64,000 nucleotides of DNA from the NCBI GenBank assembly GCA_017484065.1, contig JAFUTX010000018.1:1-64000 (forward strand). The letters run 5' to 3'. Shown in pieces: positions 1 through 64,000 of the stretch. Each line of letters opens with the position of its first letter. Positions within the stretch are counted from its first letter, which is position 1. The notes below the pieces were generated by a model. That model had not been told where the DNA came from, searched no databases, and was given only the letters and a program-made list of their open reading frames with translations. The stretch comes from Bacilli bacterium. Lineage in GTDB: Bacteria; Bacillota_I; Bacilli_A; RF39; UBA660. The position numbers and the translations under genes were made by a program.

Positions 1-104
1 AATTTATTGATGATATTGTTTGGGATAATAACAATTATCGTCCTAGTTTTGCGTTAAATTATAAAAACCCCGTTGAATATAGAAAACAACTAGGTTTTAA
101 ATAA
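1..104 (+). CDS. IS3-family transposase OrfB, C-terminal fragment
   Basis: Partial gene: reading from base 3, about 33 codons remain before TAA at 102-104. The tail contains an asparagine/tyrosine-rich stretch, then SFALNYKNPVEYRKQLGF. This matches the conserved end of the integrase core (rve_3 type) of IS3-family OrfB, where a 'RPxxALxYxxPxEYR' motif closes the DDE catalytic domain. The enzyme would cut and join element ends. The catalytic residues lie outside the window, so activity cannot be judged. Confidence 0.7.
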   Translation, partial: FIDDIVWDNNNYRPSFALNYKNPVEYRKQLGFK

Positions 105-142
105 TATCTTTTAACTGTCTACTTTTCATTGACAACTTCAAC
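1..142 (+). mobile_element. Right end of an IS3-family element (truncated by window edge)
   Basis: The window opens inside the end of an IS3/IS150-like transposase gene. It is followed by a short stretch (about 111-142) of the kind that forms the terminal inverted repeat of such elements. The exact end cannot be fixed without the left copy; it lies somewhere around 135-142. The element abuts, and seems to have cut, the membrane-protein gene that follows. Family assignment rests on the transposase tail; the terminal repeat is inference. Confidence 0.6.
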
Positions 143-614
143 TTATACTCGTACTTTTATGGATGATGTTAGAGATAGTTTATTCTCTTATGCATCTTTA
201 GTGTTAGTGGCAATCGTATTTAGTTTTATTTTTAAAGAATCGTTTAAGAAAATGGCTAAATTTGAAAATAAAGATATTGCTAGCATGATTGGTATAGGTT
301 TTGGTGTTTTAATGTTAATTCCATTTATTTCACTTATTTTGTTAATGACTGGAATAGGAATATCATTAGCGTTAATAACATTTGTACTATATATTATTGC
401 TTTATATATTGCTAGAATACCTGTTGGGTACTATATAGGTAAGTTAATAGGCAAAAGTTGGGAAAATAATAAATATAATGTAATTATTAACATGGTAGTT
501 GGTTTATTAATTATCTATATTCTTAACTTAATACCTATAGTTGGAGGCATTGTAAGCTTTATTTCTATTCTACTTGGACTTGGAATGATTTATAAAGTAG
601 TTAGAAGTAAATAG
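129..614 (+). CDS. Membrane protein, probably the 3' remnant of an IS-interrupted gene
   Basis: Open frame of 161 codons from a TTG. The first ATG is at 159 (MDDVRDS), with no clear ribosome-binding site. It has about four hydrophobic segments: residues ~18-34, 50-75, 76-100 and 118-155. The pattern of a short amphipathic 'FKKMAKFENKD' stretch followed by paired Gly/Ile/Leu-rich helices resembles the C-terminal membrane domain (DUF8173-like) attached to bactofilin/polymer-forming proteins in Firmicutes, which are usually 300 residues or more. The upstream part is replaced by the IS3 end, and the first codons fall in its terminal region. I therefore think this is the 3' part of a broken gene, although a short functional protein is possible. 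Confidence 0.5.
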   Translation: MTTSTYTRTFMDDVRDSLFSYASLVLVAIVFSFIFKESFKKMAKFENKDIASMIGIGFGVLMLIPFISLILLMTGIGISLALITFVLYIIALYIARIPVGYYIGKLIGKSWENNKYNVIINMVVGLLIIYILNLIPIVGGIVSFISILLGLGMIYKVVRSK

Positions 615-618
615 TAAT

Positions 619-653
619 AAAAAAGATTTCACGATATTTGTGAAATCTTTTTT
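619..653. terminator. Bidirectional rho-independent terminator
   Basis: Stem AAAAAAGATTTCAC (619-632), 7-nt loop, GTGAAATCTTTTTT (640-653). A-run and T-run flanks let it serve both the plus-strand membrane gene and the convergent uridine phosphorylase gene, whose stop codon lies inside the stem. Confidence 0.85.
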
Positions 654-1432
654 ATTATTCTATCTTTTAAGATTAATCTTCTTAAAGCATCCACTGCTAC
701 TGCTATTGCAGTATCTGTATCATAGTTTTCCGGATTATCTAAGCCTAATTCTTTTCTTGTTTGGTTGGCAAATACAGTAAGTATTGCTCCTACTCTAACT
801 TTACGAACAGATCCTACAGTAAATAATGCTGCTGTTTCCATCTCACTTGCTAAAGCTCCACAATCAAGCCATGCTTGCCATTTATTGTTTAGTTCATAAC
901 TTACTGGCATAGAATTAGGGTCATGTTGGCCATAGAAACTATCTTTGCTTTGAACTACACCTATATGAAATCTATTTAAACTATTTTCTGCACTTAATCT
1001 TAGAGCATCAACTATATCGTAATTAGCTACTGCTGGGTATTCAATTGGAGCATATTCTTTACTTGTACCTTCTGCTCTTATCGCTCCCGTTGCTATTACT
1101 AAGTCTCCACCTAATACTTCTTTATCGATACCACCAGCTGTACCTATTCTAATAAAAGTATCAGCTCCACAATGAATTAATTCTTCTAAGGCGATGCTTG
1201 CCGAAGGTCCACCTATACCTGTAGATGTAACCGTTACTTTTTCACCTTCTAAATATCCTGTGTAGGTAACAAATTCACGGTTTGAAGCCACTTTTTTCGG
1301 ACTATCAAAATAAGATGCTATTTTTTCACATCTTCCAGGGTCTCCTGGTAATAAAACATATTTACCTATATCACCCTTAGTTAAATCTATATGAAATTCT
1401 TTACCTTTACTTTCAGTATAAATTAATGCCAT
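629..1432 (-). CDS. udp: Uridine phosphorylase
   Basis: 267-residue cytoplasmic nucleoside phosphorylase (NP-I family) that converts uridine and phosphate to uracil and ribose-1-phosphate for pyrimidine salvage. Visible family landmarks are the phosphate-binding LPGDPGR near residue 30, the [14 protein letters not shown] and RIGTAGG signature around 72-100, and the ribose/base-contacting SEMETAALF near 196. Length and motifs fit uridine phosphorylase better than PNP. The start ATG is preceded by AGAGGGAT at good spacing. It appears to be monocistronic, with its own 3' hairpin and an IS200 element just upstream. Confidence 0.9.
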
Positions 1433-1613
1433 TGTTTAATCCCTCTTTATCTTAATAATAGTATACTTTATTTTTTAATGAATTCCAAGATAAAAATGCA
1501 AAATAAATAACCACTAGTAAAACTAGTGGTTTTAACATGGCCTATAAGGCCAAAATATCTGCAAGCCCGCAAATGAAGGCTTGCTTTCTCTATGTTCAAG
1601 CCCTGTGCAATGA

Positions 1614-2069
1614 CTACTTCAATATACCCTTAAAAGGGTTTATATATTCTTTTTTTGTTAATTTATCTTCCATTTGATCTTCTTTTTCTTGTTCTCTTAT
1701 ATATTTTGCAACTGTTGCTTCATTTAATCCAACTGTACTTACATAATAACCAGTTGCCCAAAAATTTCTGTTTCCAAATTTATATTTTAGATTAGTATGA
1801 TTTTCAAATATCATTAAACTACTTTTTCCTTTTAAGTATCCCATAAAATATGATACACTCATTTTAGGTGGAATTTCTAATAGTAAGTGAACATGATCTG
1901 GCATCATATGGCCTTCTATTATTTCTACACCTTTCCACTTACATAATTCCTGAATATATTTTTGGATATCTTTTCTAAGTTTGTTATATATTACTTTTCT
2001 TCTAAATTTTGGTATAAATATAATATGATACTTGCACATGTATTTTGTATGTGCTAAACTTTTAGCCAT
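1614..2069 (-). CDS. tnpA: IS200-family Y1 (HUH) transposase TnpA
   Basis: 151-residue single-strand transposase. The HUH metal-binding motif is visible as DHVHLLL (residues ~58-64), and the nucleophile tyrosine lies in VAKYIREQ near residue 126. These are the two catalytic elements of IS200/IS605 TnpA enzymes, which excise and insert the element as single-stranded DNA guided by subterminal hairpins. Length is normal for the family and the frame is intact, so the copy could be active. The start codon and its strong AGGAGAG ribosome site are buried in a long-range stem, the known way IS200 keeps TnpA expression low. Confidence 0.92.
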   Translation of the reverse strand: MAKSLAHTKYMCKYHIIFIPKFRRKVIYNKLRKDIQKYIQELCKWKGVEIIEGHMMPDHVHLLLEIPPKMSVSYFMGYLKGKSSLMIFENHTNLKYKFGNRNFWATGYYVSTVGLNEATVAKYIREQEKEDQMEDKLTKKEYINPFKGILK

Positions 2070-2135
2070 AACATCTCTCCTTTCATGCTTAATATTGAGC
2101 CTGAACAGCCATATTATAGCATGAAGAGATGTTAT
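2067..2135 (-). promoter_or_regulatory. RBS-sequestering stem upstream of tnpA
   Basis: The tnpA leader can fold so that bases 2118-2135 pair with 2068-2089. They are complementary over 18 nt with a 3-4 nt bulge. The Shine-Dalgarno sequence and the start ATG are therefore occluded. This is the same logic as the described post-transcriptional repression of IS200 transposase; the fold itself was found by eye. Confidence 0.7.
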
Positions 2136-2221
2136 TTTTTCTTTAAGAATATTAACTCACACCGGCTTAGCCGGTGGTTTTTTATGTCTTGCCCATAGCA
2201 AGACACATCCTAAAGGTTAAT

Positions 2222-2243
2222 AAAAAAAAGCCCGAAGGCTTTT
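2222..2243 (-). terminator. Terminator of the SPFH gene operon
   Basis: On the minus strand, AAAAGCC-TTCG-GGCTTTT with a UUCG-type tetraloop is followed by a long T run (A run at 2222-2229 on the plus strand). Confidence 0.85.
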
Positions 2244-2246
2244 ATA

Positions 2247-3494
2247 CTACATTACTTGAGTTCCGCAGTTGCCACAGAATTTACCAGTTACTGGTTGACC
2301 ACATTCACTACAGAATTTAGCTTTTGGAGCTTCTTCTGTACTTTCAGTTTGTTCTTCAACTTCTACTGGTGCTTCTTCCGCTGGTTCACTAGTTACTGGA
2401 GTTTCTTGTTCTACTTCAGTAGGTTGTTCTTGTTGTGTCTCATGTTTAAATAATGAACCTGGCTCTGGTTGAGTATTTGCTTGTGCTCCTTCTTGTTGTT
2501 CTGGGGCATTTTGATATACTGCTCCCATCATAGTATTACCTTGGTTTTGAGCCATACCCATTCCCATGAAGCCCATCATTGCTCCGTTTGAGTTTCCTGC
2601 TGCTGTTTTCATTGCATCGGCACTTGCTTTAGCCATTAAACCAGCTTGAATATTACCATTACCAAAGATTGTTGCATCGTCGATAGTATTTACTCTTTCC
2701 ATAGATTTTTCAGTTAAGTTAATATCTTGAATAGCAACATCTGTTATTTCTAGACCATATTCTTTTCTCCAAGTTTCGTCTAGAATTGTATTCATTTCAT
2801 CAGAGATATCTGAACCATACATTCCAATATCGCCAAATGGAATCTTATGTTTTCTCATAACAATTGTAATTGCTTGAGTTAATTGTTCAACAAATTTTCC
2901 TTTTAATTGAGACCCTAGTACATCTTCAAATGTAACTGTATCTTTAGGATTTGTTCCGATTACGTTATGTACTAATGCTACTGGATCTTTAACTTGGAAT
3001 ACATATTCTCCAAAGAATGTAACTTCTAATATACCATATTTATCATCTGTTATTTTTTTAGGTTGTGGTGATCCAAATTTATTTTTTGCAATTTTTAATA
3101 GATTAACATAATATACTCTTTGGTCTTTTGCAGTTTGGCCACCATAAGTAAATCTGTTACCAATTACTTTAATTGTATCTTTTAATCCTTCACCTAGTCC
3201 TCCAACAAAAACGCTTGGTTCAGAACTATTTTCATAAATAAAGTCTCCTGCTACAGCACTGAATTCAGTGATAGCACCATTATCGACAATCATCATTGCC
3301 ATACCTTGAGGAATGATTATTTTACTTCCGTTAGTAATAACTCCTTCACTTGGATTACTATTTCCAGCTCCGTGTTCTACTATTCCTCTTTGAATTAAAA
3401 CGTCTTGTTCAATAGTAGGACATTTAATGACCTCTTTAAACTGATCTCCAATTGCTGAAGATGCAGAATTAACTATTGCTTTAATTAAACCCAT
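2247..3494 (-). CDS. SPFH-domain protein with C-terminal zinc ribbon (YdjI-like)
   Basis: 415 residues. The first ~290 form an SPFH/stomatin-like domain of the 'virion core protein' type seen in B. subtilis YdjI. It is followed by a Met/Gly/Asn-rich stretch (~300-330), an acidic Glu/Pro/Thr linker (~335-390) and a closing zinc ribbon with two CxxC pairs (CSEC...CGNC). No signal peptide or transmembrane helix is seen, so membrane association is probably peripheral. In B. subtilis the relative is encoded with pspA and acts in membrane stress. Here the upstream neighbour, 15 bp away, is a membrane-anchored zinc-ribbon protein, and the two likely form one operon. The exact role is unknown. Confidence 0.8.
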   Translation of the reverse strand: MGLIKAIVNSASSAIGDQFKEVIKCPTIEQDVLIQRGIVEHGAGNSNPSEGVITNGSKIIIPQGMAMMIVDNGAITEFSAVAGDFIYENSSEPSVFVGGLGEGLKDTIKVIGNRFTYGGQTAKDQRVYYVNLLKIAKNKFGSPQPKKITDDKYGILEVTFFGEYVFQVKDPVALVHNVIGTNPKDTVTFEDVLGSQLKGKFVEQLTQAITIVMRKHKIPFGDIGMYGSDISDEMNTILDETWRKEYGLEITDVAIQDINLTEKSMERVNTIDDATIFGNGNIQAGLMAKASADAMKTAAGNSNGAMMGFMGMGMAQNQGNTMMGAVYQNAPEQQEGAQANTQPEPGSLFKHETQQEQPTEVEQETPVTSEPAEEAPVEVEEQTESTEEAPKAKFCSECGQPVTGKFCGNCGTQVM

Positions 3495-3509
3495 ATTTTA
3501 CCTTCTTTC

Positions 3510-4235
3510 TTATTTTTGTTTAATATTATTTAACATCCATGTCTTTTTTACTAAGTCATAGATCTCTGAGCCACAGTACTTACAAGATTTTATTCCAACA
3601 CTTGTTACTGGTGCTCCACAGTTTGGACAATTAAGCCCAATGGCTTTGCCATTTACTTTGTTTTTCAAAGCATCAATAATATAGATAAATTCAATTTCAT
3701 ATCGATCTTGTTTTTTTCTGCCGATACCATTATCTTTCTTATAGAAATATTCTAATGATGTTTGAAATTTCATTGTAGCTATTCCAGATTCATTTCTATA
3801 ATCATTTATTACTGTGCGATGAAATTTTATTGAATCGAAATGGACATCAGTTGTATTTAAATCATCAATTTTACTATTTACCCAGCTATTTATTTTATCA
3901 CTATTGTATTTTTTTACTTTTTCAATATCTTGATTTTCTATAGCACTAAAGACATCTAATAATGAATTTTCAACCATTGATTTTAATTCGTTAATATTTA
4001 AATCCGGAAAATCTTTAGATATTTTATCTAATAATAATGGTTCCATACTTGATACTGATTTTGGTGTATTTTCTGCTTCTATCTCACTTAGTTCAATAGC
4101 TTTTTTTATATCTGTTGTACCAAATAGTTGTTGTGATAAATTAATAAGTTTGGTATGAACAATATTATAGATAACTAATAATGTGATAATAATACCTAGC
4201 AATAGTACTAATATTATTATAATTGAGGTTAACAT
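3510..4235 (-). CDS. Membrane-anchored Tim44-like/zinc-ribbon protein (YdjH-like)
   Basis: 241 residues. One strong N-terminal transmembrane helix (residues 3-26) is followed by a soluble region whose middle and end (about 70-190) resemble a Tim44/NTF2-like fold. A zinc ribbon (CPNC...CKYC, ~205-225) closes the protein. The partner downstream is the SPFH protein, also with a zinc ribbon, as in the B. subtilis ydjH-ydjI pair next to pspA. The start is supported by AGAAGGTGAT upstream. Function is inferred only from context: membrane homeostasis or envelope stress. Confidence 0.65.
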   Translation of the reverse strand: MLTSIIIILVLLLGIIITLLVIYNIVHTKLINLSQQLFGTTDIKKAIELSEIEAENTPKSVSSMEPLLLDKISKDFPDLNINELKSMVENSLLDVFSAIENQDIEKVKKYNSDKINSWVNSKIDDLNTTDVHFDSIKFHRTVINDYRNESGIATMKFQTSLEYFYKKDNGIGRKKQDRYEIEFIYIIDALKNKVNGKAIGLNCPNCGAPVTSVGIKSCKYCGSEIYDLVKKTWMLNNIKQK

Positions 4236-4376
4236 ATATCACCTTCTTTATAGTTTAATGTTTACAACTTGAAACGGCATTCACTTCCATTCGTGATTTT
4301 ATTATATCATATTTGCTTGTTTTGTTATATTCTTTTTTTAATTTATTTGATAAAATATAGACAGGAGGGTTGGATT

Positions 4377-4997
4377 ATGAAAAGAATACTAATTTATGGT
4401 GATAGTAATGTTAATGGTCGTAATTTTATTACGGCTACTACTATACCGGAAGATAAACAGTGGCCTGGAATTTTAAAGACCGAATTAGGTAGTGGTTATG
4501 TAGTATATAAAAATGGTTTAGCAGGGCGACTTGCTGGAGAATGTGATGTAGCATATAAAGAAAGAAATGGTAGAAATGAGTTTCTAAAGATTTTCAAAGA
4601 ACATGCTCCATTTGATATTATAATTATTGCTTTAGGTACTAATGATTTACAACCCAAATATCATAGGAATGCTTTAGATATATGCGAAGATTTATATTGG
4701 TATAAAGAAATACTTTATAAAATGTACGAAAATAAAACTCTAAAAGATAGATATTTTAATGACAAATTACCAGAGTTTATATATTTGTCTCCTATTAAAG
4801 TGGATTATCAAAATAGAGCAAGAAGAATGTTTAATCATACTTCAAATGATACACGCGAGCAATTAAATGAAATTGCAATTGATAATTTGGAGAATTATCA
4901 GATACTTGATGATGTTCAACTTTTTCTAGATGGTATACATCTAAGTAGCGCTGGGCATAATGAAGTAGCTAAAAAGTTATTAAAAATAGTAAAATAA
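4377..4997 (+). CDS. SGNH/GDSL-family hydrolase
   Basis: 206 residues from the ATG at 4377, which has ACAGGAGGGT nine bases upstream. A longer open frame exists, but its extra N-terminus reads as untranslated DNA. All four SGNH blocks are present: GDSN with the nucleophile serine near residue 10, GLAGR (Gly block), GTND (Asn block, ~85), and DGIHLSSAGH with the catalytic Asp/His near the C-terminus. Family members are esterases, lipases or carbohydrate deacetylases. There is no signal peptide, so it should act in the cytoplasm. The substrate cannot be told. Confidence 0.85.
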   Translation: MKRILIYGDSNVNGRNFITATTIPEDKQWPGILKTELGSGYVVYKNGLAGRLAGECDVAYKERNGRNEFLKIFKEHAPFDIIIIALGTNDLQPKYHRNALDICEDLYWYKEILYKMYENKTLKDRYFNDKLPEFIYLSPIKVDYQNRARRMFNHTSNDTREQLNEIAIDNLENYQILDDVQLFLDGIHLSSAGHNEVAKKLLKIVK

Positions 4998-5026
4998 AAA
5001 AGCAGAATTCATGTAATTCTGTTTTT
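4996..5026. terminator. Bidirectional terminator between convergent genes
   Basis: CAGAATT-CATGT-AATTCTG stem with A-rich left and T-rich right flanks. It sits between the SGNH gene and the convergent transglutaminase-like gene. Confidence 0.75.
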
Positions 5027-5951
5027 AAAAATTTAAATCTTGGTTCATAGAATATATTCTTTTTTTATTATTTATGACTGGGGCATAACTATTATTATAT
5101 TTTTCATATATATATTCATATTCTTCAATATCTATTTCACCATTTATAAATGAGTCATATTCATGTGTTAAATCATATGAACTAATAAAGGGAGTTGAAT
5201 TTAAATAATTAAAAGATGTATCATATGTTTTAGTATAACAACTAAAATCTAAAATATTAACTGTACTTTGATTAGTTGGTTTTCTCTTAATTATATTAAA
5301 TGCGTGATATACCTCATCAAATACTTTAGTAGTTTCATCTTGAATTAATATACTTCCTAATACATAATCGATGTCACATCCTAAAAAACTTAGGACATTT
5401 TGAGCAATTATGCCGTATTCTGTACACAAGGCCATATTGCTATTTTTAAAATCACTAAATAATCTATGATTTGTAGGATTAAAATAAGATGTATCATTTT
5501 TAGATATTAATGTATAATACTTATCACGTTTATTTTGTTTTGTAATACCAAAATATTTAATGATAAATTTTAATAGATAATCGTATAAATCGTACTCGTT
5601 ATATATTTCACTATTTATTAGATAATTAATACATTCAGGTAAGTATTCATTAGTATCTATATAGTAGTAATCTCCAGAATTACAATACATGTTATTTTCG
5701 TTTCTTGTTATACCATATATTACTTTGGTTTTTAATGGAATATAGCCTCTCCAACAATTGTTAATAGTTATGTTAATTTTTAATTCATTATCAGTTATAT
5801 TATTTATGTTTTTTAAAGATGGATTAATGTCTAAATCATACCCAATAAAATCACATTCTTTTTTTATTTGTTCTAGTCTTGCTAATCTTGAACTTATAGC
5901 AGTTTGTAATTGACCACTATTTAAAGTTTTTAAATAATCTAAATAATCCAT
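5025..5951 (-). CDS. Predicted transglutaminase-like protein
   Basis: 308 residues, not recognised as a named family. The C-terminal half carries the order and spacing of a transglutaminase-like Cys-His-Asp triad. C176 lies in MALCTEYG at the start of a hydrophobic helix that ends 'FLGCDIDYV', H216 in VYHAFNI, and D235 in NILDFSC. No signal peptide or membrane helix is visible. It is the last gene of a three-gene minus-strand operon (10 bp gap) with two mutually similar ~250-residue proteins. Transglutaminase-like enzymes cleave or cross-link at Gln or peptide bonds, but the substrate here is unknown. The fold assignment is inference from motif pattern. Confidence 0.55.
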   Translation of the reverse strand: MDYLDYLKTLNSGQLQTAISSRLARLEQIKKECDFIGYDLDINPSLKNINNITDNELKINITINNCWRGYIPLKTKVIYGITRNENNMYCNSGDYYYIDTNEYLPECINYLINSEIYNEYDLYDYLLKFIIKYFGITKQNKRDKYYTLISKNDTSYFNPTNHRLFSDFKNSNMALCTEYGIIAQNVLSFLGCDIDYVLGSILIQDETTKVFDEVYHAFNIIKRKPTNQSTVNILDFSCYTKTYDTSFNYLNSTPFISSYDLTHEYDSFINGEIDIEEYEYIYEKYNNSYAPVINNKKRIYSMNQDLNF

Positions 5952-5960
5952 TATTGTTTC

Positions 5961-6710
5961 CTACTTCTTTAATATTTTTCTATATTCTTCTGATATTGTA
6001 GTGGTATTGTTATAATCGGTAAAATCATGATAATATAAGTCAATTAACTCTTGTGGAGTATTTAAGCTATATTGTTGTTCTTCTAATTGTTGCGATAATT
6101 CATATAATGAATAATCTCTCGTAAATGGTATAGGATTTAAATCATAATTAAAATTAGAGTATAGCCTACGATAATTTGGACCTTCATAACCATATTTATA
6201 GTCATTAAATATAAGTTTTCTATCGTTATGTAATACTATTAAATCAGGATTCTTTGAATTAATATATCTTGTACTCATTTCAAATTTACTTGAACCTATG
6301 TTATATCTAATTAATGCAAAATCATTGGTTAAAGAATTAATTTGATAGAATTCAATTAAATTATCTTCACTCCAATCCGGAGTTACAAAGTTTAATTGTT
6401 CAATTTTATGATTAATACTATCTTCTCTTACTAATCCTGTTACATTGTTTTTGTTATATGAAAAATAATTCCACTTATCTATTATAGTTTGGGATAGATT
6501 ATTATCGCTATAAATAGTAGCATTGTACGTTACTTTATCTTCATTTATTTTAATTACTAAATAGCTATCCTCTTCATTTGTTATTTTGGCAATTAGAAAG
6601 TTACCATTGTCTGTTTCAAATAGTATTGGTTGGGTAAATTCTTGATTATAAGTTTTAAAAAATGATAAATATTTTTCATTTATGTTATAGTTTGTACTTT
6701 TTATATTCAT
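5961..6710 (-). CDS. Uncharacterised protein, paralogue of its upstream neighbour
   Basis: 249 residues, acidic/Asn/Tyr-rich, predicted soluble with many short beta-prone stretches; no family recognised. It shares an N-terminal 'YLSFxK...F..PIxFE' pattern, a central 'VxG(L)VR..SI' pattern and a C-terminal 'PQELIDxYxxxxxDYN' pattern with the product of 6721-7476. The two are therefore diverged tandem duplicates. It lies between that paralogue and the transglutaminase-like gene with 9-10 bp gaps, so all three should be co-transcribed. No catalytic motif is evident. Confidence 0.6.
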   Translation of the reverse strand: MNIKSTNYNINEKYLSFFKTYNQEFTQPILFETDNGNFLIAKITNEEDSYLVIKINEDKVTYNATIYSDNNLSQTIIDKWNYFSYNKNNVTGLVREDSINHKIEQLNFVTPDWSEDNLIEFYQINSLTNDFALIRYNIGSSKFEMSTRYINSKNPDLIVLHNDRKLIFNDYKYGYEGPNYRRLYSNFNYDLNPIPFTRDYSLYELSQQLEEQQYSLNTPQELIDLYYHDFTDYNNTTTISEEYRKILKK

Positions 6711-6720
6711 TTGTTGCTCC

Positions 6721-7476
6721 TTATTTTGTTTTAATTAATTTTTTATAATTATTTGTAATTGTTTTAACTGAATTATAATCTTCATTTTGTTCACTATAAA
6801 TATCAATTAGTTCTTGGGGTATTATAGTTTGATATCCACTTTCTTTTAATTTGCTATAAAAATCATCTTCTTGGTATGTTACATTAAAAAGATTAGGAAT
6901 GTATATATTTTTTGTAGGAACTTTAATATGGTTTATATATTGTTTGTCTTTTTTGATAAAATATTTTGTAATTGGAAATAATATATGGTCTTCAATAATT
7001 ACCTTATCAGCTTTCTTGTTGGTTATATGACTAAGGTATATTGCTTCTGGATGGTTAGAGACATCATAAATTAGTTGAAGATTAACTTTATCATCTTCAG
7101 AAGTTTGGATATAGTGATAGTAATTACCTATTTCATTTTCATTTCTAAAGAATAACTCCCCTGTAAAATCGATAGATGATTTACGACTTACTCCGTGATT
7201 TACATTATTATTAATGTAGTAATATATATAGTCTCCAATAACTACTTCATTTAATTCATCGTTTTTTAAACATGCTCCTAAAATTTTAAAACTCTTATTT
7301 TCAGTGGTAGCAATCATATAGATATTTTCTATTTCTGTTTGTGCTGCAACATAGATTTTTTCATTAAATTCAAATACTATAGGGTTATTAATAAAACTAG
7401 CATTTTCTTTCATAAAGGATAAATAAGCTTGATATTTAGCTGATTCTAAATCATTGATTATTTTAAGTTCAGACAT
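6721..7476 (-). CDS. Uncharacterised protein, first gene of the three-gene operon
   Basis: 251 residues from the ATG at 7476 (MSELKI), preceded by AAGGTG. A GTG three codons upstream lies inside that ribosome site and is less likely. The sequence is hydrophilic, without signal peptide or membrane helix. It resembles the next gene product over most of its length (shared YLSFxK, PIxFE, 'VSRKSSI' versus 'VREDSI', PQELIDIY), so a duplication created the pair. No known domain was recognised. The C-terminus ends in a Lys-rich helix. Confidence 0.6.
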   Translation of the reverse strand: MSELKIINDLESAKYQAYLSFMKENASFINNPIVFEFNEKIYVAAQTEIENIYMIATTENKSFKILGACLKNDELNEVVIGDYIYYYINNNVNHGVSRKSSIDFTGELFFRNENEIGNYYHYIQTSEDDKVNLQLIYDVSNHPEAIYLSHITNKKADKVIIEDHILFPITKYFIKKDKQYINHIKVPTKNIYIPNLFNVTYQEDDFYSKLKESGYQTIIPQELIDIYSEQNEDYNSVKTITNNYKKLIKTK

Positions 7477-7579
7477 TTCAATCACCTTGGTTTAATATTT
7501 TATATTTTTTTACATTGTTTGTAAATATCTTTTTATTTATTAATGATTTTTTTATAATTTTGTGATATAGTTTAGATAC

Positions 7580-7663
7580 ATCTTATAAAGAGCGATGGAG
7601 GGACTAGCCCTAAGAAGTCGCACCAACCTATTAAGTTAGGTGGTAATGCTAGATCTATAAGAT
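7580..7663 (+). promoter_or_regulatory. S-box (SAM-I clan) riboswitch aptamer lacking P4
   Basis: P1 is ATCTTAT (7580-7586) with ATAAGAT (7657-7663). The P2 arm has GCGA/TCGC around the conserved GGAGGGACTAGCCC kink-turn core. P3 is formed by ACCAACCTA/TTAGGTGGT. The P2 loop CTAGC (7604-7608) can pair with GCTAG (7648-7652) as the S-box pseudoknot. The usual P4 arm between P3 and P1 is missing, as in SAM-IV or SAM-I/IV variants. It lies directly before a metK-like gene, which fits SAM feedback control. Confidence 0.85.
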
Positions 7664-7672
7664 AGCTTTATT

Positions 7673-7701
7673 TACTCAAGAGTTATCTTGGGTATTTTTT
7701 T
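7673..7701 (+). terminator. Riboswitch expression platform (intrinsic terminator)
   Basis: TACTCAAGA (7673-7681) pairs with TCTTGGGTA (7686-7694), followed by seven T. The 3' strand of P1 (AAGATA, 7659-7664) can instead pair with TATCTT (7684-7689), giving a mutually exclusive antiterminator. SAM binding should favour P1 plus terminator, that is, repression. Confidence 0.85.
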
Positions 7702-7762
7702 ATGGGATGTTAGAAAGGAGTTATTTTTTAATAAAAACATTTTATAGAAAGAAGGAATTAAG

Positions 7763-8545
7763 ATGATAGAAAAAGTAAATCCGAGCCATCCGGACAAAGT
7801 GGCAGATAGAATAGCTGGGGCTATTGTTGATTTAGCTTATAAAAAGAATAATGAGCCTAAAATTGCAGTAGAATTACTATTGGGGCATGGTAATTGTAAT
7901 ATAATAATTGAATCAAGTGAAGATTTTAAAAAAGATGAAATACTTGATATAGTTTATAGAATTACTGATAATGTTAAGGTGAATTTAAATGTTGTTAAAC
8001 AAGATATTTATTTAGCTAATAACCAAAATGATAAAATTAGATGTGGGGATAATGGGATATTTAAAGGAGTTCCTTTAAGAGATATTGATAAAAAGTTAGC
8101 AAAGATTGCTAGAGATATTTATAAGATTGCACCTTATGATGGTAAATATATATTGGATAAAGATAAGTTAGTTATATGTCAAAGTAATATTAGTAATAAA
8201 AAACTAAAAGAGTTATATCCTAATGCTATTATTAATCCTTTAGGAGAATGGATTGGTGGTACTAATGTTGATTGTGGTGCTGTAAATCGCAAACTTGGAT
8301 CTGATATGGCTCTATCTGTTACAGGTGGTGGACTTCATGGTAAAGATTTATCTAAAGCTGATGTTGCTATAAATATATATGCTTTTTTAAAAGCACAAAA
8401 AGAGAATAAAGAAGTTAATATAAGTTGTGCTATTGGAGATGAAGTTGTAGATGGCATACCTTATGAAGAAATAGTTAAAATTGCTAAGAATTATATTGAT
8501 AATATTGGTGGTTTTGAAAAATTAGCTGAATGGGGTCTTTATTAA
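7763..8545 (+). CDS. metK: Short-form S-adenosylmethionine synthetase (MetK-like)
   Basis: 260 residues against about 390 for ordinary MetK. Recognisable active-site pieces are HPDKVAD (9-15), GDNG (95-98, equivalent to the GDQG loop), the GGTNVDCG and NRK segment (165-177), and GGGLHGKDLSKAD (188-200, equivalent to the GGGAFSGKDPSKVD loop). These hold the ATP/methionine/Mg2+ ligands, including the conserved His, Asp, Arg-Lys and Lys residues. Missing material is mostly between and around these blocks. The gene is preceded by a SAM riboswitch, which strongly supports a role in making AdoMet or another SAM-linked reaction. AAGAAGGAA precedes the ATG. Whether it is fully active alone is not known. 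Confidence 0.8.
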   Translation: MIEKVNPSHPDKVADRIAGAIVDLAYKKNNEPKIAVELLLGHGNCNIIIESSEDFKKDEILDIVYRITDNVKVNLNVVKQDIYLANNQNDKIRCGDNGIFKGVPLRDIDKKLAKIARDIYKIAPYDGKYILDKDKLVICQSNISNKKLKELYPNAIINPLGEWIGGTNVDCGAVNRKLGSDMALSVTGGGLHGKDLSKADVAINIYAFLKAQKENKEVNISCAIGDEVVDGIPYEEIVKIAKNYIDNIGGFEKLAEWGLY

Positions 8546-8619
8546 AAAAATATAGTATAGTTTATAATTATTCTGTAATATGTTATACTATATAAAAATA
8601 ATAAAGTTATGGAGGTAGT

Positions 8620-9129
8620 ATGAAATTTATAATCTCTCAAATTCTAGGCGCTATTGGTTATTTTCTACTAGCATTTAGTTATTTTAAAAAAGAGAAAAGA
8701 GAAATATTGTTTATACAAATAATTGCTTATATTGGATTTACTACTCATTATATTTTATTAGAAGCTGTTACTGGTACAGCATGTAATGTGTTAGGTTTTA
8801 TTGCATTGATTTTGATTTATTTCTTTTCTAAAGATGAGAAAAAGAAAAAGATATTAGTTTTAATATTAATACCTTTGTTAATTCTTATGTCATTTTTGTC
8901 ATATGAAAATATATTCTCACTATTTCCCGTAATTGCTTGCTTATTAACTTTTAATTCATTCTTAAGTAAGGAAGAAAGTAAAATTAGGTTTATAGGAATC
9001 ATATCAGCAGTATGCTGGTTAATATATGCTATTATTCATGGATCTTATTCAGCTATTATATTTGAAGTGGTAACAGTTGTTGCTACGACTATAGCTTATG
9101 TTAAATATAAAAAAGTTAACGCTAGTTAA
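8620..9129 (+). CDS. YgjV-like inner membrane protein
   Basis: 169 residues, almost entirely hydrophobic with about five to six transmembrane helices separated by short Lys-rich turns. The N-terminal 'QILGAIGYFLLAFSYF' and the following 'QIIAYIGFTTHYILL' match the pattern of the YgjV family (Imp-YgjV), whose function is unknown. GGAGGTAGT precedes the ATG closely. The 74-bp gap from metK holds a dyad (TATAGTATA ... TATACTATA, about 8551-8592), and the gene may have its own promoter there. Confidence 0.65.
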   Translation: MKFIISQILGAIGYFLLAFSYFKKEKREILFIQIIAYIGFTTHYILLEAVTGTACNVLGFIALILIYFFSKDEKKKKILVLILIPLLILMSFLSYENIFSLFPVIACLLTFNSFLSKEESKIRFIGIISAVCWLIYAIIHGSYSAIIFEVVTVVATTIAYVKYKKVNAS

Positions 9130-9136
9130 CTTTTTT
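9109..9136. terminator. Bidirectional terminator
   Basis: AAAAAAGTTAAC (9109-9120), GCTA loop, GTTAACTTTTTT (9125-9136). It serves both the YgjV-like gene, whose stop is inside it, and the convergent permease gene. Confidence 0.9.
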
Positions 9137-9140
9137 GTTG

Positions 9141-11510
9141 TTATTCATTTCCTTTTAAGCTTGATACCATATCAATATTCTTGATTTTTCTTGCTAAGAA
9201 CTTAGATACTAAATAAGATACTAGGAACGTGCCTATTGCTGAGATAATAAAAGTAATTGTATTGATATATGCACCAAAATCATAGTGTTCTTCTATAGCG
9301 GTTTTAAATAACCAATCTGTTAAGTAGAAGCCTAGTGGACATCCTATGAATATTGAAATTATTGCTATCCAATTGTTTTGTTTTACAAAGATATTTTTTA
9401 TAGCTTTATCTTTAAATCCTAATACTTTTAATGTAGCAAATTGATATTGTTTTTCAGTGTAAGATAGGATGCCAAGATTATAAATGATTATGCCTCCTAA
9501 CAGTACTGCTATACCTATAATTAAAACTAACATTGTTTTCATCATAGATAACATATTTGACATACCTTCTTTAAGGTTTTCAATATCTTGAATTGTTTCA
9601 ACATTTTTAATCTCTTTTGTATTACTTAAATCCATGTTGGTATATATTGCATCTGGCTTATAATCAATATTTAAACTTTCTAAATAATTTTTTGTCATGG
9701 TAACATTTTGATTTTGAGGATCTTTGTTAAAGCCAATTATCTTAGATGTATAGTATTTATCTTCACCATAGATATGCCATGTGATCTTATCTCCTAGCTT
9801 ATAACCTTTATTTTCAGCTAGTTTATATGTAACATATACTCCATTGTCAGCTGGCTTAGATATAATATTATTTTTTCTATCCACAAATCTAACATAATTG
9901 CTAGCATCAGTTACAAAGATATTATTAGCTTCTTTTTTTCCATCTTTATCTTTAATTTCAATACCTAAAGTTTCAGATGTATTTTTTCCATATTTACTAT
10001 ATAAATCTTCTAATTCTTTATCAGTAATAGTTGAGTTAATATTTAGTTTATAATCAAAATTATATATTGTTTCAAATTGAAGATCTACAAAATAATTCAT
10101 TGAATCTAACATACCTAAGGCACATACTATTAACATACAACAACCTACTACTCCTGCTAGACCCATAAATGTACGCATTTTATTTCTTAAGATATCCCTA
10201 ACGTTCCATTTACTAGAGAAATTAAGTTTTTTAAATATACCTTTTTTAGTTATATCTAAGACATTACCTTTGATACTTGGAATTTTATTTCTTAGTGTTT
10301 CAGCAGGATTTTCTTTTAAAATTGTTCTTCCTGTTATATATGTTATTAGTGCTACTATAAGTACTACTATAACTGCTACTATATAGCTATTAGAATTCAT
10401 AACTGGATGGCCATTTGGTATTTCAAACATAGCCATTTCTAAATCAATAAATGTATTACCTATAAAGAAGTAACCAAGTAATAAACCTACTATTGATGCT
10501 GCTATTGAAATCCAAAAACCGTAGCCAATATAATGGAATAATACTTTAGTATTACTAAAACCTAAAGCTTTAAGTGTTCCTATTTGTGTTCTTTGATTTT
10601 TAACTACTCTTGTCATAGTGGTGATAACTGATAACATAGCGATAAATAAGAATATTCCAGAAAATACTCCAACATAAGTTTTACCTTCATCAATTTCTCC
10701 TTGGTAAGTAACATATGATGATGTATTTTCAATATTTATAATTGCTTTAGCATTTTCGATATTTTCTTCTATTTTATCTTTTACTTCTTCTTTTTTTTCT
10801 ACATTATCTACATCTACCATAACATTATTATATGGAATGTATTTACTGTATTCAAAATTAGGATTAATGCTATCAAATACTTTTTCATCAGTTATATTGA
10901 ATTCTTTCATTACTAATGATTTTATATAACTTTCAGGAATTTCATTTGTTGAAATGTATGCAAATCCAAATTCTTTTCTATCAGGATATAATTCAGATGC
11001 ATCTCTTACATCATATAAGTGATCTGGTACGTTAATTAGTCCTAATACTTTTTCATGTAATTCTAAAGTTTCGTATTTAACTAAGATTGTATCTCCAACT
11101 TTGATATCATTTTCTATGGCATAGAAATTATCTAACCAAACTCCTGATTTGTTAAAATCAAAATTTTCTCCTTTATATACATAGAATTTTGAAATATTAT
11201 TTGAGTCAATAAAGTTTAATAATAAAGTTTTATCATTATCTGTTGTGGCAGTTATGGATAGTTTAAGTTCTGCATCTTTAACATTGTCTATTTTTTTAAT
11301 ATCTTTTAAATCATCTTGTGTTAATGCCCCCATAACATTGTAATCTTGAAGATTATTTTCAGAGTAAAATTTATCACTAGTAGCTTGCATACCATCCATA
11401 TATGCTTCTATACCAGAATATGCCATTACTCCTATCATAATCATTAAAAAGATTGTAATAAATTGAGATAAATTTTTTCTAATATCTCGAAACATTTTTC
11501 TTTTTAACAT
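9141..11510 (-). CDS. ABC transporter permease, FtsX family
   Basis: About 789 residues from the ATG at 11510; a GTG nine bases upstream is possible. Layout: TM1 at residues ~15-35, a large extracytoplasmic domain (~40-270), three helices forming the first FtsX unit (~280-395), a linking helix (~445-470), a second external domain, and a second three-helix FtsX unit (~665-775). This MacB/YknZ/LolC-like architecture uses mechanotransmission rather than a classical channel and typically exports peptides, lipids or antimicrobials. The ATPase gene is 2 bp upstream and a divergent TetR gene lies beyond it, so the set looks like an inducible efflux or envelope system. Confidence 0.85.
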   Translation of the reverse strand: MLKRKMFRDIRKNLSQFITIFLMIMIGVMAYSGIEAYMDGMQATSDKFYSENNLQDYNVMGALTQDDLKDIKKIDNVKDAELKLSITATTDNDKTLLLNFIDSNNISKFYVYKGENFDFNKSGVWLDNFYAIENDIKVGDTILVKYETLELHEKVLGLINVPDHLYDVRDASELYPDRKEFGFAYISTNEIPESYIKSLVMKEFNITDEKVFDSINPNFEYSKYIPYNNVMVDVDNVEKKEEVKDKIEENIENAKAIINIENTSSYVTYQGEIDEGKTYVGVFSGIFLFIAMLSVITTMTRVVKNQRTQIGTLKALGFSNTKVLFHYIGYGFWISIAASIVGLLLGYFFIGNTFIDLEMAMFEIPNGHPVMNSNSYIVAVIVVLIVALITYITGRTILKENPAETLRNKIPSIKGNVLDITKKGIFKKLNFSSKWNVRDILRNKMRTFMGLAGVVGCCMLIVCALGMLDSMNYFVDLQFETIYNFDYKLNINSTITDKELEDLYSKYGKNTSETLGIEIKDKDGKKEANNIFVTDASNYVRFVDRKNNIISKPADNGVYVTYKLAENKGYKLGDKITWHIYGEDKYYTSKIIGFNKDPQNQNVTMTKNYLESLNIDYKPDAIYTNMDLSNTKEIKNVETIQDIENLKEGMSNMLSMMKTMLVLIIGIAVLLGGIIIYNLGILSYTEKQYQFATLKVLGFKDKAIKNIFVKQNNWIAIISIFIGCPLGFYLTDWLFKTAIEEHYDFGAYINTITFIISAIGTFLVSYLVSKFLARKIKNIDMVSSLKGNE

Positions 11511-11512
11511 TA

Positions 11513-12214
11513 CTACCACTTAACCTCATCAATATTTTTTGGATGGTTGTTAAATTCATTAGATTCTACTTTTCCATTTTTAATTTTGATTACTCGGTCT
11601 GCTATTTCTGCTATTAATGAATTGTGGGTAACAATGATTACCGTAGTGTCTTCATCACTTTGTTGTTTTAATAATTTAAGAACTTCTATTCCTGTTTTAC
11701 TATCTAATGCTCCAGTTGGTTCATCACATAATAATACTTTAGGATTTTTCATTATAGCTCGAGCTATACTTACTCTTTGTTGTTCTCCTCCTGATAATTC
11801 CTGTGGGAATTTATCAGCATGTTTTAGTAATCCTACACTTTTTAATATATCTTTAGAATTTTTTGATGTGTTAGTAACATCTTTAATAAGATTAACATTT
11901 TCATCTACTGTTAGTGTCGGCATGATGTTATAAAATTGAAATATAAAACCAACATCATTAGCACGATATCTAGTTAATTCTTTATCGGTGTAGGTTGCTA
12001 TATCTTTCTCACCTATTACAATACTTCCACTTGTTGCTTTATCCATTCCTCCTAGTAAATTAAGTAAAGTTGATTTTCCTGCTCCGGATGGACCTAGAAT
12101 AACAACAAATTCACCTTGATTAATGCTTAAATCTATTCCGCTTAAGGCATTAAATTTTTGTTCACCAATTTCATATGTTTTTTTAACATTTTTAAGTTCT
12201 ATAAAACTTGACAT
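11513..12214 (-). CDS. ABC transporter ATP-binding protein (MacB/LolD type)
   Basis: 233 residues with all ABC motifs: Walker A GPSGAGKST (~41-49), Q-loop in FIFQFYNIMP, signature LSGGEQQ (~139-145), Walker B VLLCDEPTGALD (~159-170) and H-loop VTHN. The FxFQFYNxxP and LSGGEQQR forms are typical of the ATPases that drive FtsX-type permeases. AAGAGGGAGT precedes the ATG. It is the first gene of a two-gene operon read away from the tetR gene, with a shared regulatory gap holding two palindromes. Confidence 0.92.
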   Translation of the reverse strand: MSSFIELKNVKKTYEIGEQKFNALSGIDLSINQGEFVVILGPSGAGKSTLLNLLGGMDKATSGSIVIGEKDIATYTDKELTRYRANDVGFIFQFYNIMPTLTVDENVNLIKDVTNTSKNSKDILKSVGLLKHADKFPQELSGGEQQRVSIARAIMKNPKVLLCDEPTGALDSKTGIEVLKLLKQQSDEDTTVIIVTHNSLIAEIADRVIKIKNGKVESNEFNNHPKNIDEVKW

Positions 12215-12236
12215 TATACTCCCTCTTTCTTTAAAT

Positions 12237-12313
12237 ATGAAACAAATTTCATGTTTATTATATTACTAAGTTATTTAATAGTCAAACAAAATATGAATTT
12301 TTTTTCATATTTT
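12237..12313. promoter_or_regulatory. Putative TetR operators between ABC operon and tetR
   Basis: Two dyads lie in the divergent gap: ATGAAA-CAAA-TTTCAT (12237-12252), and the perfect AAAATATGAA-TTTTTT-TTCATATTTT (12288-12313). Both contain ATGAA half-sites. The second ends 23 bp before a TATAAT (12336-12341) in front of tetR. They are good candidates for binding by the TetR protein, controlling itself and the transporter. Confidence 0.55.
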
Positions 12314-12361
12314 GCTATTTTTTTAAAAATTATGTTATAATTGAACAAGGAAGTGATATCA

Positions 12362-12961
12362 TTGGAAGAAAATATTAGAATGCCTAGACAAAAAAGAGCG
12401 ATTGAAAAAAGAGAAAAGATTATAGATGCTGGGTTTACTTTGATTTGCCAAAACGGCTATTACAATACAAATACTGCAGAAATAGCTAAAACAGCTGGAG
12501 TATCTACAGGAATTGTTTATCAATATTTCAAAGATAAATATGATATATTTTTAGAAGGATTAGAAAAATATGGTGATGAAATATTCTTTCCAATGTTGAA
12601 AATTGACTTAAATTCCTTTAAAAAGGATACTTTTGAAAATACTTTACGTAATATGATTAATATATATATTAATGATCATAAGTTATCTAAAACAGCTCAT
12701 GAAGAAATTACTTCGATGATTCATTCTAATAAAGATGTTGCTGATTACTTTTATAAAAGAGAAATGTTGATGACTGAAACATTAGTAGATATATTTTTAA
12801 AGAATGGTTTTAATAGTAACCATTTAATAGAAAAAGTACATGTTATGCTTGGGATGATTGATAATTTATGTCATGAGGTTATTTATCATCAACATGATAA
12901 TATGGATTACAATGCTATGACTGATATTGTAATAACAAACATTACTTCTTTATTTGAATAA
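12362..12961 (+). CDS. TetR/AcrR-family transcriptional regulator
   Basis: About 199 residues from TTG at 12362, chosen because AAGGAAGTG lies six bases upstream; an ATG at 12380 is the alternative. The N-terminal helix-turn-helix is clear (TAEIAKTAGVSTGIVYQYF, followed by KDKYDIF), as in TetR repressors. The C-terminal ligand domain is alpha-helical and diverse, so the inducer cannot be guessed. It is divergent from the ABC exporter operon with paired palindromes between them, a common local-repressor arrangement. Confidence 0.9.
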   Translation: MEENIRMPRQKRAIEKREKIIDAGFTLICQNGYYNTNTAEIAKTAGVSTGIVYQYFKDKYDIFLEGLEKYGDEIFFPMLKIDLNSFKKDTFENTLRNMINIYINDHKLSKTAHEEITSMIHSNKDVADYFYKREMLMTETLVDIFLKNGFNSNHLIEKVHVMLGMIDNLCHEVIYHQHDNMDYNAMTDIVITNITSLFE

Positions 12962-12975
12962 TTATATTTATAAAT

Positions 12976-13005
12976 ACTATTGTGATATAAAACAATAGTT
13001 TTTTT
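12976..13005 (+). terminator. Terminator of the tetR gene
   Basis: ACTATTGT (12976-12983) pairs with ACAATAGT (12992-12999), followed by a run of T. Confidence 0.8.
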
Positions 13006-13036
13006 CATAAAAGTTATACTCCTAAAAATAGAACTC

Positions 13037-13056
13037 ATAATAATAATAATAATAAT
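13037..13056 (+). repeat. Short (TAA)n microsatellite
   Basis: Six tandem TAA units lie in the gap upstream of the next gene. Copy number could vary by slippage and alter promoter spacing; there is no direct evidence for this. Confidence 0.6.
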
Positions 13057-13112
13057 TAACACTTTAAGGGTATAGTCTTATGGTATAATTATTATATGAG
13101 GTTGTGATATTA

Positions 13113-13682
13113 ATGAGATATAGACTTAAAAATCATACTATTTCAAGAAAAGAATTTTATAATTTAAATGAAGATAATTTAATATTTATAACTAACCCAG
13201 GAAGAATGGGAGATGAGGACGGTTCAACATTTATAATAAAAAAAGGTCATAGTTATATTCCTTATAGAGTAAGTGGATGGGTATACTATGACAAAAATAA
13301 AAGAAATAGTAGTAATTATGTATCTTTAGATGATATGTTTAATATATTTCCAAAGTGGAAGGAATCATTGTATAATTACTATGAAAGCGAAAAATGTAAC
13401 GGAAAATATAAATATATTTATATGGGATTTGGTAATGGATTATGTGTTGATAAAACTATTTTCGATAAATATTATCGTTACTTAATTGAAGAAGTAAAAA
13501 AAGTAACTAAAGAAATAGATAAAGATAATAACTATGATTTTTGTTTAAATTATTCTTGTTGGGAGCAAGCTTTAATTAATATGCTTCTTGATGACGATAT
13601 AAATATAGGTTTTGAAGTATATAACTCTGAAGTAAATAATTCTAATGAGATAGAAATACCATCATTCTTAAGAAACAATTAA
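13113..13682 (+). CDS. Uncharacterised 189-residue protein
   Basis: Start taken at the ATG at 13113 (MRYRLKNH); GAGG lies about 11 bases upstream, and a GTG at 13104 is the alternative. The protein is rich in Tyr, Asn, Lys and aromatic residues, with no signal peptide, membrane helix or recognised domain. Visible blocks are a Gly-rich 'NPGRMGDEDGSTFI' near residue 30, a central aromatic 'YKYIYMGFGNGLCV', and a cysteine pair in 'FCLNYSCWEQ' near 150. It stands alone at the edge of the defence island. It could be an accessory or immunity-type protein, but nothing shows that. Confidence 0.55.
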   Translation: MRYRLKNHTISRKEFYNLNEDNLIFITNPGRMGDEDGSTFIIKKGHSYIPYRVSGWVYYDKNKRNSSNYVSLDDMFNIFPKWKESLYNYYESEKCNGKYKYIYMGFGNGLCVDKTIFDKYYRYLIEEVKKVTKEIDKDNNYDFCLNYSCWEQALINMLLDDDINIGFEVYNSEVNNSNEIEIPSFLRNN

Positions 13683-13882
13683 AATAATGCTTTTATTATA
13701 AATCGCTTTTATGTTTGTAACAAAAAAATAACCACTTCATTCATTCTAGTGGTTAATTATTTATTTAAAGTCCTAATTATAAATGATAGGACAACAAGTA
13801 CTAATGGCACGCTCTTTATGAACGTTTACGAAAAAATAGGGATAAAACCTGATTACAAATATATTGTATCACAATAAATAAA
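13683..13882. other. Intergenic segment with hairpin and possible gene remnant
   Basis: A hairpin AACCACT/AGTGGTT (13730-13754) preceded by an A run could terminate minus-strand transcripts. From about 13755 to 13877 there is an open stretch without its own good start codon. It ends in a protein-like tail (NVYEKIGIKPDYKYIVSQ), which may be the 3' remnant of a lost gene. I cannot name the family. Confidence 0.3.
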
Positions 13883-13884
13883 AA

Positions 13885-13910
13885 GGATCAACAATTATTA
13901 ATTGTTGATA
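13885..13910 (-). terminator. Terminator of the ApeA-like gene
   Basis: On the minus strand, ATCAACAATT pairs with AATTGTTGAT (13887-13909 region), followed by a T-rich tract. It overlaps the stop codon of the HEPN gene. Confidence 0.75.
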
Positions 13911-15292
13911 ATTTTTTCAATCATTTTATTATTTTTAATATTATTTAATTGTAATTCTCTATTTTTGTTTATTTCTTCAATATCAAAGCTTAAATTTTTC
14001 AAAATGAAGCAAGATAATAAATAATCTAGTATATAAATGCCATATTTTAAATTTGTTCCAGATAAACTCTTAGATTTTTTTGCTTCACTATAGTGTGTAT
14101 AATAATGCCTTGTATCAGAAAATATAGTTGTAATAATATCTATATTATTAATTATATTTTCATCAGTTTTAGTTAAGGAAAAATCATTAATAAATAAGTC
14201 AATCAATCTATTTTTTAATATAATAAATTCATCGCTCTGATTCGGATTATTTTTTACTAAATCAATTATATTAGAATTATCTTTAAACTTGTTATCTATA
14301 TGGTCGAAGAATTTTTTTACTTTTTTAAATTGCTTAGTATGTAACAATTCTAAAGCCTGCATTAAATTACAGAACCTTATTTCATCTGGTACATCATTAT
14401 TTATACCTAAATTATATAAATTATAAATACTGCTATATTCTTCATAAGAATCAAACCATCTTTTTAATCTATTTTTATATGCTATATTATTTAAACTAAA
14501 TAAATAAGTGTTAATACGTTCCGCATCAAGATTTTTAACATTATCATGTTTTACTAAATTTGTTATAATTTGATATTTAATATAATTCTTCTTTGTACCA
14601 ACTGCACCATTATATTTTTTATAGTTAATTCCTTTAATCTCTACTACATTTATTTTGGAACTTGTTGCTAACGTTATCATATTAGAAATCATTTTAAAAG
14701 TTTCTAGAAAATTATCGAAGGTAGTTTCTTTTTTATTTATTATATGAACCTCTACATGTTGAGAGATGTCTAATTTTTCAACCTGCATATCAAAATTGAA
14801 ACTTCCTAAATAAGGTACAAATTCGACACTCGTATTATCATCAATTTTAATTGTAACTTTATCTTTAAATTTATATCCGATTTTTAATCTATAATCTTTA
14901 TCATCAAAATATTCAAGTCCACTTAATTGAGACCACTTAATAATATTTGAAATATGAAAATGAACCTCATTAAACTTAAGTAAATCCTTTTTATTTTTTG
15001 ATAAATTTAAAAACATACTTCTAGCTAATATTACAATGTGATGTCTAACAAATGAATCAGAATGTCTTTTAACAATTTGACAATCAGTTAAAGTACATTT
15101 AATTTCTTGATTTAGTTTACCAGTTATAACATCTATTTCAGTTGGTTTATTCATCCAGGCTATGAATTCCTTATTATCTTTATAATAAATGGATAAAACA
15201 ATCATTCCATTTTCTTCATTGAAAGTAATATCTCCTTGATAATCTTTGCCAAGAATATTCCATTTACCACCAATAGTCATATCTTTATTCAT
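13898..15292 (-). CDS. ApeA-like HEPN-domain anti-phage protein
   Basis: 464 residues. The N-terminal ~200 residues have the beta-rich 'GKWNILGKDYQGDITFNEENG...L.IYY' pattern of the ApeA N-terminal domain. The C-terminal part is helical and holds an Rx4H motif (RHYYTH, R395 to H400), the catalytic signature of HEPN ribonucleases. ApeA proteins are described abortive-infection factors that act through their HEPN RNase. The start ATG has a perfect AGGAGG upstream. It lies 87 bp downstream of the cytosine methylase gene on the same strand, inside a defence cluster. Assignment of the family is by pattern; the trigger and target are unknown. Confidence 0.75.
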   Translation of the reverse strand: MNKDMTIGGKWNILGKDYQGDITFNEENGMIVLSIYYKDNKEFIAWMNKPTEIDVITGKLNQEIKCTLTDCQIVKRHSDSFVRHHIVILARSMFLNLSKNKKDLLKFNEVHFHISNIIKWSQLSGLEYFDDKDYRLKIGYKFKDKVTIKIDDNTSVEFVPYLGSFNFDMQVEKLDISQHVEVHIINKKETTFDNFLETFKMISNMITLATSSKINVVEIKGINYKKYNGAVGTKKNYIKYQIITNLVKHDNVKNLDAERINTYLFSLNNIAYKNRLKRWFDSYEEYSSIYNLYNLGINNDVPDEIRFCNLMQALELLHTKQFKKVKKFFDHIDNKFKDNSNIIDLVKNNPNQSDEFIILKNRLIDLFINDFSLTKTDENIINNIDIITTIFSDTRHYYTHYSEAKKSKSLSGTNLKYGIYILDYLLSCFILKNLSFDIEEINKNRELQLNNIKNNKMIEKIINN

Positions 15293-15363
15293 AATACTCC
15301 TCCTAAAAGACTAATTTCTAAACTATATTTTACCACACAAATAATAAATAGTTTCCTTTATGA

Positions 15364-15391
15364 ATTAAAAAACAGCAATTATTCATTGCTG
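15364..15391 (-). terminator. Terminator of the methyltransferase gene
   Basis: On the minus strand, CAGCAAT-GAATA-ATTGCTG (15373-15391) is followed by a T run. The stop codon region overlaps the stem. Confidence 0.8.
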
Positions 15392-16620
15392 ATTATTTTT
15401 TCTAATTCTTCTCCAATTTTTTTAATAATGCCAACAACTAAAGCATTACCCATCATGAAGTTTCTTTTTTTGTCAGTCATACCAGTATTAGTCCAATTGT
15501 CTGGGAAACAATTAATTCTTTCACATTCAATTGGAGTTAATAATCTAATCTTCTTGGTTTTATAATCCTCAACTATATGAGTTGTTCTACTAATTCCACC
15601 TTCACTAGTTAACATTGTTCTAGCTGGTGCATCTAAATTATCAGGACATGGCATAGCACCTTCGGTATAGAAATATTCTTCTCCATTAGGTTTAACTCTT
15701 GGAATTCTTTTATTACCTTTAAGATATTCAAATTTCTTATATGTTTCATCACTTAAGAAGAACTTTTTATCTATTTCTTCATGTTGAATAATCTTCTTTA
15801 ATGGGAAAACTTCATCACAATCAGCAGATACTTTTGAAGTATATACTTTACCATTTATCATAATTCCAGCATTGTAAAATTGTGCCTTAAATTTATCACT
15901 TACTTCAACTAAATCTTTATATGAATCTTTTGATAAATTAATTGTATTAAATTCTAGTTCTACATTTTTAATTGGAAATTGTTTAACAAACATTCCATCT
16001 TTAAAAATTATATCTTTAGGATTACTCTTTGATAATGATTTATAATACTCAGTAGATTTATGATAAGCAAATATAAATACTCTTCTTCTTTTTTGTGGTA
16101 AACCATATTCACCAGCATTTATAACTCTCCATTGAACTGCATAACCATTATCCATAAAGCTTCTTAAAATTATACCAAAATCTCTACCTCTTTGTTTAGC
16201 AGGAGATAATAATAATCTATCAACATTTTCTAATAGTACAAATGGAGGTTTTTTAGCTTTTAATATGTCATTGATTGCCCACCATAGCACTCCTTTTTTA
16301 CCTTCAATACCTTTACTATTCGAAAGAGTTTGAGCTACTGAATAATCTTGACATGGAAAACCACCAACTAAAAGTGTATGGTTTGGAATCTTCTTTTTAT
16401 CAACTTGAAATATATCAACATTGCTTGCATCTTTATTTCCGAATCTTTTAACATAACAATCAAAAGCTTCTTGTGTTTTGGTTGCAGGTTCCCATTGATT
16501 AGCCCAAACAAATTTCCAGTCTCCATTTTCTTTTACTTTATCATTTTTGAGTTCGACATTGTTTAGACCACATCTAAATCCACCAACTCCGGCAAATAAT
16601 TCTACTACAGTTTTTTCCAT
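15379..16620 (-). CDS. DNA (cytosine-5-)-methyltransferase, Sau3AI-type (GATC)
   Basis: 413 residues from the ATG at 16620, which has AGGAGGT eight bases upstream; the frame is open further upstream but without support. The order of C5-methylase motifs is normal: motif I VVELFAGVGGFRCGLN (5-20), motif IV GGFPCQDYSVAQ with catalytic C90, motif VI ENV (131-133), motif VIII QKRRRVFIFA (176-185), the target-recognition region, then motif X GNALVVGI near the end. Length matches M.Sau3AI-like enzymes, and the divergent neighbour is a Sau3AI/MutH-type nuclease. I therefore infer methylation of the C in GATC. It protects host DNA from that nuclease. Confidence 0.88.
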   Translation of the reverse strand: MEKTVVELFAGVGGFRCGLNNVELKNDKVKENGDWKFVWANQWEPATKTQEAFDCYVKRFGNKDASNVDIFQVDKKKIPNHTLLVGGFPCQDYSVAQTLSNSKGIEGKKGVLWWAINDILKAKKPPFVLLENVDRLLLSPAKQRGRDFGIILRSFMDNGYAVQWRVINAGEYGLPQKRRRVFIFAYHKSTEYYKSLSKSNPKDIIFKDGMFVKQFPIKNVELEFNTINLSKDSYKDLVEVSDKFKAQFYNAGIMINGKVYTSKVSADCDEVFPLKKIIQHEEIDKKFFLSDETYKKFEYLKGNKRIPRVKPNGEEYFYTEGAMPCPDNLDAPARTMLTSEGGISRTTHIVEDYKTKKIRLLTPIECERINCFPDNWTNTGMTDKKRNFMMGNALVVGIIKKIGEELEKIISNE

Positions 16621-16792
16621 GTTTTTGTACCTCCTGACATTGTCTAAATCCCCTAAATATATTATAATATATTTGATTAAAAAGATCAACTTTTGACAAA
16701 TAATATTATATAATAATTAATTATAAAGATCAACCTTATATTTATATTTTAAACTAATTTTTAAATTAAAACAAGATCGAAAGGAGAATTTT
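16621..16792. promoter_or_regulatory. Divergent R-M promoter region with two AAAGATCAAC sites
   Basis: Between the oppositely read methylase and endonuclease genes the 10-mer AAAGATCAAC occurs twice, at 16681-16690 and 16725-16734. Each contains GATC, the presumed target of the system. The 44-bp spacing is about four helical turns. Methylation-sensitive binding here could coordinate expression of the two enzymes. That is inference. Confidence 0.45.
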
Positions 16793-18190
16793 ATGAAAAA
16801 AGGTAGATTATACAACAGACAAGAAATAGAAATAATTTCTAAATCAGCAATCGGTAAATCAATTAATGATATTTTAGATGAAGAAGTAATTACTATAGAA
16901 GATAAGAATAATCCTAACAAAGGTGGATTAGGACAAATGGTAGAACAATTCTTATTTGGTATTCAAACTAATAGTGATTCAGAACCAGACTTCATGCCAG
17001 CAGGAATCGAATTAAAAGTTACTCCTTATAAGAAATTAAAAGATGGTAAGTTATCAGCTAAAGAAAGATTAGTATTAAATATAATTGATTATATGAGCGA
17101 ATATAAAAATGAATTCAAATCTAGTCATTTCTGGTTTAAAAATAATACTATTCAATTACTATGGTATTTATGGGAACCTAATAAAGATACAAAAGATTTA
17201 AAGATAACTCATGAAAAATTATTAGAATTAGTTAAAAATGAAGATTTAAAACAAATAGAAGAAGACTGGGAATTCATTATCAATAAAATAAAAGAAGGAA
17301 AAGCCCATGAAATATCAGAGGCTGATACTATGTATCTTGGTGCTTGTTCTAAAGGAGCAAATGCTAGTTCAGTTCGTGAACAACCATTTAGTGAAATTCC
17401 TGCTATGCAAAGAGCTTTTTGCTTTAAAAACTCTTATATGACTCAATTAGTTAGAAAATATATTGGAGACTATTCAGATGTTGAAAAAATACTTAAGGGA
17501 ACAACTGATTCATTTAATGAATTTGTAAATAGCGTTATTAATAAATATAAAGGTAAATCACAAAAAGAATTAATGAAAGAATTTAATATTGATTCATCTG
17601 CAAAAAACGTTAATAGTATGTTAGTTAGTAGAATGTTTAATGTCAAGAGTAAGCTTGGAGAAACTGAAGAATTTCAAAAAGCTAATATTATTCCAAAAAC
17701 AATTAGAATTGAGGAAAATGGAAGAATTAAAGAATCTATTTCATTTCCAGCATTTAAGTTTACTGAAATAGTAAATCAAGATTGGGAAACTTGCGATTTA
17801 AGAGAAGAATTGGAAACAACTAAATACATGTTCTTCGTATTTAAGAAAGAAAAAGATGATTACATATTCAAAGGTATCAAATTATGGAATATGCCTGAGA
17901 TGGATATTGAAACATCAGTTATGGAAATGTGGAAGAAAACTTACAACACTATTAAATCTGGAAACATTGTAAGATACATTAAAGATGGAAAGAGAAAAAC
18001 AAATTTTGTTGGCATGAGTGAAAATGAAGTATGCCATGTAAGACCTCATGGAAGAGATGCAAAAGATACAATTAAATTACCAGTAGCAGATAAACTAACT
18101 GGTGCAACTGAATATACAAAGCAATGTTTTTGGATTAACAATAATTATATTAAGAATATATTTCAAGAATATATAAAAAAATCGGAATAA
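16793..18190 (+). CDS. Sau3AI/MutH-family type II restriction endonuclease (GATC)
   Basis: 465 residues, close to Sau3AI (about 489). The N-terminal half shows the MutH/Sau3AI catalytic core: GLGQMVEQFLFG (E51), then EPDFMPAGIELKVTP with D66, E73 and K75, the D...ExK metal site. The C-terminal half fits the second, non-catalytic MutH-like DNA-binding domain of Sau3AI, which lets the protein loop two GATC sites. CGAAAGGAG precedes the start. Presence of the paired cytosine methylase makes a complete restriction-modification system. Confidence 0.88.
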   Translation: MKKGRLYNRQEIEIISKSAIGKSINDILDEEVITIEDKNNPNKGGLGQMVEQFLFGIQTNSDSEPDFMPAGIELKVTPYKKLKDGKLSAKERLVLNIIDYMSEYKNEFKSSHFWFKNNTIQLLWYLWEPNKDTKDLKITHEKLLELVKNEDLKQIEEDWEFIINKIKEGKAHEISEADTMYLGACSKGANASSVREQPFSEIPAMQRAFCFKNSYMTQLVRKYIGDYSDVEKILKGTTDSFNEFVNSVINKYKGKSQKELMKEFNIDSSAKNVNSMLVSRMFNVKSKLGETEEFQKANIIPKTIRIEENGRIKESISFPAFKFTEIVNQDWETCDLREELETTKYMFFVFKKEKDDYIFKGIKLWNMPEMDIETSVMEMWKKTYNTIKSGNIVRYIKDGKRKTNFVGMSENEVCHVRPHGRDAKDTIKLPVADKLTGATEYTKQCFWINNNYIKNIFQEYIKKSE

Positions 18191-18206
18191 TCCGATTTTT
18201 ATTTTT
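18176..18206. terminator. Bidirectional terminator after the endonuclease gene
   Basis: AAAAATCGGA-ATAA-TCCGATTTTT with further T run on the right. It lies between the endonuclease gene and the convergent 104-residue gene. Confidence 0.85.
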
Positions 18207-18513
18207 TTATAAATTTCCTATTTTCATACTTATAGGAGCAACCTGTTTCTAATCTTCCTTTAGTAAAATTCATTCCTACAACAATAGAATCAGTAAGTTC
18301 ATTTATTCCAATCCATTCTGGAAAGTCATGCTCCATATCGGCGACAAGCATAATTGCAGGAAGCATTTCTTCTTTAGAGCATTCAATCTCAGCTGTTTTT
18401 TCTCCTAGGATATCATAGATTGATAAAGAATATGATTCTTTATAGTTTTCTGAAATATAATTACTTATTTCATCAAATGATTTTTGTCCAATAGACAATT
18501 TTAATTCTTTCAT
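18199..18513 (-). CDS. Uncharacterised 104-residue protein in the defence island
   Basis: Start at the ATG at 18513 (MKELKLSIGQ), preceded by AAGGAGGAATTTT; the frame opens eight codons earlier without support. The small protein is alpha/beta, acidic in the middle, and without membrane helix or clear helix-turn-helix. No family recognised. It is convergent with the restriction gene and sits between it and tRNA-Trp. Its promoter region contains repeated TCAACC/GATCAAC elements resembling those at the R-M promoter, so co-regulation with the R-M system is possible. Confidence 0.6.
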   Translation of the reverse strand: MKELKLSIGQKSFDEISNYISENYKESYSLSIYDILGEKTAEIECSKEEMLPAIMLVADMEHDFPEWIGINELTDSIVVGMNFTKGRLETGCSYKYENRKFIKK

Positions 18514-18555
18514 AAAATTCCTCCTTGTTACTACCATTATAACACTATTTAATAA

Positions 18556-18597
18556 CAGATCAACATAATGGTTGATATTATGGTTGAAATTGGTTGA
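18556..18597 (-). promoter_or_regulatory. Helically spaced TGGTTGA repeats upstream of the 104-residue gene
   Basis: TGGTTGA occurs at 18569, 18581 and 18591 (12 and 10 bp apart). An inverted partner, GATCAAC, lies at 18558-18564. Regular spacing near one helical turn suggests a multimeric regulator-binding site. The bound protein is unknown. Confidence 0.4.
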
Positions 18598-18680
18598 TTA
18601 TTGACCATAATTACATTATTTTTAGTAATAAAAATAATAAGAGCATAAGAGATTGTTCTATCACAACCTTTCCTACAACA

Positions 18681-18708
18681 AAAAAACTTGATTTTTCAAT
18701 CAAGTTTT
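18681..18708 (-). terminator. Terminator of the tRNA-Trp transcript
   Basis: Stem ACTTGATT/AATCAAGT (18686-18705) with A run and T run on either side. A second hairpin, CGTCGAA/TTCGACG, lies between it and the tRNA at about 18716-18733. Confidence 0.75.
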
Positions 18709-18744
18709 ATCTCAACGTCGAAAAGGTTCGACGATTTTTTCAAA

Positions 18745-18820
18745 TGGCAGGGGTAGCAAGACTTGAACTCACGACATTTGGTTTTGGAGACCAACGTTCT
18801 ACCAACTGAACTATACCCCT
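18745..18820 (-). tRNA. trnW: tRNA-Trp (anticodon CCA)
   Basis: A 76-nt cloverleaf on the minus strand. The acceptor is AGGGGTA/TACCCCT, the D arm contains AGTTGGTAG, the anticodon loop is CTCCAAA (CCA reads UGG), the T arm is GAGTTCAAGTC, the discriminator is G and the CCA end is encoded. UGA appears as a stop in this window (uridine phosphorylase), so there is no sign of UGA-Trp recoding. Confidence 0.95.
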
Positions 18821-18903
18821 ATGTAATTTTTTAACTACAGATTAATTATATCATAAGATGGCTTATTTTCAACTAATTTTTGATATATAGTTTTAAATTT
18901 AAT

Positions 18904-18936
18904 AAAAAAACTGGAATTTTTTATCATTTCAGTTTT
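18904..18936 (-). terminator. Terminator of the amidase gene
   Basis: Minus-strand AAACTGAAAT / ATTCCAGTTT stem with one mismatch (18908-18935), followed by a T run. Confidence 0.6.
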
Positions 18937-20134
18937 AACTTGGTATTAATAGTTTTTGACCTATACTTAGATTAGTTGTTGCTAAATTGTTAATACTTAT
19001 TAAATTATTAACAGTAGTATTGAATTTTCTAGCTATAGAATATAAAGAGTCACCATTAATTACTGTATATGTAGTATATTGAGTTTTAGTTGGAATTTGA
19101 AGTTGTTGACCTATAGTTAATGTATTTGATATTAAGTTATTTTGTTTTTTAATATCTTCTACTGTTGTATTTGATTTAATAGCTATTTGATATAAGGTAT
19201 CACCTGGTTTTACTATATAGTAGTTTTTAATTTCTATAGGTTCTTCTACTGGATAATTAGAACTAGGTATTATTAATTTTTGACCTACACTTAATATATT
19301 GTTATTTAAGTTGTTTAATTCTTTTATTTTATCTACACTTACATTATATTGATTAGCTATCTTATATAATGTATCTCCACTTTCAACTGTATATGTATTA
19401 GTATCAGGTGTTGTAGTTTCATTGAGTATTAATTGTTGACCTATGGTTAGAGAATTTGTTTTTAAATTATTTAAACGTTTTATCTCATCTACTGTTGTGT
19501 TATTTAATCTGGCTATACTCCATAATGTATCTCCTTTTTTTACTATATATAATCCATTACTATTTGGTAAACTATATGGTACATTTAAGTAGTTGGCTAT
19601 AGCTTTAACTACTCCTTCAGTTAGTTGTTCATAATTGTTTTTTAGTAGTACTACATCATCACCTGAACCATCTAAGAATCCATATTCTACTATGATAGAT
19701 TCATTGTTTGGAGTATTTCTTAGCATGTAATAATAATCTTTTGATGAATCACTAGGTAATCTTCTTTGATAATACTTTCTAACATTTTGTCCGTTATTAA
19801 TAAATTCTTTAGCTATTAATGATGATAATTTATCATTATTTCTTAATGCATATATAATTTCTGCTCCATCTCCACCACCGGCATTGATATGGTTAGATAC
19901 AACTAATACATCAGAGCCTTTACCGTAAAATTCTTGAACTTTTTTAGTTCTATTAGTTGGTTCTAAAGTAATATCACTATCTCTAGTTATTGATGTTTCT
20001 ATACCTAAGTCCTCTAGTCTTTTTTTCATATATTGACTTATTTTTAAAGTTAAATCTTTTTCAATAATACCATTTCCTATAGCACCGGAATCTGCTCCAC
20101 CATGACCTGGATCTATAACCACTTTATTTGGCAT
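18935..20134 (-). CDS. N-acetylmuramoyl-L-alanine amidase with four LysM repeats
   Basis: 399 residues. Residues 1-180 are an Amidase_3 zinc domain with the expected ligands and base: H11 in DPGHGG, E25, H82 in SNHIN, and E150 in IVEYGF. Then come four LysM modules (about 196-238, 248-290, 305-347, 354-398), each with a 'Y.V..GDTL..IA' start and a 'IGQ.L.IP' end, for binding peptidoglycan. There is no signal peptide: the catalytic domain starts at residue 4. That resembles the CwlC-type sporulation amidases that act when the mother cell lyses. GAGGAG precedes the ATG. A role in mother-cell wall lysis is inference. Confidence 0.88.
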   Translation of the reverse strand: MPNKVVIDPGHGGADSGAIGNGIIEKDLTLKISQYMKKRLEDLGIETSITRDSDITLEPTNRTKKVQEFYGKGSDVLVVSNHINAGGGDGAEIIYALRNNDKLSSLIAKEFINNGQNVRKYYQRRLPSDSSKDYYYMLRNTPNNESIIVEYGFLDGSGDDVVLLKNNYEQLTEGVVKAIANYLNVPYSLPNSNGLYIVKKGDTLWSIARLNNTTVDEIKRLNNLKTNSLTIGQQLILNETTTPDTNTYTVESGDTLYKIANQYNVSVDKIKELNNLNNNILSVGQKLIIPSSNYPVEEPIEIKNYYIVKPGDTLYQIAIKSNTTVEDIKKQNNLISNTLTIGQQLQIPTKTQYTTYTVINGDSLYSIARKFNTTVNNLISINNLATTNLSIGQKLLIPS

Positions 20135-20205
20135 AATATCACTCCTCTAATTATTTTATGCCTATGTAGTAAAAAAGGTTATTGTTCTCTTCTGATTAAG
20201 AAGGG

Positions 20206-20237
20206 CAAAAAAAGAATGCTGCTATTTTGCATTCTTT
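20206..20237 (-). terminator. Terminator of the DUF2075 gene
   Basis: AAAGAATGC (20211-20219) pairs with GCATTCTTT (20229-20237). The minus-strand product ends in a T run. Confidence 0.8.
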
Positions 20238-22102
20238 ACTTTTTCTTTAAGATAATCACTTAATTGCTTATTTGTACAATATACATAGCAACCTTTCATC
20301 CCTCGAGTCATTAACGTTCTATATGTGTTTTTAATAATAGCATCAGCTACTCTATTTGCTTCTCCTTGGCCTTCTTCTTTAGCTATTTTATTTATTCCTT
20401 TCAATGATTGATCTGTAGATGCTCTCTTTTTATAATCAGTTACAATATGACCATCTTCATATCTAATATCATCACCAATTATTACACCAACATAATCAAA
20501 TTCTAGTCCTTGACAAGTATGAATACAACCAATTTCATTAACTGACATTGGATCAATAGCCCAAGTTTGTGAATTACCTAAATTCCAGCTCATTTCAAAA
20601 TTATATTCAGGTATAACAATATCATGAATATCAGTATTATTTTTTCCCTCACTTATCCAATTCCAACAATAACCTGCCACCATTCTAGATTTATTATTTT
20701 CTTTATTCTTTTCTTCAATTAATCTTCTTACTTCATTAGGATTATCTAATACTCTAAAGTCATAATCGAAATCCATATCATCAAAGTTAGCAGTTTTTCT
20801 TATTTCTAATAAATTATCTAACCAAGCAAGATATCCATCAGAACCATTACATCTAAATTGACTTTCTAGTTCAACTACCTTAATACCTGCCCCTAATTCA
20901 TTAGCATATTTCTTAATTTCATCAACTGAGCCAATGTCTTTTAGCGTTACTTTCTGGTCTTCATCTATAAAAAATACTGAAAAATTAGCCGCATTAATTA
21001 TTTCTTTTATTTGATTTTCTCCTAAATTTTGAAACATTCCTGATTTAGCATTTAATCGATGTGCTTCATCTACTATTAATACATCCACTTCATTTTCTTT
21101 TGCATCAGTAAATTGACCTGAACCTTGAAATAAGTTATTAATATAAGTCATTTTAAATGAACCTTTTAATTTATCTCTAAATACTGCTCTAGGTGCAGCG
21201 TTTTTTGTTACATAAAAACTTGTCATATTTCTATTAGTTAATTCAACTAATAGATTAATAGCTAAAACCGATTTACCAGTACCAGGGCCACCTTGAACAA
21301 CTAATACATTTTTACTATTACTTGCTACTGTATCAATAGCCATTCTAATAGCATCTTCATATATTACTTTTTGTTCATCTATCATATTAAATTCTTTATT
21401 ACCTTGTAACATCTTAGCTAATGAATCTTGTAATCTTTTAGAAGGTCTTATTCTACCATTTTCTATTTTATATAGTAGTTCTCTATCATCACCTTCAACA
21501 ATATATTTTTTAATAAACTTTCTTAGTTTTTCAAAATCGTTAGTTCCAAACATAGGTGCTTTATTTATATATTCTTGATATTGACTACTACAAATAGGAT
21601 CATCATCTCTTAAATCATAATTATGTAAAAATGCACATGGATATAATCCTATATTATCTAACTGAACAGTTTCATTAAAATCTTTAATTAGATTCGCATA
21701 ACTCATCGCTTGATAAGATGGATGTGCTACTTCCCTAATTCCACCACCAGTAAAAGTAGATACAATAGCATCTTTACCTTCTACAGCAGTGCAAGTTTCC
21801 CATTGTTTTAATTCAATAATAATTACTGAATCTTTTCTATTATTATCCCTACCTGATAGTATAAAATCTATTCTTTTAGAAGTTGTTGGAATATTGAATT
21901 CAATAGCAACACCAGCATTGTCTGGTATTTCTATATCATCTAATACCCCCCTCATATATTGCATAGAATTCTTCCATGAATTTAATTGAGACTCGCTTGT
22001 TCTTCCAAAAAATTGTTTATATCTATCATAGATTTTATCAACAATTCTATTTAAATTAACATCATCTATAAAATCCGATTTAATTCCTTCATATATTAAC
22101 AT
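20222..22102 (-). CDS. Nuclease-helicase fusion (DUF2075/Schlafen-like ATPase)
   Basis: 626 residues from the ATG at 22102, which has AAGGAGG upstream; the longer frame overlaps the previous gene. The N-terminal ~200 residues contain 'RIDFILSG ... VIIIELKQWE', the D...ExK pattern of PD-(D/E)XK nucleases. A superfamily 1-type ATPase follows: Walker A QGGPGTGKSVLA (~270), Walker B VLIVDEAHRL (~345), a Q-F-R motif SQFRCNGSDGYLAWL (~420) and C-terminal 'CIHTCQGLEFDYVGVIIG' (~530). This is the DUF2075 family, found often in defence contexts. The start is one base from the end of a Cys-rich membrane protein gene, so the two are probably translationally coupled. The target is unknown. Confidence 0.8.
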   Translation of the reverse strand: MLIYEGIKSDFIDDVNLNRIVDKIYDRYKQFFGRTSESQLNSWKNSMQYMRGVLDDIEIPDNAGVAIEFNIPTTSKRIDFILSGRDNNRKDSVIIIELKQWETCTAVEGKDAIVSTFTGGGIREVAHPSYQAMSYANLIKDFNETVQLDNIGLYPCAFLHNYDLRDDDPICSSQYQEYINKAPMFGTNDFEKLRKFIKKYIVEGDDRELLYKIENGRIRPSKRLQDSLAKMLQGNKEFNMIDEQKVIYEDAIRMAIDTVASNSKNVLVVQGGPGTGKSVLAINLLVELTNRNMTSFYVTKNAAPRAVFRDKLKGSFKMTYINNLFQGSGQFTDAKENEVDVLIVDEAHRLNAKSGMFQNLGENQIKEIINAANFSVFFIDEDQKVTLKDIGSVDEIKKYANELGAGIKVVELESQFRCNGSDGYLAWLDNLLEIRKTANFDDMDFDYDFRVLDNPNEVRRLIEEKNKENNKSRMVAGYCWNWISEGKNNTDIHDIVIPEYNFEMSWNLGNSQTWAIDPMSVNEIGCIHTCQGLEFDYVGVIIGDDIRYEDGHIVTDYKKRASTDQSLKGINKIAKEEGQGEANRVADAIIKNTYRTLMTRGMKGCYVYCTNKQLSDYLKEKVKNAK

Positions 22103-22103
22103 A

Positions 22104-22508
22104 TTAAAACCTCCTTCTTTTATTTTTATTATTTCTACTAGGCATGCACAATACAACTATAAATAGAATTATTAAATAATACCAACCTGATGATTGCTCT
22201 TCACTTTCGACTGGATTTGATTCATTATCACTATTATATGAAGAGTCATATGAATTAGATCCTGTACTATTTGAAGTTGATGAACTGGGGCTAGTTGAAT
22301 TATGATTTGATTCACTACTTTGATCACTATAATTATTGCCACTATAGCTTGAATTGTTATTACATCCACCGTGTCTAGAGCAACATCCTTTGCTACAAAC
22401 TGTACAAGATTTACTTCTTGTACCATCATTACAAATGATATTTGCATTAACTTTTAAAGGCAAGAAAAATAGAAATACAATACATAATATATTTATTATT
22501 CTTTTCAT
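22104..22508 (-). CDS. Secreted/membrane-anchored Cys-rich protein
   Basis: 134 residues from the ATG at 22508 with GGAG eight bases upstream. Parts in order: a cleavable-looking signal peptide (1-22, ending VNANI); a compact Cys/His motif, CNDGTRSKSC, TVCSKGCC and SRHGGC, like the DUF3761 'CxDGTxS...CSxHGG' pattern; a long Ser/Asn/Tyr low-complexity linker (~50-108); one transmembrane helix (~108-124); and a basic tail. It should sit on the outer face with the Cys-rich head outside. It is co-transcribed with the nuclease-helicase directly downstream. The function of the motif is unknown. Confidence 0.6.
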   Translation of the reverse strand: MKRIINILCIVFLFFLPLKVNANIICNDGTRSKSCTVCSKGCCSRHGGCNNNSSYSGNNYSDQSSESNHNSTSPSSSTSNSTGSNSYDSSYNSDNESNPVESEEQSSGWYYLIILFIVVLCMPSRNNKNKRRRF

Positions 22509-22532
22509 ACATACAACTCCATGCAATTTATA

Positions 22533-22847
22533 CTATAATTTATTATATTTTGTACTTTTTCCTTTTGCTTTGTCAATTGGATATTTTTTAGCATTTTTTT
22601 CCATTTTATCTAAAACAATTTGTTTTGGATTTACGCCTAATTTATTTGCCATTTGAATACAATAATTTAGGACATCAGCAAGTTCTTCTTTTACTTCTTC
22701 TAAATCGTAATTATCATTCCATTGAAAACATTCTAATAATTCGCCAGCTTCGATACAAATGCTTTTAGCTAAATTAACTGGGGAATGAAATTGATTCCAA
22801 TCTCTTTCTTCATTAAATCTTTCAATTTTTTTTTGTAATTCTTTCAT
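22533..22847 (-). CDS. MazG-like nucleotide pyrophosphohydrolase
   Basis: 104 residues, matching the RS21-C6/dCTPase-type MazG-like family. Landmarks are 'RDWNQFHSPVNLAKSI' (~15-30), the metal-binding EAGELLECFQW (~33-43) and EELADVLNY (~54-62), and a terminal 'KYPIDKAKGKSTKY'. These enzymes hydrolyse (d)NTPs to monophosphates plus pyrophosphate. They clean modified nucleotides or lower dNTP pools, sometimes as phage defence. GAGGCG precedes the ATG. It is on the same strand as the Cys-rich and nuclease-helicase genes, with short gaps. Confidence 0.85.
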   Translation of the reverse strand: MKELQKKIERFNEERDWNQFHSPVNLAKSICIEAGELLECFQWNDNYDLEEVKEELADVLNYCIQMANKLGVNPKQIVLDKMEKNAKKYPIDKAKGKSTKYNKL

Positions 22848-22876
22848 ATTAACGCCTCGCCTAAATTATAAGTTTT

Positions 22877-23518
22877 TTAGAATTGTTTTACTAATTTAAA
22901 AACTTTCATAAATTCTGAATGTGTTTCAGTAATAATTGTATAAGTATGTGAGCCAATTTGAATTACTATTCCATTACTTGTTTCTTGAACAGATGTAATC
23001 TTATCAAAAGTTTTATCAAAGCTTTCATTTTGAGAAGTATAAATTATTCTTCTTGTTGTAATATATAAAATTCCATTATAAGTTGTTCTTTGATTTTGTC
23101 TAATAGCTTGACTATTACCTCCACCTGTTCTATATGATAAACCTTTCATAATTCTAATGTTTACTCCGCTTGATTTACCAGTATATCCAGTAGTAATTAT
23201 TTTATCTTTAAACGTATAAGCTTTATCCACATAGCAACAAGTCTCATCTACTGCAAGATTTAAATTAGTACCTTGAATATTAGGTAGTTGGCCATTATTA
23301 ATTGCATTAATACCTTCAGTCCCCATTAATGACTTTTTTTGTACAGAAACACTATCAGTTACTGTTATTATAATATCTATAATCCATCCTATTCCAAATA
23401 ACCCTGCAGTGAATAAATATATAATTCCCCATTTAAAATTTCCTTTTATAAATTTATGAATTCCAAATAATCCGCCAAATAAAACTATTAATAATTCTTT
23501 TTTCTTTTCTTGGCTCAT
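22877..23518 (-). CDS. TM2-domain membrane protein with PH-like C-terminus
   Basis: 213 residues. The N-terminal TM2 domain (two helices, ~8-52) shows the hallmark 'GGLFGIHKFIKGNFKWGIIYL ... GIGWIID', split by a short loop. The remaining 150 residues are beta-rich. The stretch 'GILYITTRRIIYTS' followed by 'DKITSVQETSNGIVIQI' fits a PH-like/GRAM-type domain. It probably senses or binds lipid or protein at the cytoplasmic face; no specific role is known. Confidence 0.75.
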   Translation of the reverse strand: MSQEKKKELLIVLFGGLFGIHKFIKGNFKWGIIYLFTAGLFGIGWIIDIIITVTDSVSVQKKSLMGTEGINAINNGQLPNIQGTNLNLAVDETCCYVDKAYTFKDKIITTGYTGKSSGVNIRIMKGLSYRTGGGNSQAIRQNQRTTYNGILYITTRRIIYTSQNESFDKTFDKITSVQETSNGIVIQIGSHTYTIITETHSEFMKVFKLVKQF

Positions 23519-23675
23519 AATTACATCACTCCTAGTCTTATTATATCATCATAATAAAAATTATTTTATTTTTTTGTTTAAATTTTTTTAAGAAATAACT
23601 TTATATTCTATTTTTATACTGTTACTTTTGATAGTAAAAGTTAACAAATTAATATTATTTACATATTTTAAGCCA

Positions 23676-23701
23676 CAAAAAAACTGCAATTAAGCAGCTT
23701 T
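23676..23701 (-). terminator. Terminator of the murA-rpmE transcript
   Basis: Minus strand AAGCTGC-TTAATT-GCAGTT followed by TTTTTT (A run at 23677-23683 on the plus strand). Confidence 0.7.
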
Positions 23702-23905
23702 TTCTTCATTTATACCATATTTACGATTGAATTTTTCAATATTACCAGCTTTTTTAGTTTTACCTTGAGTACCAGTATAGAAAGGATGACATTCGTTACA
23801 AACTTCTACACTAATTTGTTCTTTAGTTGATTTAGTTTTAAAACTAGCTCCACAAGCACAAGTAATTGTACAATCTTTCATTTCTGGATGGATATTTGCT
23901 TTCAT
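23690..23905 (-). CDS. rpmE: 50S ribosomal protein bL31 (zinc form)
   Basis: 71 residues from the ATG at 23905 (MKANIHPEM), with AAAGGAGAT upstream. The zinc-binding 'C+' version is shown by CTITCACG near residue 16 and the CNEC pair near residue 37; HPFYTG and the 'GRKxRF-like' IEKFNRKYG follow. A component of the large subunit bridging to the 30S head. It is encoded 73 bp after murA, as in Bacillus, where rpmE also lies in the murA-prfA neighbourhood. Confidence 0.95.
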
Positions 23906-23977
23906 AATAATCTCCTTTCCCTTTTTAAAAATCATCTTTTAGTATTATATCACAATTTTTGTATTTGACAAGTAATT

Positions 23978-25306
23978 TTATGCTCCTTGTTTAGTTTTTG
24001 TTAAAATTTTTATATTATTTTGTGAATTATGTAAGTCTTTTTCTTTAATATCACGAATATTTACATTAACTCCAATGTTAGTTAATTTATCTATAATATT
24101 TGAATATCCTCTTAATATTAAATCAGCATTGTTAATAATTGTATTGCCTTCTGCTATTGATGCTGCTACTAAGAATGCTGCTCCGGCACGTAAATCAGTT
24201 GCTTCTACTGTTGCTCCAAGAAGTGGAGTTGGTCCATCAATTGTAGTTACATTATGTTCAAAATCATATATAGCACCCATTGCTTCTAAATGTTTTAAAT
24301 ATTTTTTGGTTCTTTCAGAATAAATATTTTCAATAAGTTTAGATCTTCCTGGAGCTTGAGTCATTAGGATTGCTAATATTTGACCTAAATCAGTAGGAAA
24401 GTCTGGATATGGGTTTGTTTCTATTGTTATTGGTTTTAAGTTATTGCTTTTATTAACAATAATCTCTGTATCATTTATTTGTAAATCTACACCACATTCT
24501 TTTAATACTTTAGTAAGACTTTCAACATATTCTGGATTAGTATTAGTAATTTTTAAGTTTTCTCCTTTTAGTGCCCCTAAAATCATAAATGTTCCAGTTT
24601 CAATTCTATCTGGGATTACATTTATTTCTGCTGAAGTTAATTTTTTTACTCCAGTTATTTTTAAAGTACTTGTTCCTTTTCCTTCAATCTTAGCTCCCAT
24701 GTTATTTAAAAAATCAATAACATTATCTATTTCTGGTTCACGAGCTGCATTAGATATAGTAGTTACTCCATCTGCTTTAGCTGCTGCTAATAAAATATTA
24801 ACTGTTGCTCCGACACTTACTTTTTCAAAGTTTATATCTGCTCCATGAAGATGAGGTGCTTCAATTAATACTCTGCCATCTTCTTCAACGGTGATATTTG
24901 CTCCCATTTTTTCAAAGCCTTTTAAGTGTAAATCAATTGGTCTTGTTCCAAAGTCACATCCCCCTGGTAAACCAATTTCTACTTTACCATATTTGGCAAG
25001 TAAAGCCCCCATAAAGTAATAAGATGCTCTAAGTTTTTTTGATAGTTCTGTTGGAATACTTTTATATTCCATATTTTCAGTTCCAATAACAAAAGTATCA
25101 TTAGTTCTAATTACATCACAATTTAATTCTTTTAATATTTCTTCTAAAGCTGTACAATCTGATAGATTGGCAACATTTGTTATCTTTACAACATTATCTG
25201 ATAAAATAGCAGCAGGTATTAATGCTACTACGGCATTTTTTGCCCCACTAATCTTTACTTCTCCACTAACATTTTGTGTATTGCCAGTTATTTCTATTTG
25301 TTTCAT
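23978..25306 (-). CDS. murA: UDP-N-acetylglucosamine 1-carboxyvinyltransferase
   Basis: 442 residues. First committed step of peptidoglycan synthesis: transfer of enolpyruvate from PEP to UDP-GlcNAc in the cytoplasm. Visible are the N-terminal SGAKNAVVALIPAAIL (K23, N24), the flexible-loop GLPGGCDFGTRPIDLHLKG with the PEP-binding Cys at 117 (the fosfomycin target), and the C-terminal TDLRAGAAFLVAA. Length is normal for MurA. It has its own promoter (25426-25454) and is probably read together with rpmE. Confidence 0.95.
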   Translation of the reverse strand: MKQIEITGNTQNVSGEVKISGAKNAVVALIPAAILSDNVVKITNVANLSDCTALEEILKELNCDVIRTNDTFVIGTENMEYKSIPTELSKKLRASYYFMGALLAKYGKVEIGLPGGCDFGTRPIDLHLKGFEKMGANITVEEDGRVLIEAPHLHGADINFEKVSVGATVNILLAAAKADGVTTISNAAREPEIDNVIDFLNNMGAKIEGKGTSTLKITGVKKLTSAEINVIPDRIETGTFMILGALKGENLKITNTNPEYVESLTKVLKECGVDLQINDTEIIVNKSNNLKPITIETNPYPDFPTDLGQILAILMTQAPGRSKLIENIYSERTKKYLKHLEAMGAIYDFEHNVTTIDGPTPLLGATVEATDLRAGAAFLVAASIAEGNTIINNADLILRGYSNIIDKLTNIGVNVNIRDIKEKDLHNSQNNIKILTKTKQGA

Positions 25307-25425
25307 TTATATCTCTCCAAACTAGTTAAATCCTGTTATTATCTTATGTTTTATATATAAATATTATGTTTATAAATACGAGATAATTAATTATTAATAA
25401 TAGTTAGTTCTATTCCTCCAATTTA

Positions 25426-25454
25426 ACTATATAAACTTATATATACTTTGTCAA
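25426..25454 (-). promoter_or_regulatory. Sigma-A-type promoter of murA
   Basis: Minus strand TTGACA (25449-25454), 17-bp spacer, TATAGT (25426-25431). The resulting leader is about 110 nt and contains a GGAGG (near 25411-25416) with no start codon after it. Confidence 0.75.
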
Positions 25455-25464
25455 CAAACAAAGT

Positions 25465-25493
25465 AAAAACTTGTCATATATTAGACAAGTTTT
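25465..25493 (-). terminator. Terminator of the rpoE-prfA-prmC-spoIIR operon
   Basis: AAAACTTGTC (25466-25475) pairs with GACAAGTTTT (25484-25493), with a T-rich tract on the minus strand. Confidence 0.85.
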
Positions 25494-26004
25494 AGAGATA
25501 TTTATTTAGTACTTCTTGAATAAATGATTTGTATTCGACATCTTTTATGTTTTCAGCTTTTGCATCTATAGTACATAATGGAGGAAATAAGACACACCAC
25601 CAATTATGACCTTTACCACTTCCTAATGTTATGACTAATGATTCATAGTTACCTTCTTCATATGTTACTCCTTTAAATTCTTTTATTGGAAAGTAGTTAT
25701 CACCAAAATTAATATCATAATCTATATTTGATTCATTTAATATTTCTTTAATTGCTGGAATACTATCTTTTATATATCTACGATATTCATTTATATTCGT
25801 TGTTGTTGGCAACTTAGTAAATACTTCATTTTCTATTCTTTCTTTTATTTTGATTTTAGTAGTTTGATCTTCTAATGAATTACTATTAGCTATTATTCTA
25901 AATCTTATTGAATCACTAGGTAATGTTATTTCTTCAATTGTTTTATTATTATTAATTAACATTATTAAAGTAAAAAAGAATAAAACTATAATTACTTTCT
26001 TCAT
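25492..26004 (-). CDS. spoIIR: Stage II sporulation protein R
   Basis: 170 residues with an N-terminal signal/anchor helix (2-18) and the SpoIIR core: 'IRFRIIANSNSLEDQ' (~33-47) and the strongly conserved NWWCVLFPPLC near residue 135. In Bacillus, SpoIIR is made in the forespore and activates the SpoIIGA protease, which processes pro-sigma-E in the mother cell. Its place directly after prfA and prmC is the Bacillus arrangement. It is strong evidence that the organism carries a sporulation programme. Confidence 0.93.
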   Translation of the reverse strand: MKKVIIVLFFFTLIMLINNNKTIEEITLPSDSIRFRIIANSNSLEDQTTKIKIKERIENEVFTKLPTTTNINEYRRYIKDSIPAIKEILNESNIDYDINFGDNYFPIKEFKGVTYEEGNYESLVITLGSGKGHNWWCVLFPPLCTIDAKAENIKDVEYKSFIQEVLNKYL

Positions 26005-26043
26005 ATTATCACCTAAGTTATTTATGATAAGAAGTTATTAGTT

Positions 26044-26772
26044 TTATTCATTATTTAGAAAAATAAATATATATCTATCGCGATTTGTTAAATCTTTTTC
26101 TATAGTTACTTTGGCATTTTTGTAATATTTTAACGCTAAAGATTTAATATCTCTCCCCTGAGTCATACCTATTTCAAATGCTATTAAACCATTTTTATTA
26201 ATATGATTAACTGATTTTTTTAAAATATTTTCATAAAATATTAACCCATTATTATCAGAAAATATAGCATTTTGTGGTTCATATTTAGTTTTAATATCAA
26301 CCTCTTCATTATATGCTACATAGGGAGGATTACTGATTATAACATCATATATTCCTTCTATATCATTATTTAGTATATCTTTTTCAATAAATTTAATTTC
26401 GACATTATTTCTTTTAGCATTATCTTTAGCTACTTCTAGTGCTTTTGGACTAATATCAATAGCAGTAACATTACAATTAATTACCTTTTTTAATGATATT
26501 GCTATACAGCCACTTCCTGTACCAATATCTAATATTTTTAAGTTTTCTTTACCTTTTAAATAATTAATTGTTTTATCTACTAAATATTCAGTTTCGTATC
26601 TAGGAATTAATACATTTTCATTTACTAATATATTAGAATCAAGAAATTCAACATTGCCAATTAAATATTGAATTGGATATCCATTATCTATTTGTTTTAA
26701 TACTTCATCAAGATTATCTGGATACTTTTCTTTTAATAATTCTAAATCTTTTTGTATGATATTATCCTTCAA
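26044..26772 (-). CDS. prmC: Release factor glutamine methyltransferase
   Basis: 242 residues. It methylates the Gln of the GGQ motif in release factors RF1/RF2 using SAM. The N-terminal helical substrate domain (1-70, including 'GYPIQYLIGNVEF') is followed by a Rossmann methyltransferase domain with LKILDIGTGSGCIAISL (~80-95) and the catalytic NPPYV (~148-152). The start overlaps the end of prfA by 11 bp, so it is translationally coupled to its substrate. Confidence 0.93.
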   Translation of the reverse strand: MKDNIIQKDLELLKEKYPDNLDEVLKQIDNGYPIQYLIGNVEFLDSNILVNENVLIPRYETEYLVDKTINYLKGKENLKILDIGTGSGCIAISLKKVINCNVTAIDISPKALEVAKDNAKRNNVEIKFIEKDILNNDIEGIYDVIISNPPYVAYNEEVDIKTKYEPQNAIFSDNNGLIFYENILKKSVNHINKNGLIAFEIGMTQGRDIKSLALKYYKNAKVTIEKDLTNRDRYIFIFLNNE

Positions 26773-27832
26773 TAGATGTTTCTCCTGCTAGTTTTAGACG
26801 CATATCTTCAGTGATTAATGCTTCTATTATTGGTTCTAAGTTACCATCCATGACTCTATCTAATTCCATTAATGAGAAGTTAATACGATGGTCGGTTACT
26901 CTATTTTGTGGATAATTATATGTTCTTATCTTTTCAGAACGATCTCCTGTTCCTATCTTAGTTTTTCTTTCAGCACCGATTTCACTTTCTTGTTTATGTG
27001 TTATTTCATCATTCATTTTAATTTTTAAGAAACGCATTGCTTTTTCTTTATTCTTTAATTGACTTCTTTCAGTTTGACATGTAACAACTATACCTGTAGG
27101 AACATGGGTAATACGAACTGCTGAGTTAGAGGTATTAACTGATTGTCCTCCTGCTCCTGATGAATGGTAAACATCTATTTTTAAATCACTTTCTCTAATA
27201 TCGATATTTATTTCTTCAACTTCTGGCATAACTAAGACAGTTGCTGTAGATGTATGTACACGGCCTTGAGTTTCAGTTGTAGGAACTCTTTGTACTCTAT
27301 GAGAACCGCTTTCATATTTTAATTTAGAATATACATTATCACCTTTAATTAAGTATTCAACTTGAGAATACCCTCCACTTGTTCCAGGTAGTTCGTTAAT
27401 CATTTCGATTTTCCAACCATTTTTTTCAGCATAATATGAGTACATTCTAAATAAATCTCCAGCAAAGATATTTGCTTCGTCTCCTCCAGCTGCTCCACGA
27501 ATTTCCATTATTACGTTCTTACCATCGTTTTCATCTTTTGGAACTAGTAATATTTCTAATTCTTTTAATAATCTATCTTTATTAGCAACTAGATTATCAT
27601 ATTCCTCTTCTGCCATTTCTCTTAGTTCAGGATCATTTAACATAGATTTAGTTTCTTTAAGATCTTCTTCATTAGTTTTGTATTCATTGTATTTATTAAC
27701 TATTTCTTCTAAGTCACTACGTTCTTTTGATAATTTTTTTAATTCATTGTAATTATTTAATATTTCTGGTTTAGCAAGTTCAATTTCTAATTCATTAAAT
27801 CTAGCTACAATTGTTTCTAATCTATTAAACAT
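26762..27832 (-). CDS. prfA: Peptide chain release factor 1
   Basis: 356 residues from the ATG at 27832, which has AAAGGAA upstream; an in-frame TTG nine bases earlier abuts the ribosome site and is unlikely. It reads stop codons UAA and UAG through the PxT tripeptide (here PTT in RVPTTETQGR) and triggers hydrolysis through GAGGQSVNTSNS. The intact RF1 agrees with TAA and TAG being the usual stops here. It is co-transcribed with rpoE upstream and prmC/spoIIR downstream. Confidence 0.95.
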   Translation of the reverse strand: MFNRLETIVARFNELEIELAKPEILNNYNELKKLSKERSDLEEIVNKYNEYKTNEEDLKETKSMLNDPELREMAEEEYDNLVANKDRLLKELEILLVPKDENDGKNVIMEIRGAAGGDEANIFAGDLFRMYSYYAEKNGWKIEMINELPGTSGGYSQVEYLIKGDNVYSKLKYESGSHRVQRVPTTETQGRVHTSTATVLVMPEVEEINIDIRESDLKIDVYHSSGAGGQSVNTSNSAVRITHVPTGIVVTCQTERSQLKNKEKAMRFLKIKMNDEITHKQESEIGAERKTKIGTGDRSEKIRTYNYPQNRVTDHRINFSLMELDRVMDGNLEPIIEALITEDMRLKLAGETSIEG

Positions 27833-27874
27833 TGATATCAATTCCTTTCTTTCAATAAAATTAAGACAAACATA

Positions 27875-28318
27875 TTATAAACTGTTTGTCTCGTCTTCGT
27901 CAACTATTGCAAAATCTTTTAAGTCATCATCGTCATCATCAACTTGATCTTCATTGTCATCATAGAAGATATTTTCATCTTCTTTTTCTTCTTCTTCATC
28001 TGCTTCAACATTTTCTTCTTCAAGTTCAGTTTCGATGTCCTCTTCTTCATCAACTAACATCATCTTTGGATTATGTCTTTCTTTTAAATCCCATGAACCA
28101 TTATCTAACATAATAAATCTTTTATCAGTTGACATTAATTCGAAGAAGTTACCTATTTCTTGTTCAAAAGTATTATCATCTAATTTTAGAGCATTACATA
28201 CTTTTTTAAATAAGTCATTTATTTTTAATTTTCTTTTTTCTCCTGTCATAATGATATAAGCTATATCATCATAATTCATGCTTTCTAATTCTTCTTTTGT
28301 ATAATCTTTTATTTTCAT
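27875..28318 (-). CDS. rpoE: RNA polymerase delta subunit
   Basis: 147 residues. The N-terminal HARE-HTH domain (1-85; 'LESMNYDDIAYIIM', 'FELMSTDKRFIMLDNGSWDLKER') is followed by an acidic Asp/Glu tail (~90-145) that is disordered. This is the Firmicutes-specific delta factor. It speeds recycling of RNA polymerase and helps selectivity at promoters sensitive to initiating NTP. It starts the operon that continues to prfA. The acidic codon repeats create long spurious open frames on the other strand. Confidence 0.93.
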   Translation of the reverse strand: MKIKDYTKEELESMNYDDIAYIIMTGEKRKLKINDLFKKVCNALKLDDNTFEQEIGNFFELMSTDKRFIMLDNGSWDLKERHNPKMMLVDEEEDIETELEEENVEADEEEEKEDENIFYDDNEDQVDDDDDDLKDFAIVDEDETNSL

Positions 28319-28397
28319 TTTGTTTCCTCCTAGTTTAACTATTAATTAGTCTTATTAACATATTATTCTTATAATATATAATAGCTACTAAAACTTT

Positions 28398-28745
28398 TTA
28401 TTCTATTTCTATTATTAGTTTTTTATTATTCTCTTCAGTTTCTAATTTATACTCTATAATTACTTTTTTATCATTGCATTCATAATTTATAAATTCTACT
28501 GGTAATTCAAACAACATATTAGAGTTTAATTCTATTAATGCTTTATTATTGTTGATATCTATTACGAGCTTTCCATCATCGATTATTCTTATAAATATTG
28601 GATTGTTTTTACTAAACTGTAATATATTTTGTTTCGAATTAATACTATAAATTATCTTATCATTAGTTTTAATACCTATTGTATTTACTTCTTCAACACA
28701 TTTATCATTATCATAAAATGTTGATTTAATTGGGATTTTCATCAA
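28398..28745 (-). CDS. DUF1934/YwiB-like beta-barrel protein
   Basis: 115 residues, nearly all beta-prone. The alternating strands, the 'IYSINSKQNILQFSKNNPIFIRI' centre and the 'FELPVEFINYECNDKKVIIEYKL' end fit the small lipocalin-like DUF1934 family (YwiB in B. subtilis). That family is usually encoded beside argS and rpoE. Here it lies just upstream of rpoE on the same strand, which supports the call. Function is unknown. AGGAGAG precedes the ATG. Confidence 0.5.
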   Translation of the reverse strand: MMKIPIKSTFYDNDKCVEEVNTIGIKTNDKIIYSINSKQNILQFSKNNPIFIRIIDDGKLVIDINNNKALIELNSNMLFELPVEFINYECNDKKVIIEYKLETEENNKKLIIEIE

Positions 28746-28888
28746 TCTCTCCTTTTTTTCTAGAACAATATATCATAGTATATTCAAATATGCAATCATA
28801 AATTTAAAGAAATTATCTTAAATAAAATATTTATATTTTTACTCATAAATTAAAAAATATTTCTCATAATAAAAAAGGGTGAGAAACT

Positions 28889-30847
28889 TTGAAATTTTTG
28901 AGAATAGCTTTTAAGTCATTGGTATTTCTTTTTTGTAGTATGATTGTTATTATGATTGGACTATATGTATATGCTTATATGAGTCCTAAATTAGAATTAA
29001 AAACAGCTAACCAATTCTATATTTATGATAATAATAAAGATTTGATATATCAAGGTTCTGGTAATAGTGAATGGGTTAATATTGAAGATATATCTGATAA
29101 TTTATTAGATGCGGTAGTTAGTGTAGAAGATAAGAACTTTTATAAACATCAAGGATTTGATTATTTAAGAATTGCTAAAGCTATGTTAGTTAATATAAAA
29201 AGTAAAAGTATTAAGCAAGGAGCTTCAACTATAAGTCAACAGTATATTAAAAATATGTACTTAGACTTTGGTAAGACTTGGAAAAGAAAGATTGAAGAAG
29301 CTTTTTTAACTTTAGAATTAGAAGTACATTATGATAAAGAAGATATATTAGAAGGTTATTTAAATACTATTAATTATGGGCAAGGTAATTATGGGGTGGA
29401 AAGTGCTAGTAACTATTATTTTAATAAAAAACCTAGTGAGTTAACATTAGAAGAAGCTTGTATACTTGCTGGTATACCTAAAAATCCTACTAAGTATAAT
29501 CCTATAAGTAATTATGATGAAAGTATTAAAAGAGCTAAAATTGTAGCTAAGAGTATGGTTAATAATGAATATATAACACAAGAAGAGTATGATAACTTAT
29601 TTCAAAATAAGATCGAAATATATGGTAAGAGTAAAGAAAATAACTTACAAATGCTTATGTATTATCAAGATGCTGTTTTAGATGAGTTAGAAAGTATACA
29701 TTCTATTCCTGCTTCATTAATCGAGTCAGGGGGATTAAAAATATATACTAATTTAAATTTAGATGCTCAAACTTCTTTGGAAGAAAATATCTTAGAATAT
29801 ACTAAGGATACTCCTGATATTCAAGTTGCCAGTGTATTAGTTGATCCTAATACTGGAGATATTATTGCTTTATCAGGAGGATTAGATTACGCTAAAAGTC
29901 AATATAATAGAGCTACTAAATCTAGTAGACAAGTTGGTTCAACCATGAAATCCTTTTTATACTATACTGCTTTAGAAAATGGATTAGTTTCTTCTTCTAC
30001 TTTTAGTAGTGAACCTACAACATTTAATTTATCTAATAATAAAAGTTATTCTCCTACTAATTATGGGGCAAGATATGCTAATAAAGATATTACAATGGCT
30101 GCGGCTATAGCTATGAGTGATAATATATATGCTGTTAAAACAAATTTGTTTTTAGGAACTGAAAAATTAGTAGAAACAGCTAAAAAGGTGGGTATAAAAA
30201 AAGAATTACCGGAGAATCCTTCTTTAGCTCTTGGTACTACTGAACTTAATATATTAGATTATGCGACTGGATATACTACTTTAGCTAGTGGTGGTTATAA
30301 GAAAGATTTACATCTAATTAAGAAGGTGGAAGATTTAGAAGGTAATACTTTGTATGAAGCTGAAGATGATAGTAAGTTAGTTTTAAATGAGAATTATGTT
30401 TATATCTTAAATGAAATGTTAACTAGTACTACTAATGCTGCTTTTATTGATTATTCTAAACCAACGGCTTTAACTATAAGTAGTAAATTAACTAAAAAGT
30501 ATGCTATAAAAACTGGTTCCACTAATACAGATTTTTGGTCTATTGGATATAATAAAGATTTATTAATGTTAGTTTGGGTAGGTTATGATGATAATAGAAG
30601 TGTTAATGTAAATCAAAGTTATATTTCTAAAAATATTTGGGCGGATACAATGGAAGATGTATTAAAAGATAAAGAAGATAATTGGTATGAAAAACCTAGT
30701 AATGTGGAAGGGGCAGTTTTAAATGCTATTACTGGAGAACCTACTAATGATAATAAAAATGCTACTTTATTCTACTTTGTTAGAGGATCGTACTATGATA
30801 ACACTCAAATAGTTAGTAAAGAAAAAGAGTCTTCTCTTAGTGAGTAA
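28889..30847 (+). CDS. Class A penicillin-binding protein (PBP1-type)
   Basis: 652 residues from TTG at 28889, with GGGTGAG seven bases upstream. One N-terminal membrane helix (~8-30) is followed by a GT51 glycosyltransferase domain: EDKNFYKHQGFD (~80), GASTISQQYIKN (~112), and GYLNTINYGQGNYGVESAS (~150). The transpeptidase domain has STMK (Ser near 350), SDN (~409) and KTG (~541). It therefore polymerises and cross-links peptidoglycan outside the membrane. Although near parB, it is read in the opposite direction, against the local trend. Confidence 0.92.
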   Translation: MKFLRIAFKSLVFLFCSMIVIMIGLYVYAYMSPKLELKTANQFYIYDNNKDLIYQGSGNSEWVNIEDISDNLLDAVVSVEDKNFYKHQGFDYLRIAKAMLVNIKSKSIKQGASTISQQYIKNMYLDFGKTWKRKIEEAFLTLELEVHYDKEDILEGYLNTINYGQGNYGVESASNYYFNKKPSELTLEEACILAGIPKNPTKYNPISNYDESIKRAKIVAKSMVNNEYITQEEYDNLFQNKIEIYGKSKENNLQMLMYYQDAVLDELESIHSIPASLIESGGLKIYTNLNLDAQTSLEENILEYTKDTPDIQVASVLVDPNTGDIIALSGGLDYAKSQYNRATKSSRQVGSTMKSFLYYTALENGLVSSSTFSSEPTTFNLSNNKSYSPTNYGARYANKDITMAAAIAMSDNIYAVKTNLFLGTEKLVETAKKVGIKKELPENPSLALGTTELNILDYATGYTTLASGGYKKDLHLIKKVEDLEGNTLYEAEDDSKLVLNENYVYILNEMLTSTTNAAFIDYSKPTALTISSKLTKKYAIKTGSTNTDFWSIGYNKDLLMLVWVGYDDNRSVNVNQSYISKNIWADTMEDVLKDKEDNWYEKPSNVEGAVLNAITGEPTNDNKNATLFYFVRGSYYDNTQIVSKEKESSLSE

Positions 30848-30862
30848 GGCTCGTTTTTTTAT

Positions 30863-30895
30863 AAAAAAATGTTAATAACATATTAGTTATCAACA
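30863..30895 (-). terminator. Terminator of parB
   Basis: Minus strand TGTTGATAAC-TAATAT-GTTATTAACA with one mismatch, followed by TTTTTTT. The stop codon is inside the stem. Confidence 0.75.
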
Positions 30896-32046
30896 TTAAT
30901 AGTTATTGTATTGTTATCTACTACTTTGTTTATTTTCATATCTGCTTGGTATTTATTTATAAGATTTGTTAATTCTTCATTAAATTCATCAAATCTATTT
31001 GATTTATTATCTTCAATTGGAGTTTGAATGATAGGCTCTGAATTAAGTATAAAATCATCTAAACTTTCTATTTCTTCTATTTCATTGTTATTAGGTTGTT
31101 CTTCTACTACTCCAATTACACTAGTATTATCTATTGCTGGTTCTTCTAATACACTTTCTTGTTCATTTACTAAAGTAGGTTCTATTGGTTTGGATGTTTC
31201 TTCAACAGTTACTGGTTCTGGTTCATTTTCTTTTTCAATTACATTTTCTTCTATTTTAGGTTCTTCCACTGGTTGTTCGTTACCTAATGTAATAACTTCA
31301 CCATTATTAGCCATTGGTGCAGGTTCATTATTATTTACTTCATTACTTTCTATGTTTATATCATTACTTTTCATAATATATTTATTTTCTTCAAATAATT
31401 TAGTAATATCAGGGATTAATTTTACGTCATTATCGTTATCTACTTCATGTTCTTTTTTTAATGCTAAATCTAATTGGCGAACTGTCATTCTTTCGTTAAT
31501 TATTTTATTTAACCACTCTACTTGCTTAGTTTTATCATTTAGATTTAATAAAGATCTAGCATGTCTTTCTGATATTTGTTCTTTTAATAATGCTTCTTGA
31601 ACTTCATCTGCTAATGTTAATAGCTTTAATTTATTTTGAATTGTATTAACTGATACACCCATTTTATTAGCTAATTGATTAATATCTTCAGTATGACTAT
31701 CTAATATATTTTGATATGATTTAGCTTCTTCTATACATGTAAGTTCTCTTCTTTGAACATTTTCTGTTAAGGCTATTTCTGCACTGGCTTGGTCATTAAT
31801 ATTAGATAGAATTGCTGGTACTTGGAGTAAGCCTGCCATCATTGCTGCTCTATATCTTCTTTCGCCAGCTATGATTTCATACTTTTCGCCATTTTTGCGT
31901 ACTACTAGGGGTTGAATAATACCATGTTCTTTAATAGATTTTGATAATTCTTGTAATCCTTGATCGTCAAAATTTAACCGTGGTTGAAAACGGTTAGGTA
32001 TAATGTCTTCTACTGGTATTTGTAATATACTATTTTCTGTGTTCAT
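30883..32046 (-). CDS. parB: ParB/Noc-family centromere-binding CTPase
   Basis: 387 residues. The N-terminal CTP-binding domain carries GERRYR (61-66) and ENVQR (95-99), the nucleotide and hydrolysis motifs of ParB clamps. The DNA-binding helix-turn-helix is at ~121-142, and 'ISERHARSLLNL' follows. Residues ~200-345 form an unusually long acidic, Asn/Pro/Glu-rich linker, before a short C-terminal dimerisation-like end. The locus (directly after rsmG) and parts of the sequence are like Noc. However, the amphipathic membrane-targeting N-terminus of Noc is absent, and the palindromes near gyrA are parS-like. No parA gene is in the window. I favour chromosome-partition ParB. Confidence 0.82.
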   Translation of the reverse strand: MNTENSILQIPVEDIIPNRFQPRLNFDDQGLQELSKSIKEHGIIQPLVVRKNGEKYEIIAGERRYRAAMMAGLLQVPAILSNINDQASAEIALTENVQRRELTCIEEAKSYQNILDSHTEDINQLANKMGVSVNTIQNKLKLLTLADEVQEALLKEQISERHARSLLNLNDKTKQVEWLNKIINERMTVRQLDLALKKEHEVDNDNDVKLIPDITKLFEENKYIMKSNDINIESNEVNNNEPAPMANNGEVITLGNEQPVEEPKIEENVIEKENEPEPVTVEETSKPIEPTLVNEQESVLEEPAIDNTSVIGVVEEQPNNNEIEEIESLDDFILNSEPIIQTPIEDNKSNRFDEFNEELTNLINKYQADMKINKVVDNNTITINVDN

Positions 32047-32137
32047 ACGATACAGCCCCTTTTATTATTCTCTTTTAGTTTATAATAATTTAAGTAATTA
32101 TGCAATACTCTTTTTTTTCTATTTTACTTTTATTAAC

Positions 32138-32161
32138 AAAAAAATTCCTTATATTAAGGAA
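32138..32161 (-). terminator. Terminator after rsmG
   Basis: Minus strand TTCCTTA-ATA-TAAGGAA followed by TTTTTTT. parB is therefore likely transcribed from its own promoter in 32047-32137. Confidence 0.85.
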
Positions 32162-32169
32162 CTTTAAAA

Positions 32170-32877
32170 CTAGATAATACTCTTTTTTACTATTTGACTA
32201 TAATTTCTTGGAACATTATTACCATTACTTTTATTTTTCTTAATGATAATTATGTTTCTTTTACTATGTTCAATTGGTAATTCTATTTCGAGTATTTTTT
32301 CTATTTCACTATTTAAATAATTTATAGTTGATATTGATTCTTGTAGTTCTTCATCTGAATTTGTTTTCATAACTAGAAATTTTCCACCTATTTTAAGGTA
32401 TGGAATAGATAACTCACTAATTATGCGTAGATGGGCTACTGCTCTTGATGTTACTACATCAAATTTTTCGCGATTATCTTTAATAAAGTTTTCTGCTCTA
32501 TCATTAATTATTTCAATGTTAGTAAGTTTTAAGTTATTAACAATTTGATTTAAAAATTTAGTTTTTTTATTATTTGAATCTAATAATGTAAGCTTAATAT
32601 TAGGAAATACTATTTTTAATACTAGTCCTGGAAATCCTGCACCACTGCCGATATCTAATACATTTACTTCTTTGGTAAAGTCATAAGCTTTTACTAATGT
32701 TATTGAGTCATAGAAGTGTTTAAGTAAGATATCTTCATAGTTTCTTATAGCAGTTAAGTTTGTATGAGAGTTATATTCTATTAATTCATCTATATATTCT
32801 TTAATTTGAATTTGTTGTTCTTCATTTAAGGTGATACTTAACTTATTTATTTCTTCTAAAAATAGATTAAAATTCAT
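32170..32877 (-). CDS. rsmG: 16S rRNA (guanine527-N7)-methyltransferase
   Basis: 235 residues. It methylates G527 of 16S rRNA with SAM. The SAM-binding loop is clear: NVLDIGSGAGFPGLVLKI (~66-83), then 'VTSRAVAHLRIISEL' (~135), both typical of GidB/RsmG. It overlaps mnmG by one base, forming the mnmE-mnmG-rsmG operon found beside oriC in most Firmicutes. Confidence 0.93.
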   Translation of the reverse strand: MNFNLFLEEINKLSITLNEEQQIQIKEYIDELIEYNSHTNLTAIRNYEDILLKHFYDSITLVKAYDFTKEVNVLDIGSGAGFPGLVLKIVFPNIKLTLLDSNNKKTKFLNQIVNNLKLTNIEIINDRAENFIKDNREKFDVVTSRAVAHLRIISELSIPYLKIGGKFLVMKTNSDEELQESISTINYLNSEIEKILEIELPIEHSKRNIIIIKKNKSNGNNVPRNYSQIVKKSII

Positions 32878-34736
32878 TATTTGTTATACTCCTTTTTTAA
32901 ATAAATAGATAGAATTGATATATCTACGGGGTTAACTCCACTTATACGAGAAGCTTGTCCTAAGTTTTTTGGCTTAATTTGTTTTAGTTTTTGACGCGCT
33001 TCGCTCGCTAGATTTTGAATTTTATCATAATCAATATCTTCTGGTATTTGTTTTTCTTCTATTTTTAATAATTTGTCTGCTTCTTTTAAAGCTTTATTAA
33101 TATAACCCTCATATTTTGCCATTATTTCAACTTGTTCTATTACTTCATCTGGATAAGCTAAATTATATATTTTACATATAGTATTTAAGTTATTCTCTGG
33201 TCTTTTTAAGAATGTATAAAGATCAGTTGATGATGTAGGTAAGTTTGTATTAAATTTTTCAAATAATTCTTTAGTATCATTATTTAAACTGATTTTTATA
33301 TCTTTTAATCTATTAGTTAATTCTTCTATTAATTGTTTTTTATTTAAATATTTTTGATATTGTTCTTCATTAATAGTTTTATTTTGATAAGCTAAACCAC
33401 GTAATCTTAAATCAGCATTATCATGACGAAGTAATAAACGATATTCAGCACGACTTGTTAACATACGATATGGTTCACTAGTTCCTTTTGTTACTAAGTC
33501 ATCAATTAATACTCCAATATAAGCTTCGTTTCTTTTTAATATAAGTGGCTCATTATTGTCTAATTTATTAACGGCGTTAATACCGGCGATTAATCCTTGT
33601 GCTGCTGCTTCTTCATAGCCACTTGTACCATTGATTTGTCCTGCTGTGAATAAGTTTTCAATTACTTTTGTTTCTAGTGATGGATTTAATTGCAATGGAT
33701 CAATAGCATCATACTCAATAGCATAAGCATATTTAGTGATTTTGGCGTTCTCTAAGCCTTTTAAACTATGTACCATTATTTCTTGGATATCTCTAGGCAT
33801 ACTAGTTGAAAAACCTTGAAGATACCATTCATCATAATATAATGATTCTGGTTCTAAGAATAGTTGATGTCTTTCTTTATCTTTAAACCTAACTAATTTA
33901 TCTTCAATTGATGGACAATATCTAGGTCCTATTCCTTCTACATATCCCCCATACATTGCTGATTTATCTAAATTATCATAAATAATCTTATGAGTATCTT
34001 CATTGGTATAAAGTAGATAGCATTTTTGTTGATTATTAATTTCATAACATGGTTCTAAATCAAAGCTAAATGTGTGATATTTGTTATCTCCTACTTCTTC
34101 TTTTAAAACACTAAAATCTATAGAATCTTTTTGAATTCTAGGTGGAGTTCCAGTTTTTAATCTTTGGATGTTAAAACCTAATTCTTTTAAATGATCAGAT
34201 AAGAAATTACTTCTTTTTTCACCATGAGGTCCTCCTGGAGTTTTTTCTGAACCAATAAGAATGCTACCCTTTAGATATGTTCCTGTTGTAAGAATAACTG
34301 CATCCGCTTGGATTTTGGTATCATCTTCTAAAATTACCCCTACTACTTTGTTGTTTTCAACTATTAATTTGCCTACTATACCTTCAATAATATCTAAGTT
34401 TGAATAAGAATTTAGGTATTCTAACATTTTTTTAGGATAAGTTATTTTGTCTGCTTGAGCACGTAGTGATTGAACTGCTGGACCTTTGCCACTATTTAAC
34501 ATTTTAATTTGGAAGTGACTTTGGTCTGCTACACGCCCCATTAATCCGCCTAAGGCATCTATTTCACGAACAATAATCCCTTTAGCTGTTCCTCCAATTG
34601 AAGGATTACATGGCATGTCAGCAATGTTCTTTTTATTAATTGTTATTAATGCTACTTTTTTACCTAATTTAGCACTAATACCAGCCGCTTCACATCCAGC
34701 ATGACCTGCTCCAACTACGATAATGTCATATTTCAT
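32877..34736 (-). CDS. mnmG: tRNA uridine-5-carboxymethylaminomethyl synthesis enzyme MnmG
   Basis: 619 residues, normal length. The FAD-binding N-terminus GAGHAGCEAAGISAKLGKKV (~7-26), PCNPSIGGTAKG (~42-53), and the C-terminal 'ASRISGVNPVDISILSIYL' are diagnostic. With MnmE it installs the xm5 group on wobble U34 of tRNAs, using FAD and methylene-THF. Its gene lies 8 bp after mnmE and overlaps rsmG. Confidence 0.95.
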   Translation of the reverse strand: MKYDIIVVGAGHAGCEAAGISAKLGKKVALITINKKNIADMPCNPSIGGTAKGIIVREIDALGGLMGRVADQSHFQIKMLNSGKGPAVQSLRAQADKITYPKKMLEYLNSYSNLDIIEGIVGKLIVENNKVVGVILEDDTKIQADAVILTTGTYLKGSILIGSEKTPGGPHGEKRSNFLSDHLKELGFNIQRLKTGTPPRIQKDSIDFSVLKEEVGDNKYHTFSFDLEPCYEINNQQKCYLLYTNEDTHKIIYDNLDKSAMYGGYVEGIGPRYCPSIEDKLVRFKDKERHQLFLEPESLYYDEWYLQGFSTSMPRDIQEIMVHSLKGLENAKITKYAYAIEYDAIDPLQLNPSLETKVIENLFTAGQINGTSGYEEAAAQGLIAGINAVNKLDNNEPLILKRNEAYIGVLIDDLVTKGTSEPYRMLTSRAEYRLLLRHDNADLRLRGLAYQNKTINEEQYQKYLNKKQLIEELTNRLKDIKISLNNDTKELFEKFNTNLPTSSTDLYTFLKRPENNLNTICKIYNLAYPDEVIEQVEIMAKYEGYINKALKEADKLLKIEEKQIPEDIDYDKIQNLASEARQKLKQIKPKNLGQASRISGVNPVDISILSIYLKKEYNK

Positions 34737-34744
34737 AAACTCAC

Positions 34745-36097
34745 CTACTTCCCTAAACAGAATCTACTAAATAATTCATCTAGTAAATCTTCTTTGTATG
34801 TTTTACCTATTATTTCACCTAGATAATTCCATGCATCATTAATATCAATTGTTATTAAATCTATTGGAGTATTTTCTTTAATCATATTTAATGCATTTTC
34901 GATAGATCTATTGGCTTCTTTAACTAGGTTTATTTGACGCGTATTAGTTATATAGTTTAAATCTTGTAACTTTATATCACCTAAATTATACATTTCTATT
35001 ATTTTATCTTTTAACTCTTGTAAACCGTCTATATCTATTGTATTACCTTTTATAACTGGAATGTTTGTGTCTGGTAATGCAATGTTAGTATCTAAATCAT
35101 TTTTGTTAATAAAAATAATGGCTTTTTTATCTTGTAAATTATTTAAAAGGTCTTGTTCTTCATTTGTTAAAGATTCGTTATTATTTAAAATTAAGATAAT
35201 AAGGTCTGCTTCTTCTATTTTTTGCTTACTTTTTTCAACGCCTATTTGTTCTACATAGTCTTTAGTTTCTCTTATTCCTGCAGTATCTATAAAGTTATAT
35301 TTTATTTTATTAAGTTCAATACTACCTTCTACTATATCTCTTGTTGTTCCTGCAATATTAGTAACTATAGCTTTTTCTTCTCCTAATAATCTATTTAATA
35401 TACTACTCTTACCTACATTGGGTTTTCCTATTAATGCTACATTAATTCCATTGTTAATAATCTTACCATTGTAACTATTTTTTAATAATAATTCTAAATC
35501 TTTTTTGATATTAGTTAAAGGATCAACTATTTTTTCATTAGTTAATACTTCAATATCTTCATATTCTGGATAATCAATATTTACTTCAATGTTGGCTATT
35601 ATTGAAACTAGTTTTTCTCTAATATCTTCTATTTGTTTTGTTAGTGAACCATTTAATTTGTTAACTGCTAATACTCTTTGATAATCTGTATTAGCTACTA
35701 TTAAATCATTTGATGCTTCAGCTTCTATTAAGTTGATTCTACCATTTAAGAATGCTCTTTTAGTAAATTCACCAGGTGTAGCTAAACGTACTCCTAGTTC
35801 TAGTAATATTTCTAATACTTTATTAGTTGATGCTATTCCACCATGAGTATTAATTTCTATAATATCTTCTGCTGTAAAGGATTTAGGAGCAACAAATTTT
35901 GATATTAATACTTCATCAATTAGTTCATCTTTATAAATTAATTTAGTATATTTAATGGTATTTGGTAACATCTTTTCTACATCTATTTTAGTTATTTTAT
36001 TTACTATTTTAAAAGAATTTGCACCACTTACTCTTATAATTGATATACCACTATTACCTACTGATGTAGCTATAGCACATATAGTATCTTCTACCAT
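34745..36097 (-). CDS. mnmE: tRNA modification GTPase MnmE
   Basis: 450 residues. The N-terminal tetrahydrofolate-binding domain (1-115) is followed by helices and an inserted G domain with GKPNVGKSS (~223-231), DTAG (~270) and NKND (~333), and the invariant C-terminal FCLGK whose Cys is needed for activity. Partner of MnmG in U34 modification; K+-dependent dimerising GTPase. First gene of the operon with mnmG and rsmG. Confidence 0.95.
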   Translation of the reverse strand: MVEDTICAIATSVGNSGISIIRVSGANSFKIVNKITKIDVEKMLPNTIKYTKLIYKDELIDEVLISKFVAPKSFTAEDIIEINTHGGIASTNKVLEILLELGVRLATPGEFTKRAFLNGRINLIEAEASNDLIVANTDYQRVLAVNKLNGSLTKQIEDIREKLVSIIANIEVNIDYPEYEDIEVLTNEKIVDPLTNIKKDLELLLKNSYNGKIINNGINVALIGKPNVGKSSILNRLLGEEKAIVTNIAGTTRDIVEGSIELNKIKYNFIDTAGIRETKDYVEQIGVEKSKQKIEEADLIILILNNNESLTNEEQDLLNNLQDKKAIIFINKNDLDTNIALPDTNIPVIKGNTIDIDGLQELKDKIIEMYNLGDIKLQDLNYITNTRQINLVKEANRSIENALNMIKENTPIDLITIDINDAWNYLGEIIGKTYKEDLLDELFSRFCLGK

Positions 36098-36124
36098 AAA
36101 TATTCTCCTTTCCTTTTTGTTTTT

Positions 36125-37873
36125 TTATATTTTATTTGGAAGATATATTCCTAATATTTCTAAAAGTGTTTTATTTGTTTCATATACAATTTCAGTTAAT
36201 ACTAACCAAGATTCTCTTAAGTCAGTATTTTCTTCAGTAATTACTCTCGTAGAAGAATAAAAGCTGTTGTATGTATTAGTTAATTGATATAAGTATTCTG
36301 CTATTTCATTAAGAGATTTATTATTTAATGATTTATATAATACAGATGTTTCTTCTAATAATTTTAAATAAATACTACGATCACTATCATTATTAATGAT
36401 ACTTATTTTATCTATTTTAATATTATTAGCTTTCGCTTTTTCTAATAAAGATTTCATTCTTAATGTTGAGTATAAAAGGTATACTCCTGTTTTACCATTT
36501 AAGTCACTAAATTTTTCAATATCAAATATATAATCAGTTGCTCTATATGGTAAAAGGTCAGCATATTTTAATGTTCCTGTTCCAATTATTGTTGAAATTT
36601 CTTCTCTTTCTTCTCCTTTTATACTTTCATTTAAATTTTTTAATGTTTCTTCTTTAACTAAATTAATTAAAGTATTTAAAGTCATTACCCCACCATCTCT
36701 GGTTTTAAATGGTTTACCATCTTTACCATTCATTGTTCCAAAACCAAAGAATTCTAATTTTACATTATTTGGTACTATTCCGGATTTATATGCTGCTCTA
36801 AAAACTTGTTCAAAATGAAGTGCTTGACGATTATCTACAACATACCAGATTTCTTCTGGGTTAAATTTTTTCATACGTTCCCAAATAGTTGCTAAATCTG
36901 TTGTTTCATATGATACTGATCCGTTTGATTTAACTAATAATAATGGTGGCATTGGACTGTTATCCTCTAGATTGCTAACATCCATAATAAGTGCTCCATT
37001 ACTTTCTTGGACTAATCCCTTGCTCTTTAAATATTCAATTACTTCTGGTACATATTGATCAGCATCACTTTCACCTTCCCATAAGTCAAATGAAATATTT
37101 AATATGTCATATAATCTTTTAATTTCATCAGTTGATATTTTTACTATTTGTTTCCATAAATCATAATATCCTTTTTCTTTTTGTTGTAATTTAGTTGTAA
37201 TAATTCTTGCTTCATTAAGATATTCTTCGTCTTCTTTAGCTTTATTACTTGCTATTGGATATAATTTTTCTAAGTATTCATTAGTTATTGGACAAGTATC
37301 TGGATATTCTCCTTTGAAAGATTCATCGAAGTAAACCCATTCAGGATGTATGTTTTTAAGTTCAAGTATAACAAGCCCTAATGGTCTACCCCAATCTCCT
37401 AAATGAACATCACTAATTACATCATAGTTCATATATTTAGCTAATCTTTTGATTGCTTCACCAATGTTTGCACTTCTTAAGTGACCAACATGAAGTGTTT
37501 TAGCTACATTAGGTCCACCATAATCAATAACTATTTTTTTAGATGGTATGTCTATATCAACTTTTTTATTTTCTTGTAAGGCATTAAAATAATTAGTTAT
37601 TATCTCATCAGTAAATGATATATTGATAAAACCAGGTCCTGCTACATTTAGATTTGTATAATCTTTATATTCTTGCATTTTATTAATAATTTCATTTGCT
37701 ATTTCATTAGGATTTTTGTGATATGCTTTTGCTAGTGACATAGCACCATTATATTGATATTGTCCTAAATCTTTACGAGATGATACTACTAGTGATACTT
37801 CATTAACTTCGTATCCACATTCAGTGATAATACTTTTTAGTTGTTCTTCTTGTTGTTTAATAAAATCTTTCAT
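36125..37873 (-). CDS. argS: Arginyl-tRNA synthetase
   Basis: 582 residues. The N-terminal additional domain (Add1, 1-110) precedes the HIGH-type motif in KTLHVGHLRSANIGEAI (~135-151). The catalytic Rossmann fold continues to ~400, then the DALR anticodon-binding domain ends the protein ('LRESWLVLTEIVYETNKTLLEILGI'). As is usual for ArgRS, there is no standard KMSKS lysine motif. TTTGGAGGTG precedes the ATG. Its place between jag and mnmE is not the Bacillus order, so the gene was inserted here in this lineage. Confidence 0.95.
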   Translation of the reverse strand: MKDFIKQQEEQLKSIITECGYEVNEVSLVVSSRKDLGQYQYNGAMSLAKAYHKNPNEIANEIINKMQEYKDYTNLNVAGPGFINISFTDEIITNYFNALQENKKVDIDIPSKKIVIDYGGPNVAKTLHVGHLRSANIGEAIKRLAKYMNYDVISDVHLGDWGRPLGLVILELKNIHPEWVYFDESFKGEYPDTCPITNEYLEKLYPIASNKAKEDEEYLNEARIITTKLQQKEKGYYDLWKQIVKISTDEIKRLYDILNISFDLWEGESDADQYVPEVIEYLKSKGLVQESNGALIMDVSNLEDNSPMPPLLLVKSNGSVSYETTDLATIWERMKKFNPEEIWYVVDNRQALHFEQVFRAAYKSGIVPNNVKLEFFGFGTMNGKDGKPFKTRDGGVMTLNTLINLVKEETLKNLNESIKGEEREEISTIIGTGTLKYADLLPYRATDYIFDIEKFSDLNGKTGVYLLYSTLRMKSLLEKAKANNIKIDKISIINNDSDRSIYLKLLEETSVLYKSLNNKSLNEIAEYLYQLTNTYNSFYSSTRVITEENTDLRESWLVLTEIVYETNKTLLEILGIYLPNKI

Positions 37874-37929
37874 CTTTGCACCTCCAAAGTCATAAGTATT
37901 TTATCATTTTGTAAGAAAAAAATAAACAT

Positions 37930-37957
37930 AAAAAAATATTTCGCTTGGAAATACTTT
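37930..37957 (-). terminator. Terminator of the rpmH-rnpA-yidC-jag operon
   Basis: Minus strand AGTATTTC-CAAGC-GAAATATT followed by a T run. Confidence 0.7.
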
Positions 37958-37975
37958 TTATTGTATTGTTTTTGA

Positions 37976-38578
37976 TTATTTTTTATATTTTATTACAACA
38001 TGACGATTAGGTTCTTCACCTTCACTTATTGTTTCAATATGATTAAAATCAGTTAAAGCATTATGTACTATTCTTCTTTGATAAGAATTCATATTTTCTA
38101 AATGAGCTTCAGCTTTAGTATGTAATACTTCTCTTGCTATATTTTTAGCTAATCTAATTAAATATTTTTCTTTCTTTTCTTGGTAATTTTCAACATCTAA
38201 TCTTACATTAATATATATGTCATATTTATTTTTTAAATATGCTTTAGTTATATGTTCTAATGCTTTTAGGTTTTTAGCTTCTTTACCAATTAATATTGAA
38301 TTATTATCACTAAACATTTTTATATATAAATCTTTTTCTCTAATCTTAGTTTCGAAATTTGTTTCAATCCCCATATTAGTTAATAATTCTTTTAAAAATG
38401 TTTTAGTTTCTTCTAATATTTCAGTTTTTGTTATTGCCTCGATTATAAAGGTACTTTTTTTAATTAAACCTTTTTTGGTTTCTGTAACTTTATAATAAAT
38501 ATCTTTTTCTTCTAAATTGTTTTCTTCTAATAATTTATTTAATACTTCTTCTTGTGTTTTTGCTTCTACTTTAATCAT
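37976..38578 (-). CDS. khpB: RNA-binding protein KhpB/Jag
   Basis: 200 residues with the Jag_N domain (1-50; 'KTQEEVLNKLLEE'), a KH domain (~70-145; 'ILIGKEAKNLKALEHITK') and an R3H domain (~146-200; 'MNSYQRRIVHNAL', ending 'EPNRHVVIKY'). It binds RNA together with KhpA and influences cell elongation and division in Firmicutes. It follows yidC by 17 bp in the usual rpmH-rnpA-yidC-jag order. Confidence 0.93.
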   Translation of the reverse strand: MIKVEAKTQEEVLNKLLEENNLEEKDIYYKVTETKKGLIKKSTFIIEAITKTEILEETKTFLKELLTNMGIETNFETKIREKDLYIKMFSDNNSILIGKEAKNLKALEHITKAYLKNKYDIYINVRLDVENYQEKKEKYLIRLAKNIAREVLHTKAEAHLENMNSYQRRIVHNALTDFNHIETISEGEEPNRHVVIKYKK

Positions 38579-38595
38579 ATCTATTACCTCTAATT

Positions 38596-39594
38596 CTAAT
38601 TCTTTTTTGTTTTCTTTTCAGGTTTTATTATTCTATCCTTTTTATCTTCTTTAGCCATCATTTTTTTGATTAATGCATTTTGGAATATTGCAAAAGCATT
38701 TGTTACAATCCAGTATAATCCGATAGCTGTTGGTAAACTAAATGATGCTACTGAAATCATGATTATCATAAATTTAAACATAAAATTCATTTGTTTTTCT
38801 GCTTCAGTTCCCATTGCACCTGCTGCATTACCACTCATACTCTTTTTAAATGAGAAGTATGTAGTTAGAATTATTAATAATATTAATACTATATATATGT
38901 ATTGACCATTAGCTATACCTTTGTATGGAGTCATACCTAAATTCATTGTTAAGAATTTATCTTCAAATATAGCTGGTACTCTATTAATTGCTTGTAAGAA
39001 GGCAAAGAATAATGGTAATTGAATAAATGTTACTAAACAACTACTTACTGGATTAACTCCATATTTTTTATATACCATCATCATCTCTTGGCTTTTTGCC
39101 ATCATGTCTTCTTGACTTGTTTTATTAGCATATTTCTTTTCAATTCTTTGTAATTCTGGGTTAGCTTTTTTCATATTTTCTGATTGCATCATAGTCTTTT
39201 TACTAAATGGTAATAAGATTAATCTTATTAGTAATCCGACTAACATTACCGATACACCAAAGTTCTTTATTAAGTATCCTAACTTTAATATTATATAAGC
39301 TAATGGTTTAACGAATATACTTTCCCATAAACTATGATATGTTCCTGAATTTATTTTGAAATTTTTACAAGTTGGTAATTCATCTAGTTTATAATCTAAT
39401 TGTTTTTCATTATCCTTATAAATTTTTAATAAGTTCTTATCTGTTGGTTGACATAAAATATTCTTTTGAATACTTTGTCCTGTTTCTGGATTAGTTATTA
39501 TTTGTTTTCCTTTTTTTAGATAACTATCACTACCACATCCAGTTAATAGTAATGTTGTTACTGCAAGTGCTATTATCTTTTTTGTTTTTTTCAT
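38596..39594 (-). CDS. yidC: Membrane protein insertase YidC (lipoprotein form)
   Basis: 332 residues. The N-terminus is a lipoprotein signal with lipobox LLTGC (Cys ~20), as in Gram-positive SpoIIIJ/YidC1. The Oxa1 core has five transmembrane helices from ~85 onward, including the cytoplasmic hairpin 'NPELQRIEKKYANKTSQ' and the conserved arginine in 'LIRLILLPFSKKTMM' that lies in the hydrophilic groove. It inserts small membrane proteins with or without Sec. In spore formers this gene is often needed for sigma-G activation. Overlaps rnpA by 4 bp. Confidence 0.94.
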   Translation of the reverse strand: MKKTKKIIALAVTTLLLTGCGSDSYLKKGKQIITNPETGQSIQKNILCQPTDKNLLKIYKDNEKQLDYKLDELPTCKNFKINSGTYHSLWESIFVKPLAYIILKLGYLIKNFGVSVMLVGLLIRLILLPFSKKTMMQSENMKKANPELQRIEKKYANKTSQEDMMAKSQEMMMVYKKYGVNPVSSCLVTFIQLPLFFAFLQAINRVPAIFEDKFLTMNLGMTPYKGIANGQYIYIVLILLIILTTYFSFKKSMSGNAAGAMGTEAEKQMNFMFKFMIIMISVASFSLPTAIGLYWIVTNAFAIFQNALIKKMMAKEDKKDRIIKPEKKTKKN

Positions 39595-39920
39595 ATAGTT
39601 TCCTTTCTCATTAATTCTATTATATGTTGTTCCATTTCTTGATATTTAAGATTTAGACAACTTTTTTTTACTAATATTATATAACTAAAACCTGATTTAA
39701 ACAACATTTTATTTTTGGTAATAATCATTCTTAATTGTCTTTTTATTTTATTACGAGTTACAGCATTACCTATTTTTTTACCTACTGCTATACCAAATAA
39801 TGGTATGTTATTATTATTAGCTTTTTTAAATATAAGATAATAGCTATTATTTATTTTATGACCATTATTCATTATATCATTAAAATCAGCTTGACTTTTA
39901 ACTACTTCGTATTTTTTCAT
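39591..39920 (-). CDS. rnpA: Ribonuclease P protein component
   Basis: 109 residues. The RNR motif region GNAVTRNKIKRQLR (~51-64) that contacts RNase P RNA is intact, and the 'F..I..NGHK' N-terminus is typical. Basic protein subunit of the ribozyme that matures tRNA 5' ends. It overlaps the yidC start, and lies behind rpmH with a terminator-like hairpin between. Confidence 0.93.
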   Translation of the reverse strand: MKKYEVVKSQADFNDIMNNGHKINNSYYLIFKKANNNNIPLFGIAVGKKIGNAVTRNKIKRQLRMIITKNKMLFKSGFSYIILVKKSCLNLKYQEMEQHIIELMRKETI

Positions 39921-39944
39921 GGATTACTCTCCCCTATTATAATA

Positions 39945-39973
39945 GAAAAAAAAGACCACTAAAAATAAGTGGT
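39945..39973 (-). terminator. Hairpin between rpmH and rnpA (attenuator-like)
   Basis: Minus strand ACCACT-TATTTTT-AGTGGT followed by a long T run (A run at 39945-39952). Partial termination here would give more bL34 mRNA than rnpA mRNA. Confidence 0.75.
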
Positions 39974-40096
39974 TTATTTACAAAGTTGTTTGCGACCTTT
40001 TTTTCTTCTTCTACTTAAAATTTTAGTATCTTTACGTGCAAAAAAACCATGTTTTTTACTCTTTTTACGATTATTTGGTTGATATGTTCTTTTCAT
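39974..40096 (-). CDS. rpmH: 50S ribosomal protein bL34 (short form)
   Basis: A 40-residue protein, starting [20 protein letters not shown] and ending [12 protein letters not shown]. It is very basic and is the classical gene to the left of oriC. The usual bacterial length is 44 residues; the missing four lie in the middle, between the ARK and RRR segments. GGAGGTG sits upstream of the ATG on the minus strand. The product binds 23S rRNA early in assembly of the large subunit. Confidence 0.95.
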
Positions 40097-40231
40097 TTGT
40101 TCGCACCTCCACATCTAATAAAGCTCACTTATTATAATACGATATTTTTTAATATGTCAAGAATTTTAGGTCTAATGTTAGATTTTTTTTACTATTTTTT
40201 ATTATTTCTTTATTCATTATATATATATTAA

Positions 40232-40735
40232 TGATTATAAATTTAATACGATAATGGATTTTTGTATTTGTTTTATTATTTCTTATAACAAGTAATAATG
40301 TTAGTAACTTTGATTTTTTGTTAGTAAGTTGATAACTTTTAAATATTTTTAAAATGTTGATTGAACTTAGATTTTAACTAGATAAACTTAAAATTGTGAA
40401 TAACTTTTTACTAAGATTATGAATGTTAGTAACTTTAAATGAAATGTGAATAAATTGTGGATAAAATGTTAGTAAAATATGTCGATTTTTGTCATATTTT
40501 GTAGAACTTTGAATTATTTATTAACATTATTAACAATAGGGTATATGTTATTAACTTTTATTAACTAAAAGGAAAATGTTAGTAATTGTTAGTTTGGTTA
40601 ATAAGTTATTTTTAGTCTTTTATATTCTAATTAAAGGGAATGTTGATAAGTTATAAAAAATTGTCAGAAAAGGGTTTATTTTTGTTGACAATTGAGATAA
40701 AATGTTGATAAGTTATTTATGAAGGTGGGTGTGGG
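40232..40735 (+). other. oriC: oriC, upstream DnaA-box region
   Basis: A gene-free AT-rich stretch before dnaA. Same-orientation 9-mers of DnaA-box type are present. TGTGAATAA lies at 40395 and 40445, and TGTGGATAA at 40456; all three fit TTATNCACA in reverse. TGTTGATAA lies at 40641 and 40703, and AGTTGATAA at 40327. Interleaved is a further 9-mer TGTTAGTAA, five times (40299, 40319, 40424, 40467, 40577). The strand switch of genes on either side (rpmH left, dnaA right) also marks the origin. The 40097-40231 part, upstream of rpmH, should hold the rpmH promoter. Confidence 0.85.
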
Positions 40736-42070
40736 ATGAACAAAGATGAATTATGGCAAAAGTTTTTAAATGAGATAGCAAGTGAAATTAATCCTGCATC
40801 TTTTCACGTTTGGTTTAATGATTTAAAATTAATTACTTTAACTGATGAACGTATTGTTATTCAAGTCCCAATGGAAATACATAAGAAAATGCTTGAAGAT
40901 AATTATTATAGTTTAATAGAAAGTAAGTTATTTGCTCTAACTAATACTAATTATGATATTAAATTTGTATTAGAGAGTGATAAGATAGAGGAGACTAGTA
41001 AGAAAATAGAGGAAGAACCTAGTTTTGAAACTAATCTTAATCCAAACTTAAACTTTGAAAACTTTGTAGTAGGTGAGACTAATAGACTTGCTAAAGTTGC
41101 TGCTATGGCAGTAGCTGAGAATCCAGGTAAAATGCATAATCCATTATTCTTATATGGAAAAAGTGGGTTAGGTAAGACTCATTTGATGCATGCTATTGGT
41201 AACTTTATTACTAAGTATAGTGATAAAAAGGTTTTATATACTACTAGTGATGATTTTATGAATGATTATATCGGTATATCTGGAACAAGCCAAGGAAAGA
41301 ATACTATAGATTATGCTAATAAATTTAAAGAAAAATATAGAAATGTGGATGTATTAATAATTGATGATATTCAATATTTAGTAGGAGCAGAGAAGACTCA
41401 ACAAGAATTCTTCCATACGTTTAATACATTGCATCAAGCTAATAAGCAAATAATTATTAGTTCAGATAGGTCTGCTGATGATTTAAAAATATTAGAGGAA
41501 CGTCTTCGTAGTAGATTAATGTGGGGCTTACCAGTTGATATATATCCTCCTGATTTTGATTTGAGATGTAGAATTATTAGGCAAAAGTTAGAAAGTACAA
41601 GCTTAAATGGTAAAGTAGGAGAAGAAGTTATAGAGTATATAGCTAATGCATGTACAAATGATGTAAGATTCTTAGAGGGAGCTATTAATAGATTAATGGC
41701 TTATACAGCTATGGTAGTACCAGAACATATAGATTTAGATTTTGCTTGTGAAGCTTTAAAGGATTTTGTTAATAAGAATATATATAGTAACAATAACATA
41801 CAAAATATTCAAAAAGCAGTAGCAGATCATTATCATATTACAATAGATGATTTAAAAGGTAAGAAAAGAAGTAAGAAAATTGCTTACCCAAGACAAATTG
41901 CTATGTATTTATGTAGAGAACAAACGGATGAAAACCTAATGAAAATAGGGCTTGAGTTTGGGGGTAGAGACCATTCTACAGTAATATTTGCACATGATAG
42001 AATAGAAAAGGATATAAAGACTAATCCAGAGTTACAAGAGATACTAGATGCAATAAAAAAACAATTATAA
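40736..42070 (+). CDS. dnaA: Chromosomal replication initiator DnaA
   Basis: 444 residues. Domain I (1-80) is followed by a short linker (~81-100) instead of the long domain II of many bacteria. Then come the AAA+ core with Walker A GKSGLGKTH (141-149), Walker B LIIDDIQYL (~212), and the arginine-finger region ERLRSRLMWG. DNA-binding domain IV carries the standard signature GGRDHSTVIFAHDRI (~412). It binds the boxes on both sides of its own gene to open the origin, and probably represses itself. GAAGGTGGGTGTGGG precedes the ATG. Confidence 0.97.
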   Translation: MNKDELWQKFLNEIASEINPASFHVWFNDLKLITLTDERIVIQVPMEIHKKMLEDNYYSLIESKLFALTNTNYDIKFVLESDKIEETSKKIEEEPSFETNLNPNLNFENFVVGETNRLAKVAAMAVAENPGKMHNPLFLYGKSGLGKTHLMHAIGNFITKYSDKKVLYTTSDDFMNDYIGISGTSQGKNTIDYANKFKEKYRNVDVLIIDDIQYLVGAEKTQQEFFHTFNTLHQANKQIIISSDRSADDLKILEERLRSRLMWGLPVDIYPPDFDLRCRIIRQKLESTSLNGKVGEEVIEYIANACTNDVRFLEGAINRLMAYTAMVVPEHIDLDFACEALKDFVNKNIYSNNNIQNIQKAVADHYHITIDDLKGKKRSKKIAYPRQIAMYLCREQTDENLMKIGLEFGGRDHSTVIFAHDRIEKDIKTNPELQEILDAIKKQL

Positions 42071-42213
42071 TGTTAATATAAGTTGATAAAAAGTTAGTAA
42101 GTTTTTAGTTATTAACATTCCATTTATCCTTTAAATTACTGGGTAAGTTTAAGTTATACACATTACTAACACTATTATTATAATTATTAAATAAATAGAA
42201 GGAAGGAATTAGA
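42071..42213 (+). other. oriC, dnaA-dnaN unwinding region
   Basis: Contains a perfect DnaA box TTATACACA (42154-42162), then TTACTAACA (42163-42171), then a run readable as ACT-ATT-ATT-ATA-ATT-ATT, which resembles the DnaA-trio element of the bacterial basal unwinding system. AGTTGATAA and AGTTAGTAA repeats lie just after the dnaA stop. This matches the position of the duplex-unwinding half of the bipartite B. subtilis origin. Confidence 0.65.
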
Positions 42214-43332
42214 ATGAAATTTACAATTGAGAAGAATGTTATTTTAGATAATTTAAATAATGTTATTAAAGCTATATCTACTAAGAATGTTATACCAATA
42301 CTAAATGGTATTAAGTTTGAAATGAAAGAAGAAGGGTTATATTTAACTGCTAGTGATAGTGAGTTATCTATTAAATCTTTTATAGAAAAGAAGAAGATTA
42401 AAAATGTTGAAAGTTTAGGTAGTATTATAATTCAAAGTAAATATATTTTAGAAATCATTAGAAAGATGCCTCAAGATATTATTAATTTTGAAGTAATAGA
42501 TGGATTAAAAATTAAAATATATACTGATAATAACCAATATAATTTAAATTGTTTTGATCCTAGTGATTTTCCTAATATTAAATTTGAAGAACATAAAGAA
42601 CCTATTATGATAAAGAGTAGTGTACTTAAAGATATGATAAATCAAACAGTATTTGCTATATCTACACAAGAGTTAAGACCAATACTTACAGGAGTTAATT
42701 TTAAATTTTCTTTAAATAGTATTGTATGTACTGCTACTGATTCTTATAGACTTGCTAAGAAGAGCATTAAAACTGATGTTAATCTAAATAATGATTTAGA
42801 AGTAGTTATTCCAGGTAAAAGTATTACTGATTTAGAAAAGATTATGGGTGAAGATAGTGATGTAGCTATTCACGTATTTAATAATAAAATACTATTTGTA
42901 TATAAAAATATTTATTTCCAAAGTAATTTATTAAGTGGTAGTTATCCAAATACTGATAACTTAATTCCTACGGAGTTTGAATATGTTATTAAAACTAAAT
43001 TACAAGATTTTAATGATGCAGTTGATAGAGCAGCACTTTTAACTCAAGGAAAAGATAAGAATATAGTAAAAATGTTGGTAAATAAAGAGTTATTAACAAT
43101 TTCTAGTAGTTCCAGTGAAATAGGTAAAGTTGAGGAAACTATTAATATAGAATCTAATAATACTAATGCTCAAGATATTTCATTTAGTTCTAAATATATG
43201 TTAGAAGCTTTAAAAACTATGAAGGAAGATGAAATATTAATTCTTTTAAATAGTGATGTTAAACCAATAGTTATTAAGAGTGTTAAAGATGAGAGTTTAA
43301 TCCAACTTATTTTACCAATTAAGTCTTATTAA
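42214..43332 (+). CDS. dnaN: DNA polymerase III beta sliding clamp
   Basis: 372 residues, the usual length, built of three clamp domains. Recognisable are 'VIPILNGIKFEM' (domain 1), 'LRPILTGVNF' (domain 2), and the C-terminal 'VKPIVIKSVKDESLIQLILPIK', equivalent to the '.P..I......LIMPMR' tail that forms the peptide-binding pocket. Forms the ring that tethers polymerase and repair proteins. AAGGAAGGAATT precedes the ATG. A terminator follows, so it is not obligatorily co-transcribed with the comK-like gene. Confidence 0.96.
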   Translation: MKFTIEKNVILDNLNNVIKAISTKNVIPILNGIKFEMKEEGLYLTASDSELSIKSFIEKKKIKNVESLGSIIIQSKYILEIIRKMPQDIINFEVIDGLKIKIYTDNNQYNLNCFDPSDFPNIKFEEHKEPIMIKSSVLKDMINQTVFAISTQELRPILTGVNFKFSLNSIVCTATDSYRLAKKSIKTDVNLNNDLEVVIPGKSITDLEKIMGEDSDVAIHVFNNKILFVYKNIYFQSNLLSGSYPNTDNLIPTEFEYVIKTKLQDFNDAVDRAALLTQGKDKNIVKMLVNKELLTISSSSSEIGKVEETINIESNNTNAQDISFSSKYMLEALKTMKEDEILILLNSDVKPIVIKSVKDESLIQLILPIKSY

Positions 43333-43356
43333 TAATAAAAAAGTTAAAAAATACAA

Positions 43357-43395
43357 AAAAAATGATTGTCATGACAAAATGTGACAATTTTTTTT
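43357..43395 (+). terminator. Terminator after dnaN
   Basis: ATTGTCA (43365-43371) pairs with TGACAAT (43382-43388), preceded by an A run and followed by eight T. Confidence 0.8.
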
Positions 43396-43435
43396 ATATT
43401 GATATGTTATTATGGCCTTGAGGGGGCGATATATA

Positions 43436-43876
43436 ATGGAAAATTATATTGTTAATGGTAGTACTATGGCTTTAATTTATGAAGAAAGACATACTGTAGT
43501 ATATGAATTTGAAACTAGTTTTATTGTTAATAAAACACCTTTAGATATTATTAGAGAAAGTTGCTTATATTATGGAAGTTCTTTAGATGGCAGAGTATCT
43601 GCTAGTAGGAATATGTTAAATTGTAATTATAAGTTACCAATTATTGTAGAAGAAGTGGGAAATTTAGTATTTTTTCCAATATCTTCTATCAAGAATAAAG
43701 AAAATAGTTGGTTTGCGCTTTCTTATGTAAATAATATTCTTAAATTCGATAATAAATCGATTATAAAACTAGATTGTGGTGTTTCATTAAATGTTAATTC
43801 TTCTAAATTTTCTTTAGAAACTCAGATGTTAAAAGCCAGTAGATTATTACTTATTTTAAATCAGAGAAAACAGTAA
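43436..43876 (+). CDS. comK: ComK-like competence transcription factor
   Basis: 146 residues from the ATG at 43436, with AGGGGG ten bases upstream; the in-frame upstream codon is not supported. The sequence aligns by eye with B. subtilis ComK over its core. An 'NYIVNGSTMALIYE' start matches 'YEVNGATIAVLPE'. A middle 'SCLYYGSSLDGR' matches 'SCRFFGSSYAGR'. 'LPIIVEEVGNLVFFPISS' matches 'PPIMVDPSNQIFLFPTLSS'. ComK activates DNA-uptake genes by binding AT-rich boxes. It is shorter than the B. subtilis protein (192) at the C-terminus. It replaces the small S4-domain gene (yaaA) usually present between dnaN and recF. The family call is fairly firm; a role in competence is inference. Confidence 0.75.
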   Translation: MENYIVNGSTMALIYEERHTVVYEFETSFIVNKTPLDIIRESCLYYGSSLDGRVSASRNMLNCNYKLPIIVEEVGNLVFFPISSIKNKENSWFALSYVNNILKFDNKSIIKLDCGVSLNVNSSKFSLETQMLKASRLLLILNQRKQ

Positions 43877-44011
43877 AAAGTTTTTTCTTTTTTTTGCCAA
43901 AATTTATTAAAAAACCTTTTTAAATGTTAGTAACTTGTGATATAATGTTAGTAGGTATAGGAGTACACTATATTGTTAAAAATCAAAATTTGTTGTGTTT
44001 ACGAGGGTCTT

Positions 44012-45109
44012 ATGTATTTACAGTCTTTAAAATTGCTTAATTTTCGTAATTATCAAAATATAATTATTAATTTTTCACCTAAGATTAATATTTTTTATGG
44101 CTTAAATGGGTCGGGAAAGACAAATTTAGTGGAAAGTATTTATTATTTAGGATTGACTAAGTCATTTAGAAATAATAATGATTTGAATTTGATTAAGAAG
44201 AATAGTAATTATGCTAAAATTTATGGTCAAATAAGTGATGATTTTGTTAATGATTATATGATTTATTTTGATAATTCTGGTAAAAAAATCAAAATTGATA
44301 ATGAAACTATTCAAAAATTAAGTGATTATGTTGGGCGAATTAAAATTGTACTTTTTCATCCTAATGACTTAAAGTTTGTTAAAGATTCACCAACAATAAG
44401 ACGTAAGGTATTAAATATTAGTATTTCTCAAGTTGATAAGGATTATTTATTTTATTTGAATAAGTATAATAAAGTATTGAAACAAAGAAATATGTATTTA
44501 AAAAAGATTAGTAAATATGAGAGCTTAGATATTCAATATCTAGATATTATTACTAAGCAGATGATTGAACTTGGATATCATATTTATGATATTAGAAAAA
44601 AATATGTTAATGATATTAGTAGTGATTTAACTAGTATGTATGCAAATATTATGGGAAATAATAGTTTAAAATTGAAATATGTTTCTTATTTTGATAATCA
44701 TACTAAAGATGAGTTACTAACAATGTATCAGGAACATTATAGTAGAGACTTTATGTTTAAACAAACTAGTTCAGGAGTCCATAAGGATGACTTTTTGTTT
44801 CTTTTGGATGATGAAGTGCTTAAAGAATGGGGTAGTGAAGGCCAACAAAAGAATGCGGTTATTGCTTATAAGTTGGCTGAAATCATGAATATTAAAAAAG
44901 TATTTAATAAACAACCTATTTTGATTTTAGATGACTTGTTTAGTGAATTAGATAATCAAAAAATTAATAATATATTAACTTTACTTGATGATAATACACA
45001 AACATTTATTACAACTACTGAAATAGAGAATATTCCTGAAAAAATTAAGAAAAATGCAAAAATATTTAAAGTTAATCAGGGAATTTTGAAGGAGGAAAAG
45101 TATGGATAA
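44012..45109 (+). CDS. recF: DNA replication and repair protein RecF
   Basis: 365 residues from the ATG at 44012 ([14 protein letters not shown]), with GAGGG upstream; the frame opens 13 codons earlier at a TTG. The Walker [15 protein letters not shown] (~34-47), the signature region [17 protein letters not shown] (~272), and Walker [13 protein letters not shown] (~298) are those of RecF, an SMC-like ATPase that loads RecA at gaps with RecO and RecR (recR is also in this window). It overlaps gyrB by 8 bp. Just upstream are TATAAT and a TGTTAGTAAC repeat. Confidence 0.95.
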
Positions 45110-47009
45110 TTATGGAGATAGTGCGATACAAGTACTTGAAGGATTAGAAGCAGTTAGAAAAAGACCTGGTATGTACATTGGTAACACTAATGTAGCTGGA
45201 TTACACCATTTAGTATGGGAGATTGTAGATAATGCAGTAGATGAAGCATTGGCTGGATATTGCGATGATATTGAAGTTGAAATTGAAAAAGGTAATGTGA
45301 TTACTGTTAAAGATGATGGTCGTGGTATGCCAACTGGTATGAATGAAAAGACTGGTTTATCAACAATTGAAACAATTTTTACTGTATTACACGCTGGAGG
45401 AAAATTTGGTGGTGGCGGATATAAGGTAAGTGGTGGATTACATGGTGTTGGTGCTAGTGTAGTTAATGCCTTATCAGATTGGTTAGAAGTACGTGTTTAT
45501 CGTGAAGGTAATGTTTATTATCAAAGATTTGAAAATGGAGGACATCCTGTTGAACCACTAAAAGTAATTGATAAATGCAGTGCTGAAAGAACCGGAACAA
45601 CTGTAACTTTTCATGCTGATCCTACTTGTTTTGAAACAACTATTTATGAATGGGATATCTTAGCTAAAAGATTACAAGAAATGGCTTTCTTAAATAAAGG
45701 TATTAGAATTACTTTAATTGACCATAGAAGTGATGAAAGAAAAGAAATTTATCATTATGAAGGTGGTATCATTGAGTATGTTCAAATGATTAATGAGAAT
45801 AAGACTCCTTTATTTAACGATATTGTTTATGTTGAAGACAAACAAGATGATATTTTAGTTGAAGTAGCTATGCAATATAATGATACTTATAATGCTAATA
45901 TTTATTCATTTACTAACAATATTCATACTACTGAAGGTGGTACTCATGAAGATGGTGTTAAGCAAGCTTTAACTAGAGTTATTAACAATTATGCTAAGAA
46001 AAATAAGTTTTTGAAAGAAAATGACGAGAATTTAACTGGTGAAGATGTTCGTGAGGGTGTTGTAATGATTATCTCTTGTAAGCATCCTAACCCTCAATTT
46101 GAAGGTCAAACTAAGACTAAATTAGGAAATAGTGAAGTTAAAAAGATTGCTAGTGATTTATTTGGTAAAGGTTTTGAAAGATTTTTACTTGAAAATCCCG
46201 ATGCTGCTAAGAAGATTATGGAAAAATGTTTAACAGCGTCTAAAGCTCGTTTAGCTGCTAAAAAAGCTCGTGAAATAACTAGAAAAAGTGAAATGAGTAA
46301 TACTAATTTTTATGGTAAATTAAGTGATTGTAAGAGTAAAGATCCTAGTGTAAGTGAAATATTCATAGTCGAAGGAGATAGTGCAGGTGGTTCTGCTAAA
46401 AAGGGTCGTAATAGTATGACTCAAGCTATTCTTCCTTTACGTGGTAAAATTTTAAATGTAGAAAAAGCAAGACTTGATAGAGCTTTATCTAATGAAGAAA
46501 TTAGAACTATAATAACTGCATTTGGTACTGGTATAGGAGAAGATTTTGACTTAAATAAGTTACGTTATGATAAAATTATCATAATGACCGATGCTGATGT
46601 TGATGGTAGTCATATTCGTGTATTATTATTAACATTATTTTATCGTTTCTTTAGACCTATAGTTGAAGCTGGGCATGTATATGCTGCTCAACCTCCATTA
46701 TTTAGAATAATGTATGGTAAAACTAGAAAATATGTATTAAATGAGAAAGAATTAGATGAATACATGGCTTCTTTAGATGAAAAGACTAGAAGTAGAGCAG
46801 AAATAGCTCGTATGAAAGGTCTTGGAGAAATGGATGCAGAAGAACTAAATGAAACTACTATGGATATCGAAAAGAGGGTTTTACGTAAGATTACAGTAGA
46901 AGATTGTATAGCTGCTGATGCAATATTTGAAAAACTTATGGGTGATGAAGTTGCACCAAGACGTTCCTTCATTGAAGAAGGAGCAGGTTATGCTGAGCTA
47001 GATATTTAG
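45102..47009 (+). CDS. gyrB: DNA gyrase subunit B
   Basis: 635 residues. GHKL ATPase domain with [13 protein letters not shown] (~41), DDGRGMP (~71) and [14 protein letters not shown] (~113). The toprim domain has [14 protein letters not shown] (~425) and the metal-binding DADVDGSHI (~499). C-terminus '[10 protein letters not shown]' is standard. Supplies the ATP motor for negative supercoiling. Translationally coupled to recF. Confidence 0.97.
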
Positions 47010-47020
47010 GAGGTTTTATA

Positions 47021-49636
47021 ATGAATAATGAAAATATTGAAAATGAATTAGATAATAATGAACTTCAAGAAGATATCAATACTGAAGAAATTATAGAAAA
47101 CGCCGAAAACAATGGTGACGATAGTGCAAATTATTTTCATGAGCATGATAGTTTAACTGAAAATGATATAGTTTCTGAAGTAAAAAAATCTTTCTTGGAT
47201 TATTCAATGAGTGTTATAACTTCTCGTGCATTACCTGATTTAAGAGATGGTTTAAAACCAGTTCATCGTCGTATTTTATGGAGTATGTATGAATCTGGAT
47301 ATACACCTGATAAACCTCATAGAAAAAGTGCTAAGACTGTCGGAGAAGTTATGGGTAATTACCATCCACATGGGGATAGTTCAATTTATGAAGCTATGGT
47401 TAGATTAGCACAAGATTTTAACCAAAGACATATGTTAATTGATGGTCATGGTAACTTTGGTAATATCGAAGGTGATGGAGCTGCAGCTATGCGTTATACT
47501 GAATCGCGTTTAGCTAAGATTTCATTAGAATTATTAAGAGATATTAACAAAGATACAGTTGATATGGCAGACAACTTCGATGCTACAAGAAAGGAACCTA
47601 AAGTTTTACCTAGTAGATTCCCTAATATATTAGTTAATGGTACAATGGGTATTGCTGTTGGTATGGCAACAAATATTCCACCTCATAATTTAGGTGAAGT
47701 AATTAATGGATGTATTGCTTATATTGACAATCCTGATATTGATACTGCTGGATTGATGGAACATATTAAGGGTCCTGATTTTCCTATGGGTGGTATTATT
47801 CTTGGAAATAGTGGTATAAGACAAGCATATGAAACTGGTAGAGGTACTATTACTATTCGTAGTAAAGCTAGTATTGAAGAAGAAGGTAATCACTATAATA
47901 TAGTTGTTACTGAGGTTCCATACGGAGTAAATACTTTAGAATTAAAGAATAAAGTTGCTGAGCTTGTTCATAATAAGATAATTGATGGTATAGCTGATTA
48001 CCATACTGATTTAAAAGATGGTGTTAAAATTACTATTACTCTTAAAAGAGATGCTAATCCACAAGTCGTTTTAAATAATTTATATAAACATACTAATTTC
48101 CAAGTGTCTTATGGTATTATTTTCTTAATGCTTGATAATCAAATACCAAGAACATTAGGTTTGAAAGATATTATTAGTAAATATATAGATCATCAAAAAG
48201 AAGTTATTATTAGAAGAACTAAGTTTGATTTGAAAAGAGCTGAAGAAAGAGTTCACATCTTAGAAGGATTAAAGATTGCTTTAGATAATATAGATGAAGT
48301 TATTAACATTATTCGTGGTAGTCAAACGGATGCTGAAGCTCAAGAAAAATTAATGAGTAGATTTGGCTTAACTGAGGCTCAATGTCAAGCAATTCTTGAA
48401 ATGCGTTTACGTCGTTTAACTGGTTTAGAAAAAGACAAAATAGTTAACGAATTAAATGACTTACTAACAAAGATTTCTGATTATAAGGATATTTTAGCTA
48501 ATGACTCTCGTGTATTCGGAATTATTAAAGATGAATTAATTGAAATTAGAGAAAAATATGCTGATGAACGTCGTACTCATATAGATATGACTGCAATTGA
48601 TTATATTGATGATGAAAATTTAATTCCAGAAGAGAACATTATAGTTGCACTTACTAACAATGGTTATATTAAACGAACTGTTGTAGATACATTTAAATCA
48701 CAAAATCGTGGTGGTGTAGGCATAAAGGGTATGGCAACTAATGATGAGGATTTTGTTAAGGATATTATTAACTTATCAACACATGATTACATTTTATTCT
48801 TTACTAACAAAGGTAAAGTGTATAGACTTAAAGGTTATGAGATACCTGAATTTAGTAGAACATCAAAGGGATTACCAATTATTAACTTATTAAGTCTAGA
48901 GAAAGATGAAGTTGTAAATTCGGTGATTCAAGTTTCTAAGGAAGATGAAGCTAAATACTTAATGTTTGCTACTAAAAAAGGCTTAGTTAAGAAAACATTA
49001 TTAAGTGAATTTGCTAACATTCGTACATCTGGTAAGATATGTATTAGTCTTAAAGAAACTGATGAATTAATTGCTGTTAAAAAGACATACGGTGAAGATA
49101 GTATCTTATTAGGTACAAGTGCAGGTCGTATGGTTAAGTTTAAAGAAAATGATATAAGAGCAATGGGTAGAACCGCTAGTGGAGTTAAGGGTATTAGCCT
49201 TGATGGTGATGCAATTTGCGTTTGTTGTGAAGTAGTTAATGATTCTGATACTATTGCAATTGTTACTGTTAATGGTTATGGTAAGAAGACATTAGTAGAG
49301 GACTTTAGAGAAACTAAACGTGGTAGTAAGGGTGTTAAAGCACTTAATATTACTGAAAAGAATGGTCCTATGGTAGCTGTTAAAGTTATTAAGAATCAAA
49401 ATGAAGTTGTTATTATGACTGATGCTGGTATGACGATGCGTATGCCACTTGATCAAATTAATACATTAGGTAGAGCTACACAAGGAGTAAGACTTATCCA
49501 CTTAAGAGATAATCAAAAGGTTACTTCAATTAGTTTGATTGAAAGCACTAATGAAGAAGATAATAACGATAATATAAATGAAGTTACTAACATTCAAAAT
49601 GAAGATAAGACTGAAGTAACAGAAGAAAATAATTAA
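47021..49636 (+). CDS. gyrA: DNA gyrase subunit A
   Basis: 871 residues with an acidic N-terminal extension of about 45 residues before 'VKKSFLDYSMSVITSRALPD'. The quinolone region reads HPHGDSSIYEAMVRLAQ, with Ser at position 83 and Glu at position 87 (E. coli numbering), the sensitive-type residues. The catalytic Tyr is in AAAMRYTESRLAKI. The C-terminal pinwheel has the six-blade repeats and a gyrase box-like QNRGGVGIKGM. The tail is acidic. The terminator follows at once, then the gene-free parS region. Confidence 0.97.
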   Translation: MNNENIENELDNNELQEDINTEEIIENAENNGDDSANYFHEHDSLTENDIVSEVKKSFLDYSMSVITSRALPDLRDGLKPVHRRILWSMYESGYTPDKPHRKSAKTVGEVMGNYHPHGDSSIYEAMVRLAQDFNQRHMLIDGHGNFGNIEGDGAAAMRYTESRLAKISLELLRDINKDTVDMADNFDATRKEPKVLPSRFPNILVNGTMGIAVGMATNIPPHNLGEVINGCIAYIDNPDIDTAGLMEHIKGPDFPMGGIILGNSGIRQAYETGRGTITIRSKASIEEEGNHYNIVVTEVPYGVNTLELKNKVAELVHNKIIDGIADYHTDLKDGVKITITLKRDANPQVVLNNLYKHTNFQVSYGIIFLMLDNQIPRTLGLKDIISKYIDHQKEVIIRRTKFDLKRAEERVHILEGLKIALDNIDEVINIIRGSQTDAEAQEKLMSRFGLTEAQCQAILEMRLRRLTGLEKDKIVNELNDLLTKISDYKDILANDSRVFGIIKDELIEIREKYADERRTHIDMTAIDYIDDENLIPEENIIVALTNNGYIKRTVVDTFKSQNRGGVGIKGMATNDEDFVKDIINLSTHDYILFFTNKGKVYRLKGYEIPEFSRTSKGLPIINLLSLEKDEVVNSVIQVSKEDEAKYLMFATKKGLVKKTLLSEFANIRTSGKICISLKETDELIAVKKTYGEDSILLGTSAGRMVKFKENDIRAMGRTASGVKGISLDGDAICVCCEVVNDSDTIAIVTVNGYGKKTLVEDFRETKRGSKGVKALNITEKNGPMVAVKVIKNQNEVVIMTDAGMTMRMPLDQINTLGRATQGVRLIHLRDNQKVTSISLIESTNEEDNNDNINEVTNIQNEDKTEVTEENN

Positions 49637-49655
49637 ATAATTATCTTTATATAGA

Positions 49656-49680
49656 AGACTATTTTATATAGTCTTTTTTA
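49656..49680 (+). terminator. Terminator after gyrA
   Basis: AGACTAT (49656-49662) pairs with ATAGTCT (49668-49674), followed by a T run. Confidence 0.85.
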
Positions 49681-49954
49681 TATGTATTTTTTAAGTTACT
49701 AACATTGCTTTTTAGCATGTCATATTAAAATTCTGTTTTTTTTAATAATATTTTTAATATAAAAGTTTAATATTATTAACATTTATTTTTAGAATTTATA
49801 AACATTTTAACTTAATTTACTAACAATGTATTTCAATTAAGTAAATTACCAATTTTTGAAAATAGTACTCCAAAACTACAAAATCTGACGCGATTTTGCC
49901 AACCTTTTTTAAAAAAGGCACCTTAAATTTAAAATTGGGTTTTTAATCTCATTT
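49681..49954. other. AT-rich spacer before the parS array
   Basis: No gene. It contains TTACTAACA at 49696-49704 and 49817-49825 (reverse of the oriC 9-mer) and a perfect CCTTTTTT/AAAAAAGG dyad at about 49904-49919. Nothing else is recognisable. Confidence 0.5.
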
Positions 49955-50976
49955 AATGTTACACGTGTAACATTGATATTAACGAATTATATATTTATAT
50001 TAGTTTTGAAACGAATCTTTTTATTATTTATTCTAATTAATTATATATATTTATTGATGGCGTGTTATTACTTGTTCTAATGTTACACGTGTAACATAGT
50101 AAAAGTAAGAAATTAATGGCAATTATAATTTTATTATTATTTGCATTGTTTAAAATAGTTAAACATATTTTAATTTATTAACATAAAAATTTCAATGTTA
50201 CACGTGTAACATTGAAATTAATGAATTATATATTAATCTAAAATATTAAATATGCTTTTATAATATATTCAATTTAATTATATTTTCTCTAGATAATACA
50301 TTATTATCTGCACTGATGTTACACGTGTAACATTGGATGTTTTAAATTAAATTTGAGTGTTTTTTCATCATATTATTTTTTTATGTTTTATTACTTATTA
50401 TTTTATAAATAAGATTAATTAATGTTACACGTGTAACATTAATTATATGATTATAATTTATATATTTTTTATTTTTTAGTTTTCTAATATTGTTATTGAT
50501 CATTTTTACTTTCAATGAATCCAAATTCAATGTTACACGTGTAACATTGTTAGTAACTAATTTTTTATCTATGATTTATCTTTTTTTATGTTTATTGTAT
50601 ATATCTTAAACATTTTATTTTATTTAATTATCATTTTTTGATTAAGCAATGGGTCGCACAATGTTACACGTGTAACATTGTGTATAACTTTTAAATTCAT
50701 TTATAAAATACTTATAAAACAAATACTTAATTTAATATTTTGAACAATTATTATTAAAAATATGTTGATGAATGTTACACGTGTAACATTGTTAGTAATA
50801 TCATTTTATATGTTATTAATAGTTTGATTGATTTATAGATTCCATTTATATTTTATATTATTTAATAAGATGTTATATGCGTAATGTTGAATGAACCGAA
50901 CAATAACAAAGCAATATATTATAATATTAAATAAATATTTCTTTTAATAAAAAAATGATGTTACACGTGTAACATT
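49955..50976. repeat. parS: parS centromere array: nine identical palindromes plus one decayed
   Basis: The 16-mer TGTTACACGTGTAACA is found at 49957, 50081, 50196, 50317, 50423, 50531, 50662, 50773 and 50959 (start positions). All nine share the 18-mer ATGTTACACGTGTAACAT, and most extend to AATGTTACACGTGTAACATT. A degraded copy (TGTTATATGCGTAATG, 11 of 16) is at 50871. The spacing is 124, 115, 121, 106, 108, 131, 111, 98 and 88 bp. The spacers are AT-rich and unrelated to each other. The core fits parS (TGTTNCACGTGNAACA), and a parB gene lies about 18 kb away across oriC. No coding frame crosses the region. Confidence 0.85.
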
Positions 50977-50983
50977 AAATTGT

Positions 50984-51012
50984 TTGTATTAATTATATTG
51001 ATGTGCTATAAT
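50984..51012 (+). promoter_or_regulatory. Promoter of the SRP RNA gene
   Basis: TTGTAT (50984-50989), 17-bp spacer, TATAAT (51007-51012). The last parS palindrome ends only 9 bp upstream of the -35 element. Confidence 0.75.
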
Positions 51013-51018
51013 TATTTT

Positions 51019-51094
51019 GTGCAACAAATATATTGTAAATTGGTCAGGATTGGAAAATAGCAGCCATATCAGTCACTATTTGTGTGCACTTTTT
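51019..51094 (+). ncRNA. ffs: Signal recognition particle RNA (small bacterial form)
   Basis: The conserved helix 8 is present: TCAGG, then ATT-GGAA-AAT (a GGAA tetraloop on a 3-bp helix), then AGCAGCC, the signature that binds Ffh. The ends close as GTGC/GCAC and ACAAATA/TATTTGT. At about 71 nt plus a T tail it is a minimal hairpin without an Alu domain. The position directly before tadA/dnaX is the same as scr in Bacillus. The T run at 51090-51094 completes a terminator. Confidence 0.88.
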
Positions 51095-51141
51095 ATATGA
51101 AAAAAATATATAGACGAACGTATGTATGTGTGAGGTTTTTA

Positions 51142-51561
51142 ATGAATACAGAGTATATGAATTTAGCTTTAAAAGAAGCTATGAAAGCTTATCGGAAGAA
51201 TGAAGTACCTATTGGTGCTATTATAGTTGAAGATAATAAAGTGATTGCTAAGGCATATAATAAGAAAAATATTAAGAATTTTGCTTTATTTCATGCTGAA
51301 ATTTTAGCTATATATAAAGCTACTAAAAAACTTAAAACGTGGAATTTATCAAAATGTGAAATGTATGTCACATTGAAGCCTTGTGGAATGTGTGAAAAAA
51401 TCATTAAAGAGTCTAGAATACGTAACGTTTATTATTTATGTGATAAATTAGAGAGTAAAAAAGAATATGATAAAACATCATTTATGTTATATAATGATAA
51501 TGAGAAATGTGCTGAATATAAGGAGTTATTAGGAGATTTCTTTAAAAAACAAAGAAAGTGA
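51142..51561 (+). CDS. tadA: tRNA-specific adenosine deaminase
   Basis: 139 residues from the ATG at 51142 (MNTEYMNLAL), with GAGG upstream; the longer frame runs into the SRP RNA. Zinc and catalytic residues are in HAEILAI (~50) and PCGMCEKII (~80). It deaminates A34 of tRNA-Arg(ACG) to inosine. Placed between the SRP RNA and dnaX, as in Bacillus. The C-terminal 'FFKKQRK' is typical. Confidence 0.93.
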   Translation: MNTEYMNLALKEAMKAYRKNEVPIGAIIVEDNKVIAKAYNKKNIKNFALFHAEILAIYKATKKLKTWNLSKCEMYVTLKPCGMCEKIIKESRIRNVYYLCDKLESKKEYDKTSFMLYNDNEKCAEYKELLGDFFKKQRK

Positions 51562-51570
51562 GATTATTTT

Positions 51571-53154
51571 ATGAATTATAAAGTTTTATACAGAAAGTAC
51601 AGACCTACAGATTTTGATTCAATAATAGCTCAAGATCAAGTAATTAATATTTTAAGAAATAGTGTTAAAAATAATAAAATTTCTCATGCTTATATATTTT
51701 CCGGTCCAAGAGGTACTGGTAAAACAACTACAGCAAGGGTATTTGCTAAATATATTAATTGTTTAAACCCTAATGATAGCGGACCTTGTGGGGAATGTGA
51801 TATGTGTAAATTATCTAAAGAAAATGTAGATGTAATAGAGATAGATGCCGCTAGTAATAATGGTGTAGATGAAATTAGAGAAATTATTAACAATGTAAAA
51901 ATTGCACCAGCTTATTCTAAATATAAAGTTTATATAGTTGATGAAGTTCATATGCTTAGTCAAAGTGCTTTTAATGCTCTATTGTTAACATTAGAAGAAC
52001 CACCAAGTAATGTTGTTTTTATATTTGCAACAACTAATATAGAAAATGTTCCAATTACGATATTATCTAGATGTCAAAGATTTGATTTTAAAAAAGTTAA
52101 TGAAGAAAGTATGTATGAAAGATTAAAAGATATTGCAGTTAAAGAAAAAATCAAAATTGAAGACGATGCTTTAAGAGAATTAGTTTATTTAGCTGATGGT
52201 GGAATGCGAGATGCTTTAAGTTTATTAGATCAAATAGCTTTTGATAATGATGATATTACTTATGATATAGTTGTTAAGAATTTAGGAATTATTTCTAATA
52301 AAAAGATAAGAGAGTTAATCGAATGTATTTATGAAGAAAATCCACAAGAATTGCTTAATATATTAAATGAAATTCAAAAATTAAACATAGATTTTAAACA
52401 TTTTATAAAAAAATTAATTGATGAAATAGAAAATATTGCCATAGATATTAAATTAGGTAAATTAGATTACGATTATGATAAAAATGTTTCTTTAGCGTTT
52501 GATTTGGCAGATCTTTTAAATAAAGTTAATGTGAATATTAATTCATATTCATTACTAACTATTGTTTTGTTAAAATATGTTGGTAATAATACTAATCCTA
52601 AACCATCTGTTAAACAAGATACTCAAAAAGATGATGCTACTAAAGCTGGTAATAATCAGATTAATAATATAGTAAAAAAAGAAGTTAAGGATTATGCTAA
52701 TCTAAAAAAAGTTAGAGTAAATAATTGTTTTGTTAATGCCAAGAAATCATATTTAACTAATATTCAACAATCATGGTCAAAGTTTGTTGGATCTATTAGT
52801 GAAAATAAGAAGATAATGATGTTAATGGTAGATAGTGATGTAGTAGCAGCTTCAGATAAATACTTAATTATTACTAACGAATTAGAATCTACTTCAAATA
52901 TGATTAATTCATGCTTAGAAGAACTAGAAAAATTAATATATAAAGTGTATAATATTGATTATAAGATTGTTTCTTTATCTAACGATGAATGGTCTAAAGA
53001 AAAGAAACAATATATAGAAAATATTAAAAACAATTATACTTATAAAATGATGAGTGATGATAATATGGAAGTAACTTTAGATAACGTTCAATCTAGTGAA
53101 GAAATAGCATCATCAATATTTGATAAAAGTAAAATTGTTATAGAGGAGGAATAA
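51571..53154 (+). CDS. dnaX: DNA polymerase III gamma/tau subunit
   Basis: 527 residues. Clamp-loader AAA+ domain: Walker A GPRGTGKTTTARV (~45), a four-Cys zinc knuckle (CLNPNDSGPCGECDMC), Walker B/DEVH in YIVDEVHMLS (~120) and the SRC motif ILSRCQRF (~165). A collar domain follows, then a tau-specific tail that would bind DnaB and the polymerase. No slippery frameshift signal was noticed. It is followed after 2 bp by ybaB and then recR, a universal trio. Confidence 0.95.
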   Translation: MNYKVLYRKYRPTDFDSIIAQDQVINILRNSVKNNKISHAYIFSGPRGTGKTTTARVFAKYINCLNPNDSGPCGECDMCKLSKENVDVIEIDAASNNGVDEIREIINNVKIAPAYSKYKVYIVDEVHMLSQSAFNALLLTLEEPPSNVVFIFATTNIENVPITILSRCQRFDFKKVNEESMYERLKDIAVKEKIKIEDDALRELVYLADGGMRDALSLLDQIAFDNDDITYDIVVKNLGIISNKKIRELIECIYEENPQELLNILNEIQKLNIDFKHFIKKLIDEIENIAIDIKLGKLDYDYDKNVSLAFDLADLLNKVNVNINSYSLLTIVLLKYVGNNTNPKPSVKQDTQKDDATKAGNNQINNIVKKEVKDYANLKKVRVNNCFVNAKKSYLTNIQQSWSKFVGSISENKKIMMLMVDSDVVAASDKYLIITNELESTSNMINSCLEELEKLIYKVYNIDYKIVSLSNDEWSKEKKQYIENIKNNYTYKMMSDDNMEVTLDNVQSSEEIASSIFDKSKIVIEEE

Positions 53155-53156
53155 AT

Positions 53157-53453
53157 ATGAATATGCAAAAATTAATGGCTCAAGCACAACAAATGCAAAA
53201 GTCAATTAACCAAAAAAAAGATAAGATAGAATCTATGGAGTTTAAAGCATCTAACGAATTTGTTGATGTAATAGTTAATGGTAAAAAAGAATTAAAGAAT
53301 GTAATAGTTAAAATGGAATCTTTAGATAAAGATGATATAGAAGTATTACAAGATATGATTTGTTTAGCTATAAATGATGCTAATAAACAAGTTGATAAAG
53401 AATTTGAAAAGGAAATGGGAGCTTATGGGCAATCATTGAATGGTTTATTCTAA
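53157..53453 (+). CDS. ybaB: Nucleoid-associated protein YbaB/EbfC
   Basis: 98 residues. It starts MNMQKLMAQAQQMQ, an N-terminal helix, then a beta-sheet ('SNEFVDVIVNGKKELKNVIV'), then a C-terminal helix, the YbaB/EbfC dimer fold that binds DNA. Position between dnaX and recR is diagnostic. The stop overlaps the recR start by one base. Confidence 0.94.
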   Translation: MNMQKLMAQAQQMQKSINQKKDKIESMEFKASNEFVDVIVNGKKELKNVIVKMESLDKDDIEVLQDMICLAINDANKQVDKEFEKEMGAYGQSLNGLF

Positions 53454-54052
53454 TGATTTATCCTGAAGTATTAGAAAATTTAATTCAAAGTTTTAAAAAA
53501 TTTCCTGGTATTGGTGAAAAAAATGCTGAAAGATTAGCTTTATATACTATGGATATGAGTGATGATGAAATTAATTTGTTGGCAGATTCATTGAAAAATG
53601 TAAAAAGTAAGGTTCAACATTGTGAGATATGTGGTTATTTATGTGAAAATGAGATATGCAATATTTGCGCTGATAAATCTAGAGATCATAATTTAATATG
53701 TGTTATTGAAGATTATAAGAGTGCAGTTTCTTTTGAAAAAATTGGTAATTATAATGGAACATATCATATTTTAAATGGCTTGATTTCCCCAATAGATGGA
53801 GTAACTCCGGAAGATATTAATATTCCATCATTACTTGCTAGACTTAAAAATCTAGAAAATCCAGAGATAATATTGGCTTTGAAGTCGTCTATTGAAGGTC
53901 AAACTACAACTATGTATTTACAAAAAAAATTAGAAAATCAAAATGTAAAAATTTCAAGGTTAAGTTATGGTATATCTATGGGAGCAGATATTGATTATTT
54001 GGATCCGATAACTTTAGGAAATGCTTTAGAAGATAGAAAATTTATAAATTAA
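53453..54052 (+). CDS. recR: Recombination protein RecR
   Basis: 199 residues. Helix-hairpin-helix 'KFPGIGEKNAERLALY' (~13-28), a four-Cys zinc finger (CEICGYLCENEICNIC, ~56-71), then the toprim domain beginning 'ICVIEDYKS' (~80). It works with RecF and RecO to load RecA at gaps and forks. Co-transcribed with dnaX and ybaB. Confidence 0.95.
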   Translation: MIYPEVLENLIQSFKKFPGIGEKNAERLALYTMDMSDDEINLLADSLKNVKSKVQHCEICGYLCENEICNICADKSRDHNLICVIEDYKSAVSFEKIGNYNGTYHILNGLISPIDGVTPEDINIPSLLARLKNLENPEIILALKSSIEGQTTTMYLQKKLENQNVKISRLSYGISMGADIDYLDPITLGNALEDRKFIN

Positions 54053-54097
54053 GCATATTTTTAAATTTTTGGCATAATCTTTGTTGGGTGATTATAT

Positions 54098-54286
54098 ATG
54101 AAAAATGTAGTAATTGTCTTAGTAAAGAGATTATGCATTGGATTAGTTTTTCTTTATAGTTTAAATTTAATACTAAATGATTTAGATATAATGCTACCAA
54201 TTAATTTATTTTCTATTCTTATATCTACTTTTTTAGGGATACCTGGGGTGATTGCATTACTTTTACTAAATATTTTTATAATCTAG
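54098..54286 (+). CDS. bofA: BofA-like sporulation membrane protein
   Basis: 62 residues, almost all membrane-embedded, with two helices (~5-25 and ~33-61) and the Gly-Ile-Pro-Gly turn 'TFLGIPGVIALLLLN' characteristic of BofA. In B. subtilis BofA holds the intramembrane protease SpoIVFB inactive until the sigma-K checkpoint is satisfied. Located after recR, as in Bacillus. The protein is somewhat shorter at the N-terminus than the 87-residue model. GGGTGATT precedes the ATG. Confidence 0.75.
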   Translation: MKNVVIVLVKRLCIGLVFLYSLNLILNDLDIMLPINLFSILISTFLGIPGVIALLLLNIFII

Positions 54287-54296
54287 GTGAAGTCGA

Positions 54297-55130
54297 ATGA
54301 AGATAAATAGTAGTTTAGAATATTTATTGTTGCGATATAAAGAAAATAAGTTATCGCAAAGTAATTTAATTGTTACTGATGATATAGATAAATGTGTATC
54401 AGAATTGAAAATTGTTGTTAAAAACATTTTATGCTCTGATACTTTTTCGGCGTCTTGTGATAAATGTAATATATGTCATTTAATAGATGAAAATAGCTTG
54501 AGTAATTTTATAGTTATTGAACCAGATGGTGCTGCGATAAAAAAGGAACAGGTTAGTACTTTAATGAATAAATTTATGTTAAAGCCTGACTTAGTTAATA
54601 ATAATGTGTTTATTATAAAGAATGCTGAAAAGTTAAATGCTTCATCTAGTAATACGATGCTTAAATTTATTGAAGAACCAAGTCCGTATAATATTGGATT
54701 TTTAGTTACCAATAATATAAATGCAATATTGCCTACTATTATTAGTAGATGCCAAATTACTAAAGTAAATTATAATGAAGAAATAATAGAAGATGAAGAA
54801 ATAATTGATTTAGCTAGTGTTTTTGTAGATAAAATTGAAAATGATTATTACAATGCTTTGTTTTTTGTTAAAGAAAATCTATTAAGTAAAGATTATGATA
54901 AAGATAGATATATTTTGCTTTTAAGGAAAATGTTAGATATTTATTATGAAGTTTTAGTAAATAAAATTAATGAATTTAAATCTAATAATGATAATTTTAT
55001 GTATCTTAATAATCTTAATTATGATATATTAAATAAAAAAGTTCAAATATTAACTGGTTATTTAGATAGATTAAATTATAATGTTAATATGAATTTATTT
55101 TTTGATAGTTTAATAGTAGAAATGAGGTAA
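54297..55130 (+). CDS. holB: DNA polymerase III delta' subunit
   Basis: 277 residues. Clamp-loader delta' without a functional Walker A. It has a cysteine cluster (CDKCNIC, ~56-62), 'VFIIKNAEKLNASSSNTMLKFIEEP' and the SRC motif IISRCQI (~150). The position before ricT is as in Bacillus. The stretch 'VIEPDGAAIKKEQV' is typical of low-GC HolB proteins. The C-terminal collar is the least conserved part. Confidence 0.9.
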   Translation: MKINSSLEYLLLRYKENKLSQSNLIVTDDIDKCVSELKIVVKNILCSDTFSASCDKCNICHLIDENSLSNFIVIEPDGAAIKKEQVSTLMNKFMLKPDLVNNNVFIIKNAEKLNASSSNTMLKFIEEPSPYNIGFLVTNNINAILPTIISRCQITKVNYNEEIIEDEEIIDLASVFVDKIENDYYNALFFVKENLLSKDYDKDRYILLLRKMLDIYYEVLVNKINEFKSNNDNFMYLNNLNYDILNKKVQILTGYLDRLNYNVNMNLFFDSLIVEMR

Positions 55131-55135
55131 ATACA

Positions 55136-55906
55136 ATGGTTTATAGTGTTAAATTTAAAAATGATAATAAAACTTATAATTATAAATCTGATGTTGTATT
55201 TTCTTTGAATGATTTTGTTATTGTACCAACTGGCCGTGGATTACAATATGGTAAAATTGTTAGAAAAAACTTAAATGGTAATGAAGATAATTTAGAATTA
55301 ATTGAAAGATTAGCTACAAAAGATGATTATGAAATATATTTAGATAATTTAAAGTTAGCGAAGGAAGCTTTAGAAACGGCAAAAACAGAATCTGAAAAAC
55401 TTGATTTAAAAATGAATTTTATAGATAGTAGTTTTTCATTTGATAAAAAACAATTATTATTAACATATTTTGCAGAAGAAAGAATAGATTTTCGAGAACT
55501 TGCGAAAAAATTAGCTAGCATTTATAAAACTCGGATAGAATTATATCAAATTGGAACTAGAGATAAAGCAAAAAAAATTGGTGGATGTGGTCTATGTGGA
55601 CAAGAATTATGTTGTTCAAGATTTTTAAATCATTTAAATTCAGTTTCAATTAATATGGCTAAAAACCAAAACTTAGCTTTAAATCCAAATAAGATTAATG
55701 GGGTTTGTGGTAGATTATTATGTTGTTTAGCATATGAAGATGATGTATATGTAGCTTGTCGTGATGGAATACCTTCAATTAATCAAAAAGTAAATACAAT
55801 TGATGGTGAAGGTAAAGTTGTAAGTATTGATATTCTAAATAGAAAATATACTGTTGATGTTGATGGTAAAATGGTTGAGGTTGTACTAAATGAAGAATCA
55901 AATTAA
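55136..55906 (+). CDS. ricT: RicT/YaaT regulatory iron-sulfur protein
   Basis: 256 residues of the PSP1 family. Conserved cysteines: GGCGLCGQELCCSRFL (~150-165) and NGVCGRLLCCLAYE (~185-198), which ligate Fe-S clusters in the B. subtilis Y-complex (RicA-RicF-RicT). That complex guides RNase Y processing of mRNA and supports sporulation, competence and biofilm phosphorelay. The gene overlaps trmN6 by 17 bp. Confidence 0.93.
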   Translation: MVYSVKFKNDNKTYNYKSDVVFSLNDFVIVPTGRGLQYGKIVRKNLNGNEDNLELIERLATKDDYEIYLDNLKLAKEALETAKTESEKLDLKMNFIDSSFSFDKKQLLLTYFAEERIDFRELAKKLASIYKTRIELYQIGTRDKAKKIGGCGLCGQELCCSRFLNHLNSVSINMAKNQNLALNPNKINGVCGRLLCCLAYEDDVYVACRDGIPSINQKVNTIDGEGKVVSIDILNRKYTVDVDGKMVEVVLNEESN

Positions 55907-56588
55907 TGATTTATTTGATTATGACTTAAAAATAGTTCAAAATAGTGATGATTTTAAATTTTCATTAGATTCTATTTTACTAGCTGAATATGTGGAAACA
56001 AAAAATGCTAATAAAATTATTGATTTATGTAGTGGAAATGCTGCTGTTAGTTTAATTTTATCTACTAAAACAGATGCTAAGATTATTGGAGTAGAGTATC
56101 AAAAAGAAGTATGTGAGTTAGCAAATGAATCAATTAAGCTTAATAAATTAGATAATCAAATAGAAATGATTAATGATGATGTTAATAACTATATGAATTA
56201 TCAACAACTTAAAAATGCTGATGTGGTAGTATGTAATCCACCATATTTTAAAGTAAATGATAGTAGTTTAACTAATACTAATGAAGTAAAATCAATAGCT
56301 AGACATGAAATACTAGTTGATTTAGAAATTATAATTAGAATTGCTAGTCAATTATTAGAGAATAAAAAGAGTTTTTATTTAGTTCATAGAGCTAATCGGA
56401 TAGATGAAATTATAATTCTATGTAATAAATATAATATAAATGTTAAAAAAGTATGCTTAGTTAATACTAAAAGTAATAGAACTTGTGAATTAGTTTTGAT
56501 AAAAGCAGTAAAAGGTGCTAAATTTGATGTTAAGGTTAGTAGTATTAATGTAAAAGATATGATTTCTTATAAAGGGATATTTGATTAA
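55890..56588 (+). CDS. trmN6: tRNA1(Val) adenine-37 N6-methyltransferase-like
   Basis: 232 residues. SAM-binding 'KIIDLCSGNAAVSLILS' (~42-58), then the N6-adenine catalytic motif NPPYF (~113-117). YabB/TrmN6 family; the probable target is A37 of a tRNA or a related base. Located between ricT and pth, close to its Bacillus locus (yabB lies nearby there). It starts within ricT, indicating coupled translation. Confidence 0.85.
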   Translation: MKNQINDLFDYDLKIVQNSDDFKFSLDSILLAEYVETKNANKIIDLCSGNAAVSLILSTKTDAKIIGVEYQKEVCELANESIKLNKLDNQIEMINDDVNNYMNYQQLKNADVVVCNPPYFKVNDSSLTNTNEVKSIARHEILVDLEIIIRIASQLLENKKSFYLVHRANRIDEIIILCNKYNINVKKVCLVNTKSNRTCELVLIKAVKGAKFDVKVSSINVKDMISYKGIFD

Positions 56589-56613
56589 TATAATTAATGA
56601 GAGAGTGATTGTT

Positions 56614-57156
56614 ATGAAATTGATAGTAGGGCTTGGAAATCCTGGTAAAGATTATGAAAATACAAGACATAATATTGGATTTATGGTAATTGATAATTAT
56701 GTTGGAAGTGTTAATTGGAAAGAAAAGTATAATGCACTATATACTGAACAAATTATTAATGGAGAAAAGATTGTTTTTGTTAAGCCTTTAACTTATATGA
56801 ATCTATCAGGAAATAGTGTAATTCAATTTGTTAATTTTTATAAAATTGCTCCTGGTGATATAATTGTTATTCAAGATGATTTGGATTTACCTTTAGGTAA
56901 AGTTAGAATTAAGAATAATAGTAGTAGTGGTGGGCATAATGGTATTAAAAGTATTATAGATAGATTAGGTACTAATTCTTTTATAAGAATCAAAATAGGT
57001 ATATCTAATACTATATATGATACAAAAGATTATGTTTTAGGTAAATTTAATAATGAAGAAAAAAGTATATTAGATAATAATATGGTAGTTTATAAAGATG
57101 TTATTAATACAATTATAAGTGAAGGTGTTGTAGAAGCGCAAAGTAGATTTAACTAG
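56614..57156 (+). CDS. pth: Peptidyl-tRNA hydrolase
   Basis: 180 residues from the ATG at 56614 (MKLIVGLGNPG), chosen because the family always begins there and GAGAGTG lies upstream. Catalytic His is in NTRHNIGF (~20), with FVKPLTYMNLSGNSV (~60), QDDLDLPLGKVRI (~90) and SSGGHNGIKSI (~110). Rescues tRNAs from peptidyl-tRNA in the cytoplasm. Directly upstream of mfd. Confidence 0.95.
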   Translation: MKLIVGLGNPGKDYENTRHNIGFMVIDNYVGSVNWKEKYNALYTEQIINGEKIVFVKPLTYMNLSGNSVIQFVNFYKIAPGDIIVIQDDLDLPLGKVRIKNNSSSGGHNGIKSIIDRLGTNSFIRIKIGISNTIYDTKDYVLGKFNNEEKSILDNNMVVYKDVINTIISEGVVEAQSRFN

Positions 57157-57165
57157 GTGGTTAAA

Positions 57166-60100
57166 ATGGATTTTTTAGATAATTATTTTAAGTATGAAAA
57201 TGGTATTAATGTATTTGGTTTAACTGATGAGTTAAATGTTTTTTACATGCTTAATATTTTTAAAAAAGAAGATAGAAGTTTATTAGTAGTAGCTAATTCC
57301 TTGTATGAGGCTAATAAAATTTATAGAGCTTTAAAAACTCATGTTGATGATACAATGCTTTTTTTAATGGATGATTTTTTAACTAGTGTAGCTGTAGCTG
57401 TTAGTCCAGATTTAAAAATTAATAGATTGGAAGTATTAGAAGAATTAGAGAAATCTAATCGTAAAAGAATTGTTGTTACTAATCTAATGGGTTATTTAAG
57501 GTTTTTACCAAGTATAGAACATCGAAAAAATACTAAATTAGAATTTAAGTTGGATAATGATATTAATAGAGATAGAGTAATTGAATTATTAGAAGAGTTT
57601 GGATATCGTCGTGAAAGTTTAGTTACAAATACTGGTGAATATGCAGTTCGTGGATATGTAATTGATATATTTGGTTTAAATGAAGAACATCCTGTTAGAA
57701 TTGAACTTTTTGGTAATACTATTGATTCTATTAGATATTTTGATGAAAATACACAGCTTACGACAGAAAAGATTAATTATATAAATATCTTGCCAGTTAC
57801 TGAAGTTAAAACTAGTGATAATAATTCTTTATTTGATTATATGAAAAATCCATGGGTCGTTTGGTATGATAAAGAACAAATTGATTCCACTTATAACAGT
57901 TTACAAAATGAAATACTTAATTATTGTGTAAAAAATGAATTAGATACTACTACTAAATTTATGTTTGATATAAACGAAATCTTGGTAAATAATGAGATTG
58001 GAATATGTAAATTTGATAATGGTGGTAAATTATTAAGATATAATTCTAAAGAAATAGTTAATTATAAGCAAAACTTTGATTTATTAAAAAATGATGTTAA
58101 TTCTTATATTAAAAATGGTAAAAAAGTAATTTTTTGTTTATCTAATGAAAAAGAAGTTAAAAAAATTAGAAATGAAATAGGATTAAATGTTTCTTTTGTA
58201 ATGAAAAGAATTAACAAGGGATTTATCTTGGATAATTATGTAGTTATTGGTGAATATGATATTGAAAATATTAAAAGGGAAAGTAATAATTATAAGAATA
58301 CTTTAAAAATTGGACGTAAGATAAAAGATTTTGATCAATTACAAATTAATGATTATGTTGTACATAAGGAACATGGTATTGGTGTTTATAAAGGTATAGT
58401 TACATTAAATGCTGGTGGTTTTAATAAGGATTATATTCAGATAAACTATTTAGGTAATGATAAGGTATATGTTCCAGTTGAAAAGATAACTACTATTTTT
58501 AAGTATTCTAGTAAAGATGGTGTAGAGCCTAAAATTAATAAATTAAATTCTACAGCTTGGGCAAAGACTAAAAGAAGTGTTGAAAAAAGAATTAAAGATA
58601 TTTCTGGTGAATTGATTGAGCTATATGCTGCTAGAAGTAGAATTCATAAAGAACCATATAAAAATTATGAAGAAGAAGAGTTGTTTGCTCATGAATTTGA
58701 TTATGTGGAAACTGATGATCAGTTAAAAGCTATTAATGATATTAATGAGGATTTACAAAAAGATATTCCAATGGATAGATTATTATGTGGTGATGTTGGA
58801 TTTGGTAAAACTGAAGTAGCATTTAGGGGAATGTTTAAAACTATACTTAATAATAAACAGGTAATGTATTTGTGCCCAACAACAATTCTTTCTAAGCAAC
58901 AATATGAATCTGCTAAAGAAAGATTTAGAAGTTATCCTATTGAAATAGCTTTACTTAATCGATTTACTAGTACTAAAGAGGCTAAGGAAATATTGTTAGG
59001 TTTAGAAAATGGTACTATTGATTTAGTATTTGGAACACATAGATTATTAAGTGAAGATGTTAAACCTAAAAGACTTGGAATGCTTGTAGTTGATGAAGAA
59101 CAAAGATTTGGAGTAACTCATAAAGAGAAGATTAAATCTATGAAAAAAGATGTTAATGTTTTAACTTTATCTGCTACACCAATACCTAGAACACTTAAAA
59201 TGGCAATGAGTGGATTAAGGGAACTATCTATTATTGATACTGCACCGACTAATAGATATCCGGTTCAAACTTATGTTATTGCAGAAGATGATGTTTTAAT
59301 ATGTGACGCTATTTATAAGGAATTATCGCGAAATGGTCAAGTTTTTGCTTTATATAATCGTATTGAAACAATCGAAAATATGGCTGGTAAGATTAAGAGG
59401 TTGGTGCCTGAGGCAAGAATTGTTTATGCGCATGGTAGAATGACAAAATATGAGCTTGAGAAAATAATGAGCGATTTTATTGAACATAAGTATGATGTAC
59501 TATTATGTACTACCATTATTGAAACTGGTATTGATATTCCAAATGCTAATACTTTAATTATTTTTGATGCTGATAGATTTGGGTTAAGTCAGTTATATCA
59601 AATTAGAGGTCGTGTAGGTCGTAGTGATAAGATTGCTTATGCTTATTTACTTTATAATAAAGAAAAAATGTTAAATGATATTGCTGTTAAGAGATTAAAA
59701 GCTATAAGTGATTTTACAGAACTTGGTAGTGGTTATAAGATAGCTATGCGAGATCTTGCTATTAGAGGTGCTGGTGATATTCTTGGCAGTAGTCAAGCAG
59801 GTTTTGTAGATAGTATAGGTATAAATATGTATATGCAAATGATTGAAGACGAGATTAAGAGACAAAAGGGTGAAAAAGTCTTAAGTGATGATGAAAGTGA
59901 TAAGAGTATTATTAATGTTAGTACTCATATTAGTGATGATTATGTTAGTGATGAAGACTTAAAAATTGAAATACACCAAAAGATTAATGAGATTGATTCT
60001 GTAGAAAAACTAAAAGAAGTTAAAAAGGAATTAGAAGATAGATTTGGTAAAATTAATGATGATATTGAAGTATATATGTATGAAGAATTATTAGAAAAAT

Positions 60101-60357
60101 TAGCTTTAAAATTAAATATTAAAGATACTATTCAAACAAAAGAACAAATTACTTTTAGTATTCCTGAAGAATTAAGTAATACTTTAGAAGTAGATAAGTT
60201 TATGTTAAAACTATATAATATTGAACCAAGTATTAATTTAAGATATGTAAGCAAACAAATTAATGTAATAATTAATTTAAAGAAAATAAAAAAACATTAT
60301 GTTTATATAATGATAGATATCTTTAATTTGTTGTTAGATAAATCTTTTTATAGATAG
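57166..60357 (+). CDS. mfd: Transcription-repair coupling factor
   Basis: 1063 residues from the ATG at 57166, with AGGTGG upstream; GTG at 57157 lies within that site. Domains in order: UvrB-homology region (~1-330), RNA polymerase-interaction domain with DYVVHKEHGIGVYKGI (~395), DEXD/H translocase with Walker A CGDVGFGKTEVA (~543), DEEQRFGV (~645), TLSATPIPRTL, helicase C domain with IETGIDIPNANT (~785), and a TRCF D7 tail (~900-1063). Displaces stalled RNA polymerase and recruits UvrA. Confidence 0.96.
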   Translation: MDFLDNYFKYENGINVFGLTDELNVFYMLNIFKKEDRSLLVVANSLYEANKIYRALKTHVDDTMLFLMDDFLTSVAVAVSPDLKINRLEVLEELEKSNRKRIVVTNLMGYLRFLPSIEHRKNTKLEFKLDNDINRDRVIELLEEFGYRRESLVTNTGEYAVRGYVIDIFGLNEEHPVRIELFGNTIDSIRYFDENTQLTTEKINYINILPVTEVKTSDNNSLFDYMKNPWVVWYDKEQIDSTYNSLQNEILNYCVKNELDTTTKFMFDINEILVNNEIGICKFDNGGKLLRYNSKEIVNYKQNFDLLKNDVNSYIKNGKKVIFCLSNEKEVKKIRNEIGLNVSFVMKRINKGFILDNYVVIGEYDIENIKRESNNYKNTLKIGRKIKDFDQLQINDYVVHKEHGIGVYKGIVTLNAGGFNKDYIQINYLGNDKVYVPVEKITTIFKYSSKDGVEPKINKLNSTAWAKTKRSVEKRIKDISGELIELYAARSRIHKEPYKNYEEEELFAHEFDYVETDDQLKAINDINEDLQKDIPMDRLLCGDVGFGKTEVAFRGMFKTILNNKQVMYLCPTTILSKQQYESAKERFRSYPIEIALLNRFTSTKEAKEILLGLENGTIDLVFGTHRLLSEDVKPKRLGMLVVDEEQRFGVTHKEKIKSMKKDVNVLTLSATPIPRTLKMAMSGLRELSIIDTAPTNRYPVQTYVIAEDDVLICDAIYKELSRNGQVFALYNRIETIENMAGKIKRLVPEARIVYAHGRMTKYELEKIMSDFIEHKYDVLLCTTIIETGIDIPNANTLIIFDADRFGLSQLYQIRGRVGRSDKIAYAYLLYNKEKMLNDIAVKRLKAISDFTELGSGYKIAMRDLAIRGAGDILGSSQAGFVDSIGINMYMQMIEDEIKRQKGEKVLSDDESDKSIINVSTHISDDYVSDEDLKIEIHQKINEIDSVEKLKEVKKELEDRFGKINDDIEVYMYEELLEKLALKLNIKDTIQTKEQITFSIPEELSNTLEVDKFMLKLYNIEPSINLRYVSKQINVIINLKKIKKHYVYIMIDIFNLLLDKSFYR

Positions 60358-60410
60358 TATAAATTTACTTAATTAGGTCATATTACTATTGTAAGGAGTT
60401 GGACATTAAA

Positions 60411-60938
60411 GTGAAGTCAACTGGAGTAATAAGACGGATAGATGAATTGGGAAGAGTTGTAATACCTAAAGAGATAAGAAAAAACTTAGAAATTAGAGAT
60501 GGTGAATTCTTAGAAATATATACTGATGATAATAGTGTTGTTTTAAAGAAATATTCTAAAATGGATGCTAATATTAATTTAGCAAAAAAAGTTTGTAAAA
60601 TAATTAATGAAACTTATGGTTATAAAATTATGATTACTGATAGAGATAAAATAATAGCTAGCGAAGATGGTTTATATACAGAATTAATCGGTAGCAATAT
60701 TACAGATAATATGAAATCTTTAATTGATAATAGATATTCTTATATTTCCCAAAATGAGGAGAGTATTACCATTGCCAAAAAGAATGTTTTAGGGTATTTT
60801 GCTATGATACCAATTATTGTTTCTACTGATTGTTTAGGGTTAGTAGTGGTTTTTAGTGGTAAGCCAATTGATGATACTATTAATAATATTCTAAAATTAA
60901 CTGTTAAATTATTTGAGTATAAAATTGATATTGCTTAA
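60411..60938 (+). CDS. spoVT: Stage V sporulation regulator SpoVT
   Basis: 175 residues from GTG at 60411, because SpoVT proteins begin M-K-x-T-G-I/V-x-R-R-I-D; a TTG at 60399 is directly abutted by the GGAG and is less likely. The N-terminal AbrB swapped-hairpin domain is clear ('TGVIRRIDELGRVVIPKEIR', then 'GEFLEIYTDD'), followed by a GAF-like C-terminal domain (~55-175). In B. subtilis it modulates sigma-G forespore genes. The position after mfd is the same in Bacillus. Confidence 0.92.
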   Translation: MKSTGVIRRIDELGRVVIPKEIRKNLEIRDGEFLEIYTDDNSVVLKKYSKMDANINLAKKVCKIINETYGYKIMITDRDKIIASEDGLYTELIGSNITDNMKSLIDNRYSYISQNEESITIAKKNVLGYFAMIPIIVSTDCLGLVVVFSGKPIDDTINNILKLTVKLFEYKIDIA

Positions 60939-60996
60939 GTTTATTTAGTGTGTTAAACTAACAATGGTTAGTGACGTACTAATATAAGTTTATAAG

Positions 60997-61035
60997 TCAT
61001 AAATAATGATAAGACGTCATATTTATGATTTTTTT
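60997..61035 (+). terminator. Terminator after spoVT
   Basis: TCATAAATA (60997-61005) pairs with TATTTATGA (61020-61028), followed by seven T. A T-box element for metG was looked for here and not found. Confidence 0.75.
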
Positions 61036-61055
61036 AATTAAAGGAGGATTAAGTT

Positions 61056-62576
61056 ATGAAAGATAAATTTTATTTAACAAGTGCTATTGCTTATACTTCT
61101 GCTAAGCCACATATTGGTAATACTTATGAAATAGTTTTATGTGATGCAATTGCTAGATATAAAAGATTTAAAGGTTATGATGTTTATTTTCAAACTGGTA
61201 CTGATGAACATGGAGAAAAAATAGAAATTAAAGCTAAAGAAGCTGGTATTGAACCTCAAGAGTTTGTTGATAATGTATCTAATGAAATAAAAACAATTTG
61301 GGATTTAATGGGAGCTAGTTATGATAAGTTTGTTAGAACTACTGATAAAAAACATGAAAAAATAGTTCAAAAGATATTTAAAAAAATGTATGATAAAGAT
61401 GATATATATTTAGGTAAATATGAAGGTTGGTATTGTATACCTTGTGAATCTTTTTTCACTGAAACTCAATTAGTTGACGGTAAGTGTCCTGATTGTGGTA
61501 GAGATGTAGAAAAAAAGAGCGAAGATGCTTACTTTTTTAGATTAAGCAAATACCAAGATAGATTAGTTGAATATATAGAAAGTCATCCTGATTTTATTAA
61601 GCCTGAATCTAGAAAAAATGAAATGTTAAACAATTTTATTAAACCAGGTTTACAAGATTTATGTGTTACTCGTTCTTCGTTTGATTGGGGTATTAAATGT
61701 CCTGTTGATGATAAACATGTTATTTATGTTTGGTTAGATGCTTTAACTAATTATATTACTAATATTGGTTATGATCCTGATAGTAATAATGAAGAATTTA
61801 ATAAGTTGTGGCCAGCTGATATACATATAGTTGGGAAAGATATTATTAGATTTCATACTATTTATTGGCCTTGCTTTCTAATGAGCTTAGATTTACCGTT
61901 ACCTAAACAAGTTTTTGGACATCCTTGGTTAGTTGTAGAGGGTGGAAAAATGAGTAAAAGTAAGGGTAATGTTATCTATGCTGATGATTTAGTAAATAAA
62001 TATGGCGTTGATGCAGTTAGATATTATCTTCTTCATGAAATTCCTTTTGCTAGTGATGGTATGTTAACTATAGATTTATTAGAAGAAAGAATTAATAGTG
62101 ATTTAGTTAATGTTTTAGGTAATTTAGTAAATCGTACTATTACAATGATACATAAGTATTTTGATGGTCAAGTATCTTTATCTAAGGAATATGATGAAAT
62201 TGATAAAGATTTAATTGATACTATTAAAGATATGGATAGTAAAATAGAAGATAAAATGAAAAATTTAGAAATAGGAAAATCTATTGATGAGGTTTTTGAA
62301 GTATTAAGAAGAAGTAACAAATATATTGATGAGACTATGCCTTGGTCATTAGCTAAAGATGAAACTAAGAAAGATAGATTGAATGATGTTTTATATAATT
62401 TACTAGAATCTATTAGAATATGTGCTGTTTATTTAGAAAGCTTTATTCCTACAACAGCAAAGGATATTTTAAGTCAATTAAATACTTTAGATAAATCAAC
62501 GGAATTTGGTAGTGTAAAAGAATATAATGTTAATGAGGCAAAGATATTATTTCAAAGAATTGATAAGAATAAATAA
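61056..62576 (+). CDS. metG: Methionyl-tRNA synthetase
   Basis: 506 residues. HIGH-type motif AKPHIGNTYE (~10-19), TDEHGEKI (~49), a four-Cys zinc knuckle (CIPCESFF ... CPDC, ~127-150), WLDALTNY (~224) and KMSKS in GGKMSKSKGN (~297). The anticodon domain ends the protein; the C-terminal tRNA-binding (EMAP-like) domain found in Bacillus MetG is absent, as in many small-genome bacteria. AAAGGAGGA precedes the ATG. Confidence 0.95.
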   Translation: MKDKFYLTSAIAYTSAKPHIGNTYEIVLCDAIARYKRFKGYDVYFQTGTDEHGEKIEIKAKEAGIEPQEFVDNVSNEIKTIWDLMGASYDKFVRTTDKKHEKIVQKIFKKMYDKDDIYLGKYEGWYCIPCESFFTETQLVDGKCPDCGRDVEKKSEDAYFFRLSKYQDRLVEYIESHPDFIKPESRKNEMLNNFIKPGLQDLCVTRSSFDWGIKCPVDDKHVIYVWLDALTNYITNIGYDPDSNNEEFNKLWPADIHIVGKDIIRFHTIYWPCFLMSLDLPLPKQVFGHPWLVVEGGKMSKSKGNVIYADDLVNKYGVDAVRYYLLHEIPFASDGMLTIDLLEERINSDLVNVLGNLVNRTITMIHKYFDGQVSLSKEYDEIDKDLIDTIKDMDSKIEDKMKNLEIGKSIDEVFEVLRRSNKYIDETMPWSLAKDETKKDRLNDVLYNLLESIRICAVYLESFIPTTAKDILSQLNTLDKSTEFGSVKEYNVNEAKILFQRIDKNK

Positions 62577-62615
62577 AAAAGTGTTAGTAACTATAATGTT
62601 ATTAACATTTTTTTT
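62573..62615 (+). terminator. Terminator after metG
   Basis: TGTTAGTAAC (62582-62591) pairs with GTTATTAACA (62598-62607) with one G-U pair, followed by a T run. It uses the same 9-mer (TGTTAGTAA) that recurs at oriC. Confidence 0.8.
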
Positions 62616-62646
62616 ATTATTTGATATTATATTGATGGTGATTTAA

Positions 62647-63399
62647 ATGTTTACGGATACACATTGTCATTTATATAATGAATATTATGAAGATATAGAT
62701 GAGGTTATTAATAGAGCAAAAGAAAATGATGTTAATCGTTATTTTGTAGTTGGTTGTGATAGAAAAAGTACTGAAGAAGTATTAAAAGTAATAAATAAAT
62801 ATCCTAATACATATGGTATTATTGGTTATCATCCAGAAGTGGCATTGGAATATACGAAAGATGATATTAAATATTTAGAAGAGCATGTAAAAGATAATAA
62901 AGTGATTGCTATTGGTGAAATAGGTTTAGATTATCACTATACAAAAGATTGTAAGAATGAACAAAAGGAACTATTTGAAGCGCAATTAAGTATAGCTCAA
63001 AAATATAATATTCCAGTTTGTATTCATAGTAGGGAAGCTACACAAGATACAATTGATATATTAAAAAAATATAATGTTAAGGGAATTATTCATTCTTTTA
63101 GTGGAAGTTTGGAAGTAGCTAATATTTATATTAAGATGGGATATAAATTAGGTATAGGTGGAGTAATAACTTTTAAAAATAGTAATTTAAAAGATGTTAT
63201 TAAACAAATTCCTTTAGAAAATATTGTCTTAGAAACTGATGCCCCTTATTTAACTCCGCATCCATATAGAGGTACACCAAATGAACCTAAATATATAAAA
63301 ACAATTGCTGAATTTATAAGCGTTTTATATGGGGTTAAATTAAGTCAAGTATCAAAAGTTACCAATGACAATATAAGAGAGATTTTTGACATAGAATAG
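62647..63399 (+). CDS. tatD: TatD-family metal-dependent DNase
   Basis: 250 residues. The TIM-barrel metal ligands are all visible: TDTHCHL (~3-9), GEIGLDYHY (~90-98), CIHSREA (~125), HSFSG (~150) and ETDAPYLTP (~200). Acts as a 3'-5' exonuclease on DNA/RNA or on D-aminoacyl adducts, depending on the member. As in Bacillus (yabD), it lies between metG and the 3D-domain gene. Confidence 0.93.
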   Translation: MFTDTHCHLYNEYYEDIDEVINRAKENDVNRYFVVGCDRKSTEEVLKVINKYPNTYGIIGYHPEVALEYTKDDIKYLEEHVKDNKVIAIGEIGLDYHYTKDCKNEQKELFEAQLSIAQKYNIPVCIHSREATQDTIDILKKYNVKGIIHSFSGSLEVANIYIKMGYKLGIGGVITFKNSNLKDVIKQIPLENIVLETDAPYLTPHPYRGTPNEPKYIKTIAEFISVLYGVKLSQVSKVTNDNIREIFDIE

Positions 63400-63441
63400 T
63401 AAATATGTTAATATAAAGCTGTACCAATGAGAGGTGAAGTA

Positions 63442-63984
63442 ATGAAAAAAGTATTTAAAGTATTTCAGGTTGGTATAGTGGTTTTTATTGTGTTAATCAT
63501 GAATGCTAGTAAAATAGTAGAAAACAAAATGGGTAATACAAATATAAAGAAGAATGTTGATTTGGCAGTAATGGCTGCTAAAGCTGAAGAATTTAAAGAA
63601 AAAGAAATAGAAGAAGAACGTAATAAATTATATAGTGCTATTGATTCTTTTACAGGTAGTTTAACTGGTTATGTTTATAATTGTCCTTTGTGTGGTGGTA
63701 GACTTGCTTGTAAATCTAGTTTAGATTTATCTGGTGGAAGAGATAGTTATATGGATGATACTTATGGAAATGTAAGAATAGTAGCATCTAGTAAAAATTT
63801 AGCTTGTGGTTCAATTATAAAATTTAATTCTGCTAGAGTAAGTAATGAAGAAGTTGTTGCTATTGTACTTGATCGTGGAGTTAGAGGAAATGATATAGAT
63901 TTATTAGTAAGTGATATTAGTATTGCTTATGATAGAATTGGTCGTAGTAATATTACTTATGATGTTTTAAGATATGGGTGGTAG
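63442..63984 (+). CDS. 3D-domain (YabE-like) secreted/membrane-anchored protein
   Basis: 180 residues from the ATG at 63442, with GAGGTG upstream. An N-terminal signal anchor (~8-26) and a Lys/Glu-rich helix (~40-65) are followed by a double-psi beta-barrel-like 3D domain with the aspartates in VLDRGVRGNDIDLLVSD (~148-164). A Cys-rich insertion, CPLCGGRLAC, at the domain start and a later Cys (~125) suggest disulfides or metal binding. Such domains cleave peptidoglycan (lytic transglycosylase type, as in Rpf/YabE relatives). Locus after tatD matches yabE; the G5 and DUF348 repeats of YabE are absent. Confidence 0.8.
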   Translation: MKKVFKVFQVGIVVFIVLIMNASKIVENKMGNTNIKKNVDLAVMAAKAEEFKEKEIEEERNKLYSAIDSFTGSLTGYVYNCPLCGGRLACKSSLDLSGGRDSYMDDTYGNVRIVASSKNLACGSIIKFNSARVSNEEVVAIVLDRGVRGNDIDLLVSDISIAYDRIGRSNITYDVLRYGW

Positions 63985-63998
63985 TCATACCACTTTTT
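63978..63998 (+). terminator. Terminator after the 3D-domain gene
   Basis: GTGGTA-GTCA-TACCAC followed by five T. The stop codon is inside the stem. Confidence 0.8.
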
Positions 63999-64000
63999 GT

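Follow-up and report, generated by a model that had tools for sequence, protein, structure and literature searches.

A Noc ortholog without an N-terminal helix in RF39 Bacilli and the probable retargeting or loss of its DNA recognition in one genus

The window, the whole stretch of DNA analyzed here, comprises bases 1-64000 of contig C20, the 136-kb origin contig of a 1.19-Mb genome (G000) that is 93% complete, and the contig spans about 40 kb on one side of dnaA and 95 kb on the other. The ORF map of the window places a noc-like gene (P0001) directly after the rsmG-mnmG-mnmE cluster (Table 1). As a first-pass annotation had described, its complete reading frame adjoins rsmG, both Noc-like pieces, IPNRFQPR and ISERHARSLL, are found in the translation, and parA is absent beside the gene and within the window. 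parAB itself often lies after rsmG in bacteria, therefore the "noc position" argument is weak by itself, and it happens to be right for the gene studied here. The window also carries a probable defence cluster at 13898-18190 with ApeA-type HEPN, C5 cytosine methylase and MutH/Sau3AI-like proteins, an IS200-type transposase at 1614-2069 and a Schlafen-group-3 helicase-domain protein at 20222-22156 (all by Pfam).

Table 1. Features of the noc-like gene, its neighbourhood and the ParA-family and ParB genes of the same genome (plain coordinates are window positions; residue numbers are those of P0001, with Caulobacter numbers after the equals sign).
Feature	Position	Strand	Basis or remark
noc-like gene P0001, 387 aa	30883..32046	-	complete ORF; Pfam ParB_N and HTH_ParB; best PDB matches are Noc; Noc clade in tree
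ParB N-terminal CTPase domain, residues 6-98, GERRYRA and ENVQRR conserved	31753..32031	-	Pfam PF02195; invariant columns; pLDDT mostly >80
ParB/Noc DNA-binding domain, residues 101-199	31450..31746	-	Pfam PF17762; model against 6y93 Noc DNA-binding domain, TM 0.9 by target
Recognition helix, residues 133-144: V133 (=173), K139 (=179), K141 (=181), T144 (=184)	31615..31650	-	residue table, conserved-column test, model helix
I122 (=Q162) and V131 (=K171)			just upstream of the recognition helix
Degenerate linker motif M1, residues 212-231, predicted helix 214-226	31369..31407	-	motif search on 56 linkers; model helix
Long acidic, mostly disordered linker, residues 206-350	30997..31431	-	without FF motif (M2) and DLDSLL motif (M3)
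Diverged C-terminal segment, residues 351-387	30886..30996	-	relatives' domain Noc-type; window genus without significant match
rsmG (gidB), upstream neighbour	32170..32877	-	sequence and gene order mnmE-mnmG-rsmG
Nine perfect parS, TGTTACACGTGTAACA	49957..50974	.	between gyrA and SRP RNA gene/tadA; attributed to canonical ParB
SRP RNA gene	51013-51095
ParA	C20:86383-87168		starts 22 kb beyond the window end
Canonical ParB, 295 aa, short linker	C20:87158-88045		partner of ParA
Other ParA-like matches (CpaE/TadZ-like ATPase, FtsY)	C15:26548-27042 and C24:38821-39126		named from sequence

In the AlphaFold2 model of the noc-like protein the first 205 residues are well folded, and confidence is low over most of residues 231-352. 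The acidic low-complexity linker noted earlier at about residues 200-345 was borne out, with 27% D+E over 200-345. The absence of a membrane-targeting N-terminus was likewise confirmed: the open frame extends only five codons upstream of the ATG (a 392-aa frame), so an N-terminal amphipathic helix cannot precede the ATG, and the model begins with a strand at residues 7-11.

To place the protein between Noc and ParB we used the Caulobacter residue numbering of PMC7383237, by which Noc carries Q173, K179, K184 and R201, and ParB carries R173, variable residues at 179 and 184, and G201. The noc-like gene has V173, K179, T184 and R201, thus R201 and the permissive K179 are present as for Noc, and the canonical ParB pair R173 and G201 is absent. 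In PDB searches, Noc ranked above Spo0J. In a tree of 83 sequences, Noc proteins of the UBA660 family formed one clade (0.94) within all R201 proteins, the window gene grouped with that of its sister species (0.998), and the canonical ParB proteins from the same genomes were placed among ParB, apart from Noc; the node uniting all Noc had a support of only 0.67. By hhalign, the C-terminal domain of the family's Noc matched outgroup Noc at 95% and ParB at 0.07%, and the C-terminal segment of the window genus gave no significant match and is not recognisably Noc. The TIGR04285 score of the noc-like gene, 246.7 bits, lies below the curated cut-off of 315 bits, and relatives scored 287-290 bits and the genome's own canonical ParB 225 bits. 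Because of the tree, the R201/K179 pair and the family's C-terminal domain, we regard the gene as a Noc ortholog and not as an orphan chromosome-partition ParB. The first-pass annotation was therefore right about the Noc-like character and wrong about an orphan ParB or an evolutionary Noc/ParB intermediate, since the gene falls within a group of Noc proteins that all have R201.

A search of the genome for parA and a second parB found both at C20:86383-88045, on the same contig as the noc-like gene and 54 kb from it. This second ParB shares the ParB fold, the HTH and the CTP pocket with the noc-like protein and, unlike it, has a short linker within 295 aa, the LGKGL ParA-binding motif (LG[K/R]GL, as defined in PMC12704722), R173 and G201 (the full parS-type set), a partner ParA and a parS array. 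The array consists of nine TGTTACACGTGTAACA copies against 0.22 expected, as identical 18-bp palindromes (ATGTTACACGTGTAACAT) with a spacing of 106-186 bp, and lies 18 kb from the noc-like gene. As stated earlier, the sites in the window are of the parS type (CACGTG); neither the window nor the rest of the 1.19-Mb genome contains a CCCGGG-type site. As many as 18 parS occur in relatives, and all of the relatives' sites listed have T or C in place of A at the variable position. The parS of the sister species, just three in number, are of the ordinary kind, so we rejected TGTTACACGTGTAACA as a genus-specific site. Given a canonical parA-parB with parS-type residues, the array is best assigned to the ParB of that pair. 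The original proposal, in which a canonical ParB kept the noc locus, lost its parA and binds the array, drew on the position adjoining rsmG and the nearby parS-type sites. It is rejected as very improbable on account of the separate parA-parB pair and of the tree, which together with R201/K179 puts the gene in Noc; moreover, the LG[K/R]GL motif is absent from P0001.

The combination of two such genes extends over this gut-bacterial order. Our sample of the family covers 58 genomes in 57 genera, and nearly all of them contain one canonical ParB of about 295 aa and one long-linker Noc of 340-750 aa; in a wider sample of 194 genomes of the order, two ParB-like genes (a long one and one of about 295 aa) are present in most. 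These relatives are uncultured Bacilli MAGs, such as Ca. Coprovivens, Ca. Ventrenecus and Ca. Onthousia. In genus g80 (G093, G156, G189, G198, G205) most genomes have a single ParB-like match, which suggests Noc loss. Nearly all of 136 homologs have an in-frame stop some 16-30 codons upstream of NRFQPR, which leaves no room for a B. subtilis-type helix. B. subtilis Noc is not functional without its first ten residues, and the helix was predicted in every homologue examined in that study (PMC4331003). The absence is not unique to the order, since an obvious N-terminal helix is also missing from a few Noc of other Bacilli families. In another Bacilli family, a 681-aa long-linker Noc (L172, G237:C1:111500-117000) has the N-terminal sequence MALFNRKDK and ends in ...DGFWNLFK.

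Most linkers in the order carry conserved short motifs, namely M1 (fpDINkIkenAqDIN), M2 ([NG][KR]FFNFLE, which includes [RK]FFNFLE) and M3 (ADLDSLL), whose likelihood gains in an EM motif search on 56 linkers were far above those of shuffled linkers. Of 135 linkers, 62 contain [RK]FF, whereas shuffling gave 2.8. The FF motif resembles R7-F8-F9 of B. subtilis Noc; as its flanks are acidic, it may as likely be a protein-binding motif as a relocated membrane anchor. Another linker motif, ETLDF, may resemble the FtsZ C-terminal peptide, a likeness on which we base no claim of mimicry. The linker of the window protein retains only a weak M1; M2 and M3 are gone.

The Noc binding site (NBS) is also widely kept in the family. 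The exact core TTTCCCGGGAAA was found in 50 of the 58 genomes, with 0 matches for the reversed control, and the relaxed pattern in 51 of 58. NBS number roughly 1-20 per genome, typically few, and lie close to parS near oriC, where the two kinds of site are interleaved. Among the 60 NBS listed, from 21 genomes, 49 were on a parS-bearing contig; 48 of these were within 17 kb of a parS and 18 within 1 kb. In six genomes with a parS contig of 72-245 kb, all 14 NBS of the genome were within about 10 kb of parS, and uniform placement would rarely give such clustering. Four genomes have an NBS upstream of noc, three of them within about 300 bp and one at about 700 bp. In one genome (G022, 20 NBS in total), a dozen NBS with a spacing of about 79 bp at G022:C1:89141-90101 form an array analogous to the parS array. 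This confinement near parS suggests that Noc loading in the order takes place near the origin. Five genomes with Q173 were also without NBS by the relaxed pattern (G008, G018, G033, G045, G055), of which G008 and G018 may miss the origin region because they are also without any parS match.

The window genus, represented by two incomplete MAGs, departs from this pattern. NBS were absent from both of its genomes, G000 and G034, by the strict and the relaxed pattern, with the origin contig of G000 fully covered. There were 2 CCCGGG-type sites with one mismatch, and as the reversed control had 3, we dismissed them as chance. A de novo search of the origin contig C20, from which an AT-rich or non-palindromic target could escape, found no recurring palindrome other than parS on its 136 kb; parS was the only clear palindrome common to this contig and the origin region of the sister species, and no palindrome was present upstream of noc in the genus. 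Moreover, of the 62 columns with a conservation of at least 95% among 133 other homologs, four carry the same change in both species, namely K66R, Q122I, Q133V and R141K, and Q122, Q133 and R141 are invariant in 133/133 of the others. In Caulobacter numbering the latter three are Q162I, Q173V and R181K, and Q162 and position 173 (R173) are published DNA contacts (PMC7383237). Thus Q173, which reads adenine 1 of the NBS, is replaced by V in both members of the genus and is Q in the 133 other homologs. V131 stands in place of the contact K171, at a position that is variable in NBS-bearing relatives. R201 and K179 are kept and would fit a CCCGGG-like core, yet no such site was found. The co-loss of NBS and Q173 counts as a single statistical coincidence, because the two MAGs represent one evolutionary event. 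In the genus, dN/dS was 0.170/1.02 (about 0.17) for the Noc core and 0.174/1.02 for ParB; the Noc core is as constrained as ParB and is under purifying selection.

Because the contact residues and NBS are gone and the core is constrained, the simplest reading of the sequences would be a change in DNA recognition with the clamp still of use. We accordingly favour, with a probability of about 0.75, an order-variant Noc ortholog whose clamp core was kept and whose site recognition was retargeted or lost in the window genus. It is conceivable that the protein instead took the nine-copy parS array as its new target and occupies it together with ParB in a mixed centromere complex, given that no palindrome but parS is repeated on the origin contig, that no other clear one is common to it and the origin region of the sister species, and that a step from interleaved NBS and parS to site sharing is small. 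In a deep mutational scan, however, parS-specific variants had an invariable R173 and a small residue at 201 (PMC7383237), against V173/R201 here; besides, the sister species has only its three ordinary sites and the canonical ParB already holds the full R173/G201 set. Due to V173/R201, parS is disfavoured as the target of the window Noc, we consider a shared array unlikely, and the earlier suggestion that the gene works with the clustered array is likewise unlikely.

A decaying Noc, being lost after the loss of NBS as apparently in another genus, would account for the joint loss of NBS, Q173, M2 and M3 and the C-terminal divergence, and genus g80 offers a parallel with mostly one ParB-like match per genome. 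Against this stand open frames in both species, a core dN/dS equal to that of ParB and, in the alignment columns, full conservation of the CTP-pocket residues, and we rate decay slightly less likely again than a shared array. Within the favoured reading of a retargeted or lost recognition, and in an order whose Noc would have become an origin-restricted CTP clamp that relies on linker motifs in place of an N-terminal helix, a new DNA target or site-independent loading would make this Noc a natural third ParB/Noc specificity besides parS and NBS, which we offer tentatively and at somewhat less than even odds.

For this protein we infer its function, a clamping by CTP, a changed specificity and an N-terminus that no longer binds the membrane, and a CTP clamp with a linker that would engage a partner or the membrane follows the known CTP-dependent clamp biology of Noc (PMC8429893). 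Noc would have been retained beside rsmG, and the canonical ParA-ParB would have moved about 54 kb off and use the parS array. The short linker motifs of the order's Noc are probably the parts that engage a partner or the membrane. The Noc of relatives would be a CTP clamp that loads at few NBS beside parS and thus would mark the replication origin and not the nucleoid at large, and in the window genus it may act at a new site, by non-specific loading or through a partner. No MinD was present among the ParA-family matches of the genome, the two besides parA being CpaE/TadZ-like and FtsY, so we speculate that Noc may matter more for division placing.

Compared with B. subtilis/Geobacillus Noc (PMC4331003, PMC8429893, PMC7383237), the same ParB-CTPase and HTH core, the locus after rsmG, R201 and K179 are found here, and relatives in the order also share Q173, the NBS sequence and the Noc-type C-terminal domain. 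Unlike it, the Noc of the order has no N-terminal amphipathic helix and has a long acidic, motif-bearing linker; its few NBS lie close to parS in relatives, whereas the sites of B. subtilis Noc are scattered, and the window genus differs further by Q173V, Q162I, R181K and zero NBS. S. aureus Noc (PMC5540599) is alike in its origin-biased sites and in a second ParB in the genome, but its sites occupy 41 loci over about half the chromosome and there is no ParA, whereas here parA is present and relatives have roughly 1-20 NBS. S. aureus Noc restrains replication initiation (PMC5540599) and is a possible model for an origin-restricted Noc.

The divergence of Noc from ParB is a well-studied specificity switch that has been mapped in the laboratory through four residues. 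The order appears to continue that switch in nature, with most genera keeping Q173 and the exact NBS and one genus having lost both. The N-terminal helix is missing across the whole order though the protein and its sites are conserved, and the confinement of NBS to the neighbourhood of parS suggests that Noc in these bacteria may have an origin-marking and not a nucleoid-wide role.
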